DNA from: Fibrobacter sp. UWR2
GTDB lineage: Bacteria > Fibrobacterota > Fibrobacteria > Fibrobacterales > Fibrobacteraceae
DNA: 64,000 nt
NCBI RefSeq assembly: GCF_002210285.1
Contig: NZ_MWQE01000001.1
Coordinates: 682,001-746,000 of the forward strand
Reading direction: 5' to 3'
The notes under the pieces were generated by a model. The model saw nothing but the letters and a program-made list of their open reading frames with translations. It ran no database searches and had not been told where the DNA came from. This document shows, in pieces, positions 1-64,000 of the stretch. Positions within the stretch are counted from its first letter, which is position 1. Each line of letters starts with the position of its first letter. Position numbers and translations under genes: made by a program.

Positions 1-556
1 TGCGCCCGAAGTAGATAATCTGCAGGTGGCGCTTTTCCCATTCTTCCTTGGGGAATATTTTCTTGAGATCGGCCTCGGTCTGTTCGACGGAACTGCCGTC
101 CGATAGTCCCCAGCGCTTTGCAAGTCTGTGGATGTGCGTGTCGACGGGGAAGGCGGGTGTCTTGAAGGCGTGAATCATCATGACACTTGCCGTCTTGTGG
201 CCCACGCCGGGGAGGGCTTCCAGTTCCTCGAAGGTGCGGGGGACCTCTCCGCCGTATTTCTCGACTAGCGTTTTCGACAGGTTATAGATGTTCTTGCTTT
301 TCGTGTTGAAGAATCCGCAGGGTTTGATAATCTCGGCGATGTTTTCGACCCCAAGCTTGACCATGGCAGCGGGCGTTTTCGCCTTCTTGTACAGGACTTT
401 CGTTACCTGGTTTACGCGTATGTCGGTACACTGCGCACTCAGCACGACGGCTACGAGCAACGTGAAGGGGCTGGTGTAGTCGAGCGGTATGGGCGGGTTG
501 GGGAACAACTCGTCTAGTTTATCGCCGATGAACTTGATTTTGTCTGTTTTTTTCAT
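1..556 (-). CDS. nth: Endonuclease III (C-terminus cut by window edge)
   Basis: Base-excision-repair DNA glycosylase/AP lyase acting on oxidised pyrimidines. The frame starts at ATG 556 and runs off the left edge, so about 185 residues are visible. I see the LSAQCTD segment near residue 40, the helix-hairpin-helix LPGVGHKTA with the catalytic Lys, and the catalytic Asp in FPVDTHIHRLAKR. The C-terminal [4Fe-4S] cysteines expected in the family lie outside the window. It follows cysE by 27 bp on the same strand, so it is probably the last visible gene of a mak-cysE-nth transcript. Confidence 0.93.
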   Translation of the reverse strand, partial: MKKTDKIKFIGDKLDELFPNPPIPLDYTSPFTLLVAVVLSAQCTDIRVNQVTKVLYKKAKTPAAMVKLGVENIAEIIKPCGFFNTKSKNIYNLSKTLVEKYGGEVPRTFEELEALPGVGHKTASVMMIHAFKTPAFPVDTHIHRLAKRWGLSDGSSVEQTEADLKKIFPKEEWEKRHLQIIYFGR

Positions 557-583
557 GCGGCCTCAGTTGCGCGGGCAAACGGG

Positions 584-1372
584 CTAGTCGCAGTCTCGCG
601 TGAAGTCCTGCTGCATGTTGAAACTGGGCATGTCGTCGGTCGGGTGTCCGACTTCGACGGCAGGGACGCCTGCGTAGGTCGTGTGCGGCGGCACATCGCA
701 GAGCACAACCGCTCCGGCGCCAATTTTCGCGCAGTCGCCGATGTGGATGTTGCCGAGCAGTTGGGCGTGTGCACCGAGCATCACGCCGTTCCCGATTTTC
801 GGGTGACGGTCGCCGGTCTCGTTACCGGTACCGCCGAGTGTCACGCCGTGCAAGAAACTCACGTTGTTGCCGACGACGGCAGTTTCGCCGATGACAATGT
901 TTGTCGCGTGGTCAATCAGGAGACCGTGCCCGATCTTTGCGGCCGGGTGGATGTCCATGCCGAACTTGCGGCTGATGATGTTCTGGAGCATCTTGGCGGG
1001 GAAGGGGCGGTTTTCCGTCCAAAGGGCGTGTGCCACGCGGTATGCCTGCAAACCCTGGAAACCCTTGAACAGCAGGAGCGGCTCGAGGTAGCTGGTGCAG
1101 GCGGGGTCGCGGAGAACGGTAGCCTTGATGTCCTTTGCGGCCCAGAGTAGAAGGTCCGGGTACTTGGCGTAAATCTCGCGGAACATCTTTTCCAGTTCGT
1201 CGCGGTCAATAACTTCACCGGCCAGCTGACAGGCGAGAGTCACGCCGAGCATGTCCGCAAAGTCTTTGCGGCTGAGTACCTGTTCTTCGAGCATCAGCTT
1301 GGAGAGCGGTTCTTTTTCGACTAGGGCTTTTGCCTCGTCGCGGAGCGACTTTTCCATTTCTTCGACTGTCAT
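584..1372 (-). CDS. cysE: Serine O-acetyltransferase
   Basis: Acetylates L-serine with acetyl-CoA, the first step of cysteine synthesis, in the cytoplasm. 262 residues. The N-terminal helical domain is followed by a left-handed beta-helix of hexapeptide repeats: [12 protein letters not shown] with the catalytic His, then [11 protein letters not shown] and [20 protein letters not shown]. The end AGVPAVEVG is typical of the family. The start ATG (1372) overlaps the TGA of the upstream maltokinase-like gene, so translation may be coupled, yet a TATATTTG box lies 8 nt before this ATG inside the upstream gene and could give a separate transcript. Confidence 0.95.
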
Positions 1373-2643
1373 AGCGGTTGCAAATATAGAAAATTGAGGA
1401 GCGCGCTTGCCGGAATGTGGAACCAGCCGGGGCGGAATTCCAGTTCGTAGCAGGCCTCGTAAATGGCTTTCGCAAGCACGTAGGGCGCGCAGGCGGTTTC
1501 GAGGGCTGCGGCATCGATGTGGGCGGCTTGCGCGTAGCCTTCGAGAAAAGCGCGTTCGCAGGTGGCGCTGTCGTAGGCTGCGGTGGCGCCTGCATACTGG
1601 AAACTGCGCAACATTCCCGCAATGTCGACTGCGGGGGAACGCATCGCCCTGCGGTACTCGAGACTGCGGGAGGGCTCTCCCTCGAAATCGAGAATCTTGA
1701 ATACCTGAGCATTTTTTTCAGTAGAGGACTGCGCAGAAACCAGCACCTGCCCCAGGTGATAATCCCCGTGGATGCGCTGCGGGGCGAACAGCGTTTCTGT
1801 TGTGCCGTCGAATGATTTTGCCGCAATCTCGCGGAGGCGAGGAAGTTTCTCTGCAACGCTTGCTAAAAGCGCGCTCGTCTCGTTGCCTGCGGGAGTTCCG
1901 GCGCCTATTGCATTATGCAGGAGCCGTTCCAGTTTGTCGAACGGGATGTCGGGGGCTTGCGGCTGCGTTCCTGTAAGGCCTTTCAATGCGCAGTGCATTT
2001 CTGCGGTCGCTTCGCCTAGGCCGAACGCTGCCTGCGTGAGCGATTTCTGGTCTTGCTTGCCCTGTGTAAAGAACGCCCACGCGTCTTGCATGCAGGTGAG
2101 TCGCTCCTCGAGAATTCCCAGTGCATATTCATTGCCGGAATCATCGATGTACTTGCACGAACCATAGAAATGCGGTATGGCGTCAAGGCCTTCTTTTTCT
2201 AGGTGCTCAAGGGTTTCTACTTCAGGGTGGGCGCCCGCTTGCAGCCTGCGGTAGAGCTTGAAGAACAGACGCTCGCTTGCGAATGCGGAATTGCTCTGCT
2301 CAGCATCGAGCGGGCGGATTGCCGAAAGGCTTTTTTGCAGGTCGCCATGCTGAGTCTTTGCTGTAAAATCGTGACCGCATTTGAAGACGATTTTCCCGGA
2401 ACTTGCCGCGTAGCTTTTTTCTGGCGCAGAAAACGCCTCTTCGAGCATGTTCCCGATGCGGCATTCGTCTTCGATGAGGGCGTAGAAATCGGGTGCGCGG
2501 TTTTCGCTGGCATTAAATGTTACGCGGACGATCGAGATGGCACATCCGGCGATAGATGCGCGGGTCTCCTCCGAAACGGAATCAATCCTTGCGCCCTTGC
2601 CCATGAACCAGCGCTTGCTGGAAATGCCTTGCATATCGTCCAT
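1369..2643 (-). CDS. mak: Maltokinase-like phosphotransferase
   Basis: Probable sugar kinase of the maltokinase (Mak/Pep2) type, which makes maltose 1-phosphate from maltose and ATP in GlgE-type glucan synthesis. 424 residues from ATG 2643; a longer frame exists only with a TTG start. The N-terminal cap signature [13 protein letters not shown] starts at about residue 8. The catalytic loop [12 protein letters not shown] and downstream LDFEGEP (DFE in place of DFG) are aminoglycoside-phosphotransferase-fold motifs matching this family. No treS or glgE is nearby, so the exact substrate is inferred. A TAATTTTG box ends 3 nt before the ATG, suggesting a leaderless mRNA. Confidence 0.78.
1381..1388 (-). 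promoter_or_regulatory. TATATTTG box before cysE
   Basis: TATATTTG on the minus strand with 8 nt between it and the cysE ATG. It fits the Bacteroidetes -7 consensus TAnnTTTG. It lies within the 3' end of the maltokinase-like gene, so it would be an internal promoter. Confidence 0.4.
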
Positions 2644-2646
2644 ATG

Positions 2647-2654
2647 CAAAATTA
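2647..2654 (-). promoter_or_regulatory. TAATTTTG box before the maltokinase-like gene
   Basis: TAATTTTG on the minus strand, only 3 nt before ATG 2643. If it is a -7 element, transcription starts at or inside the first codons, and the second ATG at 2634 would be an alternative start. Confidence 0.35.
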
Positions 2655-2673
2655 TAGCAATAAGCAAATGAAA

Positions 2674-2716
2674 CGGGGCATATAAAAAAGCCGTTTGTTG
2701 CTTCTTATATGCCCCG
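2674..2716 (-). terminator. 12-bp perfect inverted repeat, probable terminator
   Basis: Arms CGGGGCATATAA (2674-2685) and TTATATGCCCCG (2705-2716) are perfectly complementary around a 19-nt loop. On the minus strand the stem is followed by TTTCATTT. It lies between the unknown gene ending at 2744 and the maltokinase-like start at 2643, so it most likely ends the small-gene transcript. Confidence 0.55.
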
Positions 2717-2743
2717 CAGCATTTTACCCCGTATAAAAACTTT

Positions 2744-3103
2744 TTATTTGTGCGATGGCAACGTGGGGAAGTACCCCTGCTGGCGCAACGCCGCGAGCAC
2801 CTTCAGCTTGTTGTTGGTCGGTTCTGCCATGAGTCCATCGAGCACGAACTGCGGGATACGCTTTTGGGGCCTAAACTGCGGTGGTAAATCGCGGTAGTTG
2901 CCGAGTTGCCACATGTAAAGCATCTTCTCGATGAACTGGTCCCACGGAAATTTATCTGCCTGCGTCAACATGAATCTCGCGGGCTTCTTGTAGTCCGTCG
3001 AATCCAGGAGCAGCGAGCCATCTTTATAACATGCAAAAAGCGCAGCCTGCCTCTCCATCATCTGGGTTGCGGGCTGCGCTGGAATGGTAAGAATAAGCGG
3101 CAT
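2744..3103 (-). CDS. Unknown small protein
   Basis: 119 residues from ATG 3103 ([10 protein letters not shown]); a TTG start would add seven residues. I do not recognise the family. It has no signal peptide or membrane segment and reads as a soluble protein with Trp/Phe-rich stretches ([15 protein letters not shown]) and a C-terminal [13 protein letters not shown]. It starts 10 bp after the stop of the 46-residue gene upstream, so the two probably form one operon ending at the 12-bp inverted repeat. Codon use looks like the neighbours. Confidence 0.6.
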
Positions 3104-3113
3104 TGTGCTAGGA

Positions 3114-3254
3114 CTATGCGGCAAGAACTTCGCGTTGGATCTGCGTGTACTGGTAATTAGAAATTGCTGTAATTCTCAGCACCAGATCACGGGTGATTCC
3201 CGCCTTGATGAGGGCCCTAGCATAATTCATCTTGTTCATGTCGGGTGTTGTCAT
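3114..3254 (-). CDS. Unknown 46-residue protein
   Basis: Starts at ATG 3254 (MTTPDMNKMNY), chosen over ATG 3302 because AGAGG lies about 6-8 nt upstream, whereas 3302 has no ribosome site. The body ARALIKAGITRDLVLRITAI followed by SNYQYTQIQREVLAA could form two or three helices resembling a minimal helix-turn-helix, but that is only a reading of the pattern. First gene of a two-gene operon with the 119-residue unknown gene. Confidence 0.5.
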   Translation of the reverse strand: MTTPDMNKMNYARALIKAGITRDLVLRITAISNYQYTQIQREVLAA

Positions 3255-3489
3255 AGGAACCTCTGGAAGGGGTGTTGAACTTCTTTTCGTTATTAAAAAC
3301 ATAGTATTTTTTTATGAAAAAAGGAGGGCGTTTTAGGGGTGTTTTTGAAAGCGTGTATTATTGCTCACACGCGAGTTTAAGTGATGATGTCAGTATTGCT
3401 TTGAACAATAAGGAGTTACACAAAAAGTATTCCATGAGGGATTATTTCCACATGGATTATTGGTGTGATGTGAGTCACTAGTGCTGACG

Positions 3490-4272
3490 TCAGATTCCTG
3501 CGAGAACGGGGAATTCCTTGCGATAATTTTCCGCGAATTCTGCGTCAATTCGCGCAGAAATGATGCATTCCTCGTTCCCCTGCGCCTCTGCGATGATTTC
3601 GCCGAGAGGGTTAACTATTTGTGAATTACCTGTGTAGTTTCTGTCGCTAGAAATGCAGTTGACTCCGGCGACGTAAGCTTGGTTCTCTATGGCGCGCGCC
3701 TTGAGTAGCGCATTCCAGTGCGCGATGCGCTTTGCTGGCCATGCGGCCTGCACGGTAAAGAGGTTGGCGCCGAGCTTTACTGCATCCCTGTAGAGTTCTG
3801 GGAAGCGCAGGTCGAAACATACGGTCGGTGCAACTTGCCATTCATTTATTTCGAACAAACTAGCGTCGCTCCCGCCGGTGAATTTCCCTTGCTCCATAAA
3901 GAAGGGCTTGCGCTTGTCGTAGTGCGCAAATTCAATGTCGCTTTCTGCGGTGTACACGCTAGTGTGGTTTGTGAGCAAGCCTGTGTCGGAGCTTGAAATT
4001 CCGGACCCCATCACGATGCATCCGGTCTGCTGTGCAAGCCCGTGCAGGAACTGTGCCGTTTCGCCGGCAGCCGATGTCGAAAAATTTTCTGCAGCCTTTT
4101 CCGGGTGGAGCGGAAGGTAGCCTGTGGCGAACATCTCGGATAGTACAATTAGTCCCTTGACTGGGTCGTCGGCCTTTTTCCGGATATCGCGTACGAGAGC
4201 TTCGACTTTCGCGAAGTTTTTTGCCTTGTCGTTTGCGGCGACTTCCATTTGAACCAGAAAGATGTCTAGCAT
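3490..4272 (-). CDS. Nitrilase-superfamily amidase (omega-amidase/YafV-like)
   Basis: Cytoplasmic C-N hydrolase, 260 residues from ATG 4272. The catalytic Glu-Lys-Cys set is visible: SEMFATGY, YDKRKPFF and VCFDLRFPELYR. The FFMEQGKFTGG segment after the Lys resembles omega-amidases, which hydrolyse alpha-ketoglutaramate-type products of glutamine transamination. A kynurenine/methionine-type aminotransferase that could make such a substrate is encoded at 17385-18578, but the link is inference. The frame extends upstream of 4272 for 2 kb only because it runs antisense to the receptor gene. Confidence 0.88.
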   Translation of the reverse strand: MLDIFLVQMEVAANDKAKNFAKVEALVRDIRKKADDPVKGLIVLSEMFATGYLPLHPEKAAENFSTSAAGETAQFLHGLAQQTGCIVMGSGISSSDTGLLTNHTSVYTAESDIEFAHYDKRKPFFMEQGKFTGGSDASLFEINEWQVAPTVCFDLRFPELYRDAVKLGANLFTVQAAWPAKRIAHWNALLKARAIENQAYVAGVNCISSDRNYTGNSQIVNPLGEIIAEAQGNEECIISARIDAEFAENYRKEFPVLAGI

Positions 4273-4279
4273 ACTGAAG

Positions 4280-4287
4280 AAAATATA
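4280..4287 (-). promoter_or_regulatory. TATATTTT box before the amidase gene
   Basis: TATATTTT on the minus strand, 7 nt before ATG 4272. Same position relative to the start codon as in several other genes of this window. Confidence 0.35.
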
Positions 4288-4353
4288 AAATATGGCGGTT
4301 CTGTGTGGAGGGAATGTGGTTGTCGCGCTTGTGAAAATTCTAATTTGTGGAAT

Positions 4354-6720
4354 ATGAGATTTAGCCTCCTGATTGTACTGGCTCTTTTCCTTGCCGCGCT
4401 TGCCTATTCCGCGACTCCAACCCCGATTGTGGGTGTTGTTCTTGAATCTGGGTCGGATCTGCCTCTCGACGATGTGCAGATTACATACCGCTCCGGCAAG
4501 AAGTTGGGCAAGACATCTTCGGATGGCCGCTTTGAACTTACGGTCGATTCCAGGAATGCGTCGCTCGTGTTCCAGAAAGAAGGATTCGACAGCGTATATG
4601 TTGACCTGCAGGATTTTGCCGACTTGCTGGATATGGTCGTGACGCTTTCGTCTAACCTGCGGGACCTCGGGGCCAGCACGATTGTCGGCGGGGGAGAACC
4701 CGTGAAGTGGGAACCTGACCGCAAGGTGTCGGTGGACAAACTGGAAGATGCGGCGGGCATGCGCTTTGACCTCACGGAACACTTGAGCCAGGTGCCCGGA
4801 ATTTCGGGCCAGAAGGATTTCAGTAACGCTCTTTATTACGAAGGCTCCCGTGCGGGTGACGTGGCATACCACCTCGGGCGCCTGCGCATTCCGAACATGC
4901 GCCATCTCGATGTCGGCTTTCCTGGAAACCTCTCGATCGTGAATCCGCATATTCTGAGCGGGATAGAAATTCATGACCATTACGGGACTGGTCCGATAGG
5001 CCAGGGACTTGCGACTTCGGTGCAGTACATGCCCGAACAGACAAAGGGAGAATGGGGCCTCAAGGGCGCTATGGGCCTTACGGTGCAAGAAATCCAGTTC
5101 GATGCGCCGTTCCTGTTCTGGGATAGTTTCCGCTTCGCCTTCCGCAGGCTCGATGGTGACATGCTCAAGAACCTGGGCGAGAAGTTCTTTACGGAATTCC
5201 GCAAGCGCGACGGCGAATGTACGTCGGATTGTCGTGTAAAGTCTTCGGACCCCTTCGACCTGTCTGCGATGGACTTCTATGCCCAGCTGAATGGTTCCGA
5301 CAGTATGGGCAATACATGGGCCCTGCGCTCCCTTTATAGTACGGATGAATATTCCATAAGCCAGGATACGATGACTTCTTACGACGAGGTCAACTCGGTC
5401 GATATCATCAGGGGAAACCAGAACTACTTGGTTATTGGTGCGGAATATGCCTCGAAGTTCGGGACAAGCTTGCATGCAGGCTATGTACGCCAGTACCTGA
5501 GCGACACGCTTCAGGATACGACTGGTTTCCGCAGCAACGCCATGTCGAGGGAGGCTTCGGCATTTATCGATGCCTACGAAGAAATTCATTCCACGTTCAG
5601 CGCGGGTGCCGACAAGAATTTCAAGATGAAACTTCTCGGGTCGGACGTGAGCGGAGCTCTGCTTTACGAGCATCACCTGGTCGAACGCAATTATCCGGAC
5701 TTTGGTGGCACGCAGTCTAGCGACTACCAGACGGGCGTGCTTTCGGGAACGAGCCGGTTTAACTGGAAGAACGACTATTCGCAGGCGATATTCTCGCTCG
5801 GCGCGATTGCCGATGCCGTGGACCATAATGCAAGGCCGACTGCTTCTATCGATTTCGAGAAGAACCTGACCGAGAAGGATTCTTCCTATTGGCGTGTCTT
5901 TGGTAATGCGGCCTACCGTAGCGACTGGAAGCATTTCTACGATGATGGCGACCTGAGCGGGCGTTTGGAAACAGGAGCATCTGCAAAGCTTGGCCTTGGC
6001 TTTAATTCCAAGTTCCTGGTAGCCCAGGCGAGCGGATTTGGTCGCTATTATTTCGATCCCTTGCTCCCGATGCCGAAGGCCTATGCGCAGTACAAGGATA
6101 TTACTCCTGTGGATTATGCTTGGGTGCTCGGTGCAAATGCGAAGGTGGAATGGAAAACCTGGCATCATTTTGCGATGTCTACGAATATCAGTTCCGTGTA
6201 TGGTGAATACGAACTCGACGAGGGCTCTCTCCCGTGGGAAGCGAATTCCAGACTCGATATCATATCGCATTTCCGTTACTACCCGCGCAAGGATTCCCTG
6301 TTCTCGATTATCCTTACGCACCATGCCGCCTTGCACAGGCCGCTCTACTACTACAACATTACGCCGTCCTATGCCGAAATGCAGGGCAAGGAGACCGTCC
6401 GGTACAATGGCACGCGCCGCTTGCGCGATCTTGAGGAATTTACCGACATGTTCCGCACGGATATTCGCGTGAACCTCGATATCATCCGCGAGAAGGGATG
6501 GTTCCGCAAGTCGAGATTCTATCTGGAAGTGGATAACTTGTTCGCGAACCTCGATGTGGATGCACTGCGCTTCCTGGGTTCTGAGAATGCGCGCGAACGT
6601 TCGTGGGTTGTACAGGATTCCGACAAGAATACGCAGAATGGATATGACCTGAAACCGTTTATGGCGAAGGGCATGGGACTCTACTTCCAGTTCGGTATCG
6701 AAGTCATGCTGGGAATCTAG
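4354..6720 (+). CDS. TonB-dependent-receptor-like outer membrane protein
   Basis: Putative outer-membrane barrel, 788 residues. ATG 4354 is chosen because it opens directly on a signal peptide (MRFSLLIVLALFLAALAYSA). Residues 20-105 form a carboxypeptidase-regulatory-like beta-sandwich (GVVLESGSDLPLDDVQITYR, TSSDGRFELTV, VVTLS). A plug-like region follows (LTEHLSQVPGISGQKDF, GIEIHDHYGTGPIGQ), then a long barrel-like stretch rich in alternating aromatic and polar residues. I see no clear TonB box and the last residue is not aromatic, so transport is inferred. The stop is 2 bp before the dipeptidase gene, so the two are almost surely co-expressed. Confidence 0.8.
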   Translation: MRFSLLIVLALFLAALAYSATPTPIVGVVLESGSDLPLDDVQITYRSGKKLGKTSSDGRFELTVDSRNASLVFQKEGFDSVYVDLQDFADLLDMVVTLSSNLRDLGASTIVGGGEPVKWEPDRKVSVDKLEDAAGMRFDLTEHLSQVPGISGQKDFSNALYYEGSRAGDVAYHLGRLRIPNMRHLDVGFPGNLSIVNPHILSGIEIHDHYGTGPIGQGLATSVQYMPEQTKGEWGLKGAMGLTVQEIQFDAPFLFWDSFRFAFRRLDGDMLKNLGEKFFTEFRKRDGECTSDCRVKSSDPFDLSAMDFYAQLNGSDSMGNTWALRSLYSTDEYSISQDTMTSYDEVNSVDIIRGNQNYLVIGAEYASKFGTSLHAGYVRQYLSDTLQDTTGFRSNAMSREASAFIDAYEEIHSTFSAGADKNFKMKLLGSDVSGALLYEHHLVERNYPDFGGTQSSDYQTGVLSGTSRFNWKNDYSQAIFSLGAIADAVDHNARPTASIDFEKNLTEKDSSYWRVFGNAAYRSDWKHFYDDGDLSGRLETGASAKLGLGFNSKFLVAQASGFGRYYFDPLLPMPKAYAQYKDITPVDYAWVLGANAKVEWKTWHHFAMSTNISSVYGEYELDEGSLPWEANSRLDIISHFRYYPRKDSLFSIILTHHAALHRPLYYYNITPSYAEMQGKETVRYNGTRRLRDLEEFTDMFRTDIRVNLDIIREKGWFRKSRFYLEVDNLFANLDVDALRFLGSENARERSWVVQDSDKNTQNGYDLKPFMAKGMGLYFQFGIEVMLGI

Positions 6721-6722
6721 TG

Positions 6723-7439
6723 ATGCGCTTCATTCTGTTTTTTCTCTTCGCCGTAGCGGCGATGGCTCACGAAACAGACATCCCATTTGAGCCCAAGAAG
6801 CCCGAAAAGCCGTTGCGGTTCTGTACTGCCGCGAAGCAGTGGGTGGAGTACGCCAGCAAGGATACGAACCTTGTCGAGATTACGAACATGAAGGGACTTC
6901 GCATGGACCTGCGTTACGGAACGTTCAACAACGTGACGGGGCATGACATGTACTGCGGTATCCAGCGGGCGTTTGTCCACAGGGATGCACTCCCGAAGTT
7001 GAAGAGGTCGCTTTCACTTATCGCGAAGGAACTGCCCGGATACTCGCTTGTGATTTTCGATGCCGCCCGCCCGATGTATGCGCAGTCGGTGCTCAAGCAG
7101 GCGGTTGTGGGCACGCCGTACACGAATTACGTGTCTTCTGGAAAGACGGGCGGGCTCCACAATTACGGCCTCGCGCTGGACCTTTCGCTGGCTGATTCCA
7201 CGGGCGCTTTGCTCGACATGGGGACAGATTTCGATTCGTTCGAGCGCTGCGCGGGCGAGGTGGGCGAGGCGGCCGCTCTTGAAAGCGGGCGGCTCACTCA
7301 GCAGCAGGTCGATAACCGCAAGCTTCTGCGCAATATCATGAAGCGCGCCGGCTGGGTTTCGCTTAGTAGCGAATGGTGGCACTTTAACGCCTACACCCGC
7401 GCCTATACCAAGGAACACTACCCGCTGTTCCCGATGTAA
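6723..7439 (+). CDS. Secreted D-Ala-D-Ala dipeptidase (VanX/DdpX, M15D)
   Basis: Zinc dipeptidase expected to split D-Ala-D-Ala. 238 residues with an N-terminal signal (MRFILFFLFAVAAMA), so it acts outside the cytoplasm, unlike VanX of resistance clusters. Metal ligands fit M15D: His and Asp in GGLHNYGLALDLS (His-x6-Asp), Glu and His in SSEWWHF. The core DLRYGTFNNVTGHDMY and VIFDAARPMYAQ also fit. Start ATG 6723 follows the receptor stop by 2 bp; a GTG at 6720 is possible. No vanH/vanA genes are present, so a cell-wall peptide scavenging or turnover role is more likely than resistance. Confidence 0.88.
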   Translation: MRFILFFLFAVAAMAHETDIPFEPKKPEKPLRFCTAAKQWVEYASKDTNLVEITNMKGLRMDLRYGTFNNVTGHDMYCGIQRAFVHRDALPKLKRSLSLIAKELPGYSLVIFDAARPMYAQSVLKQAVVGTPYTNYVSSGKTGGLHNYGLALDLSLADSTGALLDMGTDFDSFERCAGEVGEAAALESGRLTQQQVDNRKLLRNIMKRAGWVSLSSEWWHFNAYTRAYTKEHYPLFPM

Positions 7440-7443
7440 ATGG

Positions 7444-8406
7444 TTACGGCAGCGCCTTGATGCTGGCTCGTTTCAGGCGGTCGTTCAGCGCCATGCCGAC
7501 TCCGGTATTCGGGATCGGGTCTACGAGAATCAGGTCGTAGTCGGGCGTATCGAGGTCGTGCATGAACGCATATAGGTTTGCAGTCGCTTCGGTCATGTCG
7601 CCCGTTTCGGATAAGCTCACTGTGGCGGGAATCGGCCCGGCCTGTTGCCCGAATGCAATGCGCACGGTATGTTCCGGCAGTTTGTAGTTTGTGGGAACGG
7701 TTCCGAAATAAAGCGGTACGGAAGGCTTGTAATGCGTGTCGCATTGCCCCGGCGCTTCCATTGCCTGCCCGGGCTTAGAAGAAGACTCCTTGATGGCAAC
7801 GGGGCCGACAACGCTGGCGAACATCTCGGGCGTGATGGCGCCCGGGCGCAGTACCGTCGGTGCGCCGACAAGCGATATGATGGAACTCTCGACACCGACG
7901 GAGCAGGGGCCGCCATCGACAATGCCTGCGATGCGGTCGGCAAGCTGTGCTGCGACATGCTCGGCAGTCGTGGGGCTCACGTGCTTGAACAGGTTTGCAC
8001 TCGGGGCTGCAAGCGGCAGGCCCGATTCCTTGATAATCGCCTGCGCTACGGGGTGGCTCGGGAACCTTACCGCCACCGAAGGGAGCGCGCTTGTGCACAA
8101 GTCGGGAATGCAATCCTTCTTCGGCAAAATCATGGTCATCGGGCCCGGCCAGAAGGCTTCCGCCAGCCGGTATGCGGCATCGGGAATGTCGCGGGCGACG
8201 TTCTCCAGTTCCGCGATGTCGGCAATATGCACGATAAGCGGGTCAAACGTCGGGCGCTCCTTGGCGGCAAAAATCTTCGCGAGCGCTTCGGGGTTGTAAG
8301 CGTTCCCCGCAAGCCCATAGACGGTCTCTGTCGGGATGGCGACCACTTCGCCGGCCTTTAGCAGGTCGGCAGCTTCAGAAACGCTTGTCCATGGAGGGAA
8401 CTTCAT
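7444..8406 (-). CDS. tsaC: L-threonylcarbamoyladenylate synthase (Sua5/YrdC family)
   Basis: Makes threonylcarbamoyl-AMP from Thr, bicarbonate and ATP for t6A37 modification of ANN-decoding tRNAs. 320 residues from ATG 8406. The N-terminal YrdC domain shows PTETVYGLAGNAYN, the KxR motif in FAAKERPTFDPLIVH and APSANLFKHVSPT. After LRPGAITPEMF comes a linker and the smaller Sua5 domain (CDTHYKPSVPLYF). This is the two-domain form rather than the short TsaC. A TATTTTTG box lies 7 nt before the ATG and overlaps the T-run of the upstream gene's terminator. Confidence 0.95.
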   Translation of the reverse strand: MKFPPWTSVSEAADLLKAGEVVAIPTETVYGLAGNAYNPEALAKIFAAKERPTFDPLIVHIADIAELENVARDIPDAAYRLAEAFWPGPMTMILPKKDCIPDLCTSALPSVAVRFPSHPVAQAIIKESGLPLAAPSANLFKHVSPTTAEHVAAQLADRIAGIVDGGPCSVGVESSIISLVGAPTVLRPGAITPEMFASVVGPVAIKESSSKPGQAMEAPGQCDTHYKPSVPLYFGTVPTNYKLPEHTVRIAFGQQAGPIPATVSLSETGDMTEATANLYAFMHDLDTPDYDLILVDPIPNTGVGMALNDRLKRASIKALP

Positions 8407-8413
8407 TATGGCA

Positions 8414-8421
8414 CAAAAATA
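8414..8421 (-). promoter_or_regulatory. TATTTTTG box before tsaC
   Basis: TATTTTTG on the minus strand, 7 nt before ATG 8406. It is part of the T-rich tail of the terminator that ends the DUF349 gene, so one short sequence may end one transcript and start the next. Confidence 0.35.
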
Positions 8422-8447
8422 AAAAAAGGATGGCAAGTTTGCCATCC
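8414..8447 (-). terminator. Intrinsic terminator of the DUF349 gene
   Basis: Inverted repeat GGATGGCAA (8428-8436) / TTGCCATCC (8439-8447), followed on the minus strand by seven T and a further T-rich stretch. It sits 25 bp after the stop of the minus-strand DUF349 gene. Confidence 0.8.
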
Positions 8448-8472
8448 CTTTAAGATTGTCTTTTGCTTGCGG

Positions 8473-11373
8473 TTACGCTTCCGGAGCAGCGGCAGGGGCT
8501 TCTTGCTTCGGTTCGTCCTTGCGGCCGAATGCGAATACCTTGTCGCAGGCACCATTGAAACGCTTCCAGACCTTGTCGGACTGGTCGCGCGGAACGGCGC
8601 CGACTTCTTTCCAGAGCCTGCGCAGGTGCTTCACCTTGTTCATCGCTGCACCGACGTTGGCTTCGTTCAGGTCGCCAAGCAGGTCTTCGGCCTGTTCGCA
8701 GAGCAGAACCTTCTTCTGCAGGTTGTTCTGGCGGGCCTGTTCCTGGATGTCCAGCTGGTCGCGGCGGCGCGTGAAGAAGTCGTCGCAGGCTTCGCGGAAG
8801 GTCTTGTGAATTTCTGTGTCCTCGATGCCGCAAGATCCGAGCTCGCGCCATTCCTTCTGCAGGTCGCGAACGGCATCGGCAAGCTGGTTAGAGCCGGCAC
8901 TTTCGGCGAACTGGCGTACCTTGTCAATCATTTCGAGTTTCTTTTTCTTGATGCCTTCCAGCTGCTTGCGGAGGGCTTCGTCAGTTTCGGCCATCGCAGA
9001 GATAAACTGGTTCATCTTGGAGTTGAAACGCTCGTTGATGGATTCGACGGCTTCCTTCGGCACCATACCGATGGCCTTCCATTCTTCGCGGATAGCCTTG
9101 ATGGCTTCGACGGTCTCGGGAGTGATGTTTGCAGAGTCCATCGCATCGAGCTTGTCGCAGAGGTTCACCTTCTTGACGAGGTTTTCCTGCTTTGCGGAAT
9201 CCATTTCTTCGAAGTGCGTGCGCTTCTTGTCGAAGAAGGCATCGCATGCGCTGCGGAAGCGGGTCCAGATTTCTTCGGACTTGCTCTTGGGGACAGGGCC
9301 GGTGGCCTTCCAGGAATCCTGCAACTGCTTCATCTTGTTGGATGTCGCATTCCAGTCGGAGGAATCCTTCAGGGCTTCGGCTTCTTCGCAGAGCATCAGT
9401 TTCTTTTCGAGGTTCGCTTCGCGGTTCTGGTCTTCTTGTTTGATGCTTTCCTTGTACTGGGCAAAGAATGCGTTGGAAGCCGCCTTGAAGCGGTCGATAA
9501 GGGCGTTCAGGCTTTCCTTGGGCACCATGCCGATTGCCTTCCAGGATTCCTGGATTTCCTGCATGGCCTTGTACTTGTCTTTCCAGAACATGGAGGTGTT
9601 CGCCACGAGTTCCTCGATTTTCTGGCAGAGGGCTTCCTTGCTTTCGAGGTTCTTCTGGCGTTCGGCCTCGCGTTCTTCAATGAACTGCGCGCAGTTCGAA
9701 CGGATTTGGGTGTAGAGGGCCTGGAACTTGTCGCGGAATTCCACGAACTTCGCCGGGGAGACGGGTCCGATGTTCTTCCACTTGTTGCTGTATTCGCGCA
9801 ACTTGTTAAGCACGTCCTGGCTACCGGGTTCCTTCGCAAGCATTTCCATCTCTTCGAGGATGTTTGCGCGGTCGTTTTCGTTGTGCCAAGATTCCCACTG
9901 GCGCATTTCCTGGAAACGTTCGGTAGCGCTCTTGTACTCGAGCCACAGGTCGTGGTACTTGAACTTCTGTTCTCCGACGATATTCTTCCATTCGGCGAAT
10001 GCGTCGCGGAGTTTCTGGCTCAGGTTCTTGAAGTCCTCGTTCTCGTCGAAGCCCTTTACACGTTCGATAAGGGCGCGGAGTTTCGCGGAATTGGCTTCGA
10101 ATGTCTTCTGGGAGGCTTCTTCGAATGCAGTGATCTTTTCCTTGAGCTTGTTGCGCAAGGTGTTGTAGCTTTGGAGCAGCGGGTCGTCGCCTTCGAGTGC
10201 GGGGAACTTTTCCCATTCGCGGACCAGGGCATGCAGGTGCTTGGACGTCGCTTCGGTAATGTCGGAATCGGCGAGAGCCTGGAACATCTCGAGGAGCTGC
10301 GGGCGAGCCTTCGCTTCTTCGTTTGCGATTTCTTCGGTCTTGACTTCCGGTTCGGGCTTTTTCACTTCCTGGGTGCGGACGAGGGCGAGGTTGAACCGCT
10401 TCACGCTGTCTGCATCCATGATGGACTTCTTTTCGTTCCATTCGGCGGTGATCTCGCTTACGCGCTCTGCCTTTTCAGTGACTTCGCCGGCATCGAGGAT
10501 TGCCTCGAGTTCAGCCAGGAGTTCACCTAGGTGCAGCTGCTGCTGTTCCTTTTCGGCCGCGGCCTTTTCGGCGGCGATGCGTTCGGTGTCGGCTTCCTGC
10601 AGGAACTTCTCGTAACTGGCGTAAATTTCATCGAGAGCGGCCTGTTCCGAACCCATACCGAGGGCCTTGGCTTCTTCCATCAGGGATTCGAACTTGGACT
10701 TGACCGAGAACGGGTTCTTTTCGGCGGCGAGATGGTGCGCCTGCTGGATAAGGGCGTGCCTCTTGCCGGCGAGGAGGGCTGCTGCCTTCTTGCCGTTGTC
10801 TTCGGCTTCTCTCTTTACACGGAGCTTTTCGTTGGCAATCTTTTGGACGGAATTGTGCTTGGACTTCTTGGAGACTTCTACCAGCGACGGTTCGGATTCA
10901 ATGCGTTCGACGGCAACCTTGGCGATTTCTTCTTTCGCGTCCTTGGTGGCGGCCTGCACGAGCACGTTCGTCTTGCCGGTGTTCTTGATGAGTTCCATGC
11001 GCAGTTCGGAACTCGGCATCGACTTTGCGAGTTCTTCGGCGTAGCGCGTGTCCTTCAGTTCGTTCACAAATGCCAAAACTTCATCATTCGCGGGTTCACG
11101 GAAAACCTTGAGCATCTTGGTGACTTCTTCGAAATAACGCGATTCGGCCAGTCTGCGGATGCCGGCCTCGCTGTCCCTTTTGGAAATTGCCGAAAGGGAC
11201 GGTATCAAGGTCAGTTTTTTCACGGCTGCGCTTCTTACGCTACTATCTTCATCGGAAAGGGCAATGCGTTCCAGGGTGCTCTGTTCGCGAGCGTCCATCT
11301 CCTCGACTGCCTCAAGGCGCCTTTCGGGGTTGGAATTCTGCCATTTCGGTTTAAATGCGTCCAATAAGCTCAT
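8473..11373 (-). CDS. DUF349 repeat protein, 966 residues
   Basis: Large soluble helical protein. The N-terminal 200 residues look HEAT-like (NPERRLEAVEEMDA, DSSVRSAAVKKLT). The rest contains at least six DUF349-type repeats, each with a WKxIGxVP-like core, a following acidic-aromatic helix and a C-terminal KK-LCE helix (for example SWKAIGMVPKESL, SWKATGPVPKSKSE, EWRELGSCGIEDTE, LWKEVGAVPRDQSD). Function is unknown for the family. GGAG about 8 nt before ATG 11373 supports the start. The tail ends in a short Ala/Pro/Glu segment. It is monocistronic, with its own terminator. Confidence 0.9.
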   Translation of the reverse strand: MSLLDAFKPKWQNSNPERRLEAVEEMDAREQSTLERIALSDEDSSVRSAAVKKLTLIPSLSAISKRDSEAGIRRLAESRYFEEVTKMLKVFREPANDEVLAFVNELKDTRYAEELAKSMPSSELRMELIKNTGKTNVLVQAATKDAKEEIAKVAVERIESEPSLVEVSKKSKHNSVQKIANEKLRVKREAEDNGKKAAALLAGKRHALIQQAHHLAAEKNPFSVKSKFESLMEEAKALGMGSEQAALDEIYASYEKFLQEADTERIAAEKAAAEKEQQQLHLGELLAELEAILDAGEVTEKAERVSEITAEWNEKKSIMDADSVKRFNLALVRTQEVKKPEPEVKTEEIANEEAKARPQLLEMFQALADSDITEATSKHLHALVREWEKFPALEGDDPLLQSYNTLRNKLKEKITAFEEASQKTFEANSAKLRALIERVKGFDENEDFKNLSQKLRDAFAEWKNIVGEQKFKYHDLWLEYKSATERFQEMRQWESWHNENDRANILEEMEMLAKEPGSQDVLNKLREYSNKWKNIGPVSPAKFVEFRDKFQALYTQIRSNCAQFIEEREAERQKNLESKEALCQKIEELVANTSMFWKDKYKAMQEIQESWKAIGMVPKESLNALIDRFKAASNAFFAQYKESIKQEDQNREANLEKKLMLCEEAEALKDSSDWNATSNKMKQLQDSWKATGPVPKSKSEEIWTRFRSACDAFFDKKRTHFEEMDSAKQENLVKKVNLCDKLDAMDSANITPETVEAIKAIREEWKAIGMVPKEAVESINERFNSKMNQFISAMAETDEALRKQLEGIKKKKLEMIDKVRQFAESAGSNQLADAVRDLQKEWRELGSCGIEDTEIHKTFREACDDFFTRRRDQLDIQEQARQNNLQKKVLLCEQAEDLLGDLNEANVGAAMNKVKHLRRLWKEVGAVPRDQSDKVWKRFNGACDKVFAFGRKDEPKQEAPAAAPEA

Positions 11374-11504
11374 ATATCATCTCCAATAGGTAGACGGACC
11401 AGTTAAGGTTCGTATATCATAATCTAAATAAAAAGATAAGAGACCGTTTAGGAAATTGGCGATTTTTTGGCAATTAAGAGGGCTGAAATAGGGCGGTGAT
11501 TACC

Positions 11505-11512
11505 TATCTTTA
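11505..11512 (+). promoter_or_regulatory. TATCTTTA box before priA
   Basis: TATCTTTA ends 8 nt before ATG 11521 and is a one-base variant of TAnnTTTG. No Shine-Dalgarno sequence is visible between it and the ATG. Confidence 0.3.
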
Positions 11513-11520
11513 ACCTAGAA

Positions 11521-13590
11521 ATGGCAAAACGCATCAAAAAGACGGCTCCTCCCGAGCAAATTAGGGCTAAATTCAGCGCATCTTCGCTGGAACGCTTTTG
11601 CGAGGTCTATATCCCGCAGGCCCCTTCCGTCTATACCTACGGTATTCCCGCAGAATTGCCCGAAGGGGTGGAAATTCGCCGGGGGAGCGTGGTCTGGGTG
11701 CAGTTTGCCACCCGTAAGACCCCTTTACTTGCCATTGTTTCGAAAGTTGTCGACCGTCCGTCGTTTGACGTGCGTTGCGCCTACCCGCATGCGTCGGGCT
11801 ATGCTTTTAGTGAACGGTTCATGGAAGCGCTTGAATGGGTGGCCCGCTATTATGTAAGTACGCCCATGAAGGCGCTCGACGTGTTTTTGCCGGCGCAGTT
11901 CGACAAATACCTGGATGCGCTGGCAGATGATGCGTATGTATCGGGTTCTGCTGTCGTAGCGCCTTCGGGTACAGAACTTCCGCCAAAACCGGATGTGCCT
12001 CCGCTGACAGACGAGCAGCAGGTGGCGCTCGATTCGCTGGTAGAAGACCTCTCGAAGGAAGGCTTCCGCGCGTCGCTTTTGCATGGCGTTACTGGGTCTG
12101 GCAAGACGCGCGTGTACCAGGAATTGGCCTACGAGGCCCTGAAACGCGGGAAGCGCGTGCTCATCCTTGTTCCGGAAATCGGCCTCACTCCGCAGACTGC
12201 GGGGCGGTTTGAAGATTTTTTGCATGTGGGTGTCCAGGTGCTGCATTCTGCACTTTCGGCCCCCAAACGCAGGGCGTCATATGTTTCCATATTGAAGGAC
12301 GAGGCGCGCGTGGTTCTCGGGACCCGCAGTGCAATCCTTTCTCCGTTCGATTTTGACCTCGTGATTCTCGACGAAGAACATGATTCTTCGTTCAAGCAGC
12401 AGGATCCGGCGCCACGTTACCATACCCGCGAACTGGCGTTCCACCTGGCGTACAAGTATGGGGCGCAAGTAGTTCTCGGGAGCGCGACCCCGAGTCTGGA
12501 GACGTACCACAACGCCAGTACGCATAAGTTGAAGTACCTGAAGTTGCAGAAGCGAGCGACATCGGCAAGCCTTCCGAATGTGCAGATTGTCGATATGGGG
12601 AAAATCCGCCAGCAGAAGGGGATACTGATGTCTCCCGATTTGCGCGATGCGCTTGTGAAGTGCGTTGCAGATGGTGACCAGGCGATTGTGCTCATGAACC
12701 GTCGCGGCTATTCCAAGATACGTGTGTGTAGCGAGTGCGGCGAGACGCTTTATTGCAAACATTGTCATGTACCGTTAGTTTATCATAAACAGTACAAGTC
12801 CCTCCTGTGCCATTACTGCGGACTCTTGTATCCAGTCGATATGCCCTGTGCTGCTTGCGGGGCGGCCACATACGAGTTTGTTGGCGGAGCCATCGAGAAA
12901 CTCGAAGAAGAAATTAGTGAGTGGGTGCCGGATGCTAGGATAATCCGTATGGACCGCGATACCACGCAGAATGTGGGGGCTGTCGAAAAGATCCTGGACT
13001 CGTTCCGCAGCCGCGAATATAATATTCTGCTCGGTACGCAGATGGTCGCTAAGGGCCACGATTTCCCGGGTGTGAAACTTGTTGGTGTCGTGGGGGCCGA
13101 TAGCGGCCTCGGAATGCCTGATTTCCGCAGTACGGAAAGGCTGTTCCAGTTGCTGAGCCAGACCGCGGGCCGCGCCGGTCGCGCCCAGAGTGATGGCAAG
13201 GTGCTGCTGCAGACGCTCAATCCCGATGAACCGGTGATGCAGTTTGCGCTTCGGCACGACTTTGTGGGCTTTGCCGAGAAGGAACTGCGCGACCGCCGCG
13301 AAGCCTGCTATCCGCCATTCTGCAAGCTGGTGGAACTCTCCTTCGGGAGTAAGGACGAGGGCGCCTTGCATGATGCCGTCACCCGTGTAGAATCGCTTTG
13401 CCGCGCCGAAAAGACGCTCATGGTGATGGGGCCGGTGGATGCCTTTATACCGGTGGTGCAGAATGTGCGCTGGGTAAAGCTCTACCTGAAGACGAACGAC
13501 TTAGCGGCGGTGCGCCGCATACTTTCGCCTGTCGTAAATAGCGCAAAACCCTTGATTCCGGGTGTCGAAATCAAGGTTGAAATAGAATAG
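11521..13590 (+). CDS. priA: Primosomal protein N' (replication restart helicase)
   Basis: DNA helicase that reloads the replisome at stalled forks. 689 residues: N-terminal 3'-DNA-binding domain (YIPQAPSVYTYGIP, GSVVWVQF), Walker A GVTGSGKT at 189-196, Walker B VILDEEHDSSFK, GSATPSLET, and a zinc-binding insertion with paired cysteines (CSECGETLYCKHC, CHYCG, CAAC). Motifs V and VI are ILLGTQMVAKGHDFP and QTAGRAGRA. Full family length. It ends 15 bp before the convergent lipoprotein gene, with no terminator visible between them. Confidence 0.97.
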   Translation: MAKRIKKTAPPEQIRAKFSASSLERFCEVYIPQAPSVYTYGIPAELPEGVEIRRGSVVWVQFATRKTPLLAIVSKVVDRPSFDVRCAYPHASGYAFSERFMEALEWVARYYVSTPMKALDVFLPAQFDKYLDALADDAYVSGSAVVAPSGTELPPKPDVPPLTDEQQVALDSLVEDLSKEGFRASLLHGVTGSGKTRVYQELAYEALKRGKRVLILVPEIGLTPQTAGRFEDFLHVGVQVLHSALSAPKRRASYVSILKDEARVVLGTRSAILSPFDFDLVILDEEHDSSFKQQDPAPRYHTRELAFHLAYKYGAQVVLGSATPSLETYHNASTHKLKYLKLQKRATSASLPNVQIVDMGKIRQQKGILMSPDLRDALVKCVADGDQAIVLMNRRGYSKIRVCSECGETLYCKHCHVPLVYHKQYKSLLCHYCGLLYPVDMPCAACGAATYEFVGGAIEKLEEEISEWVPDARIIRMDRDTTQNVGAVEKILDSFRSREYNILLGTQMVAKGHDFPGVKLVGVVGADSGLGMPDFRSTERLFQLLSQTAGRAGRAQSDGKVLLQTLNPDEPVMQFALRHDFVGFAEKELRDRREACYPPFCKLVELSFGSKDEGALHDAVTRVESLCRAEKTLMVMGPVDAFIPVVQNVRWVKLYLKTNDLAAVRRILSPVVNSAKPLIPGVEIKVEIE

Positions 13591-13605
13591 CGCGGTTTCT
13601 GCGCC

Positions 13606-14280
13606 TTATTCTTCGATAACAGCTGGAATCCTGCAGGCCCAGATGGTCTTTGATGCGAATGTTTCCCAGTTCGGGTCGTAGTAGTGGAACGAGAACTCCA
13701 GGCTAATTTCACCTTCGGGGGGAGGAGTGTATTCCTTGTCGGTATTGAGCGGCTCCAGCGTGAGTTCGCAGGCGATAGTGCTTTCGGTATCTTCCGTGAT
13801 TCTGCCGCCTTCGCTGGCGCAGGAATCCCTGAACTCTTGCTTGGCTTCGTCAAATGCAGTGAATAGCGGGTTAATCCATCTCTTTGTGATGGTGTTGTTG
13901 TGCAGAAACACATCTAGCGAAATGGTATCGCTTGCTCTTTCGCAGTAGATGGTCTCGGAGATTCCGCCCCAGGCGTGCAACAGTGTTCCCGATTGCAATT
14001 TCACCCTGTAGGGCGGGCACCACTCAACTCCATCGGTGTCGTTGACGCACAACGGGGGGTCGACCATAATCATGTTGCTGATCGGTTCTCCCTCGAGAAT
14101 GGTCTCGATATAGGCGTCCTCTTCGCTTGGCCCGAGGGATATTTGCTGGACTCCCTTGTCGTTGCTGGCTTGGTTGTTTGCGGTGCCGGAGGTCTCCGGC
14201 GAGGTGGTGTTGTCGCTTGAGCAGGCGTACAGCGCGAACGCGGCAAGCCCACAGATGATTGTTTTGATTGTGGTTTTCAT
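13606..14280 (-). CDS. Lipoprotein, cassette 1 second member
   Basis: 224 residues with a lipoprotein signal (MKTTIKTIICGLAAFALYAC, lipobox LYAC) and a low-complexity SSDNTTSPETSG linker. The C-terminal half has the pattern FRDSCASEGG, IACELTLEP and DPNWETF...WACRIP, which matches the neighbouring lipoprotein (14308-14934) at the same spacing, so the two are tandem paralogs of an unnamed family. A strong AGGAGG lies 5 nt before the ATG. Third gene of a minus-strand set led by a TIGR02147 gene. Function unknown; probably outer-membrane anchored. Confidence 0.8.
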   Translation of the reverse strand: MKTTIKTIICGLAAFALYACSSDNTTSPETSGTANNQASNDKGVQQISLGPSEEDAYIETILEGEPISNMIMVDPPLCVNDTDGVEWCPPYRVKLQSGTLLHAWGGISETIYCERASDTISLDVFLHNNTITKRWINPLFTAFDEAKQEFRDSCASEGGRITEDTESTIACELTLEPLNTDKEYTPPPEGEISLEFSFHYYDPNWETFASKTIWACRIPAVIEE

Positions 14281-14307
14281 TGTTCCCTCCTGATAGGTTT
14301 AAGTCTT

Positions 14308-14934
14308 TTAGTTCCGGCAGAAGCCGACAATAAGTTTCACGTACTTTTCCCAGTTCGCGTCGACGTATTTTGTTCTGTCGGCGCTTGATGATCCATCGGC
14401 GAGATTTGTAAGCCTGCAACGGAAATTGTGCTGGCCTTCGACAACTGCTATCGAGTCTGCCACGAATGCTCCGCCTTCTTCCTCGCAATCCGCTTCAAAG
14501 GCTTCGGCCGTTGACGAATCCGGGAGCGTCAGACCCTTTTGTGTAACAGAGTCGTTTACGCTTATGGAATAAACGAACCAGTTCGAGTCGTTTTCGCAGA
14601 CGATGGATTCGAAACTTTCGTAACGGACATGGTACAGGTATCCATTTTCCGTCTGAATTTTCGGGACCTGGGTGGCCGCCGGATCGTCGTGGCTGAGGAA
14701 GTCGTGAGGGCAGTCAGTGCAGGGCTCACTCGATATATCGGGTGCGATGAGCGTATCGCCCGCGAGCCATTCGGTGAGTGCGCTATCGAGTTTGGCTGTG
14801 ATAGAGTTCTGCTGCTCGTCGGTACCGGCGGTGTTGTCGTTCCCGCAGGCGGTGAGCGAGACTGCCGCGGCCAGGGCGATGGCTGTTGCCAGTAGCGTAG
14901 CGGCGACCGAGGAGAATGTATTGAGGGTTTTCAT
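14308..14934 (-). CDS. Lipoprotein, cassette 1 first member
   Basis: 208 residues from ATG 14934. A long hydrophobic signal ends in lipobox LTAC, followed by GNDNTAGTDEQQ. The C-terminal part (FEADCEEEGG, FRCRLTNL, DANWEKYVKLI...FCR) aligns by eye with the next gene downstream, with conserved Cys residues suggesting a disulfide fold. It starts 10 bp after the stop of the TIGR02147 gene and ends 27 bp before the second lipoprotein. I do not recognise a named domain. Confidence 0.78.
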   Translation of the reverse strand: MKTLNTFSSVAATLLATAIALAAAVSLTACGNDNTAGTDEQQNSITAKLDSALTEWLAGDTLIAPDISSEPCTDCPHDFLSHDDPAATQVPKIQTENGYLYHVRYESFESIVCENDSNWFVYSISVNDSVTQKGLTLPDSSTAEAFEADCEEEGGAFVADSIAVVEGQHNFRCRLTNLADGSSSADRTKYVDANWEKYVKLIVGFCRN

Positions 14935-14944
14935 GACGGCTCTC

Positions 14945-15757
14945 CTATACCTTGTCCGTAAGCGGGAAGAGTTGAAGGTTGAGGCGGTAGACCTGTTCGA
15001 TGTTCTTGCAGCCATTCGCAAGTGCGATGACGTTGCGGCGGCATTTGTCTATCTCTTCGGATATCCGTGCGAGTGTCGCTGTGTCGACGCCCATGGTAAC
15101 GCCCGAGATGTTCCTTTCGTGTACATTGACGCTGTCGATGGCTTCCTTGGCGAGGTCGGTCATTTCGCGGTTCATGCTGCGGAGCGCAAGCGGAATGGCT
15201 TCGGTCGAGCCGGTGATGGCCTTGTCCGTCTGGCGGTAGACGTTTTCGTCTGTTTCTTCGAGATACTTTGCGCGGGTGAGCATGGCGAGCGAATCGCGGA
15301 CCTGTTGCGCCGTGTAGAGGTGCTTGATACGCTTCGCCATCTCGTTCGGGAGGGCGCCCGGCATCAGGGGTGCTAGCTCGCGCACGATGGAGTTGATGGC
15401 GGATTCATAGTAGGCGAACGTGTCGGAATCGATGACGCGCGCCTTCTGTTCCTTTGCGATGCGGGTGAGCTCTGCAAATGCGGCCTTCTTCTTCTCGTCG
15501 TTTGTTGCGTTCCCGAATTCGACCATCTTCTCGAAGTAGGTGAACTCGTAGCCCAAAAGTCCCATCGCGTTGGCGACGCGCGGGAGCCCCACGCGGCTGA
15601 GCGAACTCTTGCCTTCGCATACCAGCTTGAGGTATGATGGCGATGCGAATCCGGCGCCCTTCGAGAATTCACGCCAGGTGAAGCCGGACTTCTTCTTTTC
15701 CTCATAGAAGTCCTGCATGTAGCGGCGGTAGTCCTGGTATTCGGTAATCGGTTTCAT
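14945..15757 (-). CDS. TIGR02147 family protein, copy 1
   Basis: 270 residues. The family was defined from paralogs in Fibrobacter succinogenes and has no assigned role. The N-terminus (EYQDYRRYMQDFYEEKKKSG, FTWREFSKGAGFASPSYLK, GKSSLSRVGLPRVANAMGL) looks like a helix-turn-helix of the Xre type, which suggests a transcription regulator, but this is inference. The end LNLQLFPLTDKV is nearly identical to copy 2 (LNFQLFPFTNKI). It leads a three-gene unit with two lipoproteins. The 217 bp upstream is AT-rich and holds no gene. Confidence 0.9.
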   Translation of the reverse strand: MKPITEYQDYRRYMQDFYEEKKKSGFTWREFSKGAGFASPSYLKLVCEGKSSLSRVGLPRVANAMGLLGYEFTYFEKMVEFGNATNDEKKKAAFAELTRIAKEQKARVIDSDTFAYYESAINSIVRELAPLMPGALPNEMAKRIKHLYTAQQVRDSLAMLTRAKYLEETDENVYRQTDKAITGSTEAIPLALRSMNREMTDLAKEAIDSVNVHERNISGVTMGVDTATLARISEEIDKCRRNVIALANGCKNIEQVYRLNLQLFPLTDKV

Positions 15758-15913
15758 GATTCGTTTCCTTACACTTCTAATATAGCCTAAAATTTTTCAA
15801 AAGTCAATATGGAATGATACAAAAACTTTGATTTTTGTGTAAAATGCTTAAAAACTGTGATTGTGATAAAATTATTTTTTATGAATGAAACAAAATGGGT
15901 TGCATATGATACA

Positions 15914-15939
15914 GGCGGGAAAACCGTAGTCGTCCCGCC
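15914..15939 (-). terminator. GC-rich hairpin downstream of ffh
   Basis: GGCGGGA (15914-15920) pairs with TCCCGCC (15933-15939) around a 12-nt loop, 35 bp after the ffh stop. There is no clean T-run after it on either strand, so termination is only likely. The remainder of the 15758-15974 gap is AT-rich with no gene. Confidence 0.4.
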
Positions 15940-15974
15940 TTGTCACATTGCGCCGATTGGTGCCTGCGAAAAAA

Positions 15975-17333
15975 CTATTTCCTCTTCTTCTTGACCTTCG
16001 GCGGCGTGTAGTTGCTGCCAATCTGGCCGCCGTTGTTCTGCTTCTTCGCCATGTCGCCCACCTTCTTGAACATGAGCTTCATGTCTTCGTACTGCTTGAG
16101 CACGGCGTTCACGCGACCAAGTTCGGTGCCCGAACCCTTTGCGATACGGTTCTTGCGGCTGCCGTCGAGAATCTGCGGCTTCTTCCTTTCCTTCGGGGTC
16201 ATGGAACTCAGAATGGCTTCCACGTACACGAGCTGCTTCTCGTCAATCTGGTCGAGCGGGAGCTTGTTCAGGCCCGGGATGAGCCCGAGGATATCCTTGA
16301 TGCGGCCGAGCTTCTTGATGGTGCGGAGCTGCGTCAAGAAATCGTTCAGGTCGAAGGTGTTGTTGAGGATTTTCTTCTTGAGGTCCTTCGCGTCCTTCTC
16401 GTCGATGACCTGCTGGGCCTTTTCCACGAGGCTGACCACGTCGCCCATGCCGAGGATACGGCTTGCCATGCGGTCGGGGTGGAACAGGTCGATGTCGGGG
16501 AGCTTTTCGCCCACGCCGATAAAGCAAATGGGCACGCCCGTCATCTTCTTGATGGAGAGCGCTGCACCGCCGCGGGTGTCACCGTCCATCTTCGAGAGGC
16601 AAACGCCCGTGAAGTTGAGTCGCTGCCAGAAGGTCTCGGCGACGTTCACCGCTTCCTGACCGATCATCGCGTCGGCGACGAACAGGATTTCGTCGGGGTG
16701 GACGGCTTCCTTCGCCTTCTCGAGTTCCTGCATCAACTCTTCGTCGATCTGCAGGCGGCCTGCGGTATCGTAAATCACGAGGTCAAAGCCGTTGTCCTTC
16801 GCGTACTGGTAGCCGTGCTTGATGATTTCCACCGGGTCGCCCTGGCCTTCGTCGTACACCGGGATGCCGATGGACTTGCCGAGCACCTGCAACTGCTTGA
16901 TAGCGGCGGGGCGGTACACGTCGGCCGCCACGAGGAGCGGCTTTCTCTTCTTCTTGCTGCGCATCCAAAGGGCAATCTTGCCGGCGAAAGTCGTCTTACC
17001 GGAACCCTGGAGGCCAGCCATCATGATGCCGACCGGAGCGGGGCCGGAGAGGTTGATTTCCTTGGTCTCGCCGCCCATCACGGCAACGAGCTCGTCGTGG
17101 ATAATCTTGACAATCTGCTGACCGGGGGTTACCGAGTTCAGGACTTCGGCGCCCAGGGCCTTTTCCTTGACGGCCTTCACGAAGTCGCGGGTCACGTTGA
17201 AGTTTACGTCGGCTTCGAGGAACGCACGACGCACTTCGCGCAGCGATTCGGCGACGTTTTCTTCGGTGAGCTTGCCCTGCCCGCGCAGGTTCTTGAGGGT
17301 AGATTCTAGAGAGTCGGTCAGCTGTGAAAACAT
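15975..17333 (-). CDS. ffh: Signal recognition particle protein
   Basis: GTPase subunit of SRP that targets nascent membrane proteins to FtsY/SecYEG. 452 residues: N domain, G domain with GLQGSGKTT at 107-115, DTAGRLQIDEEL and LSKMDGDTRGGAAL, and a Met-rich M domain (IKDILGLIPGLNKLP, SSMTPKERKKPQIL, GSRKNRIAKGSG) for 4.5S RNA. The basic end KVKKKRK is normal for the family. A TATATTTG box lies 8 nt before the ATG. The gene is monocistronic and divergent from the aminotransferase. Confidence 0.97.
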   Translation of the reverse strand: MFSQLTDSLESTLKNLRGQGKLTEENVAESLREVRRAFLEADVNFNVTRDFVKAVKEKALGAEVLNSVTPGQQIVKIIHDELVAVMGGETKEINLSGPAPVGIMMAGLQGSGKTTFAGKIALWMRSKKKRKPLLVAADVYRPAAIKQLQVLGKSIGIPVYDEGQGDPVEIIKHGYQYAKDNGFDLVIYDTAGRLQIDEELMQELEKAKEAVHPDEILFVADAMIGQEAVNVAETFWQRLNFTGVCLSKMDGDTRGGAALSIKKMTGVPICFIGVGEKLPDIDLFHPDRMASRILGMGDVVSLVEKAQQVIDEKDAKDLKKKILNNTFDLNDFLTQLRTIKKLGRIKDILGLIPGLNKLPLDQIDEKQLVYVEAILSSMTPKERKKPQILDGSRKNRIAKGSGTELGRVNAVLKQYEDMKLMFKKVGDMAKKQNNGGQIGSNYTPPKVKKKRK

Positions 17334-17341
17334 AGTGAGCG

Positions 17342-17349
17342 CAAATATA
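17342..17349 (-). promoter_or_regulatory. TATATTTG box before ffh
   Basis: Perfect TAnnTTTG match on the minus strand, 8 nt before ATG 17333. It faces away from the aminotransferase box at 17371, so the 51-bp gap appears to hold two back-to-back promoters. Confidence 0.5.
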
Positions 17350-17370
17350 GAAAATCGGTAGAAAAAATTT

Positions 17371-17378
17371 TAAATTTG
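17371..17378 (+). promoter_or_regulatory. TAAATTTG box before the aminotransferase gene
   Basis: Perfect TAnnTTTG match ending 6 nt before ATG 17385. No Shine-Dalgarno sequence lies between them. Confidence 0.5.
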
Positions 17379-17384
17379 CTTGCC

Positions 17385-18578
17385 ATGAAGCCGTTAAGTG
17401 AACGTACAGAGACCTTTACCGATTCCGTTATCCGCCGGATGACCCGCATCGCGAATGCCTGCGGGGCAATCAACCTTTCGCAGGGTTTCCCGGATTTCGA
17501 CCCTCCGGAGGCGCTGACAAGGCGGCTGGCAGAAATTGCCCCCGTGGGCCCGCACCAGTATGCGATTACGTTCGGTGCGCAGAATTTTCGCGAGGCGCTG
17601 AGCGACAAGCAGTTCCACTTTAGCGGGCTTCGCTACGACCCGCAAAAAGAAATCGTCATCACCTGCGGCAGCACCGAGGCGATGATGGCCTCGATGATGT
17701 CGGTCTGCAACCCTGGCGACAAGGTCGTGCTGTTCTCGCCTTTTTATGAGAACTATTCTGCCGACACAATCCTCTGCGGTGCGACTCCGGTTTATGTGCC
17801 GCTTTCTCCGGTGGACTTGAGCTTTGATGCGGACGTCCTGGAAAGCGCCATGAAACAGCCGGGCGTGAAGGCTCTCGTGCTGTGCAATCCGGCGAACCCA
17901 AGCGGGAAGGTCTTTACCCGTGAGGAACTTTCGGTAATCGCCTCCCTTGCAGTGAAGTATGACCTGTATGTGATTACGGACGAAGTGTACGAGCACATCA
18001 TCTACGCGCCTCACCGTCACACGTATATCTCGACGCTCCCGGGAATGTTCGAACGCACCATCGAGTGCAGTAGCCTGAGCAAGACTTATTCAATTACCGG
18101 CTGGCGTCTCGGATACGTGCTTGCCGCGGCCCCCGTGATGGACCGCGTCAAGAAAGTCCACGACTTTTTGACGGTCGGCGCCGCTGCTCCGCTGATGGAG
18201 GCTGCCGTGACGGCGCTCCGCTTTGACGATTCGTACTATACGGGCCTGCAGGCGCATTACACGCACATGAGGCAGGTGTTCACGGAAGGCTTGCGAAACC
18301 TGGGACTGCGTTTCTCCGAACCGCAGGGTGCTTACTTTGTCCTGATCGACATCTCTGAATTCGGATACGGCTCGCGCAGTTCTCAAGCCGGAGACAAGTT
18401 GCCCGATGAACAGTTCTGCATCGATATGGCGCAGAAGGTGGGCGTTGCCGCGGTGCCGGGCTCCAGTTTCTTCAGGGAACCGGTGGACCACTTGGTGCGT
18501 CTCCACTTTGCCAAGAAGGACGAAACCCTTTATGAGGCGCTGAACCGTCTCGAGGGTCTCAAGAAACTGAAACGCTAG
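17385..18578 (+). CDS. PLP aminotransferase, fold type I (methionine/kynurenine type)
   Basis: 397 residues from ATG 17385. Class I/II aminotransferase: INLSQGFPDFDPPE near the N-terminus is typical of YbdL and glutamine/kynurenine transaminases; the PLP Lys is in SSLSKTYSITGWRLGY; CNPANPSGKVFT and YVITDEVYEHI bind cofactor and substrate. Likely substrates are methionine or aromatic amino acids with a keto acid acceptor. The keto-amide products of glutamine transaminases are handled by omega-amidases like the one at 3490-4272. Ends at a strong terminator. Confidence 0.9.
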   Translation: MKPLSERTETFTDSVIRRMTRIANACGAINLSQGFPDFDPPEALTRRLAEIAPVGPHQYAITFGAQNFREALSDKQFHFSGLRYDPQKEIVITCGSTEAMMASMMSVCNPGDKVVLFSPFYENYSADTILCGATPVYVPLSPVDLSFDADVLESAMKQPGVKALVLCNPANPSGKVFTREELSVIASLAVKYDLYVITDEVYEHIIYAPHRHTYISTLPGMFERTIECSSLSKTYSITGWRLGYVLAAAPVMDRVKKVHDFLTVGAAAPLMEAAVTALRFDDSYYTGLQAHYTHMRQVFTEGLRNLGLRFSEPQGAYFVLIDISEFGYGSRSSQAGDKLPDEQFCIDMAQKVGVAAVPGSSFFREPVDHLVRLHFAKKDETLYEALNRLEGLKKLKR

Positions 18579-18600
18579 TTTCTGAATTTTCAAAAAAAAG

Positions 18601-18625
18601 AACCCCGTCGCGAGGACGGGGTTTT
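18601..18625 (+). terminator. Intrinsic terminator after the aminotransferase gene
   Basis: AACCCCGTC (18601-18609) pairs with GACGGGGTT (18615-18623), loop of 5 nt, flanked by eight A on the left and TTTT on the right. Begins 22 bp after the stop. Confidence 0.88.
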
Positions 18626-18656
18626 AAAAAGCCTTGAACAGGGTACGACAATTATT

Positions 18657-18681
18657 GACGCCTACGTTTCACTACGGCGTC
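18657..18681. repeat. Small inverted repeat in the 18626-18741 gap
   Basis: GACGCC (18657-18662) and GGCGTC (18676-18681) flank 13 nt. The surrounding GC-rich, non-coding sequence differs in texture from other gaps of the window and could be a copy of a dispersed element, but only one copy is visible here. Confidence 0.3.
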
Positions 18682-18700
18682 TATGTCTCGGCTCGGTCAT

Positions 18701-18720
18701 AAAAAAATGCAAGCATTTTT
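18701..18720 (-). terminator. Probable terminator of the ferredoxin gene
   Basis: AAAAATGC and GCATTTTT are separated by 2 nt; on the minus strand the stem is followed by further T residues. It begins 21 bp after the ferredoxin stop. The stem is AT-rich, hence weak. Confidence 0.5.
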
Positions 18721-18741
18721 CTGCGACACTCGCCTTCGGTA

Positions 18742-18939
18742 TTACTCGTACTTGATCACGCCGGCCGGGCAGCTGTCAGCAGCGTCCTTGATTTCGCTTT
18801 CGTAAGCGGAGAAATCGACGCCTTCCTTCACCTGCATCTTTTCGGGAACGCTGAACACTGCGTCGCAAGTTGCTTCGCAGGCGCCGCAGGAGACGCATTC
18901 GTCGCTGGATTCGTCGAGCCAAACTTTCGTGATTGCCAT
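18742..18939 (-). CDS. [4Fe-4S] ferredoxin
   Basis: 65-residue acidic electron carrier. The cluster ligands are CxxCxxC near residues 15-21 (CVSCGACEATC) plus the distal Cys in DSCPAGVIKYE; a fourth Cys in the first group (ATC) is spare or forms a disulfide. The spacing fits single-cluster ferredoxins of the Desulfovibrio/Thermotoga type, used with pyruvate:ferredoxin oxidoreductase or hydrogenase in anaerobes. It stands alone, divergent from argB. GAGG lies before the ATG. Confidence 0.92.
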   Translation of the reverse strand: MAITKVWLDESSDECVSCGACEATCDAVFSVPEKMQVKEGVDFSAYESEIKDAADSCPAGVIKYE

Positions 18940-19013
18940 AGAATTACCTCTTATATGATGGTTGAATTATGGGTATAATATAATAAAAACATTGCAGGCG
19001 AGGGTTGTTTTTC

Positions 19014-19021
19014 TAAATTTA
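19014..19021 (+). promoter_or_regulatory. TAAATTTA box, candidate argBD promoter
   Basis: One-base variant of TAnnTTTG about 75 nt before the argB start. Transcription from here would include the hairpin and T-run at 19043-19067 in the leader. Confidence 0.3.
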
Positions 19022-19042
19022 CCACCAAATTTCAGCAAACGA

Positions 19043-19067
19043 CGGAGCAATGGTGCTCCGGTTTTTT
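19043..19067 (+). terminator. Terminator-like hairpin in the argB leader (possible attenuator)
   Basis: CGGAGCA (19043-19049) pairs with TGCTCCG (19054-19060), followed by GTTTTTT. The gene upstream is on the other strand, so no upstream plus-strand gene needs this terminator. Flanking segments ATTTCAGCAAA (19030-19040) and TTTGCCGAAAT (19065-19075) can pair with one mismatch, giving an outer stem. The arrangement fits control of argBD by premature termination. Confidence 0.5.
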
Positions 19068-19095
19068 GCCGAAATCAAAGAGGACATCGCAAACG

Positions 19096-19887
19096 ATGAA
19101 AAAAGTGGTTGTAAAAATTGGTGGCAGCTTGGCAATCGACGAAGCCAAGTTGGCCGATTTTGTGGCGGCAGTCAGCAAGCTTCCGGCTATGGGCTGCCAA
19201 GTGGCCGTTGTACACGGCGGTGGCAAGGATATTAACGAGAATATTTCCTTGCTGCGAGAACAACCAACCTTTATCGACGGTCTCCGAGTTACTACACCCT
19301 CTATTATGAAGATGGTGGAGATGACGCTCTCGGGACACGTGAACAAGAAACTCGTGCGAATGCTCCTTGCTAACAATTGCAATGCGGTTGGACTGTCGGG
19401 TGTCGATGGCGGACTTTTCGAAGTCGTCAAGAAGCAGGGCAAGGTTGACCTCGGTCTTGTGGGCGAGGTCAAGAAGGTGAACCCTGCGATAGTGAACACC
19501 CTGTGGTCGTCCGGTTTTGTGCCTGTGGTAAGCCCGATTTCTATCGGTCCCGATGCCGACGGCGCACTCGTGAGCTGGAACGTGAACGCGGATACTGCGG
19601 CGAGCGAACTTGCCGTGGCCCTCGAAGCCGACCAGTTCGTGCTGGTGAGCGACGTTCCTGGCGTGATGGACGATACCAAGACGGTCATCCCGGAACTGAG
19701 CGAAGAAGCCGCCGAAAAGCTGATTGAAACGGGCGTCATCAACGGAGGCATGATTCCGAAGGTGCGCGAAAGCTTCAAGAGCATTGGCCGCGGACTCAAG
19801 AGCATCCACATCGTTGGCTGGAAGGATGCCGAACACTTTGTAAAACAGATTAATGGAGAATTGAACTATGGCACAATTCTTGGATAA
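19096..19887 (+). CDS. argB: Acetylglutamate kinase
   Basis: Phosphorylates N-acetylglutamate, second step of arginine synthesis. 263 residues. Amino-acid-kinase fold: VVKIGGSLA at the N-terminus, VVHGGGKDIN, GLRVTTP, NADTAASELAVALEADQFVLVSDVPGV, and GGMIPKV near the end. Start ATG 19096 gives the canonical MKKVVVKIGG; upstream in-frame extensions would run through the leader hairpin. It lacks the long N-terminal arginine-sensing helix of feedback-inhibited forms. It overlaps argD by 20 bp. Confidence 0.95.
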   Translation: MKKVVVKIGGSLAIDEAKLADFVAAVSKLPAMGCQVAVVHGGGKDINENISLLREQPTFIDGLRVTTPSIMKMVEMTLSGHVNKKLVRMLLANNCNAVGLSGVDGGLFEVVKKQGKVDLGLVGEVKKVNPAIVNTLWSSGFVPVVSPISIGPDADGALVSWNVNADTAASELAVALEADQFVLVSDVPGVMDDTKTVIPELSEEAAEKLIETGVINGGMIPKVRESFKSIGRGLKSIHIVGWKDAEHFVKQINGELNYGTILG

Positions 19888-21076
19888 TTTCCTCGAGCAG
19901 GACAAGGAAAACATTGCGCCGCTTTACGGTAAGGCCGATGTGGAATTCGTGAAGGGCGAGGGCTCTTACCTGTTCGATACCAAGGGCAATAAGTTCCTTG
20001 ATTTTGTGGCGGGTATCGCCGTGAACGCTCTCGGTTACCAGAATGCGGGCATCAAACAGGCGGTAATCGACCAGCTCAATCATTTTAACCATATCAGCAA
20101 CCTTTTCCCGAACTACCCGCAGATTGAACTTGCAAAAGCCCTGCGCGAAGTGACCGGGTTCGACAAGGTGTTCTTCTGCAATTCGGGCACCGAAGCGAAC
20201 GAAGGCTGCATCAAGATGGCGCGTAAGTACTTCAACCGGAAGGGCGAAACTAACCGGCAGAAGATTATCACGTTCGTGAACAGTTTCCACGGAAGGACGT
20301 ACGCTGCGCTTTCGGCTACGGGCCAGCCCGCACTCAGGGAAGGCTTCGGCAATATGCCGGGTGACTTTGTGCATGTCGCTTGGAACGATGTTGCCGCACT
20401 GAAGGCCGAAGTGAACGCAGATACCTGCGCCATCATGTTCGAAAGTCTCGCTGCCGAAGGTGGCGTGATGACGCTTTCGAAGGAGATGGTCGAAACCATC
20501 AACAGCCTGCAGAAAGAATTTGGCTGCCTCGTGATTGTTGACGAAGTGCAGGCCGGTACCGGAAGGCTCGGGACATTCCTCGGCTTTGAAAAGTATGGCC
20601 TGAAGCCGGACCTCGTGAGCATGGCGAAGGGCATCGGCGGCGGTCTCCCGCTCGGCGTGGTTCTTATGCGCCAGGCAATTGCCGATCAGCTCAAGGCAGG
20701 CGATCATGGTACAACATTCGGCGGTAACCCGCTTGCCTGCGCCGCAGGACTTTCGGTAGTCAAGCAGGTCTGTGCAACTGGTTTCCTCGATAACGTGAAG
20801 GCTCGTTCCGAACAGCTCAAGGCCGGCCTCAAGGCTCTCGTGGCGAAGTACAGCTTTGCCAAGGAAGTGCGTGGCGATGGTCTCATCCTGGGCATTGCTC
20901 TCGATGAATCCATGCCGGTGGGCAACGTCGTTGCCGCCGCCCGCAACGAAAAACTCATGGTCTTGAGCGCCAAGGGTAACGTGCTGCGTATGCTCCCGCC
21001 GCTGAATGTGAGCGAAGCGGAGTGCAACGAAGCTCTGGCTAAGCTGGATGTCGCTCTAGCAATGGCTAATAAGTAA
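19868..21076 (+). CDS. argD: Acetylornithine aminotransferase
   Basis: PLP enzyme converting N-acetylglutamate semialdehyde to N-acetylornithine. 402 residues. Class III motifs: FCNSGTEANEGCIKMARKYF, FHGRTYAALSATGQP, IVDEVQAGTGRLG and the PLP Lys in SMAKGIGGGLPLG, then GTTFGGNPLACAA. ATG 19868 lies inside the end of argB in another frame, so expression is translationally coupled. The operon ends at a bidirectional terminator at 21121. Confidence 0.95.
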   Translation: MAQFLDNFLEQDKENIAPLYGKADVEFVKGEGSYLFDTKGNKFLDFVAGIAVNALGYQNAGIKQAVIDQLNHFNHISNLFPNYPQIELAKALREVTGFDKVFFCNSGTEANEGCIKMARKYFNRKGETNRQKIITFVNSFHGRTYAALSATGQPALREGFGNMPGDFVHVAWNDVAALKAEVNADTCAIMFESLAAEGGVMTLSKEMVETINSLQKEFGCLVIVDEVQAGTGRLGTFLGFEKYGLKPDLVSMAKGIGGGLPLGVVLMRQAIADQLKAGDHGTTFGGNPLACAAGLSVVKQVCATGFLDNVKARSEQLKAGLKALVAKYSFAKEVRGDGLILGIALDESMPVGNVVAAARNEKLMVLSAKGNVLRMLPPLNVSEAECNEALAKLDVALAMANK

Positions 21077-21120
21077 TCCTGCTCGTTTCTAGCGAAAATT
21101 GAGCAATGATTATTTTTGAA

Positions 21121-21150
21121 AAAAGCCGCAGCGAATTTCGCTGCGGTTTT
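21121..21150. terminator. Bidirectional terminator between argD and cassette 2
   Basis: CCGCAGCGA and TCGCTGCGG pair around a 3-nt loop with A-runs on the left and T-runs on the right. It serves argBD (plus) and the convergent lipoprotein gene (minus). Confidence 0.88.
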
Positions 21151-21168
21151 CACTTTTAAAGATGCTCC

Positions 21169-22476
21169 TTATTGGCGTAGGTCTGCGCGGTACCATTCGC
21201 CGTAGGGGCCGTTTTCTTTGCCGGGGGGCACTCCGTTCTCGTCGCATGTCCATGGAGTGTTTTCGAAGAAGTCGGCACCTGCAGATGTCATCGCATACTC
21301 ATCGAATTCCCCTGTACAGTCTTTTATAAGGAATACTTGCGCGAAGTCATCGTCTTTTTTGCAGTCTCCGCCGGCAACGATAAGCGCGTATTTGACGTAT
21401 TCATATTCGATATGTGTCAGAATCATGGCTAAGGATTGGAACCCTGGCGTGGCGACTGTGTAGATATCGCAGTGCTCGGGGTTGAAATTTTCTCCGGTAA
21501 TGGCCGTTGTCATCGGAAAGTACTTGGCGACTTCGGCGGGTGAGGGTTCCCTGATGGTATATGAACCCGTATCGAAAACAATTTCGCTTGTCGGCAGGAT
21601 GCGGTAGGCGAGTACGAGGCTGTCGAATGTAATTTCTTCGGAAATATTCGCGAATTGCTCCGCATACTTTTCCAGAGTGAACGATGCCGTATCGATTGCT
21701 TCACCTTTGTTGCCTGTGTCGAGGTGGTCAATGGGGTTGTGCCCGGGAGTCCAGTAATCTTCGATGGGGTCAAAGTCCGAAACGTCAAGCTTGCCGGCGG
21801 CAATGTCGGTGCAGACACTTTCAGATTTCTTTACGAAGTCCTGGATAAAGCTGCTTGTGTCGAGAGCTGTCGTGGAATCCCGTTTTACATGGCATTTCTT
21901 TGTCCCGTCAGCTTCGGGTTCAGAGCATTCCAATGTAAGATGGCTTAAATCGGCGCAGAAGGCGTACAAATCTCCCGTTGAAGTGCAGAAACCGCTGTAA
22001 CCGCCTATTACGGTGATTTTCGGGTTGGTGTTGCATGCATCCTGGAACTTTTGGAGAATGCTGTCGCAGGCGGCTCCGACATTGTGCATTGTCAATGTCT
22101 TAAAGATATAGCCGTATCTTGATTCCATCTTGAATTTAGCATTGAAGGACTGATCGCCTGCGGTACAAGTCGCTGCCGCTCCATTTTCCTTGTCGTAGAG
22201 CTTGACATCAAGGCTGTCCATGTCGCTGCTTAGAGAGGTCGGTTCCGTCTCGAATGCGGTTAGTTTTGAGTAGAAGGCGGTATCTTGGTCTCCACGGAGC
22301 TCGATAAGTTCGGGAATGATAGGCTTGTCGCCTTCAAAGACAATGGAGTCGTTATCTGCAGTTGCGTTCGGGATGGTCGTAGAACCTGCGGACGATGGGT
22401 TGTCCGAGGAACATGCGTAAAGTGCGCAAAGGGCGAGGGCGCTTGCGATATAGAGATTTTTCTTGAGGTTAAGCAT
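21169..22476 (-). CDS. Lipoprotein, cassette 2
   Basis: 435 residues. Lipoprotein signal with lipobox LYAC and the linker SSDNPSSAGSTT, much like the cassette 1 lipoproteins. The mature part is acidic, with many Cys residues in pairs (CADLSHLTLECSE, CKKDDDFAQVFLIKDC). No known domain is recognised and the similarity to the cassette 1 proteins beyond the N-terminus is not obvious by eye. The ATG (22476) overlaps the end of the TIGR02147 gene by 8 bp, a sign of coupled translation. Confidence 0.8.
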   Translation of the reverse strand: MLNLKKNLYIASALALCALYACSSDNPSSAGSTTIPNATADNDSIVFEGDKPIIPELIELRGDQDTAFYSKLTAFETEPTSLSSDMDSLDVKLYDKENGAAATCTAGDQSFNAKFKMESRYGYIFKTLTMHNVGAACDSILQKFQDACNTNPKITVIGGYSGFCTSTGDLYAFCADLSHLTLECSEPEADGTKKCHVKRDSTTALDTSSFIQDFVKKSESVCTDIAAGKLDVSDFDPIEDYWTPGHNPIDHLDTGNKGEAIDTASFTLEKYAEQFANISEEITFDSLVLAYRILPTSEIVFDTGSYTIREPSPAEVAKYFPMTTAITGENFNPEHCDIYTVATPGFQSLAMILTHIEYEYVKYALIVAGGDCKKDDDFAQVFLIKDCTGEFDEYAMTSAGADFFENTPWTCDENGVPPGKENGPYGEWYRADLRQ

Positions 22477-23302
22477 GGTTCGCTCCTTCTATCTTGTTTG
22501 TAAACGGAAAAAGTTGGAAGTTCAGGCCGTAGACCTGATCCTGGTTGTCGCTCTCGTTAGCGATGGCGGCAATTTTCTTGCTGCAGATGTCGATTTCGTT
22601 CACGATGCGCGAATAGGTGGCTTCGCTCACGCCGATGGTCATTCCGGTGAAGTACCGCTCGCTTGCGCTGTAGCGGTCTACTGCGCGCACGGCCATGTTG
22701 CCCATTTCCTTGTGCATGGAGCGGATGGCGATGGGGAGGGCTTCCGGAGAGCCGATGACGGCCTTCTCGGTCTGGGTGTAGACCTTTTCGCCGTCCTTCT
22801 TGAGGAACCCGGCCTTTACCAGGAAGGCGAGGATGTCGCGGACTTCTTCGGCAGAAACATATTCCTTGCACTCGTCGGCGATTTTGCGGGGCTGCGCTCC
22901 GGGCATCATCGGGGCGAGTTCGCGGATTACGGGGTATTTCCATGATTCGTAGTACTGGAAGGCATCACGGTCAACTACGCGCACCTTGTGCTCGCGGGCA
23001 ATCCTGTCCATTTCGACAAGGGCTTCTTTCTTGGCGCTGTCCGTCTCGGCGTTTCCGAAAAGGACGAGATGTTTGAAGTATTCGCTCTCGTATCCGACGA
23101 GTTCCATGGCCTTCGCGACCGGAGCAATCTTGATCTTGCTCAGGCTGCTTTGGCCCATGCAGACGAGTTTCAGGAAGTTCGGCGACGTGAATCCGGCGAG
23201 CTTGCAGAATTCGCGCCACGAGAATGCACCGTGACTTTTACGGTAATCGTAATAGTCCTGCATGTAGGCGCGATAATCTTTGTATTCGAGTATCGATTTC
23301 AT
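22469..23302 (-). CDS. TIGR02147 family protein, copy 2
   Basis: 277 residues from ATG 23302 (MKSILEYKDYRAYMQ); a 17-residue longer frame has no support. Clearly paralogous to copy 1 along its length: FSWREFCKLAGFTSPNFLK, VIRELAPMMPGA, QTEKAVIGSPEALPIAIRSM, LNFQLFPFTNKI. The putative N-terminal helix-turn-helix and the C-terminal region are the best conserved parts. Followed directly by a lipoprotein gene, repeating the order in cassette 1. The AT-rich 213 bp upstream is shared with the divergent rubrerythrin gene. Confidence 0.9.
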   Translation of the reverse strand: MKSILEYKDYRAYMQDYYDYRKSHGAFSWREFCKLAGFTSPNFLKLVCMGQSSLSKIKIAPVAKAMELVGYESEYFKHLVLFGNAETDSAKKEALVEMDRIAREHKVRVVDRDAFQYYESWKYPVIRELAPMMPGAQPRKIADECKEYVSAEEVRDILAFLVKAGFLKKDGEKVYTQTEKAVIGSPEALPIAIRSMHKEMGNMAVRAVDRYSASERYFTGMTIGVSEATYSRIVNEIDICSKKIAAIANESDNQDQVYGLNFQLFPFTNKIEGANHA

Positions 23303-23430
23303 GTTTGTAAAATAGGTTTGTTTGACCTCAAAGTCAATATTTGAATTATACAAAAATGCTGAAAAATTGTATAAAAATGGAAAAAATGAATATAATTTTT
23401 AAATTTTCGTTTCTAAATTATACAGTGCGT

Positions 23431-23471
23431 ATTATTTGGAGCGAAATGTTGCTTTTTGGAGCCAAAATAAT
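23431..23471. promoter_or_regulatory. Inverted and direct repeats upstream of rubrerythrin
   Basis: ATTATTTGG (23431-23439) is an imperfect inverted match to CCAAAATAAT (23462-23471); TTTGGAGC also occurs twice as a direct repeat 20 bp apart. The site lies 45-85 bp before the rubrerythrin start, a good place for a peroxide- or oxygen-responsive operator. No specific regulator can be named. Confidence 0.35.
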
Positions 23472-23515
23472 CTACATTAGCAAGACAAAGAAACTCTATA
23501 CACAAAGGATATAAT

Positions 23516-24055
23516 ATGGCAAACAAGTACGCCGGAACCCAGACCGAAAAGAACCTCCAGGCCGCCTTCGCAGGTGAATCCCAGGCTCGCAACAAGTACA
23601 CCTACTTCGCAAGCCGCGCCAAGAAGGACGGATTCGAGCAGATCGCAGAGCTGTTCCTCAAGACAGCTGACAACGAGAAGGAACACGCCAAGATGTGGTT
23701 CAAGGAACTGGAAGGCATCGGCGATACCGCTGCAAACTTGAAGGCTGCCGCCGATGGCGAAAACTACGAATGGACCGACATGTACGAGGACTTCGCGAAG
23801 ACTGCCGAGGCTGAAGGCTTCAAGGCTCTCGCCAACAAGTTCCGCATGGTCGCCGCCATCGAAAAGCGCCACGAAGAACGCTACCGCGCCCTCCTCAAGA
23901 ACGTGGAAACCGCCGCCGTGTTCGAAAAGAGCGAAGTCAAGGTGTGGGAATGCCGCAACTGTGGCCACATTGTCGTGGGCACCAAGGCCCCGGCCGCATG
24001 CCCGGTGTGCGCTCACCCGCAGTCCTTCTTCGAAGTGACCGCCGAGAACTACTAA
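23516..24055 (+). CDS. rbr: Rubrerythrin
   Basis: Peroxide-reducing protein of anaerobes, taking electrons from rubredoxin-like donors. 179 residues: N-terminal four-helix ferritin-like domain with the di-iron ligands in [20 protein letters not shown] and [11 protein letters not shown], then a C-terminal rubredoxin-like domain with CRNCGH and CPVCAH. AAGGA lies before ATG 23516. Own promoter and own terminator; marks the organism as an anaerobe with peroxide defence. Confidence 0.97.
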
Positions 24056-24097
24056 CTATTAAAGTCGCGCTTTAGTGCCAACTACTAGTAAAATGTC

Positions 24098-24126
24098 ACC
24101 CCCGCGCAGGCGGGGGTCTTTTTTTT
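24098..24126 (+). terminator. Intrinsic terminator of rubrerythrin
   Basis: ACCCCCGC (24098-24105) pairs with GCGGGGGT (24110-24117), loop GCAG, followed by C and eight T. Confidence 0.92.
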
Positions 24127-24191
24127 CCACCTTGTGAGGGGAATTTTTATATAATTTGTTTAAAATAACATAAAAGATTGAGAAAACGAAA

Positions 24192-25547
24192 ATGAAAGAT
24201 TTTATTGATTTCGAACCGTTCTATTCGCATGAGACGGATGTCTACAGTCTCAATGGATTTACTCCTGCTGTCGTGGACAAGGCTTATTTAGACAAACTTG
24301 GAGTCAAGGTTGCTCCGTCCGAAAGAACTCTCGAGGGGCTTACGCGCGGCTCCAAAGTGTTCATGGAACGCGTCAAGAACAAGACCGTTATTCCCGTATC
24401 GAGACTCTACCTCGAAAATATCGATCCCGAAAAGGTCCAGACAGAAATTCACAACTACACGGGCCGTTGCCCGACGCTCACGTTCGAAATTAATCCCATC
24501 AAGGGCTGCAATGTGGGATGCCAGTACTGCCTGGTGACCGACGGTGTGCATGAACAGAAGTTGGTCGCCTACGAGAATTACCACCTGTACGTGCGCAAGT
24601 TGCTTGAAGACATGAACGGTGACCCTTGGGGGCCGGTGACCGAAGAGGATATCCACAAGAAGAATGTGCTTCTGCAGGACCTCGCGACTGCCATCGAGGA
24701 GGCGCCGGAGCGCAAGCAGGAAATCGAGGCGAAAATCGTAGAACTGAGCCGCGGCAAGAACTGGAACCACTATTACTACTTTTCGCCCAAGACAGAAGCG
24801 TTCCAGGAACCGACGGTACAGACCGGTATCGCGCACAGGATCTTGAAGGAATTCATCGAACATTTCAAGAAGCATCCCGATTCCAATGCGAGGCTCTTTA
24901 TCGCCTCGAAATCTGGCCCGAAGCACTTGCAGTACGAATATGAGGGCGAAACCATCCTCGACCTTTTCGAACAGCTCAAGGGCAAAATGCAGTTCAATAC
25001 TAGCGTGTCCATCATGCCGACGGAATTCAGGAACCTGCTGGAACCTTTTGCGGCGCCCATCGACGAGCGCTTGCAATCTGTAAAGCTCTGCCGCGAACGC
25101 GGAATCCAGGCGAATTCGGCGCTTATCCAGCCTATCGTCATGCCGTACCTTACCGACGAGCATATCAAGGAATTTTTCGACAAACTGCACAATGCGGGCA
25201 TTATCAACTACAAGCCGGAATTCTTGACCGCGTGCATGGAGAACCTGGCTATGCTCGGGCAGTGGCTCGGACATTTCGACAAGAACCTGGAACGCGAACT
25301 CTACGAAGTCTACCTGAAGCCCAGCAATGCAGACCACCGCAAACAGCGCGGGCGCACGGCTCCCGAAAGGGAACTCTGCATTGCCGCCATCAAGCGGATG
25401 ATGGACTACACGCAGACGCTCGGCATGTCGACCAGTATTTGCTACTGGGTCCGCAAGCAGTTGCAGATTCCGAATACGCTTATCCCCATCATCAACCAGA
25501 ACGGGTTCCAGTGCCTTGGATACCAATCCAAGCTTTTTCAGAAGTAG
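24192..25547 (+). CDS. Radical SAM protein of the spore-photoproduct-lyase-like family
   Basis: 451 residues. The radical SAM cluster motif CxxxCxxC is in KGCNVGCQYCLVTDG near residues 109-116. Downstream segments match SPL/COG1533-type radical SAM enzymes: a strand with IASKSGPKHL, then NTSVSIMPTEFRNLLEPFAAP with a run DERLQSVKLCRERGI and IQPIVMPYLTDEHI. A 60-residue charged helical insertion (MNGDPWGPVTEEDIHKKN to KIVELSRGKNW) is unusual. No DNA-repair gene is nearby; it is the first gene of a four-gene set with an ATP-grasp-like and a WbqC protein, so a biosynthetic role is more likely than photoproduct repair. Substrate unknown. Confidence 0.82.
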   Translation: MKDFIDFEPFYSHETDVYSLNGFTPAVVDKAYLDKLGVKVAPSERTLEGLTRGSKVFMERVKNKTVIPVSRLYLENIDPEKVQTEIHNYTGRCPTLTFEINPIKGCNVGCQYCLVTDGVHEQKLVAYENYHLYVRKLLEDMNGDPWGPVTEEDIHKKNVLLQDLATAIEEAPERKQEIEAKIVELSRGKNWNHYYYFSPKTEAFQEPTVQTGIAHRILKEFIEHFKKHPDSNARLFIASKSGPKHLQYEYEGETILDLFEQLKGKMQFNTSVSIMPTEFRNLLEPFAAPIDERLQSVKLCRERGIQANSALIQPIVMPYLTDEHIKEFFDKLHNAGIINYKPEFLTACMENLAMLGQWLGHFDKNLERELYEVYLKPSNADHRKQRGRTAPERELCIAAIKRMMDYTQTLGMSTSICYWVRKQLQIPNTLIPIINQNGFQCLGYQSKLFQK

Positions 25548-25565
25548 CCTCGCGACGAAGGTTTT

Positions 25566-26786
25566 ATGACTACCGAGACGAATTTATGGAATGTCTGTAA
25601 AGGGCTGTACGGGGACCAGGAAAACTATTACCACAGGTGGTATCACGAGAAACCTTTGGTCATTACGCCTGCACGCAACGAAGAATTGCGCGAGATGCAT
25701 CGCGTCCTCTATAAGTGCGTTGAATACATGGCGGCAAACTACGCCAATTTTACGGACAAGTACATGCCTCTTTCCGAAAAGGAAATGGAAATCCTTGAAT
25801 ACCAGGGCAAGTATCCGTTCTTGGCGGGGACATTCCGCCCCGACTATCTTATTACGGACGAAGGCGAGCTGAAACTTTGCGAGATTACGAGCAGGTTCTT
25901 CGGTCACGGGATTTTCATGTCGTACTTTGCCGAGGCTGCAGCCAACAATTTCATGGAGAAGTATCCCGGAGGCAAAAGGGAATCGCTCTTTGAACAGATG
26001 ATGCAGAGTGCGCTGGATATTGTCGGCGACAAAGATGAAATCTACGTGCTGAAGAGCTCGGACAAGACTTCCGAAATCAAGCTTTACAAGCCATTCTATG
26101 AACACTTCGGAAAAAAAGTCTTCATCTTGGAGGCTGACGAAGTCGAAAGCCGCATCAACGACTGGAATGGAAAATTCGTCATCAGCGCATTGAACCAGAA
26201 GGATATCCTGAGCTATTCCATGGATACCATCAAGGCCATGATTGATTCCAGGATGTACAACGATTTCCGCACGGTATTCCTGATTCACGACAAGCGGTTC
26301 ATGCAGCTCTGGTTTATGCCCGAGTTTACGCGGAACTTCCTCACTGATGCAGAAGCGGAATTCTTGCGGGCGCATTCCATCGAGACGTGGATATGCAAGG
26401 ACAAGTCGTCGGAAGATGTCTTGAAAAAAGCGTATGCAGGCAAGGACGGCTACATCTTGAAGCATTTCCGCCTGGGCAAGAGCGAAAAGGTCTATGCCGG
26501 CCCGCTGACGGACGAAAGCGATTGGAAGGCGCTTTTCGATGACGGCTCCGTCAAGGACATGATTATCCAGCCGTTCCTGCACCAGAAAACATTCCGCACC
26601 GTATGGGAAGGGACTCCCTTCGACGATTATGTATGCGGCATGATGCTCTGTATCGATGACAAGTATTTTGATTCCGGCCTTTTCCGTACGTCTAGTTGCC
26701 CGGTAACGAACGTCGTTGATGATAGGAAGGCGTTCCCCGTCGTGACAAGCGATGAACGTATCATTTCTTGCGGAGACATCCTTTGA
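25566..26786 (+). CDS. Putative circularly permuted ATP-grasp (glutathionylspermidine-synthase-like) protein
   Basis: 406 residues. FRPDYLITDEGELKLCEIT near residue 100, then FGHGIFMSYFAEA, resembles the first conserved block of GSP-synthase-like and permuted ATP-grasp ligases. The later segments DGYILKHFRLGKSEKVYAG (nucleotide-binding Lys), MIIQPFLHQK and the end GMMLCIDDKYFDSGLFRTS with SCPVTNVVDDRK also fit. Such enzymes join a carboxylate to an amine using ATP. The assignment is by motif only; no family name is certain. GAAGG precedes ATG 25566, 18 bp after the radical SAM stop. The stop overlaps the WbqC start. Confidence 0.6.
   Translation: MTTETNLWNVCKGLYGDQENYYHRWYHEKPLVITPARNEELREMHRVLYKCVEYMAANYANFTDKYMPLSEKEMEILEYQGKYPFLAGTFRPDYLITDEGELKLCEITSRFFGHGIFMSYFAEAAANNFMEKYPGGKRESLFEQMMQSALDIVGDKDEIYVLKSSDKTSEIKLYKPFYEHFGKKVFILEADEVESRINDWNGKFVISALNQKDILSYSMDTIKAMIDSRMYNDFRTVFLIHDKRFMQLWFMPEFTRNFLTDAEAEFLRAHSIETWICKDKSSEDVLKKAYAGKDGYILKHFRLGKSEKVYAGPLTDESDWKALFDDGSVKDMIIQPFLHQKTFRTVWEGTPFDDYVCGMMLCIDDKYFDSGLFRTSSCPVTNVVDDRKAFPVVTSDERIISCGDIL
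26772..26775 (+). promoter_or_regulatory. Ribosome site deciding the WbqC start
   Basis: GGAG at 26772-26775 is 7 nt before TTG 26783. There is no ATG near the conserved N-terminus, so this site supports the TTG start that overlaps the upstream TGA as TTGA. Confidence 0.6.
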
Positions 26787-27487
26787 TTATCGCCGGAAAC
26801 CAGCCCTATTTTCTCCCGTATATCGGTTTCTGGCAACTCCTCAATGCTGCCGACCTGTTCTTGATTGGGGATAACTACAACTTTATCAAGCACGGGTGGA
26901 TTCAGCGGAACAGGATTCTCGTTTGCGGCAAGCCCTTCTTCTGGGGGCTTGAAGTGAAACACATGAGTTCGTTTAAGAAGATAAACGAAACGGAATTCAC
27001 GGACTTTAATGTTTCTCAAAAACTGGACACGATCTATTACGCTTATTGCAGGGCCCCGCAATTCAATGCCGGTTTCGCCCTTATCGAGAAGATATTGAAC
27101 TATCCTGAGCGCAATGTCGCAGAATTCCTTTTCCATTCCATAAAAGCAGTCTGCCAGTATCTCGAAATAAACACGAAGTTCATCAAGAGTTCGGAAATCG
27201 AGGGCAACGACAACTACAGGAGGGAATACCGTATTTTTGATTTCTGCCAGCGGCTGGGGGGCGACACCTACATCAATGCCGTGGGCGGGCAGGACCTGTA
27301 CCATTTCGATGATTTCGAGAAGCACGGAGTTACGCTGAAGTTTATTCGCCCCAATATCCGGCCGTACAAACAGTTCCATAACGAATTTGTGCCGGGGCTT
27401 TCCATTCTGGATGTCATCATGTTCAATTCGCTGGATGCGATAAAGAACATGCTTGAAGACTGCAGTTTTATTGAGAAGCAGAAATAG
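26783..27487 (+). CDS. WbqC-family protein
   Basis: 234 residues starting at TTG 26783, giving (M)IIAGNQPYFLPYIGFWQLL, the typical WbqC N-terminus; an upstream TTG at 26768 is less well placed. Conserved WbqC features: DLFLIGDNYNFIKHGWIQRNRIL, ILNYPERNVAEFLFHSIKAVCQYL, GGDTYINAVGGQDLY, and PGLSILDVIMFNSLDAI at the end. WbqC proteins occur in O-antigen and other surface-glycan or natural-product clusters; the reaction is not established. TTGA overlap with the ATP-grasp-like gene indicates coupled translation. Confidence 0.85.
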   Translation: MIIAGNQPYFLPYIGFWQLLNAADLFLIGDNYNFIKHGWIQRNRILVCGKPFFWGLEVKHMSSFKKINETEFTDFNVSQKLDTIYYAYCRAPQFNAGFALIEKILNYPERNVAEFLFHSIKAVCQYLEINTKFIKSSEIEGNDNYRREYRIFDFCQRLGGDTYINAVGGQDLYHFDDFEKHGVTLKFIRPNIRPYKQFHNEFVPGLSILDVIMFNSLDAIKNMLEDCSFIEKQK

Positions 27488-27499
27488 GAGAAAATAAGT

Positions 27500-29005
27500 A
27501 TGAAAGGGGAAACTTTTCAAAACCATTCTTTACGCTTGTTGATTGCAACATCCGCTTTCGTCGCCCTAGTATTAGGAGCGTGTGGCGACGATGATCCCAG
27601 TATCCTTTTGCCTGGAGATTCCAGTTCCGTAGATGAAATTTCAAGTAGCATTGAACCGTATTCATCGGTGGAAGAAAGCTCCAGCAGCGCTAAGAGTTCT
27701 AGTTCCGTAATCACCGCTTGGGATTACATGAATCCAGGATTGTCTTATGGCGAACTTGTGGACTCTCGCGATAATAAGGTCTACAAGACCATAGAGTTTG
27801 ACGGAAAGGTATGGATGGCGGAAAACCTGAACTACGATGTGGGTGATACGCTCCATACCTGGTGTGCCCGCGAAAATTGCGATTTGTATGGACGTCTGTA
27901 CACGTATGCTGTGGCGATGGATTCTGCTAAATCCGGCTGTGGCTTTATGACGGTTTGCTCGGTACCTAAAAACTTCCAGGGAATTTGCCCTGAAGGGTGG
28001 CATGTTCTTGAATATGAGGAGATAGACGGCCCCGTCTTCTATCAAAAAAATCTTTTCGGCGCAGGCGCCCCGAAATGGGAGGATTCCCTTAATACGAATG
28101 TTTATGGGCTTACTTTTTTGCCAGCGGGCTTTATGCGCTATAGTATGGCCGGTACATCGAATCTGGAAACCTGGAATGCATATTTTTGGACAACCATGGA
28201 GTTGTCGGATTCTTTGGCACGCGCCTATATGCGGAATTCGAAAGTGTCAGATGCTATATATGCGCCGACCAAGGCTTCGGGACTTTCTGTCCGTTGCATA
28301 AAGAACTACGAGCGACATGAGGCACTTGTTGATCCGTCGACTGTGAAGAAGGGTGAATTTACGGATGCCCGTGACGAGCAGACGTATAAGACGGTGACTA
28401 TCGGAAGGCAGACGTGGATGGCGGAAAATCTCAATTACGCCGATAGCGTAAAGACGCCTGTTCTTGAAGGACGCGTGAAATCGGCATACTTGGATGATCC
28501 GGATTCGAATAAATTTTATGGGCGACTTTACACTTGGGCTGCGGCTATGGATTCCGGGGCTTTCGACTATTCCTTCTTGACGAAGCATGTTAGTCAGAAA
28601 AATATTCGAGGGATTTGCCCTGAAGGTTGGCATTTGCCGAACCGCATTGAATTCGCTGAACTTTTGGAATCCATTGGTGGTGCGTACAAGAATGCTCATG
28701 CGTTGAAGTCTAACGTTGGCTGGGACAAAGATCCTGGCGACGACGAATACGGTTTTGCGCTAGTGGGCGCAGGGCGTGTTGATACAACAGATAATGACAT
28801 TTACGCCACATACGGGGGCTCGGCATTCTTGTGGACTGCAGAACCTTATTATGATATCATTCCTTCTTTCATAGATAAGCGTGCTCACGTCTACACTCTG
28901 GACGAACGCCATGTGGTATATTCCGAATATATGGCCGATACGGCCGTGTTCAAGTCGGGCTTTAACTCTATCCGCTGTCTAAAAGACGAAATTGCAGATA
29001 GATAA
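27500..29005 (+). CDS. FISUMP-domain lipoprotein with two repeats
   Basis: 501 residues. Lipoprotein signal ending in LVLGAC, then a Ser-rich linker with clusters such as SSSAKSSSS typical of Fibrobacter surface proteins. Two Fibrobacter major paralogous (TIGR02145) domains follow, at about 75-270 and 285-495. Each has the set VYKTIEFDGKVWMAENLNY / TYKTVTIGRQTWMAENLNY, LYGRLYTYAVAMDS / FYGRLYTWAAAMDS, ICPEGWH, and a terminal VRCIKN / IRCLKD. GGAG lies about 10 nt before ATG 27500, only 12 bp after the WbqC gene. Function of the domain is unknown; the lipid anchor puts it in the envelope. Confidence 0.93.
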   Translation: MKGETFQNHSLRLLIATSAFVALVLGACGDDDPSILLPGDSSSVDEISSSIEPYSSVEESSSSAKSSSSVITAWDYMNPGLSYGELVDSRDNKVYKTIEFDGKVWMAENLNYDVGDTLHTWCARENCDLYGRLYTYAVAMDSAKSGCGFMTVCSVPKNFQGICPEGWHVLEYEEIDGPVFYQKNLFGAGAPKWEDSLNTNVYGLTFLPAGFMRYSMAGTSNLETWNAYFWTTMELSDSLARAYMRNSKVSDAIYAPTKASGLSVRCIKNYERHEALVDPSTVKKGEFTDARDEQTYKTVTIGRQTWMAENLNYADSVKTPVLEGRVKSAYLDDPDSNKFYGRLYTWAAAMDSGAFDYSFLTKHVSQKNIRGICPEGWHLPNRIEFAELLESIGGAYKNAHALKSNVGWDKDPGDDEYGFALVGAGRVDTTDNDIYATYGGSAFLWTAEPYYDIIPSFIDKRAHVYTLDERHVVYSEYMADTAVFKSGFNSIRCLKDEIADR

Positions 29006-29073
29006 CTGGAATTACCATCCAGTTTTTCCTAAATTTATGGGGCTAACAATTCCATAATGAGGATAAACACAAA

Positions 29074-30348
29074 ATGGCAAGAGCTTTGATTATCGGTTGT
29101 GGCGCTGTCGCCACGGTTGCTATCAAGAAATGCTGCACGGCAAGCGAAGTGTTCAGCGAAATCTGCATCGCTAGCCGTCACCGCGAAAACTGCGAAAAGC
29201 TGGCACAGGAACTGCGCCCGAACACGAAGACGGTCATTACGACTGCCGCGGTGGATGCCGATAAGGCCGAAAATGTCGTGAAACTCATCAAGGAATACAA
29301 GCCCGACCTGGTGATGAACATCGCGCTCCCGTACCAGGACCTCGCCATCATGGACGCCTGCCTCGAATGTGGCGTGAACTACATGGACACGGCGAACTAC
29401 GAGCCCGAAAACATCGACGATCCGGAATGGCGCAAGGTTTACGACAAGCGTTGCAAGGAACAGGGCTTCAGCGCCTACTTCGACTACAGCTGGCAGTGGG
29501 CTTACAAGGAAAAGTTTGAAAAGGCCGGCCTCACGGCGCTGCTGGGTTCCGGCTTTGACCCGGGTGTTTCCCAGGCCTACTGTGCCTACGCCCTCAAGCA
29601 CCAGTTCGACACCATCGAAGAAATCGATATCCTCGACTGCAACGGCGGCGATCACGGCTACAAGTTTGCGACGAACTTCAACCCCGAAATCAACCTGCGC
29701 GAAGTTTCCGCTCCGGGCAGCTACTGGGACACCGACGAAAACGGCAAGGGCCACTGGGTCGAAATTCCGGCCATGAGCATCAAGCGCGAATACGTGTTCG
29801 ACGAAGTGGGCAAGAAGGACATGTACCTGCTGCACCACGAAGAAATCGAATCGCTGGCCCAGAACATTCCGGGCGTCAAGCGCATCCGCTTCTTCATGAC
29901 GTTCGGCCAGAGCTACCTCGACCACATGCGCTGCCTCGAAGACGTGGGCATGCTCAGCACGCAGCCCATCAAGTTCCAGGGCCAGGAAATCGTTCCTATC
30001 CAGTTCTTGAAGGCCCTCCTTCCGGACCCGGCAAGCCTCGGCCCCCGCACGGTGGGCAAGACGAACATCGGTTGCATTTTCAAGGGCACCAAGGACGGCA
30101 AGCCGAAGACCTACTACCTCTACAACGTTTGCGACCATCAGGAATGCTACAAGGAACTCGGTAGCCAGGCCATCGCTTACACCACAGGCGTTCCGGCCAT
30201 GTGCGGCGCCATGATGGTGCTCACCGGCAAGTGGAACAAGCCGGGCGTGCATACCGTGGAAGAATTTGACCCGGATCCGTTCATGGAAGCCCTCACCAAG
30301 TACGGCCTCCCGTGGAAGGAAAACTTCAACCCTGTTCTCGTTGACTAG
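29074..30348 (+). CDS. Carboxynorspermidine synthase / saccharopine-dehydrogenase-like enzyme
   Basis: 424 residues. The N-terminal Rossmann fold (ALIIGCGAVATVAIKKC), NIALPYQDLAIMDAC and NYMDTANYEP, plus GSGFDPGVSQAY and the C-terminal CDHQECYKELGSQAIAYTTG, match carboxy(nor)spermidine dehydrogenase, which condenses aspartate semialdehyde with putrescine or diaminopropane using NADPH. speA follows 14 bp downstream, fitting a spermidine pathway through carboxyspermidine rather than decarboxylated SAM. The decarboxylase NspC and agmatine-to-putrescine enzymes are not in the window. Confidence 0.88.
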   Translation: MARALIIGCGAVATVAIKKCCTASEVFSEICIASRHRENCEKLAQELRPNTKTVITTAAVDADKAENVVKLIKEYKPDLVMNIALPYQDLAIMDACLECGVNYMDTANYEPENIDDPEWRKVYDKRCKEQGFSAYFDYSWQWAYKEKFEKAGLTALLGSGFDPGVSQAYCAYALKHQFDTIEEIDILDCNGGDHGYKFATNFNPEINLREVSAPGSYWDTDENGKGHWVEIPAMSIKREYVFDEVGKKDMYLLHHEEIESLAQNIPGVKRIRFFMTFGQSYLDHMRCLEDVGMLSTQPIKFQGQEIVPIQFLKALLPDPASLGPRTVGKTNIGCIFKGTKDGKPKTYYLYNVCDHQECYKELGSQAIAYTTGVPAMCGAMMVLTGKWNKPGVHTVEEFDPDPFMEALTKYGLPWKENFNPVLVD

Positions 30349-30362
30349 AGAGACTCAGAGCA

Positions 30363-32261
30363 ATGAAAAAATGGCGCATTGACGATTCCCGTGACTTGTA
30401 CAACGTCAAGGGTTGGGGCGTGAACTACTTCGACATCAACGAGAAGGGTCACGCGACTGTTCATCCGCTCAAGGAAGGCGGCCCGGATATCGACCTGTAC
30501 GAACTCGTGCAGGAACTTTCGCTCCGCGACGTCTCCACCCCGATGCTGCTGCGCTTCCCGGATATCTTGGATAGCCGCATCGAGAAGATTAACGAGTGCT
30601 TTAACAAGTCCCGCACGGAATATGGTTTCAACGGGAGCTACTACAGCATCTTCCCGATCAAGGTGAACCAGCAACGCGCCGTGCTCGAAGAAATCGTCAG
30701 TCACGGCAAAAAATACAACATCGGTCTCGAGGCCGGTTCCAAGCCGGAACTGCATGCGGTGCTCGCGAACATGGATAACCCGGATTCGCTGATTATCTGC
30801 AACGGCTACAAGGACGAGGACTTCATTGAACTTGCCCTCCTCGCGCAGAAGATGGGCAAGAAGATTTTCATCGTCGTCGAGAAGATGAACGAGCTCCACC
30901 TGGTGGTGGAACTTTCCCGCCGTATCGGCGTGCGCCCGAACATCGGCATCCGCATCAAGCTTGCAAGCTCCGGCAGCGGCAAGTGGGAAGAATCTGGCGG
31001 ATACCACAGCAAGTTCGGCCTCAACAGTTCCGAATTGCTCGAAGCGCTGGACTACATCAAGCAGGAGAAGATGGAAGACTGCATGAAGCTCATCCACTTC
31101 CACCTGGGTAGCCAGATTACGAACATCCGCCACATCAAATCGGGCCTGCGCGAAGTCTCGCAGTTCTATGTGCAGATTCGCAAGATGGGCATGAGCCTTG
31201 AATTCGTGGACGTGGGCGGCGGCCTTGGCGTCGATTACGACGGTACCCGCAGTTCCAACGCGAGCTCGGTGAACTACTCCATCCAGGAATACGCGAACGA
31301 CGTGGTGTATGCCATGTACGAAGCCTGCGAAAACGGCAACGTGCCGCACCCGAACATCATTGCGGAATCGGGCCGTGCTCTTGCGGCGCACCATTCCATT
31401 TTGGTGTTCAACGTGCTGGAAACCGCCGGCCAGGCGTTCTTCGACGAGAATACGCACGAGATTGATGACGATGCTCCCGATGCATTGAAGGATTTGTACG
31501 GCATCTACAAGGGGCTCACCCCGAAGAACCTGCTCGAAAGCTGGCACGATGCCATCCAGCTGAACGATGACGTTCTGAACGGTTTCAAGGTGGGCGATTA
31601 CGACCTGCCGACGCGCGCCATGTGCGAACGCCTGTTCTGGAGCATCGTGCGCAAGGTAGACCAGCTTGCGAAGGATTTGCGCCATCCGCCTTACGAACTC
31701 AGCGAACTCCCGCGCTTGCTTGCGCAGAAGTACTTCTGCAACTTCAGTTTGTTCCAGAGCCTGCCCGACAGCTGGGGCGTGGACCAGGTTTTCCCGCTCA
31801 TGCCTATCCAGCGCTTGAACGAGGAACCGACGGTAGAAACCACCCTCCAGGATGTCACTTGCGACTCCGATGGTAAAATCGACATGTTCGTCCGTGGTGG
31901 CGACGTGAGCCGCACGCTCCCGCTGCATGAACTCAAGAACGGCGAACCGTACTACATCGCAGTTTACCTCGTGGGCGCCTATCAGGAAATCCTCGGTGAC
32001 CTGCACAACCTCTTTGGCGATACGAACGCTGTCCACATCGTCTGCAACGACAAGGGCGGCTACGAAATCGACAAGGTGATTGACGGCGAATCCGTGGAAG
32101 ACGTGCTCGACTACGTGAACTTCAGCGACAAGGCGCTCGTGCGCACCATGGAAAACTGGGTGTCGCGCTCCGTGAAGGAAGGGAAGATTAGCCTGCAAGA
32201 AGGCAAGGAATTCCTGAACATCTACCGCGGCGGCCTTTACGGGTACACGTATTTGGAATAA
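30363..32261 (+). CDS. speA: Biosynthetic arginine decarboxylase
   Basis: Converts arginine to agmatine, the entry to polyamines; PLP and Mg dependent. 632 residues. N-terminal NVKGWGVNYFDINEKGH, PLP Lys in FPIKVNQQRAVLEEI, GLEAGSKPELHAVL, the barrel segment LIHFHLGSQITN and VDVGGGLGVDYDG, active-site Cys region near the C-terminus (VHIVCNDKGGYEID). The ending YRGGLYGYTYLE is standard. It lies between the carboxynorspermidine-synthase-like gene and nudC with gaps of 14 and 3 bp, so the three form one operon. Confidence 0.96.
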   Translation: MKKWRIDDSRDLYNVKGWGVNYFDINEKGHATVHPLKEGGPDIDLYELVQELSLRDVSTPMLLRFPDILDSRIEKINECFNKSRTEYGFNGSYYSIFPIKVNQQRAVLEEIVSHGKKYNIGLEAGSKPELHAVLANMDNPDSLIICNGYKDEDFIELALLAQKMGKKIFIVVEKMNELHLVVELSRRIGVRPNIGIRIKLASSGSGKWEESGGYHSKFGLNSSELLEALDYIKQEKMEDCMKLIHFHLGSQITNIRHIKSGLREVSQFYVQIRKMGMSLEFVDVGGGLGVDYDGTRSSNASSVNYSIQEYANDVVYAMYEACENGNVPHPNIIAESGRALAAHHSILVFNVLETAGQAFFDENTHEIDDDAPDALKDLYGIYKGLTPKNLLESWHDAIQLNDDVLNGFKVGDYDLPTRAMCERLFWSIVRKVDQLAKDLRHPPYELSELPRLLAQKYFCNFSLFQSLPDSWGVDQVFPLMPIQRLNEEPTVETTLQDVTCDSDGKIDMFVRGGDVSRTLPLHELKNGEPYYIAVYLVGAYQEILGDLHNLFGDTNAVHIVCNDKGGYEIDKVIDGESVEDVLDYVNFSDKALVRTMENWVSRSVKEGKISLQEGKEFLNIYRGGLYGYTYLE

Positions 32262-32264
32262 ACC

Positions 32265-33104
32265 GTGATTCACGAAATCGCGCCACATAAATTGCATAAC
32301 GAGTTTCGGCTTCAAAGCCCGAAACCGTCGGATTTTCTTGTTGTCTTTTTCGGGGATAAGAGCCTTCTCAAAAAGAACGGTGATTCCTTTGAAATTCCTA
32401 GGGTAGAAAATTTCAATCAAGGAAATATCCCGTGCCATTACCTTTTCAGCATTGACGATGCGGCGTATTTCCTGGCAGATTTCAGCATCTCGAAAGAACT
32501 GGTGGAAAACGCGTCGGACGATTATGTCCTTTGCCCGGCACGCACGTACCGCTACATGGGCGATCCGCTCTTGCGCATGGGTGGCGCGACCGCCGCGCAC
32601 ATCGCTCACTGGGAATCGCTCAACAGGTTCTGTGGCCGCTGCGGAAGCGAGATGGCCCGTAGCGAAAAGGAACGCGCAGTAGTTTGTCCTAAATGCGGGA
32701 ATGTCGTTTACCCGCGCATCTCTCCGGTCGTGATTGTGGCCGTCCGCAATGGCGACAAACTCCTGATGGCCCACAACATCGACAATCCGAACCCGAGGCT
32801 CTTCTTGATTTCGGGTTTCGTGGAAGTGGGCGAGAGCCTTGAGCAGGCCGTGCACCGCGAAGTTTTGGAAGAGGCTGGCCTCCGCGTGAAAAACATCCGC
32901 TATTTCGGGAGCCAGCCGTGGCCCTTCAGCGACTCGCTTATCGCGGGCTTCACCGCTGAACTCGATGGCGACGACACTATCCATATGCAAAAAGAAGAAC
33001 TCTCCGAAGCCATGTGGGTCAGGCGCGAAGACATTCCCGAGTACGAGACCGATGTGAGCATCAGCTGCTGCCTCATCGAAGACTTCCGCCGCGCGCATAC
33101 TTAG
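32265..33104 (+). CDS. nudC: NAD(+) diphosphatase / NAD-RNA decapping enzyme
   Basis: 279 residues starting at GTG 32265, 3 bp after the speA stop; no ATG occurs before the conserved core. Zinc ribbon CGRCGSEM / CPKCGNVVYPRISP, Nudix box GFVEVGESLEQAVHREVLEEAG, and the NudC signature SQPWPFSDSLIAGF (usual form SQPWPFPxS, here FSDS). Hydrolyses NADH/NAD to NMN(H) and AMP and removes NAD caps from RNA. Last gene of the polyamine operon. Confidence 0.93.
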   Translation: MIHEIAPHKLHNEFRLQSPKPSDFLVVFFGDKSLLKKNGDSFEIPRVENFNQGNIPCHYLFSIDDAAYFLADFSISKELVENASDDYVLCPARTYRYMGDPLLRMGGATAAHIAHWESLNRFCGRCGSEMARSEKERAVVCPKCGNVVYPRISPVVIVAVRNGDKLLMAHNIDNPNPRLFLISGFVEVGESLEQAVHREVLEEAGLRVKNIRYFGSQPWPFSDSLIAGFTAELDGDDTIHMQKEELSEAMWVRREDIPEYETDVSISCCLIEDFRRAHT

Positions 33105-33119
33105 CCGTTGTTACCTGCG

Positions 33120-33145
33120 GTCACTAGTTCCTAATGGCTAGTGAC
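33120..33145. repeat. Inverted repeat GTCACTAG...CTAGTGAC
   Basis: Perfect 8-bp arms at 33120-33127 and 33138-33145 around 10 nt; CTAATGGC also occurs twice, at 33131 and 33146. It lies between nudC and the der promoter box; no T-run follows closely, so it may be an operator or weak terminator. Confidence 0.35.
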
Positions 33146-33160
33146 TAATGGCCAATTTTC

Positions 33161-33168
33161 TATATTTG
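33161..33168 (+). promoter_or_regulatory. TATATTTG box before der
   Basis: Perfect TAnnTTTG match ending 6 nt before ATG 33175, with no Shine-Dalgarno sequence between. If it is a -7 element, a longer start at 33148 would lie upstream of the transcript. Confidence 0.5.
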
Positions 33169-33174
33169 GATACG

Positions 33175-34617
33175 ATGAAATTACCTGTCGTATGTATTAT
33201 CGGACGCCCGAATGTTGGGAAGTCCTCTCTTTTTAACCGGATCCTTGGGCGGCGAGCCGCAGTCGTTTCTGACCGCGACGGCGTTACCCGCGATAGGCAT
33301 TACCAGACGGCCAACTACAAGGGCCATGAGTTTACGGTAGTCGATACGGGCGGATTCCTGCCCGACGATACCATCGACGTGCTGGCCGACAGCGTCCGTG
33401 CGCAAATTTTCAACGCCGTGAAGGAATCCGACCTGGTGCTCTTTATGGTGGATGTCCGCGTGGGCATTACCAAGCTCGACCAGCAGTTCGCGCGCCTTGT
33501 CCATAAAGAAGACAAGAAGGTGATTCTCGTGGCGAACAAGAGCGAGCAGCAGGGCGACCGCCAGGAAAGCTACGAGTTCTTGAAACTCGGTTTTGGCCTG
33601 CCACGCACCATCAGTGCTCTTACGGGTTATGCCTGCCTGAGCCTGCTGGACGAAGTCATCTCTGTGCTCCCGACACCCGTCCGTGGTGAACGCCGAGAAG
33701 AACGTCCTATCCGTTTCGCCATCCTTGGCCGCCCGAATGCGGGCAAGAGCACGCTGTTGAACCGCCTGCTGAACGAAGACCGCGCTGTGGTCTCTGACAT
33801 CCCGGGCACGACCCGCGATTCCATTGACTGCGACTTTATCGTTGATGGCCAGAAGTTCGTGGTGACCGATACTGCAGGCCTCCGCAAGAAGGCAAAGGTC
33901 GAAGACGAAGTCGAAATCTTCAGCAACATGCGTACGCTTGAAAGTGTGCGCCGTTCCGACGTGTCGGTGCTGATGGTTGATTGCACCCGCGGGCTCGAAG
34001 TGCAGGACTTCCGCATCATTACCGAAATCCGCAAGGCAGGTAAGGGTCTTGTGGTGGTTCTCAACAAGTGGGATATCCTCCCGAACAAGACCGAGAAGAG
34101 TTTCGACCACATGGTCAAGGAAATGCTCGAACGCGAACCGATGCTCGAGTATGTGCCCATCATTTCGATTAGCGCCAAGGAAGGCCAGCGCATCAACCGC
34201 GTGGTGCAGGCCATCCAGACGGTGTATGCCAACTGCCGCCGCGTGCTGGGCCGTGACCGCGTCGCTGAAAGTTTTGCGAACTTCTTGCAAGAGAAGGCTC
34301 CCCCGAGCCATAACGCCCGCGTGGTGTCGCTTACGCGCGCATGCCAGATTATGGTGGAGCCGCCTGTTATCGCCATCGAGACCCGCACGCCCGAACTGGT
34401 GGACGAGTCGTACAAGCGTTACTTGCTCAAAAAGTTTTATGAGGAATTCCAGCTGCAGGGTGCGCCCCTGCGCCTGAATTTCGACCAGAAGTTAACCCTC
34501 AGAAAGGATGAAGAACTTGAACAGTTTACTGAGTCTTCCAATAGCGTACTTGCTGGGGTCGATCCCCAGCGCCATCTGGATAGCAAAAATCGCAAAGGGA
34601 AAGTCGTTCGACATTAG
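33175..34617 (+). CDS. der: Ribosome-assembly GTPase Der (EngA)
   Basis: Tandem GTPase needed for 50S maturation. 480 residues from ATG 33175. Domain 1: GRPNVGKSS at 10-18, DRDGVTRDR, DTGGF, NKSE (variant of NKxD). Domain 2: GRPNAGKSTL, DIPGTTRDS, DTAGLRKKAK, NKWD. KH-like C-terminal domain ends in APLRLNF, the usual end of Der. About 45 further residues (LTLRKDEELEQFTESS to KGKVVRH) overlap plsY in another frame and are not expected in the family, so the tail is probably non-conserved. Confidence 0.96.
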   Translation: MKLPVVCIIGRPNVGKSSLFNRILGRRAAVVSDRDGVTRDRHYQTANYKGHEFTVVDTGGFLPDDTIDVLADSVRAQIFNAVKESDLVLFMVDVRVGITKLDQQFARLVHKEDKKVILVANKSEQQGDRQESYEFLKLGFGLPRTISALTGYACLSLLDEVISVLPTPVRGERREERPIRFAILGRPNAGKSTLLNRLLNEDRAVVSDIPGTTRDSIDCDFIVDGQKFVVTDTAGLRKKAKVEDEVEIFSNMRTLESVRRSDVSVLMVDCTRGLEVQDFRIITEIRKAGKGLVVVLNKWDILPNKTEKSFDHMVKEMLEREPMLEYVPIISISAKEGQRINRVVQAIQTVYANCRRVLGRDRVAESFANFLQEKAPPSHNARVVSLTRACQIMVEPPVIAIETRTPELVDESYKRYLLKKFYEEFQLQGAPLRLNFDQKLTLRKDEELEQFTESSNSVLAGVDPQRHLDSKNRKGKVVRH

Positions 34618-35185
34618 AGACTACGGCTCCAAGAATGCGGGCCTTACCAATACATTCCGCGTGCTAGGTTGGAAGCCTGCGCTCCCTGTGGTATTCATGG
34701 ACTTGCTCAAGGGCTTCTTCGGCCCGTGGATTGCCATGAGGTTGTGCGAAATGCAGGTGGCTGCCGGTGGTGCGGATTATTCTAGCTGGGTTCCGCTTGT
34801 TGCGGGTATCCTCGTGATTCTCGGGCACAGTTTCACCTGCTTTGCCGGTTTCCGCGGGGGCAAGGGCGTTCTTGCCGCACTGGGCGTGTTCCTCGCGCTC
34901 TGCCCGATTACGGCGCTTTCTTGCCTAGGAGTGTGGGTGGTACTCACGTTCTCGACAAAGTATGTTTCGGTGGGTAGCATCGGTGCGTGCATCGCTCTCG
35001 GCGCCTTTGGCGTGATGGGCTACTTTAAGTTGCCATTCCCGCCCGACGATATCAACCTAGGGCTCATGATTACCTGCCTTCTGGTGGCGGTTTTCGTGAT
35101 TGTGAAGCACAAATCGAACATCAAGCGCCTTTTGAACGGCACCGAGAACGGTTTTGGCAGCAAGCGCAAGACCCCGAAGGCATAA
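34508..35185 (+). CDS. plsY: Acyl-phosphate:glycerol-3-phosphate acyltransferase
   Basis: Integral membrane enzyme starting phospholipid synthesis. 225 residues, about five membrane segments. PlsY motifs: YLLGSIPSAIWIAK, SKNAGLTNTFRVLG, HSFTCFAGFRGGKGVLAALG. Start ATG 34508 gives the usual short N-terminus; AAAGG directly abuts it and would fit TTG 34517 better, so the start is slightly uncertain. Either way the gene begins more than 100 bp inside der, in the +2 frame. gpsA, which supplies glycerol 3-phosphate, follows 33 bp later. Confidence 0.95.
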   Translation: MKNLNSLLSLPIAYLLGSIPSAIWIAKIAKGKSFDIRDYGSKNAGLTNTFRVLGWKPALPVVFMDLLKGFFGPWIAMRLCEMQVAAGGADYSSWVPLVAGILVILGHSFTCFAGFRGGKGVLAALGVFLALCPITALSCLGVWVVLTFSTKYVSVGSIGACIALGAFGVMGYFKLPFPPDDINLGLMITCLLVAVFVIVKHKSNIKRLLNGTENGFGSKRKTPKA

Positions 35186-35218
35186 ATATTGTAGATTGTT
35201 GAAAAAAGGATTTTTATC

Positions 35219-36250
35219 ATGAAAGTAACTGTACTTGGAACTGGTGGTTGGGGCCTGACTCTCGGTCAGGTGGTCTATGAAAATAAGTGCGAAGTTTCGT
35301 TCTGGACAAACTCGCAGGCCGAAGTCGATCTGCTTTCGACGGAACATCAGTACAAGGACAAGCTCCCCGGCGTAATTTTCCCGGCGGATTTCAAGTACAC
35401 GACCGACATGAATGCAGCCCTCGACGGCTGTGACATGGTGCTCATCGTGGTGCCCTCGCAGTTCATGGGCGGTGTTGCCAAGAATTTGGGCAAGTGGATT
35501 CCGGCGAAGGGCAAGGAACCTATCGTTGTCTGCGCTACCAAGGGCATTCTCGAAGGCACGAACCAGTTGATGAGCGAAGTGCTCCTTGAAAACGTGCCGT
35601 GGCTTACCGACGATAAGATGGTGGCCTTCAGCGGTCCGTCTCACGCCGAAGAAGTCAGCCGCCACATCCTTACGGCGATTGTGGCTGCCAGCGTTAATGA
35701 GGAATCCGCGAAGTTTGTACAGAAGGTCATGAGTTGCTCTTACCTGCGCGTGTACAGTTCTACCGACATCATCGGCGTGGAACTCTGCGGTTCCGTGAAG
35801 AACGTGATTGCCATTGCCTCTGGCGTGCTCTATGGGCTCGAGGCGAGCGGCAAGTACAAGATTGGCGATAACTCCCGTGCAGCCCTCCTGACGCGCGGTC
35901 AGGCCGAAATGTGCCGCCTGGGCAAGGCTCTCGGTGCAAAGCCCGAAACGTTTGCTGGCCTTGCCGGCATGGGCGATCTCATCGTCACCTGCCTCTCGCA
36001 GCATAGCCGTAACCGCTATGTGGGTGAACACATCGGTAAGGGCGAAACCATCGAACAGGTTCTCGCTGGCATGAAGATGGTGGCCGAAGGCGTGCCCACC
36101 TGCAAGAGCACCAAGGCGCTCGCCGACAAGCTCGGTGTCGAGATGCCTATCGTGAACTCCGTCCACGCGCTCCTCTTCGAAGGCAAGAAGGTCGAAGATG
36201 TGCTCAAGGACATGTGGGGCCGCGAACTCAAGACCGAAGTTTGGGGTTAA
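35219..36250 (+). CDS. gpsA: Glycerol-3-phosphate dehydrogenase (NAD(P)+)
   Basis: Makes sn-glycerol 3-phosphate from dihydroxyacetone phosphate. 343 residues. N-terminal Rossmann motif VLGTGGWGLTLG; VVPSQF; CATKGI; AFSGPSHAEEV; catalytic Lys in ELCGSVKNVIAIASG; NSRAALLTRG; AGMGDLIVTC. AAGGA lies before the ATG. Forms a phospholipid-precursor unit with plsY. Its last 4 bp overlap the end of the convergent beta-barrel gene. Confidence 0.97.
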   Translation: MKVTVLGTGGWGLTLGQVVYENKCEVSFWTNSQAEVDLLSTEHQYKDKLPGVIFPADFKYTTDMNAALDGCDMVLIVVPSQFMGGVAKNLGKWIPAKGKEPIVVCATKGILEGTNQLMSEVLLENVPWLTDDKMVAFSGPSHAEEVSRHILTAIVAASVNEESAKFVQKVMSCSYLRVYSSTDIIGVELCGSVKNVIAIASGVLYGLEASGKYKIGDNSRAALLTRGQAEMCRLGKALGAKPETFAGLAGMGDLIVTCLSQHSRNRYVGEHIGKGETIEQVLAGMKMVAEGVPTCKSTKALADKLGVEMPIVNSVHALLFEGKKVEDVLKDMWGRELKTEVWG

Positions 36251-37647
36251 AAGCGGTATCGGATTGCGAGACCGCTCGCAAACCCATTCTTGAATATTCC
36301 GGAAGGACTTGCTCCTTCCGGATTTTTTGTACTTGATTTTCCAGCGGGCTTTGTATCAGTCTTTTCACGGAGGTCTGTCTTTATCGGGATAATCTGCGTT
36401 GCATTCCATTCCAGCGACAGCCCACGGGACTTGTCTTGCGAAGTCTTGTCGAGGGATACTCCGAGACTTGCAATAAGTCCTGTGCTTTCAAGAGACCAGA
36501 ACCACCATTCTGTCTCGGAATTGTAACCTATGAATGATGTCGTTTCGGATTTCTTCTCGATTTCGAGATCGTTATAGGTGTAATATCCGTGCAAACCTGC
36601 CTTAGGCGTAATCTGCATATTTCCGGTAATGTTGAAATGCGGATTGAAGTACCCGCCGAGAGTTGCTGCGGCTATATTGAGGTCGGCCTCTATGAGGTAG
36701 TTCATCTGCAGAAACGAGAAAGAGAGAACCTGTATGACGGATGCAGGCAAGAGTCGGTTTGGCGCCAGCGTTTCGAAAAATCTCCTGTTGTCCTTCTCCA
36801 TTTTCCCGTATGCGAGAATTCCCCTGGCGTCGACCTCGAATAAATCGTTTTCCCATTGGATGTTGTCATAATACAGCCTTGACTTGATGGGCAGGTACAT
36901 GAATCTCTTTGTACTTCCGTCTCGGTATGAATTCCCGATAATGTTGGACTGGACGGAAACAGCGACGTGCTGCATATTGAGCGCGCTCTTGCCGAAATCG
37001 TGCCTGTAGCGGGAATCCCAGATGAATATCTGGGAGGAGTCCTTGATGAAATATTCGCTGGTCGCATTGACCGGTGTGGTGTGGATTTGTTCAAGGTGTG
37101 TCTGGAAATGGTGCTTCTTGTAAGATGCTCCTACAACGAATCGCTTGCGGATGTAACTGGTTTGCCAGTCTCCTTCGATTTCGTGGATTTCGTCATTTTT
37201 GTTCTTGGATTCCCAGCGGACGGTTGCAAGGACCGGCTTCCCTTTTCCTAGAACGGTTCCTGCGTAAAAAGAGGAATCGGCTGTGTGTACCGTCAGTTCC
37301 GATGTGATTGATGGATTGCTGCTTGCGGTTGCTGATAGCGAAATGTACCTGAAATCGCTTGTGAATCCGGCTGAACCGAGTAGGGCATCCCTTTTTAGGG
37401 TGAGGGTCCAGTCGTCGCTCCATTTGGCTTTGGCACGATAGTATCCGATATCGCCAAATACACTATGGATGCCAGCCTGTATGGTATCCGAGGTGGAACA
37501 CTGCGTTGCGTTGAGTCCAGCCGTTTTGGTGTCCAATAGAAAAAGGCCGCCACAATGGGCGAGGCCTTTTGTTTCACCGTACACCAAGGATGTCACAAGA
37601 AAACTTGTTAATCCTATGGTGTAAAGCGGTTTGAAAAAAGTATTCAC
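36247..37647 (-). CDS. Putative outer-membrane beta-barrel protein
   Basis: 466 residues beginning at GTG 37647; no ATG is near. Signal-like N-terminus (FFKPLYTIGLTSFLVTSLVYG). The mature part is rich in alternating aromatic/polar stretches (FRYISLSATASS, STKRFMYLPIKSRLYY, FNITGNMQITPKAGLHGYY) and ends in AIRYRF, with a terminal Phe as in outer-membrane proteins. No named family recognised. It starts 9 bp after the acidic-tail lipoprotein, so the pair is probably co-expressed and may interact. Confidence 0.7.
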   Translation of the reverse strand: MNTFFKPLYTIGLTSFLVTSLVYGETKGLAHCGGLFLLDTKTAGLNATQCSTSDTIQAGIHSVFGDIGYYRAKAKWSDDWTLTLKRDALLGSAGFTSDFRYISLSATASSNPSITSELTVHTADSSFYAGTVLGKGKPVLATVRWESKNKNDEIHEIEGDWQTSYIRKRFVVGASYKKHHFQTHLEQIHTTPVNATSEYFIKDSSQIFIWDSRYRHDFGKSALNMQHVAVSVQSNIIGNSYRDGSTKRFMYLPIKSRLYYDNIQWENDLFEVDARGILAYGKMEKDNRRFFETLAPNRLLPASVIQVLSFSFLQMNYLIEADLNIAAATLGGYFNPHFNITGNMQITPKAGLHGYYTYNDLEIEKKSETTSFIGYNSETEWWFWSLESTGLIASLGVSLDKTSQDKSRGLSLEWNATQIIPIKTDLREKTDTKPAGKSSTKNPEGASPSGIFKNGFASGLAIRYRF

Positions 37648-37656
37648 GTTTTGTTA

Positions 37657-39552
37657 TTAATAGTCGTATTCGTCGTCCCAGTCTTCATCCCAGTCTTCTT
37701 CGTCATCGTCGCCGAAGATGGCGGGCAGGATGTCATCCCAGAAGGCATCTACAGTCATGTCGGGGAAAATTCCGCCGAAGGTGATATCCGGGAAGATGAT
37801 GAACTTGCGTAGATCTTCGTACTTGTAAGGCTCGATTTCGGTGTCGACCATCTTTCCGTTGACGAGTTCCTGGATGGTTGCGGTCTTCTTGCCGTCCTTG
37901 TCGGTGAAGTAGCCGTAGTTGGGAACTTCGTTCTCGTAGTAGGCTACGGCGTACTTGATGGTACCCTTGTCTTCCTTGCACATTCCTGCGGGGAGTGTCA
38001 CGTCGGGAATCTTCCATTCGGTTTTCGTTGTCGGTTCGTCGCTATTAATCATGGCCCAGGGGTCGCCTTCCACGTAGCTGTTGACGACGAACTTGATCTT
38101 GCAACCGTCAGCAACGTAGCCGATTTCTGCCTTGATGCGTTCAGGTTCGTAGACATCCATGAAAATTGTTCCCGAGGTCTCGTCGTCATCCCATCCGGAG
38201 ACTTGGTTGCTCTCTATGTCGGGATTAAACTTGTAGTATTCCTGGGCCACATACGACTGCATGAATCTCTGGGCGTAAGCTTGTTCTTCTATGGCTTCGG
38301 ACCAGTAGAAACCGCCATCCGGGTTCACCCATTCGGACTTGTCGTTGACAACATGGTAGGGCAGGAATTTCTGGATGCCGTCTGTATTCTCGAACAGCTT
38401 GGAGATGTTGACCTTGATGGTCTTGCCTTCGGCGTACGGGATTTCGAACCCTTCGTGGAGCTGTTTCTTGATGGATGTCAGGGTGTCGATAAACTTCTGG
38501 GCGTCCTTGGTGCTCAGGTCGGCAAATTCACCGTCACCCACGACATACAGGTCATTTTCCTGAGTCTCGAGGCCGTTTTTCGCTTCTTCAAGGCCGTATT
38601 GTAGGCCAAGCTGCCCGTAGGTAATCGCGCTGTCCAACAGGTTCGGGATGTTCTTGTATTCCGTTTTCCAGGAATCGTGGATGCTTGTGAATTTGCTGTC
38701 TTTCCCGATAAGCTTGAACAGGTGTTCAAAGCCATGGTTGTCGTAGTAGTTGACTTTGGCTTCGAGTTCCATCAGGGAATCGACCCAGTCGTATTTCCCG
38801 TTGTCGTCGACATCAAGGTTTATGCTGACGAGCGCGGTAAGGGATGCCTTTGCTACATACAGGGCGGCAAGGACAGGGGCGAATTCACCGCGGTCCAGTT
38901 CAACGTCACGGTTCTTGACTGGATAGGTGCAAGTGAATTCTTCGTCATTTGCGATGTTCGTCATGTAGCTGATGGCGGAATCCAGCGACGGAATGGCGTT
39001 TCCGATAGCAGACTGCACGTCGCTCACCAAAATGCCGCGAATATCGTCGGACGAGTTGATGGTGTAGTTAAATGAAAGTTTGGCGGCATCACCAATATCT
39101 TTCGAGAAGAGCGCTGCCTTTTTTTTGCCGTTGCGTGCAGCCAGAGTGTCGAGGAAATTGTTGATTTTCTTGTTGTTTGCAATATCCGAGATTATGGATG
39201 CGACATAGGCAAGCTGAGCTTCGCAGTTTCCGGGGTATTTCTTGAGGATTTTCTCGATATCCGACTTGGTGTCGGCACTCATTTCTTGAGCGGTGCTCAA
39301 GTCACCCCTGCCGAAGGCGGAGTATACATCTGTAAGTTTTGTCTTGATTTCTTCGATTGCTGCCTTGTCATCTGCGTTTGTAATCTCTTCGCAGCCGGCA
39401 ACGACGTCGACTTCGGTTTTTTGCGGGTCGTCGACAGAAATGGGATCGTCTTTTGACTTTGTGGGCGATGATTCGTCGTCCGTGGAGGAACACCCTGTCA
39501 AGTATGCCAGAGTGCAGAAAGCGATAATGGAGGCTTGTTTGAAAAATTTCAT
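37657..39552 (-). CDS. Large lipoprotein with acidic C-terminal tail
   Basis: 631 residues from ATG 39552, with AGGAAGGA before it. Lipoprotein signal with lipobox YLTGC, acidic SSTDDESSPTKSKDD linker. Residues 60-200 are helical and TPR-like in texture (LTDVYSAFGRGDLSTAQEM). One LDVDDNGKYDWVDSL loop has the DxDxNGxxD pattern of calcium-binding loops. The last 17 residues are nearly all Asp, Glu, Trp and Tyr (DDDEEDWDEDWDDEYDY). No family recognised. First gene of a two-gene unit with a barrel-like protein. Confidence 0.75.
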   Translation of the reverse strand: MKFFKQASIIAFCTLAYLTGCSSTDDESSPTKSKDDPISVDDPQKTEVDVVAGCEEITNADDKAAIEEIKTKLTDVYSAFGRGDLSTAQEMSADTKSDIEKILKKYPGNCEAQLAYVASIISDIANNKKINNFLDTLAARNGKKKAALFSKDIGDAAKLSFNYTINSSDDIRGILVSDVQSAIGNAIPSLDSAISYMTNIANDEEFTCTYPVKNRDVELDRGEFAPVLAALYVAKASLTALVSINLDVDDNGKYDWVDSLMELEAKVNYYDNHGFEHLFKLIGKDSKFTSIHDSWKTEYKNIPNLLDSAITYGQLGLQYGLEEAKNGLETQENDLYVVGDGEFADLSTKDAQKFIDTLTSIKKQLHEGFEIPYAEGKTIKVNISKLFENTDGIQKFLPYHVVNDKSEWVNPDGGFYWSEAIEEQAYAQRFMQSYVAQEYYKFNPDIESNQVSGWDDDETSGTIFMDVYEPERIKAEIGYVADGCKIKFVVNSYVEGDPWAMINSDEPTTKTEWKIPDVTLPAGMCKEDKGTIKYAVAYYENEVPNYGYFTDKDGKKTATIQELVNGKMVDTEIEPYKYEDLRKFIIFPDITFGGIFPDMTVDAFWDDILPAIFGDDDEEDWDEDWDDEYDY

Positions 39553-39673
39553 TTTGTCCTTCCTTTCTTTTGGGTTTGTAAAGAAAAATAAGAAAAAAGA
39601 AGATGAAAAGAACAAAAAACTTATTTTTCGTCAAAAAAAAGTGTTTAAGGACAATTTTTAGACGATAAAAAGC

Positions 39674-40618
39674 CTATTTTCGCTTTCCTAGGGTTGCGAA
39701 TACCACGGCACCTTGCACGGCCTGGAATACCATGGGGATATACCCCAGAAGTGCTGCGGCAAGGACAATGTCGGCGGGAATGCCGAGAAGACCTGTGAAG
39801 AGGCTCACATTTACGCCTTCGCGGATGCCGATTCCGTTTATAGAAATGGGCAACATGGATACCGTGATGGTGATGGTCATGAAAACCGTAATTGTCGCGA
39901 TATCTACCGGAACGCCTACCGCTTGGAAATAGGCGTAATGGATGGCGATGGAAGAAATCTGTAGCCAGATGGAATCAAGGCCCGAAAGGAAGAACGCCTT
40001 CTTGTAGCCGCGATAAATGGAAAACGCATCCTGCAACTTTGTAAGGAATGGAATGCGTGCAGAAATTTTGGCGGGGATTCTTATTTTGTCTGAAAATAGC
40101 CCGCTGACAATGACTAGTACAGATGCGAGCGCGACGGCACAGACAGCCCCCGTGTAGACAGCGGGAATGTCGTAACGGGCAATGACGAACGGGAGCGTTA
40201 CAAAGAAGCAGATGAACATCGCGATGAGACCCATCACGCGAGAGATGGCGACTGCCGCGACCGAGTTTGCCATGTTCCCGAAGCGCTTGCCGAAGGCGAT
40301 GGTCTTGACGGCATCACCGCCGAACCCGCTGGGGAGCAGGTTGTTGAAAAAATACCCGAGGGCTATATAGGCATAGAACGTGCGGAACTTGATTTTCCTG
40401 CCTTCTTCGAGCAAGAGCCCGCGCCAGCGGTTCGCCTGGATGAACATGCTGAAAAGCGTGCAGAAAAGGATGAGCGCTATCCAGGGGAGGGCCTGTGCTG
40501 TCCAGTGGTTGCTTACATCGGCAAACGGAACCTTGTAGAATATGTAGGCAAGGCCACCAATGCTGATGACGGCCTTCAACATGCCCGAAAGAATCTTTTT
40601 TGCCGAACCCTGCTGCAT
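39674..40618 (-). CDS. Flippase-like membrane protein (LPG synthase TM / UPF0104 family), copy 1
   Basis: 314 residues, about eight membrane segments. Typical motifs of PF03706-type proteins: QANRWRGLL near the N-terminus, YIALGYFFNNLLPSGFGGDAVKT, and ISINGIGIREG near the C-terminus. Such proteins are linked to lipid or lipid-linked glycan transfer across membranes. It starts 3 bp after the GT4 glycosyltransferase and ends the gmd-rmd-GT4 unit, which suggests a role in exporting or modifying that glycan. A paralog lies at 55584-56582. Confidence 0.85.
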   Translation of the reverse strand: MQQGSAKKILSGMLKAVISIGGLAYIFYKVPFADVSNHWTAQALPWIALILFCTLFSMFIQANRWRGLLLEEGRKIKFRTFYAYIALGYFFNNLLPSGFGGDAVKTIAFGKRFGNMANSVAAVAISRVMGLIAMFICFFVTLPFVIARYDIPAVYTGAVCAVALASVLVIVSGLFSDKIRIPAKISARIPFLTKLQDAFSIYRGYKKAFFLSGLDSIWLQISSIAIHYAYFQAVGVPVDIATITVFMTITITVSMLPISINGIGIREGVNVSLFTGLLGIPADIVLAAALLGYIPMVFQAVQGAVVFATLGKRK

Positions 40619-40621
40619 ACC

Positions 40622-41716
40622 TTAACCTTTTTCTGCTGCAAGTTCTGTTGCTATTTCGCGAATTTGCCGTGCGCTTGATTCCCAGGTGAATTTGCTCACC
40701 CAGTCGAGAATTTCTTTGTCGTATTTGCCCTTGTCATTGATGGAATTTTCCAATGTGCGGGCAATGCTTTCGGCGCTTTTCGGGTCAAAGTACTTTGCCA
40801 CGTTGCCCCCGACTTCGGGCAATGACGACGTGTTGGAACAGGCGACGGGAGTGCCGCAGGCGAATGCTTCGAGTACGGGGAGCCCGAAACCTTCATACAG
40901 CGAGGGCAATACGAAAAGGTCAGCGAGGTTGTAGAAGTTTACCAAGTCTTCCTGGCTGACCATGCCGGCGTGTATGGTGAGACTTTCGATACCCAAGTCT
41001 TTTTCGCGGGTATCTTGCGTGCGGCCATCGAACGCCTTCCCGACAAGTACGAGCCTGCAATCTTCTTTCCCCTTCATTTGTGCGAAACCTTGCAGGAGCA
41101 TGTTCAGGTTCTTGTGGGGGAGCAGGTTCCCGACGTACAGGAGGATCTTCTTGTCGCGGGGAATATTGTATTTGCCGTACAGGTATTCAATTTCTTCGCG
41201 GGATTTGCGGACGAATTCCTTCCCGTAACCTAGCGGGACGACGGTCATCTTTTTTGCATCGGCCTTGTAGAACCGGAGCAAGTCCTGCTTGGTGTTTTCG
41301 GAATCTACGAGAATGCGGTTTGCCCGCTTGCAGATAAACCAGAAGATGAACTTGAAGTACAGGTGCGCAAGTTTCATCGGCAAGAATTCCGGGTATACCA
41401 GGTGGGTGAGGTCATGGACCGTCACCATCATCTTGCCATGGTAAAAGAGCGGTACGTTGCAGTGCGGCACATGCAGTACGTCGGGCTTCTGTTTGCGCAA
41501 CTTGCCGTAGGGGAACCTTAGCTGTTCCTTGTAGCCATAGATGCCGCTGATGAAGGGAATTTGCGCAGGGACAGAATCTTTGTAGGCTTCGAGGTCCTTC
41601 GGGTCGCCGAGCGCGATGCTGTAGCCCACATCCCGCAGCCAATGTTGAATGCAGGTGCCAATCCCGGACCTGCTTACCATGCGGGCGTCAATTGCAATTC
41701 TTGGCGCCACACTCAT
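40622..41716 (-). CDS. GT4-family glycosyltransferase
   Basis: 364 residues, GT-B fold. [20 protein letters not shown] at the N-terminus, [10 protein letters not shown] and [14 protein letters not shown], then the C-terminal domain [14 protein letters not shown] and the E-x7-E motif in [18 protein letters not shown]. Likely transfers a sugar from a GDP- or UDP-donor; the flanking gmd and rmd make GDP-D-rhamnose the best guess for the donor. The start lies 29 bp inside the end of rmd. Confidence 0.93.
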
Positions 41717-42584
41717 GGTCGAACATCCATTTCAGCGTTTCTTCAATTTTTGTCCCGTTCCAGTATCCGAGTTCTACGATTCGGGAATTGTCGCAGCACT
41801 GGTAGGGAATATCGACGGGGCGCATCTTTTCGGGATCCTGCTCCACACTGATGTTCACGGAAGCGAACCCGATGATGGTCTGGAGCAGGTCGCCAACCTT
41901 GTGTGCAATTCCCGAACCGACGTTGTAGACTTCGTACTTGTTCTTGTTCTCGAGAAGCATGCGGTAAACGTGCACTACGTCGCGTACATCCGAAAAATCA
42001 CGCCATGCGCTGAGGTTCCCGACCTTGATTACGCCCGGTTGGCCGCTCTTTTCGATTGTAGCCACTTGCTGTACAAAACTCGGGAGTGCAAAACTGGTGC
42101 GTTGGCCAACGCCAGTGTGGTTGAACGAACGTGTGCAGATGATTTTCATCCCGTATTTTTTGCGGTAGAGTTCTGCGAAATTTTCTTGCGCTATTTTCGA
42201 AATCCCATAGGGGTTGCTTGCCTCGCGGTCGCAGGATTCCTTGAGCGGGGTGCTTTGCTGGGCATATTCCTCGGCGCTACCGATAAGGAGCGTTTTTGCC
42301 TTCGGGGAATGCTTTGCGATGGCATCGAGCACGTTGAGCGTGCCGACCACATTCACCTGGATTGTCGAGGCAGGGTCTTTCCAGGATGCTCCGACGGAAC
42401 TGATGGCCGCAAGGTTCACCACATAGTCGGGCTTGGTATTTTGCAAGAGCCTATCGATGCATTCGCGGTCCAGGAGGTTTACTTCCGGGATATCTACGGC
42501 AGTAACCTTGTGGCCTGCGGACTCAAGCTCCTTTACCAGGTAGCCACCGACAAAACCTTTTGCTCCGATGACTACGGTATTCAT
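41688..42584 (-). CDS. rmd: GDP-4-dehydro-6-deoxy-D-mannose reductase
   Basis: 298-residue short-chain reductase/epimerase. VIGAKGFVGGYL binds NADPH; the catalytic Tyr-Lys pair is in NPYGISKIAQE. RSFNHTGVGQR, AWRDFSDVRDVVHVY and DPEKMRPVDIP are characteristic of Rmd/GDP-sugar reductases. With gmd it makes GDP-D-rhamnose; a fucose-type GMER would look different. ATGA-type overlap with gmd at 42584. Confidence 0.9.
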   Translation of the reverse strand: MNTVVIGAKGFVGGYLVKELESAGHKVTAVDIPEVNLLDRECIDRLLQNTKPDYVVNLAAISSVGASWKDPASTIQVNVVGTLNVLDAIAKHSPKAKTLLIGSAEEYAQQSTPLKESCDREASNPYGISKIAQENFAELYRKKYGMKIICTRSFNHTGVGQRTSFALPSFVQQVATIEKSGQPGVIKVGNLSAWRDFSDVRDVVHVYRMLLENKNKYEVYNVGSGIAHKVGDLLQTIIGFASVNISVEQDPEKMRPVDIPYQCCDNSRIVELGYWNGTKIEETLKWMFDHECGAKNCN

Positions 42585-43603
42585 TAAATCTTGCCTTCGG
42601 CGAGGAGTTTCATGTCGCTCTTGACCATGCGCTCTACCAGCTGTTCGTAGCTGATTTCCGGTTCCCAGCCCAAGACTTTCTTGGCCTTGCCGGCATCACC
42701 GATGAGCAGGTCGACTTCGGCGGGGCGGAAGAACTGCGGGTTCACCTTCACGACCACCTTATCGGTGCCCTTGAGGGTGGCGTATTCCTTTTCACCTTCA
42801 CCATGGAATTCGATGTCCATGCCGGCGGCCTTGAATGCGAGCAATACAAATTCGCGGACCTTGTGCGTCTTGCCGGTGGCGATGACGAAATCGTCTGCCG
42901 TGGGCTGCTGCAGCATGAGCCACATGGCACGCACGTAGTCGGCACTGTGACCCCAGTCGCGGCTGGCATCCATGTTGCCGAGTTCCAGTACATCCTGGAG
43001 GCCGGCCTTGATTTTAGCGACGGCGATGGTAATCTTCCTTGTAACGAATTCTGCACCGCGACGTTCCGATTCATGGTTGAACAGAATGCCGGAGCAGGCG
43101 AACATGCCGTAGCTTTCGCGGTAGTTCTTGGTAATCCAGTGGCCGTAAAGCTTAGAAACGCCGTAGGGGCTGCGCGGGTAGAACGGGGTCGACTCGTTTT
43201 GCGGAATAGCCTGCACCTTGCCAAACATTTCGCTGGTAGATGCCTGGTAAACGCGCGTGTCGGGCTTGCAGAGGCGGACTGCTTCTAGAAGTTTGGTCAC
43301 GCCGATGGCGTTGATGTCTGCAGTGGAAAGCGGAGTTTCCCAGGAGGTCGTCACGAAGGACTGGGCCGCAAGGTTGTAGATCTCGTCGGGCTTCGCGATT
43401 TCCATGGCGCGCAGGAGCGATGCGGAATCGGTCATGTCGCCGAAAATGAATTCCACCTTGCCTTTGAGGTGTTCTGCGTTGTTGAAGTCCAGCTTGCTTT
43501 TGCGGCGTACGAGTCCGAAAACTTCATACCCTTTTTCGAGAAGCAATTCTGCTAAATAGGAACCGTCCTGGCCGGTAATCCCTGTAATAAGTGCACGTTT
43601 CAT
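42584..43603 (-). CDS. gmd: GDP-mannose 4,6-dehydratase
   Basis: 339 residues. [25 protein letters not shown] at the N-terminus, [16 protein letters not shown], the catalytic Tyr-Lys in [27 protein letters not shown], and [19 protein letters not shown]. First gene of a four-gene glycan unit (gmd, rmd, GT4, flippase-like). A TATCTTTT box is 5 nt before the ATG. Confidence 0.97.
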
Positions 43604-43608
43604 GTAAA

Positions 43609-43616
43609 AAAAGATA
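43609..43616 (-). promoter_or_regulatory. TATCTTTT box before gmd
   Basis: On the minus strand, 5 nt before ATG 43603; variant of TAnnTTTG in a T-rich stretch, so weaker evidence than the perfect matches. Confidence 0.28.
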
Positions 43617-43684
43617 CAATTTTTTTTCTTCTGGGACCTAATTAATTTATATTATATCCTGTCTTTTTATAGGAAGGAGAGGAA

Positions 43685-44983
43685 ATGCTGAAAAAATTTC
43701 TCTGTCTATCAGTTGTTGGCTGTCTTGGCCTCTGGGCTTGCTCCGGAGACTCGACGTCTGCTGGTTCGACCGAAGATTCCATGATCCATAATGTCGCAAA
43801 GTCCGACTCGAATGCGATTCTCAAGTTCGCCTTGTGGAGCAGTTTGGACTCTATGGGCATTCCGGGCTATTTCAAGGCGGCCTCCGAAAAGGGAATTTAC
43901 GTTTATGACCCCTACACGCGCGATAACTTGCGCTGCCCGGCGCCGGCCTTGGCGATGGATGACAATACGCTGTTCTTTGATGAACTGGAGACCATTTACC
44001 AGGAAGGGGAACTGGTGGACGGTGTCTGCGGGAAGGCGGTGTCGTTGGCCGATGGCCAGGTGGCTCCGCTGGGTGTGAACCTGATTGATTCGATGAAGGT
44101 GGGAACGGTCGAATTCTGGTTCCATCCGGGTAAGGAATTCTACGATAAGCCGGCTCGTACCCTTCTGGGTAACGATGGTGCCCGAATTCATTTCTTCTAT
44201 AAAGATGGCGAGTTGATATTCCAGAAGAACCATCACAACCAGCATTTCTTTGTGAAGAATATGATTGCGCTGGATTCCGGCTGGAACCTGATTGCCGGTC
44301 AATGGGGCGATGGCTACATGAGCCTGTGGCTGAATGGCAAGCTGGTTGCCAAGAAAGAGCATGACTTGGGCTACGCTCCGGCCATGCGTGGAATCCCCTT
44401 CGAGAACCTTTTTGTGATAGGGTACAAGTCCAAGTGCTGCATGGAGGGTGTTGACCAGTATCAGGGAATGACGACTGCCGGTGCGTTCGACCAGTTCCGT
44501 ATTTCGAATGTAACGCGTTACGATGTCCAAGCCCCGGTTGTGGTCGTTGACTCCCTTCCGCCTGCGGCTGATCCTGCTGGTGAAAACGAAGAATCGGAAG
44601 ACGAACTCGACTCGCTCTCGGAAGGCCAGTGCTCTACAGGCATTGACATGTCAACGGATCTCGATTCGCTAGACAATAATGTCGTCCATCTTAAGCTAGT
44701 GACCGAAATGGTTTGCCCTCCGGATTATGAACTCGTAATAGACTCCAATGCGTATGACAAGTTTACCTATAGCCTTTACTTAAGGGATGGTTCGGTCGTC
44801 AAGGAACTGCTCCCCGTGGGTAGCGTTTACTATGGCTGCATTGACTTGACAGATTACAGTGATCCGAAGTTTAACGCTACTGCCTGCACTGGTTTGGCTC
44901 CGGGTACCTATCGATTGTACGTCACCTACGAAGGAAAGCGTAACTACTATGCCTTTAAGGTACAGGGTGAAATTGACGAATAG
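43685..44983 (+). CDS. LamG-like lipoprotein
   Basis: 432 residues. Lipoprotein signal with lipobox LWAC, then SGDSTSAGSTE. Residues 90-280 read as a concanavalin-A/LamG-type jelly roll (GTVEFWFHPGKEFYDKPA, ARIHFFYKDGELIF, GYMSLWLNGKLVAKKEHDLG, AFDQFRISNVTRYD). A Pro/Glu/Asp-rich linker leads to a C-terminal Cys-containing domain of about 110 residues (VVHLKLVTEMVCPPDYELV). AGGAAGGAG precedes ATG 43685. Probably surface-exposed glycan or protein binding; no partner gene is adjacent. Confidence 0.85.
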   Translation: MLKKFLCLSVVGCLGLWACSGDSTSAGSTEDSMIHNVAKSDSNAILKFALWSSLDSMGIPGYFKAASEKGIYVYDPYTRDNLRCPAPALAMDDNTLFFDELETIYQEGELVDGVCGKAVSLADGQVAPLGVNLIDSMKVGTVEFWFHPGKEFYDKPARTLLGNDGARIHFFYKDGELIFQKNHHNQHFFVKNMIALDSGWNLIAGQWGDGYMSLWLNGKLVAKKEHDLGYAPAMRGIPFENLFVIGYKSKCCMEGVDQYQGMTTAGAFDQFRISNVTRYDVQAPVVVVDSLPPAADPAGENEESEDELDSLSEGQCSTGIDMSTDLDSLDNNVVHLKLVTEMVCPPDYELVIDSNAYDKFTYSLYLRDGSVVKELLPVGSVYYGCIDLTDYSDPKFNATACTGLAPGTYRLYVTYEGKRNYYAFKVQGEIDE

Positions 44984-45005
44984 TATACCGCTTTGAATCG
45001 GATGG

Positions 45006-45031
45006 GCCCGGCTAAATAAGCCTGGCTTTTT
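45006..45031 (+). terminator. Terminator after the LamG-like lipoprotein
   Basis: GCCCGGCT and AGCCTGGC pair with one mismatch around AAATA, followed by five T. Lies 22 bp after the stop. Confidence 0.75.
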
Positions 45032-45073
45032 GTATTTACTTCGTAGATTCAAAAAAATTTTTAAATTGCGGAT

Positions 45074-48000
45074 ATGGCTTTTGTTCACCTGCAAGTTCAT
45101 TCCGAGTTTTCCGTTTTAAAATCGTCTGCACGTCTTGACGGCATCCTTGCCGCCGCTGCTGATGACAATGCTCCTGCAGTTGCCCTTACGGACCATGGAG
45201 CCATGTTTGGCATCTTGGAAATCCAGACTCGCGGCAAGGAATTGAACAAGGCTCGCAAGGAGAAGGGGCTCCCGCCGGTAAAGACCATTTACGGCTGCCA
45301 TGTCTATATTGATTCTCCAAGCGCAAGCCAGAAGGATCCGACGTCGTTTGAGCGCTTGACGCTTCTCGTGGAGAACGAGAAAGGCTACTACAACCTCTTG
45401 CGCATAGTCAGCTATCGCTATGAGGAGAGCGACCGCTGGGCTGAGATTCCCTCGGTTCCGCTGGATGTTGTGAACCAGCACAAGGAAGGTCTGATAGCCA
45501 TCGCGGGAGACTTCTTTAGCCGCTATGGCCAGAACGTGTCTTCGGGCCGAGACTCCCTGGCTCGCGAGTACATGGATTCCCTGGATAAGATTTTTGACAG
45601 GGACCATCTATACCTGTCTGTATGCGATAATGGTGTGCAACAACAGGGACGCGTGAATGAGTTCAATGTGAAACTCGCAAGCGAAATGGGACGCGAGGTG
45701 GTCGCTGTGGCCGATGTTCATTACATCAAGCCCGAAGACGCCATGGCCCACAAGGTGCTCCGTTGTATCTCGCTTAAGTGTACGCTAAACGATTTTACGG
45801 ATGCTCGCTTCCCGACGGATAAGTTCTATTTCCGCACCGAAGAAGAAATGCGAGCCCTTTTCGGGCATATTCCGGGCGCTATCGAGAATACGGTGAAGAT
45901 TGCGGAACGCTGCAACTTTACTGTAAAGACAGGTATTGGCGACGACTTCTGGCCGCGTTTTAAGATTCCCAAGGAATTCCTGGAATCCGAAGAATATACG
46001 CGCATCAAAGAAATCATGAAGGCGGAATACGATGCCGAGTATCCGGTAATCCGCGAACGTGAACTTAAGGGCGTTATCAAGGATAAAAAGAAAAAGGTCA
46101 CGGAGACATATTGTGCCGAAAAGGGAATTGAACCTGATGCGCTTACCGACGAAGATAAGGCTGAAATAGAACGCTTGTCACAGCCGGAATTCTTTACCGA
46201 AGAAGACAATAAGGCCTGGGACAAGAGCGTCCACAGGTGGTGCAAACCGGGTGGTGATGCCGATATCTACATTACCCACCTTTGTAACGAACGCTTAAAA
46301 TGGCGTTTCCCTGACGAGGATTTTAAGTTCCCTGCGCATGAGACCGACGTGGCCAAGCGCATGTACAAGGAACTCAACTGTATCCGCAACATGAACGTGG
46401 CTGGCTACCTGCTCATTGTGTGGGACTTTATCAACTGGTCCCGCGAACACGGTATTCCCGTGGGTCCGGGGCGTGGTTCTGCGGCAGGTTCACTTGTCAC
46501 CTACATCATCGGCATTACCGACATTGATCCGCTCAAGTTCGACTTGCTTTTCGAACGATTCTTGAACCCGGAACGTGTGAGCATGCCCGATATCGATACG
46601 GACTTTGCTGACCGCGACCGCGGGCGCGTTATCCAGTACGTGACCGACAAGTACGGCTACGATTGCGTCGGGCAGATTATTACCTACGGTATGCTCAAGT
46701 CGAAGGCCGTGGTGACCGATGTGGCGCGAGTGCTCGGGTTCCCGCCGGCAGAGGCGAAGCAGATTACCAAGCTGTTTCCGCAGCGTACCTTGAATTTCAG
46801 CCTGAAGCAGGCTTGGACGGGTAAAGACAAGAAGGGAAATAATCTTGAAGATGGTTATAGTCCAGAACCCTTGCAGGCGTTCATAAATAGCCGCGCCAGT
46901 TACCAGAACCTTTGGGATATTGCGAAAAAGCTTGAGGATTTGCCCCGACAGACTGGCGTGCATGCGTGCGGCGTGGTGATTACGCCGACCCCGATTTACA
47001 ACCTGGCTCCGTTATACCGTGCGGCTCCTGCTGACACTCCGGTGGTGATGTACGACAAGCATTATGCCGAAGATATTGGCCTTTTGAAGATGGACTTCCT
47101 TGGCCTCATCAACTTGTCCATCATCCAGGACACGGTCAACATGGTCAAGAAAAATCGCGGGATTGATTTGGACATGGGCCATATCCCGCTCGATGACAAG
47201 AAGACTTTTGACTTGCTTGGCAAGGGCATGACGACTACGGTGTTCCAGTTCGAATCTCCGGGTATGCAGAAGTACCTGCGCGAACTGAAACCGACGCGAA
47301 TCTTTGACTTGATCGCTATGAACGCGCTGTACCGTCCGGGGCCGATTGACCAGATTCCGCACTTTATTGCACGTAAGAACGGCAAGGAAGAAATCGACTG
47401 CTACCATCCGGATTTGGAACAGGTCCTGGGCGAAACGTACGGCGTTATCGTTTACCAGGAACAGGTGATGAAACTCGCCCAGATTCTGGGCGGCTACACG
47501 CTGGGTGGCGCTGACAATATCCGCCGTATCATGGCGAAAAAAATGCCCGAAAAGATGGCAAAACTTGAACCGGAGTTCTTCCAGAAGTGCCTGGATAAGG
47601 GCTACGACAAGGCCATGATCCAGAAGGTCTGGGACGCCGTGCTCCCGTTCTGCGGATACGCGTTCAACAAGAGTCATGCTGCCGCCTATGCCTACGTGGC
47701 TTACCAGACGGCTTACCTGAAGGCGAATTATGGCCCCGAGTACATGGCTGCCTCGATGACCTCGAAGATGGGCAAGACCGAAGATATCGTTACCATCATC
47801 CAGGAATGCAAGCGCATCAATATCCAGGTTCTTTCCCCGAATATCAATACGTCGTATGGCGTATTTACGGCGGACAAGGAGGGACATGTCCTTTATGGCT
47901 TGGCTGGCATCCGCAACGTGGGCCTTGCCGTCGTCGAAGATGTGGTTGCCGAACGCGAGAAGCGCGGCCCCTTCAAGGATATTTTTGATTTCTGTAAGCG

Positions 48001-48955
48001 CGTTGCGGAATACCAGGGGGCTTTCAAGGAAAAGCATCCGCCTCTGAACAAGAAAGTCCTGGAATGCCTAATTATGGCCGGTGCGCTTGATTCGTTCCCC
48101 GGTAATCGAGCAGTCCTTATGGCGACGGTCGATAGGGCCATCGAGGTGGCCGCCAAGCACCAAGAAGAAAAGTCGATGGGGCAGATGTCCCTGTTTGACA
48201 TGGGCGGCGCTAGCGCTTCGATGGAGAATACCGCCGAAGTCTTGGAAGATGCAGAAGAATGGAGCTGTATGGAAATGCTCAACAAGGAACGCGAAGTCCT
48301 TGGCATGTTCCTTTCGGGCCATCCGCTCGATGAATTCCGCCCCGAACTTAAGGGATTTACTACGGTATCGCTTGCTTATGACGACTTGAAAAAGAAGGTG
48401 GATAGCCTAGTTGTCGTTGGCGGCGTCGTTATACAGATGAAGTCCATCGAAACCAAGCGTGGAGACACGATTGGCGTGGGCATGATCCGCGATTTCCATA
48501 GCGATGTGGAACTCTTCTTCAAGAAGGATACTTGGGAAAACCTCCGCGACCACATTTCTGAAGACGACCGCATTCTTGTGAAGGGACTTCTCGGTTACAA
48601 GCGCGATAAGGAACGCAAGATGACCGAGGAACTCCAGATAACAGTCGAGGAAGTCGTACAACTCGATACGGTGCGTGAATCTATGGTGAACTTTATCCAC
48701 GTTTGCATGGATTCTGTCATTTTCTCGGATGAGTTCCTTGCGAAGATGGAGGAAGGTCTCCAGCGCTTTGTTGCCGATACCGAAATGGGGGACCATCCCT
48801 GTGAACTTGTCTGCCATGTGGAAACGGAATCCGGCTACGAGCATGCCATTGTGCTGCACAAGTACAAGGTCCTCTACACGCAGGAACTACTTGCGTGGCT
48901 GCGTCAGGACCTGGGCATCATGAAATTGTGGGTGTCTCCGAAATCGAGACGTTAG
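45074..48955 (+). CDS. dnaE: DNA polymerase III alpha subunit
   Basis: Replicative polymerase, 1293 residues. PHP domain at the N-terminus (HLQVHSEFSVLKSSARLDG, ALTDHGAMFG, AVADVHYI). Polymerase core with GPGRGSAAGSLVTY, catalytic Asp pair in PDIDTDFADRDRGR and third Asp in LLKMDFLGLINL. Then YRPGPIDQIPHFIARKNGKE, VYQEQVMKLAQ, and a helix-hairpin-helix/OB C-terminal region. It is longer than E. coli DnaE (1160), partly from a charged insertion near 310-390 (ELKGVIKDKKKKVTETYC). It is one base from lpxB. Confidence 0.97.
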   Translation: MAFVHLQVHSEFSVLKSSARLDGILAAAADDNAPAVALTDHGAMFGILEIQTRGKELNKARKEKGLPPVKTIYGCHVYIDSPSASQKDPTSFERLTLLVENEKGYYNLLRIVSYRYEESDRWAEIPSVPLDVVNQHKEGLIAIAGDFFSRYGQNVSSGRDSLAREYMDSLDKIFDRDHLYLSVCDNGVQQQGRVNEFNVKLASEMGREVVAVADVHYIKPEDAMAHKVLRCISLKCTLNDFTDARFPTDKFYFRTEEEMRALFGHIPGAIENTVKIAERCNFTVKTGIGDDFWPRFKIPKEFLESEEYTRIKEIMKAEYDAEYPVIRERELKGVIKDKKKKVTETYCAEKGIEPDALTDEDKAEIERLSQPEFFTEEDNKAWDKSVHRWCKPGGDADIYITHLCNERLKWRFPDEDFKFPAHETDVAKRMYKELNCIRNMNVAGYLLIVWDFINWSREHGIPVGPGRGSAAGSLVTYIIGITDIDPLKFDLLFERFLNPERVSMPDIDTDFADRDRGRVIQYVTDKYGYDCVGQIITYGMLKSKAVVTDVARVLGFPPAEAKQITKLFPQRTLNFSLKQAWTGKDKKGNNLEDGYSPEPLQAFINSRASYQNLWDIAKKLEDLPRQTGVHACGVVITPTPIYNLAPLYRAAPADTPVVMYDKHYAEDIGLLKMDFLGLINLSIIQDTVNMVKKNRGIDLDMGHIPLDDKKTFDLLGKGMTTTVFQFESPGMQKYLRELKPTRIFDLIAMNALYRPGPIDQIPHFIARKNGKEEIDCYHPDLEQVLGETYGVIVYQEQVMKLAQILGGYTLGGADNIRRIMAKKMPEKMAKLEPEFFQKCLDKGYDKAMIQKVWDAVLPFCGYAFNKSHAAAYAYVAYQTAYLKANYGPEYMAASMTSKMGKTEDIVTIIQECKRINIQVLSPNINTSYGVFTADKEGHVLYGLAGIRNVGLAVVEDVVAEREKRGPFKDIFDFCKRVAEYQGAFKEKHPPLNKKVLECLIMAGALDSFPGNRAVLMATVDRAIEVAAKHQEEKSMGQMSLFDMGGASASMENTAEVLEDAEEWSCMEMLNKEREVLGMFLSGHPLDEFRPELKGFTTVSLAYDDLKKKVDSLVVVGGVVIQMKSIETKRGDTIGVGMIRDFHSDVELFFKKDTWENLRDHISEDDRILVKGLLGYKRDKERKMTEELQITVEEVVQLDTVRESMVNFIHVCMDSVIFSDEFLAKMEEGLQRFVADTEMGDHPCELVCHVETESGYEHAIVLHKYKVLYTQELLAWLRQDLGIMKLWVSPKSRR

Positions 48956-48956
48956 T

Positions 48957-50087
48957 ATGCACACCCCTTTTGTCCTTTTTTGTGCGGGCGAGGATTCCGG
49001 CGACGTGCTGGGAGAATCCCTCGTGCGTGAGGCGGTCTATTTGGGGCTCATTGCCCGAGGTGTGGGCGGTTTCCGGATGCAGGCGGCGGGGCTTGATGTT
49101 GTCGAAGATTATGAGACGCTGCCTGTATCGGGGTTCCTTGATATTTTTCCGCGCGTGTTCCGCTTGAAGCGGATCTTGGCGCATCTTGAAGGTCTGTTGA
49201 AGAGCGAAGACTGCGTTGCTGTAGTTTGCATCGACTATCCCGGGTTCAACATGAAACTCATACAGATGGCGGAAAGACTGAAAAAGCCTGCCCTGTATGT
49301 GGCGCCCCCGCAGGCATGGGCCTGGAAAAGCAGCCGCGTAAAGCGCCTACGTAAAGCGCGCTTGGCGGTGCTGTTTGATTTCGAACGTAAGTTCTATGAG
49401 GAACGCGGCTGTAGGGTGGAATGCCTCCAACACCCCTTCCCGCGGGTTGTCGGCAGCAACTTGAATTCAAACTTACTCCTCCTTCCCGGTAGTCGTAAGT
49501 CGCAGGCTCTCCGCAACCTCCCGTTCTTTGCCGCAGTCGCATCGCAGTGGCATTCCGCAAATCCGTCTGGCCGTATAACCGTACTGGCTTCGCGTGAAGC
49601 CCTTGTCGAACCGTTTGCTCGGGCGCTTTGCAAATCCTGCGGGCAGAAAATTCCCGAGTGGATTTCTGTTGAAATCCCTCCCGTCGATGCCGCCGCCCGT
49701 GCCGCCATGTTTGCGGAATATTCCTATGCGCTTTCTGCTCCGGGGTCTGCTTCCCTTGAACTTGCGCGTTCCGGCGTGCCTCTTGTGATTGCGGGCGTAA
49801 TCGAACCTCTCACTTATTTTGTCGGGAGCCGCTTCGTGAAAACGGATTTCTTTGCGCTCCCGAATATTCTGCTTAAGCGCGCGGCTGTTCCTGAATTCTT
49901 CTTTATGCGTGGCGGTTCGCGCCAAAAGGCCTGCATTGACAGGGTCGCAGATGCCCTTGTTCAATGCAATACAGAAACATCCAGGGCGATTGCGGATGCC
50001 CTGGATGAAACGTTTGTGAATGCGAAAAGCCCCGAATCGCTAATGCTTGAATTTCTTGGCGAGTTCGTCAAGCGTGATGCGCATTAG
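48957..50087 (+). CDS. lpxB: Lipid-A-disaccharide synthase
   Basis: Condenses UDP-diacylglucosamine and lipid X in lipid A synthesis, at the inner membrane. 376 residues, GT19. FCAGEDSGDVLGESLV, GVGGFRMQAAGLDV, VVCIDYPGFNMKL, APPQAWAWKSSRVKRL, LLPGSRKSQALRNLP and the C-terminal SAPGSASLELARSGVPLV. Follows dnaE by 1 bp. Its 3' end overlaps the 3' end of mutL on the other strand by 48 bp. Confidence 0.95.
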   Translation: MHTPFVLFCAGEDSGDVLGESLVREAVYLGLIARGVGGFRMQAAGLDVVEDYETLPVSGFLDIFPRVFRLKRILAHLEGLLKSEDCVAVVCIDYPGFNMKLIQMAERLKKPALYVAPPQAWAWKSSRVKRLRKARLAVLFDFERKFYEERGCRVECLQHPFPRVVGSNLNSNLLLLPGSRKSQALRNLPFFAAVASQWHSANPSGRITVLASREALVEPFARALCKSCGQKIPEWISVEIPPVDAAARAAMFAEYSYALSAPGSASLELARSGVPLVIAGVIEPLTYFVGSRFVKTDFFALPNILLKRAAVPEFFFMRGGSRQKACIDRVADALVQCNTETSRAIADALDETFVNAKSPESLMLEFLGEFVKRDAH

Positions 50088-51881
50088 TGTCGGCGCGCCA
50101 TAGGGCGATTTTAGCGGTTCCTCTGTCGACATCAGTTGCCCCATCAACTGGGCCATTTCTTCGGGTTTGAGCTTGTCGCCGGCTTGGTAGGCGTTTGTCT
50201 TGGACCATGCCTTCGCGATGGTATCCGTGATGTGCTTCGGATCGGCATCGCCGGTTTCTGCGCAACTGTCCAGAAACTGGTGGACCGCCTTGATGGCACG
50301 GGAAAGGGGGAGCGCGCTGGGTATTGAGCGAATCTGGAAAGTGTCTCCACCGAAGTGCTCCACGAAGAATCCGAGTTTCTTCAGCTGCATCTCGACGCTT
50401 GAGAAAACCTGTTTCTCCATCTTCGAGAACTCGATCAGTTCCGGAAATAGGAGTTCCTGGCTGTCGAGGTCCGAGCCGTTTTCGAGTGTTGCAAGCGCTC
50501 GCTCATACAGAATACGCGAGTGTGCCGCATGCTGGTCGATGATAAGCAGGCCTTCCGCATCTTCTCCGGCGATATAGGTGTTTGCAATCTGGAAAAGTGT
50601 CGGGGGCGTCCACGGGGCGCTCTCGGGCTTTGGCTCGGGAACGTTGCCTTGTCCAGGTTCAAGAGAGATGATTTTTCCGGCTTCCGGTTGGGAAAATAGG
50701 TCCTGAACGTCGTCCGCTACACTGTAGCTGTTGGTCTTTTGCCTGTCGCTTACTTCGTTAGTGCGCGGAACTTCCGGTATCTTGTAAATCGGGGCGCTAT
50801 AGGCGGGTGCGGCCTGGTATTGCGGTACGGGCGCATCGCCGGTGTCTGCCTGGACCATACTCGCGCTCAGGTCGATAAATGGGGATTTCGCTTCTAAATC
50901 TTTCTGGAACGTATCGCGTATGGCGTGATTCACTACGAGGAACACGAGGTTCTGGTTTGCAAAACGCACTTCGCGCTTTGCGGGGTGGACGTTCACGTCG
51001 AATTCCTGGTCCGGCATGTCGAGGAACAGTACCGTGACGGGCTTGCACTGTGCGCCATAGGGCTCGTAAGCCTGAGAAATCGCCTTTGCAATCACCTTGC
51101 TTTCGATGGGCCTCTTGCGCATAAAGAGGAACTGGTGGTGGCGCTTGCCGTTTGTTTCGGTTGTGGGGGAGATGTAGCCCGAAACATGGACTCCTGCCTC
51201 GGTGTAGTCGACAGGCAATAGGTTCTTGGCGACTCCGGAGCCGATGGCCTCTGCCAGTCGAGAGCGCAGTTCTCCCGGAACTCCGATAAATACGGCCTTG
51301 TCGCCCACCTTGTAGTCAAAGCGGATCTCGGGGTGTGCGATGGCGGTCTTCAGTACGACGTCAAGGATTCTTGTTCCCTCGGATGTCTCGCTCCCGAGGA
51401 ATGTGCGGCGAACAGGCGTATTGAAGAAAAGGTCCTCGATAAGGAATGTCGTACCATGACCGGAGGTGTAAGTTTGTTCGTCCTCGATGTTGCCGCCCTT
51501 GAGGATAAGTCTGCCGCCATCTCCGTCTTCGGTGGCGGTCGAAATGGTCATTTTCGATATGGCGGCAATGGAGGCGACTGCTTCTCCGCGGAAACCATTT
51601 GTCTGCAGGTGGAAAAGGTCATCTGCAGATTGCAGTTTGGACGTTGTATGGCGAAGGTAGCACAAATTCAGGTCTTCCTTGCCCATGCCTTTTCCGTTGT
51701 CTGCAACGAGAATCTTTTTCTTGCCGCCCTGCTCGATTTGGACCTGTATACGTGTCGCGCCGGCGTCTATAGAGTTTTCGATAAGTTCCTTAACGGCGGA
51801 TGCAGGGCGCTCGATAACCTCGCCCGCAGCTATTTTATTGATTATTTCGTCCGTTAAAATGTGTATTTCGGCGCTTTTCAT
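50040..51881 (-). CDS. mutL: DNA mismatch repair protein MutL, apparently lacking the nuclease site
   Basis: 613 residues from ATG 51881. N-terminal GHKL ATPase: IAAGEVIERPASAVKELIENSIDAGAT in pieces, DNGKGMGKEDL, TSKLQSADDL, GFRGEAVASIAAIS, and a transducer domain with FLDMPDQEFDVNVHPAKREVRF. In the C-terminal dimerisation domain the metal motif DQHAxxExxxxE reads DQHAAHSRILYE (first Glu replaced by Ser), and the usual CPHGRP near the end reads SPYGAPTLM. Both changes suggest no endonuclease activity. The long linker is Pro/Gln-rich. A TATATTTT box is 4 nt before the ATG. Confidence 0.96.
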   Translation of the reverse strand: MKSAEIHILTDEIINKIAAGEVIERPASAVKELIENSIDAGATRIQVQIEQGGKKKILVADNGKGMGKEDLNLCYLRHTTSKLQSADDLFHLQTNGFRGEAVASIAAISKMTISTATEDGDGGRLILKGGNIEDEQTYTSGHGTTFLIEDLFFNTPVRRTFLGSETSEGTRILDVVLKTAIAHPEIRFDYKVGDKAVFIGVPGELRSRLAEAIGSGVAKNLLPVDYTEAGVHVSGYISPTTETNGKRHHQFLFMRKRPIESKVIAKAISQAYEPYGAQCKPVTVLFLDMPDQEFDVNVHPAKREVRFANQNLVFLVVNHAIRDTFQKDLEAKSPFIDLSASMVQADTGDAPVPQYQAAPAYSAPIYKIPEVPRTNEVSDRQKTNSYSVADDVQDLFSQPEAGKIISLEPGQGNVPEPKPESAPWTPPTLFQIANTYIAGEDAEGLLIIDQHAAHSRILYERALATLENGSDLDSQELLFPELIEFSKMEKQVFSSVEMQLKKLGFFVEHFGGDTFQIRSIPSALPLSRAIKAVHQFLDSCAETGDADPKHITDTIAKAWSKTNAYQAGDKLKPEEMAQLMGQLMSTEEPLKSPYGAPTLMRITLDELAKKFKH

Positions 51882-51885
51882 ACCC

Positions 51886-51893
51886 AAAATATA
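51886..51893 (-). promoter_or_regulatory. TATATTTT box before mutL
   Basis: On the minus strand, 4 nt before ATG 51881, with no ribosome site between. Confidence 0.35.
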
Positions 51894-51967
51894 GACATTT
51901 ACCACGCTGTACCTCTATTTTTTGTTAAAATGCAGTTGGATTCCGGTGGTTAGGGGTCTCCAAAAAA

Positions 51968-51973
51968 GAGAGG
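51968..51973 (+). promoter_or_regulatory. GAGAGG ribosome site deciding a GTG start
   Basis: GAGAGG is 8 nt before GTG 51982. The in-frame ATG codons at 52000 and 52027 have no comparable site. Confidence 0.5.
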
Positions 51974-51981
51974 ATAGAATA

Positions 51982-53280
51982 GTGATTTCGAATTTCTTTA
52001 TGCAACTGGCTCATATAGAGTTGCTGATGACCTATTCGGTCAAGGATATTCTTTCGCTTGTTCGTCGTGATGCACGATTCGATACAAAACTGGTAAACGA
52101 TCTGTTTTTCGAAGGTACTTTCATTGACGAAAATTCACACCACTTCGTTTTCGATAACCTGGTGCAATGGTTGTACGACCGTGGTGAAAACCCCGATGAT
52201 TTTGTGGAGCGTATTGTAAAGCGCTGTGCCGACTTCGAAGCTGTTCCGGCTCGTAGCGTTCTTCGTACCTACCTCCCATTTGTATCGCAGTTCTACCAGA
52301 CGCAAGACGTTCGTGCTCTTTGCCTGGAAATCATTCCCAAACGCTACCCGTTCTTGATTAATGCTGGAATCTTGCGCGATACAACCGAGAATGACGAAAG
52401 GAATATGTACTTCTCGTTCCAGTTCGAGACGCCGGGTGCCTTGGTATCGAACCCGATGCGCTGGGTTCTTGGTCTTTTCCGCATTGGCCCGCTCCTCTTG
52501 AACACGCCTGCCTATGAGCATATGGGCTATGTCGCGACGCAGACCTCTTTTATTGAAGCTCTGGAAAATCGCGTTCCGGCCGAAATGATAGATGGAAACG
52601 TGTATGTGGGTGACCGCCTGGTTGGCCGGACCACCACCTTTGGTGAATGTATCGATCAGTTCGGTTTTGATTGGCCGAGAACTTCCGAACGGGAGATGGG
52701 CTGCGTGCTCGCTCTTGAAGATGTCTGCGACGCCAAGACGAACGCACTCTTGCTGCGTAAGGGTTGCTATTACGGAACTCCGAGCAACATCCTCGATGCG
52801 AGGTTCAAGGCGAATGTCGTCACTCAGGAACCGTTCCTCAAGTTGATGAGCTCTGTGGTGAAGCAGGAGTTTGATGTCTGGCAGCCGATCCAGAAGGCTC
52901 AGGAACAACTTCTCGGAGCAATGAATGACTCTGTAGAAGTGGTGTATTACAAGAGCGATGATTCCATCTCTGTGAACAGCAAGCACCTGATGCGCAACGT
53001 TCCGGCGCGCATCCTCCGCAACCTGCTTCGCGAGTATACGGCTACTGGCCGCGAGGAATACGAAAACCGCGAGTTCAAGCGTGATCCGTCTATCTGCATG
53101 GACCCGCTGCGCCCGAACTTCGAAAGCCGATTGAACCGTGTTATTGCTCACATCAACGGCACCGAAGAGAAGGATGGCTCCATGAGCGAGGGCGTGAAGA
53201 AGTATTTCGAGATCGAACGCCATCGTCGTGGCGGCTTCCGCTTCTTGCCCAAGTGCAAAATCATTTTCCGCGAAGAATAA
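51982..53280 (+). CDS. Unknown protein, 432 residues
   Basis: No family recognised. Soluble-looking, acidic-to-neutral, without signal peptide or membrane segment. Segments: YSVKDILSLVRRDARFDTKLVNDLF, a middle part MRWVLGLFRIGPLLLNTPAYEHMGYVA split by short loops, and a basic C-terminal end IERHRRGGFRFLPKCKIIFREE. Start GTG 51982 is chosen from the GAGAGG site; ATG 52027 (MTYSVKDIL) is the main alternative. It stands alone between divergent mutL and a terminator. Codon use matches core genes, so it is probably conserved within the lineage. Confidence 0.75.
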   Translation: MISNFFMQLAHIELLMTYSVKDILSLVRRDARFDTKLVNDLFFEGTFIDENSHHFVFDNLVQWLYDRGENPDDFVERIVKRCADFEAVPARSVLRTYLPFVSQFYQTQDVRALCLEIIPKRYPFLINAGILRDTTENDERNMYFSFQFETPGALVSNPMRWVLGLFRIGPLLLNTPAYEHMGYVATQTSFIEALENRVPAEMIDGNVYVGDRLVGRTTTFGECIDQFGFDWPRTSEREMGCVLALEDVCDAKTNALLLRKGCYYGTPSNILDARFKANVVTQEPFLKLMSSVVKQEFDVWQPIQKAQEQLLGAMNDSVEVVYYKSDDSISVNSKHLMRNVPARILRNLLREYTATGREEYENREFKRDPSICMDPLRPNFESRLNRVIAHINGTEEKDGSMSEGVKKYFEIERHRRGGFRFLPKCKIIFREE

Positions 53281-53310
53281 ATTTTTACATAATTTTTTCG
53301 CAAAAAACAC

Positions 53311-53339
53311 AAAAAACACTTGCCGGATGTGTTTTTTTA
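53311..53339. terminator. Bidirectional terminator at 53.3 kb
   Basis: AAAAAACAC (53311-53319) pairs with GTGTTTTTT (53329-53337) around a 9-nt loop, with T-runs on both strands. It ends the 432-residue unknown gene on plus and would end the mini-ORF on minus. Confidence 0.8.
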
Positions 53340-53348
53340 TGGTATATT

Positions 53349-53396
53349 TTAAACGTTGGGATGATTGAAAGGTAAATCCTCAAACGACTCCATCAT
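53349..53396 (-). CDS. Candidate 15-residue leader or micro-protein
   Basis: ATG 53396 opens MMESFEDLPFNHPNV followed by TAA. It is supported by a strong AGGAGG 6 nt upstream (53403-53408) and by a terminator directly downstream on the same strand. The 18 bp containing the ribosome site are almost identical to those before the lipoprotein gene at 14280. It could be a leader peptide, a decayed gene start or chance. The opposite strand of the same stretch also has a possible promoter (TATATTTT, 53343) and terminator. Confidence 0.3.
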   Translation of the reverse strand: MMESFEDLPFNHPNV

Positions 53397-53455
53397 TGCT
53401 CCCCTCCTGATGGGTTTAAGGTTCCGGATATGTCTCAATATTTTCTCCTTCTTAG

Positions 53456-53488
53456 GAAAGAGCTCCTCACGGGGCTCTTTCTTTTTTT
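53456..53488 (+). terminator. Plus-strand terminator in the 53281-53678 gap
   Basis: GAAAGAGC (53456-53463) pairs with GCTCTTTC (53474-53481), followed by a T-run. No plus-strand gene ends nearby because the upstream gene already has a terminator at 53311, so it may end a small RNA of about 130 nt beginning near 53355. Confidence 0.55.
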
Positions 53489-53564
53489 CCGTTTTACGAA
53501 AAAAGATGCCCACGTGAAACATTTTTTTGAAATCCTCGCGTAAGGGTTGCGCCGGTATGAAAAA

Positions 53565-53582
53565 AGCCCGCTTGCGCGGGCT
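53565..53582 (-). terminator. Terminator of the sigma factor gene
   Basis: AGCCCGC (53565-53571) and GCGGGCT (53576-53582) with loop TTGC; on the minus strand six T follow. About 95 bp after the sigma gene stop. Confidence 0.82.
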
Positions 53583-53600
53583 CCTGAATTTTTTTTGATG

Positions 53601-53619
53601 ACGATTACTTGTTAATCGT
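53601..53619. repeat. Duplicated palindrome, distal copy
   Basis: ACGATTA-CTTGT-TAATCGT. The 17-bp core is identical to the palindrome over the sigma gene stop codon at 53671-53697, 70 bp away. Confidence 0.6.
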
Positions 53620-53646
53620 ATTCCAACATCTGGAAAAGGGGTCCAG

Positions 53647-53659
53647 GGGGCGGAGCCCC
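53647..53659. repeat. GGGGC-GGA-GCCCC small hairpin
   Basis: GC-rich 5-bp stem with 3-nt loop lying between the two copies of the duplicated palindrome. It has no T-run. Confidence 0.4.
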
Positions 53660-53670
53660 ATGCGTCATAA

Positions 53671-53697
53671 GGCTGCGATTACTTGTTAATCGCAGCC
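53671..53697. repeat. Palindrome spanning the sigma gene stop codon
   Basis: Perfect 11-bp arms GGCTGCGATTA / TAATCGCAGCC with 5-nt loop CTTGT. The last codons (Ala-Ala-Ile-Asn-Lys) and the TAA at 53681-53679 lie inside it, so the mRNA 3' end of the reading frame folds on itself. Confidence 0.7.
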
Positions 53698-54491
53698 AAG
53701 AAAGCGTCCTTTTTCTCTTGGAGGAATTCCTTGCTGTTGTACTTGCGGATGCGGCGGAGAGCCTGGTCACGCAGCTGACGGACGCGTTCGTGCGAGATGT
53801 TCATGGACTCGCCGACTTCGCGAAGCGTCTGCGGGGCTTCCTGGTTGATGCCGAAGATGCCGGTGATGACCTTCGCTTCGCGCTCGGGCAGCTGTTCCAT
53901 CAAGTCGCGTGCGAGAACCTCGACGCTCTGGATTTCGGAATCGGCTTCCGGGTTCGTGGCGCCAGTGTCGGGGAGCACTTCGGCGTAGGTTGCCTTGGAG
54001 TCAGCCTTGAGCGGACTGTCGAAGGAAACGCCGCGCTGGCCGATCTGGATGAGCTCGCGAATTTCTTCGTTAATCTCTTTACCGCGGGACTGTTCGTGCA
54101 GAGCCTTGCGCACGCGCAGGTGCTGGTTTGCCGGCAGGCGGATAAGGTTGCCCTGCTCGTTGATGGCACGGGTAATGTAAGCCTTGATCCACCATACGCC
54201 GTAACTGATGAACTTGAGGCCGCGGGTGTGCTCGAACGATTCGATTGCGCGCACGAGACCCATGGCGCCCTCGCTGACCAGGTCCGGCAGCGGAATCGGG
54301 CAGCCGCGGTACTGAATGGCTACCTTCAGCACGAACCTCATGTTCGCGGAAATCAGTTTTTTACGGGCTATTTTGTCACCTTCTTTAGCTTTCTGGAACA
54401 GAATCTGCTCTTCTTCACGGGAGAGGGGAGCGGTTCTTCTGATGTCTTCAAGGTAACGTTTAAGTGTGGTATCGGTGGAATCTATATGCAT
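53679..54491 (-). CDS. rpoD: Primary-type sigma-70 factor, short form
   Basis: 270 residues from ATG 54491 (AAGGA before it). Region 1.2: TLKRYLEDIRRTAPLSREEE. Region 2: ANMRFVLKVAIQYRG, DLVSEGAMGLVRAIE, RGLKFISYGVWWIKAYI. Region 3: RLPANQHLRVRKAL. Region 4: LPEREAKVITGIFGI, TLREVGESMNISHERVRQLRDQALRRI. No region 1.1 or non-conserved insert, as in Bacteroidetes SigA. This fits the TAnnTTTG-like boxes seen before many genes here. Whether it is the only housekeeping sigma cannot be seen from this window. Confidence 0.9.
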   Translation of the reverse strand: MHIDSTDTTLKRYLEDIRRTAPLSREEEQILFQKAKEGDKIARKKLISANMRFVLKVAIQYRGCPIPLPDLVSEGAMGLVRAIESFEHTRGLKFISYGVWWIKAYITRAINEQGNLIRLPANQHLRVRKALHEQSRGKEINEEIRELIQIGQRGVSFDSPLKADSKATYAEVLPDTGATNPEADSEIQSVEVLARDLMEQLPEREAKVITGIFGINQEAPQTLREVGESMNISHERVRQLRDQALRRIRKYNSKEFLQEKKDAFLAAINK

Positions 54492-54648
54492 TTTATTTCC
54501 TTGCCCCTTAAATATCGCTTTTTTTATTAGCAAGTAACGTGCCAAAAGTGTAAATTTTTATACGGGTTGCGTAAAAAGCGGATTTAATGGGGTTCTGGGA
54601 GGATTTTCCTGTTAGATTTTGTCAAAAACATTGTGCGAAACCAATTTA

Positions 54649-54667
54649 TTGTTACAAAATGTAACAA
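54649..54667. promoter_or_regulatory. Operator-like palindrome
   Basis: TTGTTACA-AAA-TGTAACAA, perfect 8-bp arms with a 3-bp centre, in the gap between the sigma factor and methyltransferase genes. The size and symmetry fit a dimeric helix-turn-helix regulator site. Confidence 0.5.
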
Positions 54668-54781
54668 ATGTCATAAATTTTGTAAACTGAAATTTGCGCT
54701 GCAGGGGAGAGTTTGGTGCCGAACGGTCGCCTGCAGTAGATTTTCTGACTGCACGGGTTCTTCTTTTGGTTGCCAATTTCG

Positions 54782-54789
54782 TATATTTT
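54782..54789 (+). promoter_or_regulatory. TATATTTT box before the methyltransferase gene
   Basis: Ends 7 nt before ATG 54797; no ribosome site between. Confidence 0.35.
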
Positions 54790-54796
54790 GCGCGTT

Positions 54797-55576
54797 ATGT
54801 CAATTAAAGAACCAGATCAATCTGTATGGAACCGTTTCTGGCAGCGGAAAAACGACATGGGGAAGGTCTATCCGTCTTCGCCGTCCGTGCTGAACGCCAT
54901 CAAGAAGAATTTTAAACTCGAGGGGCTGAAGGTGCTCGAAGTGGGGGCCGGTACGGGTCGCGACAGTGCGGAACTTGCGCGCCTGGGTGCCGAAGTCTAT
55001 GTGCTCGACTTTGCTGAAAACAGCCTCAAGATTGTAGACGGTCTGCGAGCTCGCGAGAACCTTTACGAGAATTTGAAGCTGGTGCGTGGCGATGCGTTCA
55101 AGGCGCCGTTCCCCGACTGCACCTTTGATCTTGTTTTCCATCAGGGTCTGGCGGAACATTTCAAGAATTCGCTCCCGCTCATCCAGGAAAACTACCGCAT
55201 CCTGAAGCACGGCGGTTGCTGCCTCTGCGATGTGCCACAGACGGTTCACCCCTATACGGTTATCAAGCATATCCTTATCGCTATGGACAAGTGGTTTGCC
55301 GGATGGGAAAAACAGTTTACCATGGGGCAACTGAAGAAGTTGATGACTGATGCCGGATTCAAGTGCGAATACGCCTACGGCGACTGGATGCGGCCGAACC
55401 TGTTCTACCGCATGCTGCGTGAACTCGGATTCAAGCTGGGTGTTGAACTCCCGAAGTACCCGCTGAACGGGACCTTGTACCAGAAGGCGAAGGATGGCAT
55501 CCTGGATGCGCTCGTGTCTGTCCCCGTGATGCACTATACTCAACTTTCCATCGGTGTCATCGGACGCAAGCCCTAG
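54797..55576 (+). CDS. SAM-dependent methyltransferase
   Basis: 259 residues, class I Rossmann methyltransferase. SAM-binding motif I is VLEVGAGTGRDSAELARLGA near residues 45-64, followed by VYVLDFAENSL (acidic residue after strand 2), GDAFKAPFPDCTFDLVFHQGLAEH and a late YRILKHGGCCLCDVP. Substrate unknown. A flippase-like gene follows 7 bp later, so a lipid or glycan substrate is possible. Confidence 0.85.
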   Translation: MSIKEPDQSVWNRFWQRKNDMGKVYPSSPSVLNAIKKNFKLEGLKVLEVGAGTGRDSAELARLGAEVYVLDFAENSLKIVDGLRARENLYENLKLVRGDAFKAPFPDCTFDLVFHQGLAEHFKNSLPLIQENYRILKHGGCCLCDVPQTVHPYTVIKHILIAMDKWFAGWEKQFTMGQLKKLMTDAGFKCEYAYGDWMRPNLFYRMLRELGFKLGVELPKYPLNGTLYQKAKDGILDALVSVPVMHYTQLSIGVIGRKP

Positions 55577-55583
55577 TATTTCT

Positions 55584-56582
55584 ATGCCGATGAATCCCAA
55601 ACTGAAATCTTCGCTGGTGTTTCTGGCAAAGCTCCTGGTGACTCTTGTCCCGGCGTATTTTGTGTACAGGAATATTGTGAGCGCTCCGGATTGGGATATT
55701 GGAGACTTGTACAGGCTTTTCTCGACGAAGAGTATCCTCCCGTTTGTACTGGCCCTTGTGTGCCTTGCGGCATCGAATTTCACGGCTTGCCTACAATGGA
55801 AACTTCTGCTTGAACGTCAGAGCGTCCACTTGAGCTATGGGCATTTGCTTAAGCTCTACTACGTGGGGCTGTTCTTCAACAACTTTATGCCCGGTAACGT
55901 GGGCGGTGACGTGAAGAAGGTCTATGACATCCGCATGCAGGGTGGGCAAGATACTGTGGGCGCGGGCCTCACCGCCACATTCTTCGACCGCCTGTACGGT
56001 TTGTTCTTTGTTACTTTGTTTGCGCTTGCGATGGGAGTGCTGTTCTTTGTACACGATGAAGCACAACGCTCGTTCATCTGGCCGTCTATCTGGATTTTCC
56101 TCGGTTTCTGCGCGATGTTTGCGGGACTTTGCAGCCGTCGTATCGGGCGCCTTTGCACGAGCGTAATGTCGAGGTTCTTGCCGCAGTCGATAGGCGAGCG
56201 CCTTGTGCATATGTTCGAACGCTTTACACATTTTCGCTCGTTCAGGCTCTGGTGTCAGATTTCGCTTTTGTCTTTCGTGACGCAGTCGCTTCGCGTATTC
56301 GTGCATTTCTACTGCGGATTGGCGGTGGGTGTCGCGCTTTCTATTTCCTGGTATTTCTACTACATCCCGCTGGTAGCCATCGTGAGCGCGCTCCCGATAT
56401 CTATCGGCGGTTTCGGCCCGCGTGAACTGCTTGCACAGACGCTTTTTGCGCGTGCTGGGGTGGCGAGTCTGGAATCGGTTGTGATACAGCTACTTGCCTA
56501 TTTTGTAAGTTTGATTTTGAGTTTGTTTGGTGCGTTCGTCTTCCTCCTGGGAGGGAAGTCGGCCACTAAGGCTGTCAGGTGA
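55584..56582 (+). CDS. Flippase-like membrane protein (LPG synthase TM / UPF0104 family), copy 2
   Basis: 332 residues from ATG 55584. About eight membrane segments with PF03706 motifs: CLQWKLLLERQ, KLYYVGLFFNNFMPGNVGGDVKKV, FFDRLYGLFF, ALPISIGGFGPRELL. Paralog of the protein at 39674-40618, sharing the FFNN-P-G-GGD block and the Gly-rich R-E-x end. Co-transcribed with the methyltransferase. Likely moves or modifies a lipid-linked substrate. Confidence 0.85.
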   Translation: MPMNPKLKSSLVFLAKLLVTLVPAYFVYRNIVSAPDWDIGDLYRLFSTKSILPFVLALVCLAASNFTACLQWKLLLERQSVHLSYGHLLKLYYVGLFFNNFMPGNVGGDVKKVYDIRMQGGQDTVGAGLTATFFDRLYGLFFVTLFALAMGVLFFVHDEAQRSFIWPSIWIFLGFCAMFAGLCSRRIGRLCTSVMSRFLPQSIGERLVHMFERFTHFRSFRLWCQISLLSFVTQSLRVFVHFYCGLAVGVALSISWYFYYIPLVAIVSALPISIGGFGPRELLAQTLFARAGVASLESVVIQLLAYFVSLILSLFGAFVFLLGGKSATKAVR

Positions 56583-56646
56583 GTGCCTGATTTTTTTAGA
56601 TAGCGGGGCGCGGAACTAGAGCGGCCCCATTCCATCGAGGTTGACT

Positions 56647-58803
56647 ATGGATGCCGAGGGCATCTTGCGCGGTCTGAATGCAGACCAGCGTGCAGCCGTT
56701 TTACATGATCATCAGAAGGGAGCGCAACTGCTTATCCTTGCGGGAGCGGGCTCGGGAAAGACATCTGTCCTTACGAAACGGATCCAGTACCGGATTGCCA
56801 TGGGGGTGAATCCCGAAAACATCTTGGCGCTTACATTTACGGCGGCGGCCGCTACCGAGATGCGGGAACGCGTGCAAACGTTGTTTCCCGGCGCGGGAGT
56901 GCGGCTCTGTACGTTCCATTCGCTTGCGCTTTATATGCTCAAGCAAAAGATTGGTGGCGTGTATGCTTACGAAATGGTCGGATTCAAGAAGCCTCCTGTG
57001 CCGCAGGAATCGGCGAATCGCGATTTTATGGATGAACTCTCGCGCCTCCATATTCGTGGCCTGAAGTTCAACCGTGAAAATCTCTTTGATGATTCGTATG
57101 CTCCGTCGGTGACGCACCGCATTGCGAAACTCCGGCAGTCCGTACTCGAAAGTGGGCAGGTCGTATTTGAGGATTTGATATTCCAGGCGATTCGCCTGCT
57201 TGAAGGCCACGAGGAGGCGCGAGAGTATTTCCACAGGCAGTGGACGGAAATCCTGGTGGATGAATACCAGGATATAAACCCGTCGCAATACCGCATGGTC
57301 AAAGCACTTCTTGGCGATAGGAAAAGCTTGTTTGTCGTCGGGGACGACGACCAGGCCATATACGGTTTTCGCGGGGCGGATATCGGGAACATCAACCGCT
57401 TTTGTGACGACTTCAAGGAGAGTACGCTTATCCGGCTGGAGTGGAATTACCGTTCGACTCCGAACATATTGCACCTGGCGAATGACATCTTCGAGAACAA
57501 ACCCCTCCGGCTGCGGAAGGTGCTGCGCGCCGGGAACCCCAAGGGCTCTGGCGGCAATCCGATTTTTAGGGAAAATCGCGCGCCCGAGGTGTGGATGTCG
57601 GACACTCCCATCGAGGAAATGCTCAAGATAATCTGTAGGATAAAGGAACTGCGCGAAAGTTACGACCTTGCCTGGAAAAATTTCGCTATCCTCGTGCGGT
57701 ATAACCGCCAGCGCGTCTATTATGAGGAAGTCCTGCGTGATGCCGAACTTCCGATTGCGGGTGAGGAGATTGACGGGGAGGCGGTCGAAGACGGTATCCA
57801 TGTTGAAACGGTCCATGCTTCAAAAGGGCTTCAATATGCGGTCGTGTTCTATGCCGGGCTTGCCGAGGGGCTCACTCCCGGAGAGTGCGGCGGCAGCAGA
57901 CGGGAGCGGAAAAAACAACTTGACGAAGAACGGCGGCTCTATTATGTCGGGGTTACGCGGGCCGAGGCTTACCTGATTTTGTTATATTGTAAACAGCGTT
58001 ACTGGAAGGGGCGACTCCGCAATTACAGGCGGTCGAGGTTCCTGCCCCGCGACGCAGAACTTTCGGAAGGTCTGAAAATGCCTCTTATTTTGTTCAAAAT
58101 ACATGTTGTTGTGCAAGTACTTTCCTACATGTTTGCACATATTTTGGTGTTGCCTTTTGTGATGGCTTTTAAGCACAAGGAAGTCAATCTCTGGGTGGAC
58201 AAGAAAATCCAGTGCTTTGCCCGCTTTTGCATGAAGGTACTGCGTATCGATCTTTCGGTTGAAGATCAGGCGATTCTTGGCCGTGTGGATTGGACGCGCC
58301 CCGTGTTCGTGATGGGGAACCATAATTCGTATGCGGACATCCCGATTATATTCCTTACGATTGAACGCACTATCGGCTTTATAGCGAAGGCGGAACTCCG
58401 CTTTATCCCGTTCCTCGGATTCTGGATGAAAAAGATTGGCTGTGTGCTTATCAATCGCGAAAAGGGCGGCGGAGCCAAGCTTATCCGAGAGGCGATGGCG
58501 AAGGGCCGTGCGCCGAGACTGTTTATTTTCCCGGAAGGGACCCGCGGCAAGGACGAGAACATGGTGCCGTTCAAGAGCGGTGGTTTCCGCCTAGCGGCTG
58601 AAACCGAGGCTACCATACTTCCGGTCTATATCAAGGGGTCGGGCTTTACGTGGGAACACCGCAAGGATTCTTCGCGTTGCAAGGTTTCGGTGAAAATCCT
58701 TGAACCTGTAGACGTGAAGGCGATGATCGCCGAGCGGGGGACGATCGACCCGCGTAAGGATTTGATGCACCTTGTCCGCGACAGGATGGAAGCTGCGGTA
58801 TGA
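56647..58803 (+). CDS. UvrD-like helicase fused to a PlsC-type acyltransferase
   Basis: One 718-residue frame from ATG 56647 encodes two unrelated enzymes. Residues 1-477 are a superfamily 1A helicase: LAGAGSGKTSVL (33-39), LTFTAAAATEM, ILVDEYQDINPSQ, VVGDDDQAIYGFRGAD, WNYRST, TVHASKGLQYAVVF and RRLYYVGVTRAE. Subdomain 2B is almost absent. Residues 478-718 are a membrane-associated acyltransferase: hydrophobic start at Met478, NHNSYADIP (HX4D at 559/564), FPEGTRGK (628-635). At the junction GGAAGG sits 7 nt before ATG 58078, and a TGA at 58073 lies in the +1 frame, so the acyltransferase may also be made alone. ATGA overlap with murI. Confidence 0.85.
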   Translation: MDAEGILRGLNADQRAAVLHDHQKGAQLLILAGAGSGKTSVLTKRIQYRIAMGVNPENILALTFTAAAATEMRERVQTLFPGAGVRLCTFHSLALYMLKQKIGGVYAYEMVGFKKPPVPQESANRDFMDELSRLHIRGLKFNRENLFDDSYAPSVTHRIAKLRQSVLESGQVVFEDLIFQAIRLLEGHEEAREYFHRQWTEILVDEYQDINPSQYRMVKALLGDRKSLFVVGDDDQAIYGFRGADIGNINRFCDDFKESTLIRLEWNYRSTPNILHLANDIFENKPLRLRKVLRAGNPKGSGGNPIFRENRAPEVWMSDTPIEEMLKIICRIKELRESYDLAWKNFAILVRYNRQRVYYEEVLRDAELPIAGEEIDGEAVEDGIHVETVHASKGLQYAVVFYAGLAEGLTPGECGGSRRERKKQLDEERRLYYVGVTRAEAYLILLYCKQRYWKGRLRNYRRSRFLPRDAELSEGLKMPLILFKIHVVVQVLSYMFAHILVLPFVMAFKHKEVNLWVDKKIQCFARFCMKVLRIDLSVEDQAILGRVDWTRPVFVMGNHNSYADIPIIFLTIERTIGFIAKAELRFIPFLGFWMKKIGCVLINREKGGGAKLIREAMAKGRAPRLFIFPEGTRGKDENMVPFKSGGFRLAAETEATILPVYIKGSGFTWEHRKDSSRCKVSVKILEPVDVKAMIAERGTIDPRKDLMHLVRDRMEAAV

Positions 58804-59609
58804 TAGGCGTCTTCGATTCCGGCTTCGGTGGGCTCACCATATTGCAGAACCTCAAGAAGGTAATGCCCAGTTACGATTTCCTGTATCTGGGCGACAATGC
58901 GCGTGCGCCGTACGGATCGAGGAGTTTCGAGACCATCTACCGCTACACGCTCCAGGCCGTGCGTGAACTATTTGGCAGGGGGTGTCCGCTCGTGATACTT
59001 GCCTGCAATACGGCATCGGCGAGGGCGCTCAGGAGCATCCAACAGGATGTGCTTCCGTATGAGTTCCCCGACAAGAGGGTGCTTGGCATTATCAGGCCCA
59101 CGACGGAAGAGATTGGCCGCTATAGCAAAACGGGACATATCGGGATTTTTGCGACCTCGGGTACGGTGTCTTCGAATAGCTACGGTATTGAAATCCGTAA
59201 CTTCTTCCCGGACCTGAAGGTAACCCAGCATGCCTGCCCCATGTGGGTCCCGCTGGTCGAATATGGGGAGTGCGGTACGGAAGGGGCGGCTTTCTTTGTC
59301 AAGAAGGATGTCGACGCGCTCCTGGCCGAGGATCCGCTAATCGATACGGTGCTTTTGGCTTGCACGCATTACCCGCTCTTGGAGACGGAAATACGCACCG
59401 CACTGCCACCGCAGGTCCGGCTGGTTTTCCAGGGCGATATCGTGGCGAACAAGACACTCGACTACCTTAGGCGTCACCCGGAGATGGATGAGCGCCTCTC
59501 GAAGGGCGGGAAAACGACCTATTTGACGTCTGATACCGCGAAATTCTTCGAAAAAGGCGCGTTTTTGTTTGGAATTGAGGGAATCTCTGCCGAATCGGTA
59601 GTCCTTTAA
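58800..59609 (+). CDS. murI: Glutamate racemase
   Basis: Makes D-glutamate for peptidoglycan. 269 residues. IGVFDSGFGGLTIL at the N-terminus, YLGDNARAPYGSRS, first catalytic Cys in LACNTASARAL, second in LLACTHYPLLE. Start overlaps the fusion gene stop by 4 bp (ATGA), so it belongs to the same operon. Confidence 0.96.
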   Translation: MIGVFDSGFGGLTILQNLKKVMPSYDFLYLGDNARAPYGSRSFETIYRYTLQAVRELFGRGCPLVILACNTASARALRSIQQDVLPYEFPDKRVLGIIRPTTEEIGRYSKTGHIGIFATSGTVSSNSYGIEIRNFFPDLKVTQHACPMWVPLVEYGECGTEGAAFFVKKDVDALLAEDPLIDTVLLACTHYPLLETEIRTALPPQVRLVFQGDIVANKTLDYLRRHPEMDERLSKGGKTTYLTSDTAKFFEKGAFLFGIEGISAESVVL

Positions 59610-59691
59610 GTAATAAAATTGTATTTTGCGTTTGTAACTGACGAACCTTTTTAGGTCCGCTTGTGTTTTTTTTATCATAGTGAGTTGTAAT

Positions 59692-60333
59692 ATGCCAAAG
59701 ACACAGATCAATCTCGAAGGTTGGCAGGATTACCGTGGCAATGCCGCCGGTAGCCTGCTTTACGTGGAAACCAGTCGCGAGACCGAAATGCCGGTCCGTG
59801 ACCAGCTGAACGAAAATGGCAAGGGTTTCTTCTATGAACCCAACTACGAAACCAGCACCTATGGCCTGATGAGCTGCTGCAACGTCAAGAATATTAACGC
59901 CATTGTGCGTGCCAAGAGCCGCTATATCCTGTTCGGGACTCGCTATGAAGGTCTGAGCGATTCGGAAAAGCGCAACAAGTACCTAATTATGGGTTACATG
60001 CGTATCGACAAGATCAAGGACGTGCGTACCCGCCATATCCAGCGCTTCATGTCGAATCCGGAACTTCAGGAACCGGAATGCATGCAGATGGAACACAACT
60101 GGGCGGTTTACGGCCCGATGCACTTTGTCTCCATGGATGATTCCTTCCTCGTGACTGACGAAATCCTCAAGGAATGGGGTTACAAGGGTCACGCCAGCCG
60201 CCAGCTTAAGGCCGTGTTCCAGAAGGAACATCTGGACCAGATCCTTTCGTACCTGGATTCCAAGGAAGACAAGATTGACGAATACATCGCGATAGTCGAT
60301 GAATTCAAGGAAGCCCTCGCCGAAGGCGAATAG
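59692..60333 (+). CDS. Unknown protein, 213 residues
   Basis: From ATG 59692 (MPKTQINLEGWQDYRG). No family recognised. Mixed alpha/beta, soluble, without signal or membrane segment. It has an IRAKSRYILFGTRYEG-like stretch (IVRAKSRYILFGTRYEG), KYLIMGYMRIDKI, and an acidic helical end (EDKIDEYIAIVDEFKEALAEGE). The YLIMGYMRI segment could be a nucleic-acid-binding beta strand pair, which is speculation. Monocistronic, with a hairpin after it. Confidence 0.8.
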   Translation: MPKTQINLEGWQDYRGNAAGSLLYVETSRETEMPVRDQLNENGKGFFYEPNYETSTYGLMSCCNVKNINAIVRAKSRYILFGTRYEGLSDSEKRNKYLIMGYMRIDKIKDVRTRHIQRFMSNPELQEPECMQMEHNWAVYGPMHFVSMDDSFLVTDEILKEWGYKGHASRQLKAVFQKEHLDQILSYLDSKEDKIDEYIAIVDEFKEALAEGE

Positions 60334-60358
60334 CGTTTAAATTCGATTTTAAACAGCG

Positions 60359-60386
60359 ACGCCCCCGCATATTGCGGGGGCGTTTG
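60359..60386 (+). terminator. GC-rich terminator after the 213-residue gene
   Basis: ACGCCCCCGC (60359-60368) pairs with GCGGGGGCGT (60374-60383), loop ATATT, followed by a short T-run. Confidence 0.75.
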
Positions 60387-60443
60387 TCGTAAGGTGGCGC
60401 CAAGGGCGCCAAACTTTAATCTATTGAGGATAACTAATGGCTA

Positions 60444-62555
60444 TTACTTCGCGGCCTTCATGGTCGAGGCCTTTGTCTTCACGATGTACATGCCCTTGTT
60501 GAGGTCGAGACGGAGGGTGCCGTCAGCATTGAGGGCCTGGCCCTTGATACCCGTCCAGAGGAGGTTGCCGTTCAGGTCGAACACCTTTGCTTCCTTGTTC
60601 AGGTCGCTCTTGGCAAAGTTCGTGCGCATTCCCCTGATGGCATCGGAGCCGCAACCGGTTGCCACGATCTTAGCGATGTAGATGCCGGCGTTGTCGCTGT
60701 TGAACGAGAGCTGCGTGGAGCCGAAGGGGGCTCCGGTCGAGTCAACTTCATTGTCGAGCGGTACCGAGACCTCGGCCCAGGAGCCCGCGGGCGCAGTGTT
60801 GCCGTACTGGTAGCTTGTCCAGGTGCTGCCGCCCGCACCGCCGATGTTCACGGAGGCGTCTTCGGCGTCAATGCTCTGCATGGTGAACACGAGTTCCTTA
60901 CAGACGGAGAGTGGGTCCTTGACGGCGACTTCGTCCGGGAGCTTAAAGAGGGCGTGCTGGTAGCCGCAATCGTCCTGGGCGCAGCCGGCGAGCGGAACCT
61001 TCACGAACGAGCCTTCGAAGGTAACGGCGCCGAGAGTCTCGTCGCTCGTCCAGCCTGCGGCAGAAGATTCCTTGCTGTAGTCAACAATCACGAGAGAATC
61101 GCCGAAATTCTTGTTGGGGTCCACGTACGGGTCGTCGATGGGAGAATCTTCGCACTGGAGGGCGGCGGTGTTATCTGTGGTGAACACGACCGTCGTGATG
61201 GACTTGGCGGGAGCGTCGATGATGGCGCCCGCGGTAACGGTCTTGCTCTTTTCTCCGCTTTCGGTAGATTGCACGGCATAGACTGGATTGTAGCCGTTCA
61301 CGGAGAAGTTCAGGTTCTGTGACGAGCCCTTGTTGATGGCAATGACGGAGATGGAGTCGCAGTCGGCGCTACGGAAGGCCACTGCATAGATGTTGCTGCC
61401 GTCGGCGGTGCTGCTCACGACGCGCCAACCCGGATTCACGAACTTGGAGTAGTGGCGCATGGCGTGGTATTCGGGGTTGATGTAGAGTTTTGCTTCGGTG
61501 CAACCGCTCCAGCCGCTGCCCGGGCAAACGCCGATGAGTTGGCCGTTCTGTTCGCCCCAGAAGAGTTCCCAGGCGATGTAGGCGTTGAGCTTGCCGCTCG
61601 TGAAGCCGACCTGCATGATGTGGGCGAGGCCGAGCATGTCCTGTTCGCGCACGGAGTCTTCCATGGTGCAGAATTCCGTCATGATAATGGGCTTGCTGTC
61701 ACTGCCATAACTCTTGGCGATGGCGCTCATGGGCTTGCGGAAGTTCTCCGGATTCAGGTAGTTCGTGCCTGAGTTGTCGTTGCCGTCGCCCGCATGGTAG
61801 AGGTGGTAGGCGTAGCCGTCGAGGTTGTTGTTGTCGAGCGCCTTCGCATATTTCTCGAAGTTGCTGTAGCCGATGCCGAGCGGTTCGGGACCGATAATCT
61901 TGGGCGGGTTCGCGAGCGTGCTGATGGAGTCGCGTACAGCCTGGAGTGCCTGCTTGTAGCCTGCGATTTCGCTTGTCTCGCTGGGCTCGAAGAGGGTCTC
62001 TTCGTAGTCGGCTTCCATGTCGGGCTCGTTCTGGAGGCTGATGTAGTCGGGAGTGATGCCTGCCGCGGCGTAGGCCTGGAGGCTCTTCTTCCACCAGCTG
62101 GCGAACTCGCTGTAGACAAACTTGCCGTACGGGTCATTGTTCGAAGTCTTGAGCGTGTTCTGGCTTTTGACCTTCTGGCCGTTCACGCTGCCGTTCACGT
62201 CTCCGCTTGGCTTGAGTGTGCCTGGAGCAGACCAGCTCGACATCTCAATCTTGAGACGGTTGCCGAGGCGTTCCTTGCCGGCTTTCACGATGGCGGCATC
62301 GTCGGCGATGCTCTTGGATTCGTCCTGCTTCCAGTTCCCGAGGCGCAGCAGCGAAAGGTTTAGCCCCGTGAATGCCGTGTCATAGAAGTCCTTCTGCATC
62401 GAAGAACTCATGGCGGTAATCCAGCTTTGGTAATAGGCGGCTCCTGCACCGAAGCCCACGATTTTCTGCGCGGTAGCGCTAGGGTCTACGGTAATGTTGG
62501 CGGCTGAGGCTATAGAGGCGGCAGCGAGTGCCGCGGCGAAGAATTTCTTTTGCAT
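60444..62555 (-). CDS. GH30 glucuronoxylanase-like enzyme, secreted
   Basis: 703 residues from ATG 62555 with AAGGA 9 nt upstream; signal peptide MQKKFFAAALAAASIASAA. TIM-barrel GH30 (subfamily 8-like) at about 21-470: QKIVGFGAGAAYYQSW, acid/base Glu177 in SLQNEPD, nucleophile Glu294 in IIMTEFC. A beta-sandwich side domain follows, then a carbohydrate-binding-like region at 490-640. The C-terminal 60 residues (VFDLNGNLLWTG, LDLNKGMYIVKTK) resemble type IX secretion sorting tails. Cleaves glucuronic-acid-substituted xylan outside the cell, fitting a plant-fibre degrader. Confidence 0.9.
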   Translation of the reverse strand: MQKKFFAAALAAASIASAANITVDPSATAQKIVGFGAGAAYYQSWITAMSSSMQKDFYDTAFTGLNLSLLRLGNWKQDESKSIADDAAIVKAGKERLGNRLKIEMSSWSAPGTLKPSGDVNGSVNGQKVKSQNTLKTSNNDPYGKFVYSEFASWWKKSLQAYAAAGITPDYISLQNEPDMEADYEETLFEPSETSEIAGYKQALQAVRDSISTLANPPKIIGPEPLGIGYSNFEKYAKALDNNNLDGYAYHLYHAGDGNDNSGTNYLNPENFRKPMSAIAKSYGSDSKPIIMTEFCTMEDSVREQDMLGLAHIMQVGFTSGKLNAYIAWELFWGEQNGQLIGVCPGSGWSGCTEAKLYINPEYHAMRHYSKFVNPGWRVVSSTADGSNIYAVAFRSADCDSISVIAINKGSSQNLNFSVNGYNPVYAVQSTESGEKSKTVTAGAIIDAPAKSITTVVFTTDNTAALQCEDSPIDDPYVDPNKNFGDSLVIVDYSKESSAAGWTSDETLGAVTFEGSFVKVPLAGCAQDDCGYQHALFKLPDEVAVKDPLSVCKELVFTMQSIDAEDASVNIGGAGGSTWTSYQYGNTAPAGSWAEVSVPLDNEVDSTGAPFGSTQLSFNSDNAGIYIAKIVATGCGSDAIRGMRTNFAKSDLNKEAKVFDLNGNLLWTGIKGQALNADGTLRLDLNKGMYIVKTKASTMKAAK

Positions 62556-62652
62556 AAACACACATCCTTTAAATATGCCACAAAATTACATTTTTCATTT
62601 GAAAAACGCAGTGATTGAAATCATGAAATTTAGTTGCGCATGTCGGCGAATA

Positions 62653-63825
62653 TTAGTAGGCGCCTTCGCCCTTGAATACGACCTTGAACGTCTTGAGGAT
62701 AAGCTTCAGGTCTTCGCCGAGTTTGCCGTCGCGACGGATATAGTCGTTGTCGAGGCGCATTTGCCCTTCGAACGAAATGTTACTGCGTCCGCTGACTTGC
62801 CAGATGCAGGTGAGGCCCGGCGTTACGGAAAGGCGCATGCGGTGCCAAGGTTCGTATTCTTCCACTTCGGAAGGAATCGGCGGGCGCGGACCCACGATGG
62901 ACATGTCGCCCTTGATAATGTTAACTAACTGAGGCAGTTCATCGAGGCTGAACTTGCGGAGCACGCGGCCGAACGGGTAAATGCGCGGGTCGTTCTTCAT
63001 CTTGAAGGTCTTGCCGCCGGTCTCGTTCTGGGCCATCAGTTCTTTCTTGCGTTCTTCGGCATCTACATACATGCTGCGGAACTTGTACATGGTAAACAAC
63101 CTGCCGTTCTTGCCCACTCGGGTCTGTTTGAAGATGACCGGTCCCTTGTGGTCGCTAATCTTTACGGCGAGAGCGCAGAACAGGAGTAACGGGGAAAGAA
63201 CGATTAGTGCGAGGCTAGAGCAGGAAACATCAACAAGGCGCTTGATGACATGGCGGTAGCGGATCTTGTGCGGGTGTTCCCAGATGTGGTCGAGATTCAG
63301 GCGCTCGAGTGAGAAGAATCTGCCGTTCGTGCTATTGAAATCCTTGATCTTGTCTGCGAGTTCCAGGTTGTCCTTTTCCTGGTATCCGGTGTAGAAGTAG
63401 GCTTCGAAAATCGGTCTCTTGGGATTGATGCGGAGAGTCTGGATAAGACCTGCGTCGTTGAGTTTGTGCAGGATTTCCTTGCGGATGGATTCGAGAGTCG
63501 AAAGGTCTGAATTCAGGAGGATGATGCCGAGACCGCTAGCATCGGACAGGTACCCCATGACGTCGATGAACCGGAGGTGCGAGAACATCGTGAGGATACT
63601 GATGCGCCAGGTGTTCTCGACGGTCTTGCTCGGGCTGCCCCAGCCGAAGAAGTCGTACTGGTGGGCATACATCTTGATGTACAGGAAAGGCTTACGTGTC
63701 CGGTTCGCCCGCAAGAATTCCTCGTTAAGGCGTGTTCTGAAGAGCCTTGCCGGGTAGACAATGTTCTTGAGTTTCTGCTCGTCGAGAATCGAGCCGATTG
63801 CCGGATTGACGGATTCTTGTTCCAT
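62653..63825 (-). CDS. Undecaprenyl-phosphate sugar phosphotransferase with atypical N-terminus
   Basis: 390 residues. The C-terminal 200 residues are a bacterial sugar transferase: HVIKRLVDVSCSSLALIVLSPLLL (membrane anchor), FKQTRVGKNGRLFTMYKFRSM, LRKFSLDELPQLVNIIKGDMSIVGPRP and PGLTCIWQVSGRSN. It starts polysaccharide chains on the lipid carrier. The first 190 residues lack the usual four membrane helices; the stretch FSHLRFIDVMGYLSDASGLG and IILLNSDLSTLESIRKEILH looks like a degenerate GGDEF-type fold. The target glycan is unknown. TATATTTA box 5 nt before the ATG. Confidence 0.88.
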   Translation of the reverse strand: MEQESVNPAIGSILDEQKLKNIVYPARLFRTRLNEEFLRANRTRKPFLYIKMYAHQYDFFGWGSPSKTVENTWRISILTMFSHLRFIDVMGYLSDASGLGIILLNSDLSTLESIRKEILHKLNDAGLIQTLRINPKRPIFEAYFYTGYQEKDNLELADKIKDFNSTNGRFFSLERLNLDHIWEHPHKIRYRHVIKRLVDVSCSSLALIVLSPLLLFCALAVKISDHKGPVIFKQTRVGKNGRLFTMYKFRSMYVDAEERKKELMAQNETGGKTFKMKNDPRIYPFGRVLRKFSLDELPQLVNIIKGDMSIVGPRPPIPSEVEEYEPWHRMRLSVTPGLTCIWQVSGRSNISFEGQMRLDNDYIRRDGKLGEDLKLILKTFKVVFKGEGAY

Positions 63826-63830
63826 GACAT

Positions 63831-63838
63831 TAAATATA
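63831..63838 (-). promoter_or_regulatory. TATATTTA box before the sugar transferase gene
   Basis: On the minus strand, 5 nt before ATG 63825; back-to-back with the box at 63847. Confidence 0.35.
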
Positions 63839-63846
63839 GTAATTCC

Positions 63847-63854
63847 TATATTTG
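63847..63854 (+). promoter_or_regulatory. TATATTTG box upstream of hom
   Basis: Perfect TAnnTTTG match, 30 nt before ATG 63885. Here a GGAG ribosome site lies between, so this transcript would have a short normal leader. Confidence 0.45.
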
Positions 63855-63884
63855 TCTCCGAAAAATTTAAAATGGAGACGCAAT

Positions 63885-64000
63885 ATGCTGCGTATTGGAC
63901 TTATTGGTACTGGAACCGTCGGTGGCGGTGTCATTCAGATTCTTGAACAGAAGATTGCCGAGTACAAGGAAAAACTCGGTGTCGAACTCGAACTCGCCTG
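63885..64000 (+). CDS. hom: Homoserine dehydrogenase (5' end only)
   Basis: ATG 63885 with GGAG 7 nt upstream. The 38 visible residues begin [20 protein letters not shown], the NAD(P)-binding motif of homoserine dehydrogenase, followed by [12 protein letters not shown]. The frame runs off the right edge. It reduces aspartate semialdehyde to homoserine for Thr and Met synthesis. The short N-terminus shows it is not the aspartokinase fusion form. Confidence 0.85.

Follow-up and report, generated by a model that had tools for sequence, protein, structure and literature searches.

Bacillithiol synthase (BshC) adds cysteine to glucosaminyl-malate, that is, an amino acid onto the amine of a glucosamine derivative. 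The Pfam note on the WbqC family presumably mentions a proposed glycine transferase, WbnG. In O-antigen and capsule-type loci of Alphaproteobacteria, Cytophagia and Proteus, WbqC genes lie beside genes for DegT aminotransferases. In E-64 biosynthesis, the fungal ligase Cp1B couples a dicarboxylic acid with an amino acid, and its alanine mutants at R139, D141, E163 and N165 had their activity lost or strongly cut (PMC12568646).

We analyzed a locus of Fibrobacter sp. UWR2 that encodes a radical SAM enzyme (rSAM), a predicted ATP-grasp ligase of 406 residues and a WbqC-family protein; these three genes are called the module below. The ligase resembles Cp1B in its whole-length fold, in a significant profile match and in three of the four mutated catalytic residues; however, the two proteins are only about 19% identical, one being bacterial and the other fungal, and Cp1B is accompanied by t-epoxysuccinate synthase and an ANL amide synthetase, whereas the Fibrobacter ligase is accompanied by rSAM and WbqC. 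The ATP-grasp fold class is common to this protein, the peptidyl-polyamine/glutathionylspermidine synthetases YjfC, YgiC and GspS, and the glutathione synthetases. Unlike the GspS-type enzymes, the 406-residue protein has no Pfam GSP_synth match, is nearer to Cp1B and has no conserved polyamine gene partner. The WbqC model superposes on BshC, whose reaction is of the type proposed here for WbqC, although sequence-profile similarity is lacking and WbqC is less than half as long as BshC. As in the O-antigen and capsule-type loci, WbqC stands beside DegT in many module loci; the WbqC-DegT loci elsewhere, however, have no annotated rSAM/ATP-grasp pair, so the module would add an extra acyl-building step. 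The original prediction knew of no described pathway with this enzyme set, and our literature search (rSAM with WbqC; rSAM-ATP-grasp with capsule) likewise found no description of it.

Locus layout and borders of the module in Fibrobacterota

The window, the whole stretch of DNA that was analyzed, comprises 64,000 nucleotides (contig NZ_MWQE01000001.1, positions 682,001-746,000). The features of the locus, in window positions, are as follows:

24098..24126, + strand: intrinsic terminator of the upstream rubrerythrin gene (8-bp stem, 7 GC pairs, then T8)
24192..25547, + strand: radical SAM enzyme, 451 aa (PF04055; alignment of homologues; homologues in 80 loci)
25566..26786, + strand: predicted ATP-grasp amide ligase, 406 aa, glutathione-synthetase/Cp1B-like fold (profile, AF2 model, Foldseek, VIA)
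26783..27487, + strand: WbqC-family protein, 234 aa, TTG start (PF08889; class I aminoacyl-tRNA synthetase/BshC-like fold in the AF2 model)
27500..29005, + strand: FISUMP-domain lipoprotein, 501 aa (PF09603 / TIGR02145, E 1e-75; lipobox LGAC visible)

Four tightly packed plus-strand genes had been described here, and the ORF coordinates agree exactly, with gaps of 18, -4 and 12 bp; the gene after the lipoprotein starts at 29074, 68 bp on. HMM searches matched WbqC to PF08889, the lipoprotein to PF09603/TIGR02145 and the radical SAM enzyme to PF04055. The strong terminator, called at 24098-24117 5' of the rSAM gene, parts the rubrerythrin gene from the unit and forms the unit boundary. At the other end, the FISUMP lipoprotein gene is probably co-transcribed with the module in this genome. 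Elsewhere in the window, a regulator-like protein and a divergent lipoprotein occur as a paralogous pair (14945-15757 and 21169-23353), and a tandem duplication is present in a relative (L063:13011-17430).

Among 151 Fibrobacterota genomes, the ATP-grasp gene was present in 15, rSAM in the identical 15 (plus one weak match of 72 residues), and WbqC in those 15 and in 13 others, mostly of different genera. Within the genus, the profile search found ATP-grasp in 19 of 80 genomes. The order rSAM-ATP-grasp-WbqC is kept in the 15 loci, two of which have an extra gene or gap before WbqC, while the flanks of the module vary among Fibrobacter subclades in the neighborhood maps. The survey thus bears out the claim that the three enzymes are one conserved unit whose gene order is held in related genomes; this unit consists of the three enzyme genes and excludes the lipoprotein gene.

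The FISUMP lipoprotein had also been counted as a member of the system, which the survey contradicts: its gene adjoins the module in only three of the 15 Fibrobacter loci (the window, L064 and L065), all at one common site, and at the same site in L063 WbqC directly adjoins the polyamine dehydrogenase gene. The suggested polyamine link was not sustained either. The carboxynorspermidine/saccharopine-type (polyamine) dehydrogenase is encoded by a genus-wide core gene, found in each of the 40 high-quality genomes of the genus whether or not they carry the module. In two module-free genomes, this gene lies behind the rubrerythrin gene at about 100 bp (G069, L208) and about 400 bp (G035, L206). Because these are empty sites, the polyamine genes are native neighbors of the insertion site and not partners. 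The lipoprotein and polyamine genes are accidental neighbors of the module.

Sequence and predicted structure of the three enzymes

Pfam and NCBIfam scans of the 406-residue protein gave no family match beyond a chance hit, and none to GSP_synth; its identification needed a profile built from 67 sequences. This profile matched Cp1B (PDB 9CJN) with an E-value of 6e-21. When the AF2 model (pLDDT 93.7) was submitted to Foldseek, Cp1B was the best match (E 4e-21), and all 50 matches at E<=0.001 belonged to the glutathione-synthetase fold class. VIA also ranked Cp1B best (Z 30.6, 373 residues aligned), followed by YjfC, GSS, YgiC and GspS with Z from 24 to 28. After correction for an offset of 15 in the Cp1B chain numbering of the profile alignment, R139, D141 and E163 of Cp1B align to R91, D93 and E106, all three invariant in the 67 sequences, and N165 is replaced by T108 (threonine in 66/67). 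The aligned sequences are 40-92% identical to the window protein. The ligase had been proposed as ATP-grasp/GSP-synthase-like; the profile and the predicted structure confirm the glutathionylspermidine/glutathione-synthetase fold, and the ATP-grasp signature was found by both the profile and Foldseek. We regard the protein as an amide ligase of the ATP-grasp type with a glutathione-synthetase fold, confirmed at the level of the modeled fold. Given the profile and fold match to Cp1B and the invariance of the R/D/E residues, ATP-dependent amide ligation is its best-supported predicted activity.

The WbqC protein matched PF08889 with an E-value of 3e-59 (200.9 bits against a gathering score of 21.3), and its aligned homologues share 30-90% identity with the window protein. 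With the AF2 model (pLDDT 95.3), Foldseek returned weak matches to TyrRS only, and VIA placed BshC (4WBD) first with Z 14.0 and rmsd 3.5 over 225 of the 234 residues, then class I LysRS with Z 12.1, the next match being at 8. The Pfam scan did not match WbqC to PF10079 (BshC), and the WbqC profile had no match in the PDB sequence search. Since the profile-profile comparison with BshC (hhalign) gave a probability under 1%, the link between the two is one of fold. The most conserved WbqC stretch, QPYFxPYxGYWQ, would sit in the model at the first strand-loop-helix, the position of HIGH in class I enzymes. Unrelated WbqC genes were found directly after DegT in Rhizobium, Tateyamaria, Hymenobacter and Bernardetia, and in Proteus mirabilis one glycosyltransferase (GT2) lies between DegT and WbqC. 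The BshC/class I aaRS-like fold, together with the DegT adjacency in unrelated loci, suggests that WbqC may be a ligase that places an acyl group on the amine produced by DegT.

The radical SAM protein scored 37 bits against PF04055 (cut-off 29.5), and its CxxxCxxC motif corresponds to C106-x3-C110-x2-C113, in which C106, C110 and C113 are invariant in 76 homologues. In the same homologues, C93, C417 and C441 are also invariant, and C300 and C348 are near-invariant; judged from the alignment, these five extra cysteines could hold an auxiliary cluster. The protein is the slowest-evolving of the three, its aligned homologues being 63-97% identical to the window protein. It had been predicted as an SPL-like radical SAM enzyme. 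The radical SAM assignment stands on PF04055 and CxxxCxxC, whereas the SPL likeness is weakly backed: the NCBIfam scan did not list the SPL family at E<=1, and the nearest named families, Rv2578c and PA0069, matched with 38-39 bits, far below their cut-offs. Searching the rSAM profile against PDB sequences resulted in no match, and the role of this protein is the least certain of the three enzymes.

Relatives in other phyla and horizontal transfer

The rSAM profile search resulted in 80 loci with 58-97% identity, from Fibrobacter, Bacteroidales/Prevotella, Lachnospiraceae and other Bacillota, and two Coriobacteriales MAGs. The rSAM-ATP-grasp relatives outside Fibrobacter come from herbivore guts and are mostly located in capsule or exopolysaccharide loci; Prevotella sp. 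khp7 (NZ_FOIV01000004) is the named strain among them. The ATP-grasp gene was present in 75 of the 80 loci, the five without it including contig ends. WbqC was found in most Bacteroidota module loci and in 11 of 25 Bacillota loci, and several Lachnospiraceae/Coriobacteriales loci were without it. Polysaccharide genes lie near the module in 32 of 40 Bacteroidota and 20 of 25 Bacillota loci, the recurrent neighbors being DegT aminotransferase, GT2, Wzx flippase, WbaP-type sugar transferase, UpxY antiterminator, ATPgrasp_ST and CapA. These per-locus gene lists are lower bounds because the simple gene caller missed some genes (e.g., the DegT of G067). None of the 13 Fibrobacter loci surveyed besides G067 had the recurrent polysaccharide families within about 6 kb of the module, and none of these families adjoins it in the window. 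No accompanying lipoprotein or polyamine genes were found at the module loci of other phyla.

The WbqC-free loci often carry a second ATP-grasp protein, BacD/DdaF/D-Ala-ligase-like, and an ArnC-like GT2 (e.g., L090, L097, L139 and L120), and possibly represent a subtype in which another amide ligase stands in for WbqC. In eight loci of three phyla, a protein of PstS-like periplasmic-binding fold with no visible signal peptide adjoins the module; four examples are as follows:

L131:8613-9458: PstS-like protein
L080:9305-10156: PstS-like protein
L122:8697-9557: PstS-like protein
L140:11709-12566: PstS-like protein

This protein is possibly a cytoplasmic sensor or enzyme, and no homologue of it was detected in the window's genome. 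An acyltransferase is encoded in the module locus of Prevotella khp7 (L124:3426-11797) together with AMP-binding and KAS III enzymes, a hint that the acyl group could be lipid-like.

In a quick tree of rSAM, with phyla as named by the submitters, the Fibrobacter sequences are split between the window's clade and a second position within Bacteroidota, where three of them fall. The near-complete Fibrobacter genome G067 (L075, on a 2.34-Mb contig) has a whole polysaccharide operon with the module at L075:8504-19045, in the order rSAM-ATP-grasp-WbqC-DegT-ATPgrasp_ST-CapA-F13-Wzx-GT2. Compared with Bacteroidota (Prevotellaceae) loci, its proteins are 94% (DegT), 99% (ATPgrasp_ST), 99% (CapA-like), 97% (F13) and 85% (Wzx) identical. 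The operon has 86% DNA identity to L107 over 7.1 kb, and a segment of it is 92% DNA-identical to a Lachnospiraceae contig (L132). These identities, 85-99% in protein to Prevotellaceae and 92% in DNA to L132, show a recent cross-phylum transfer of the G067 operon, which is thus exchanged between phyla. No plasmid or phage vehicle was found, since ATP-grasp relatives were absent from the plasmid and phage records searched, and rSAM relatives from the phage records. Over 80 Fibrobacter genomes, all of which have DegT genes, a link between the presence of the module and one DegT type was seen only in G067.

Proposed function and alternative explanations

We consider it fairly probable that the genes form a mobile three-enzyme module that decorates surface polysaccharide with an amide-linked group on an amino sugar. 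Its directly supported elements are the conserved unit, the ATP-grasp fold with the Cp1B residues, the fold class of WbqC, the polysaccharide setting in two other phyla, and the transfer. In the proposed scheme, the ATP-grasp enzyme would activate a carboxylate as an acyl phosphate and couple it with an amine. Part of the resulting amide-linked block, an aminoacyl or pseudodipeptide unit, would be made or modified by the radical SAM enzyme. WbqC would then link the block to a nucleotide-bound amino sugar (a 4-amino sugar, typically a DegT-type product) through the free amine of the sugar, and the decorated sugar would be built into capsular or exopolysaccharide. We infer the pathway direction, the substrates and the WbqC ligase activity by analogy. 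The window's copy would presumably use a sugar aminotransferase encoded elsewhere in the genome; an amine donor sugar is plausible for it because at least four strong DegT genes are present, all away from the module. A modified amide-linked surface group had been suggested originally, and this idea gains independent support from the polysaccharide neighborhoods in other phyla, its chemistry being argued by analogy. Against the decoration model stand the missing profile-level link between WbqC and BshC, the absence of the recurrent polysaccharide families within about 6 kb of the module in the 13 Fibrobacter loci and beside it in the window, the WbqC-free loci, and the AMP-binding and KAS III enzymes of khp7, which might mean that the product is a lipid or a small molecule.

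In a different reading, the module makes a free amide-bonded small molecule, such as an E-64- or dapdiamide-like pseudopeptide, and the polysaccharide genes are mere frequent company at exchange hot spots. The nearest characterized relative of the ATP-grasp protein is the E-64 ligase, the combination of rSAM and ATP-grasp is characteristic of natural-product loci, the khp7 module has AMP-binding and KAS III genes nearby, and the module stands alone in most Fibrobacter loci. However, no exporter, oxygenase or amide-bond synthetase was observed to be conserved alongside the module, glycan loci are the home of WbqC and of DegT, its usual partner, and the operon moves with glycan genes; we judge this reading unlikely. 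Both enzyme classes are also known from RiPP pathways, in which rSAM and ATP-grasp would modify a short precursor peptide. A RiPP is very unlikely because no small ORF conserved beyond near-identical neighbors occurs in the 80 loci or the window; besides, the 18 and -4 bp gaps leave no room for a precursor gene inside the unit, and the Pfam scan matched no precursor-recognition domain.

Slightly less credible again is the version of the original prediction, in which the FISUMP lipoprotein would be the modification target of the enzymes, or polyamines from the downstream genes their substrates. The close packing in the window genome and the GSP-synthase-like fold speak for it, but the gene neighborhoods contradict it: the lipoprotein is adjacent in only three of 15 loci, the polyamine gene belongs to the genus core and G069 has an empty site, and in other phyla the module occurs without any of these genes. 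The least probable explanation takes the cluster for a stress response and rSAM for a DNA-repair enzyme of the spore-photoproduct-lyase-like kind. It could appeal to CxxxCxxC, the weak Rv2578c/PA0069 matches and the adjoining rubrerythrin gene; rSAM, however, is strictly paired with the amide ligase and glycan loci across phyla, the terminator parts the rubrerythrin gene from the module, and rubrerythrin is found at the site also without it.

Returning to the decoration of surface polysaccharide, we tentatively propose a wider view, less secure than the module's function itself: an undescribed pathway for a radical-modified amide-linked substituent on a surface-glycan amino sugar, carried by a cassette traded among herbivore-gut Fibrobacterota, Bacteroidota, Bacillota and Actinomycetota, with the whole WbqC family being free-standing BshC-like aminoacyl:amino-sugar ligases. 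WbqC, a widespread but functionally unassigned family on which hardly anything has been published, would thereby gain a testable chemistry, and the newly recognized Cp1B-type ATP-grasp ligases would be extended from fungal natural products to bacterial surface glycans. That a cassette moves over four phyla within a single habitat suggests that surface structure is under selection in the rumen, for example through phage, host or predator recognition.
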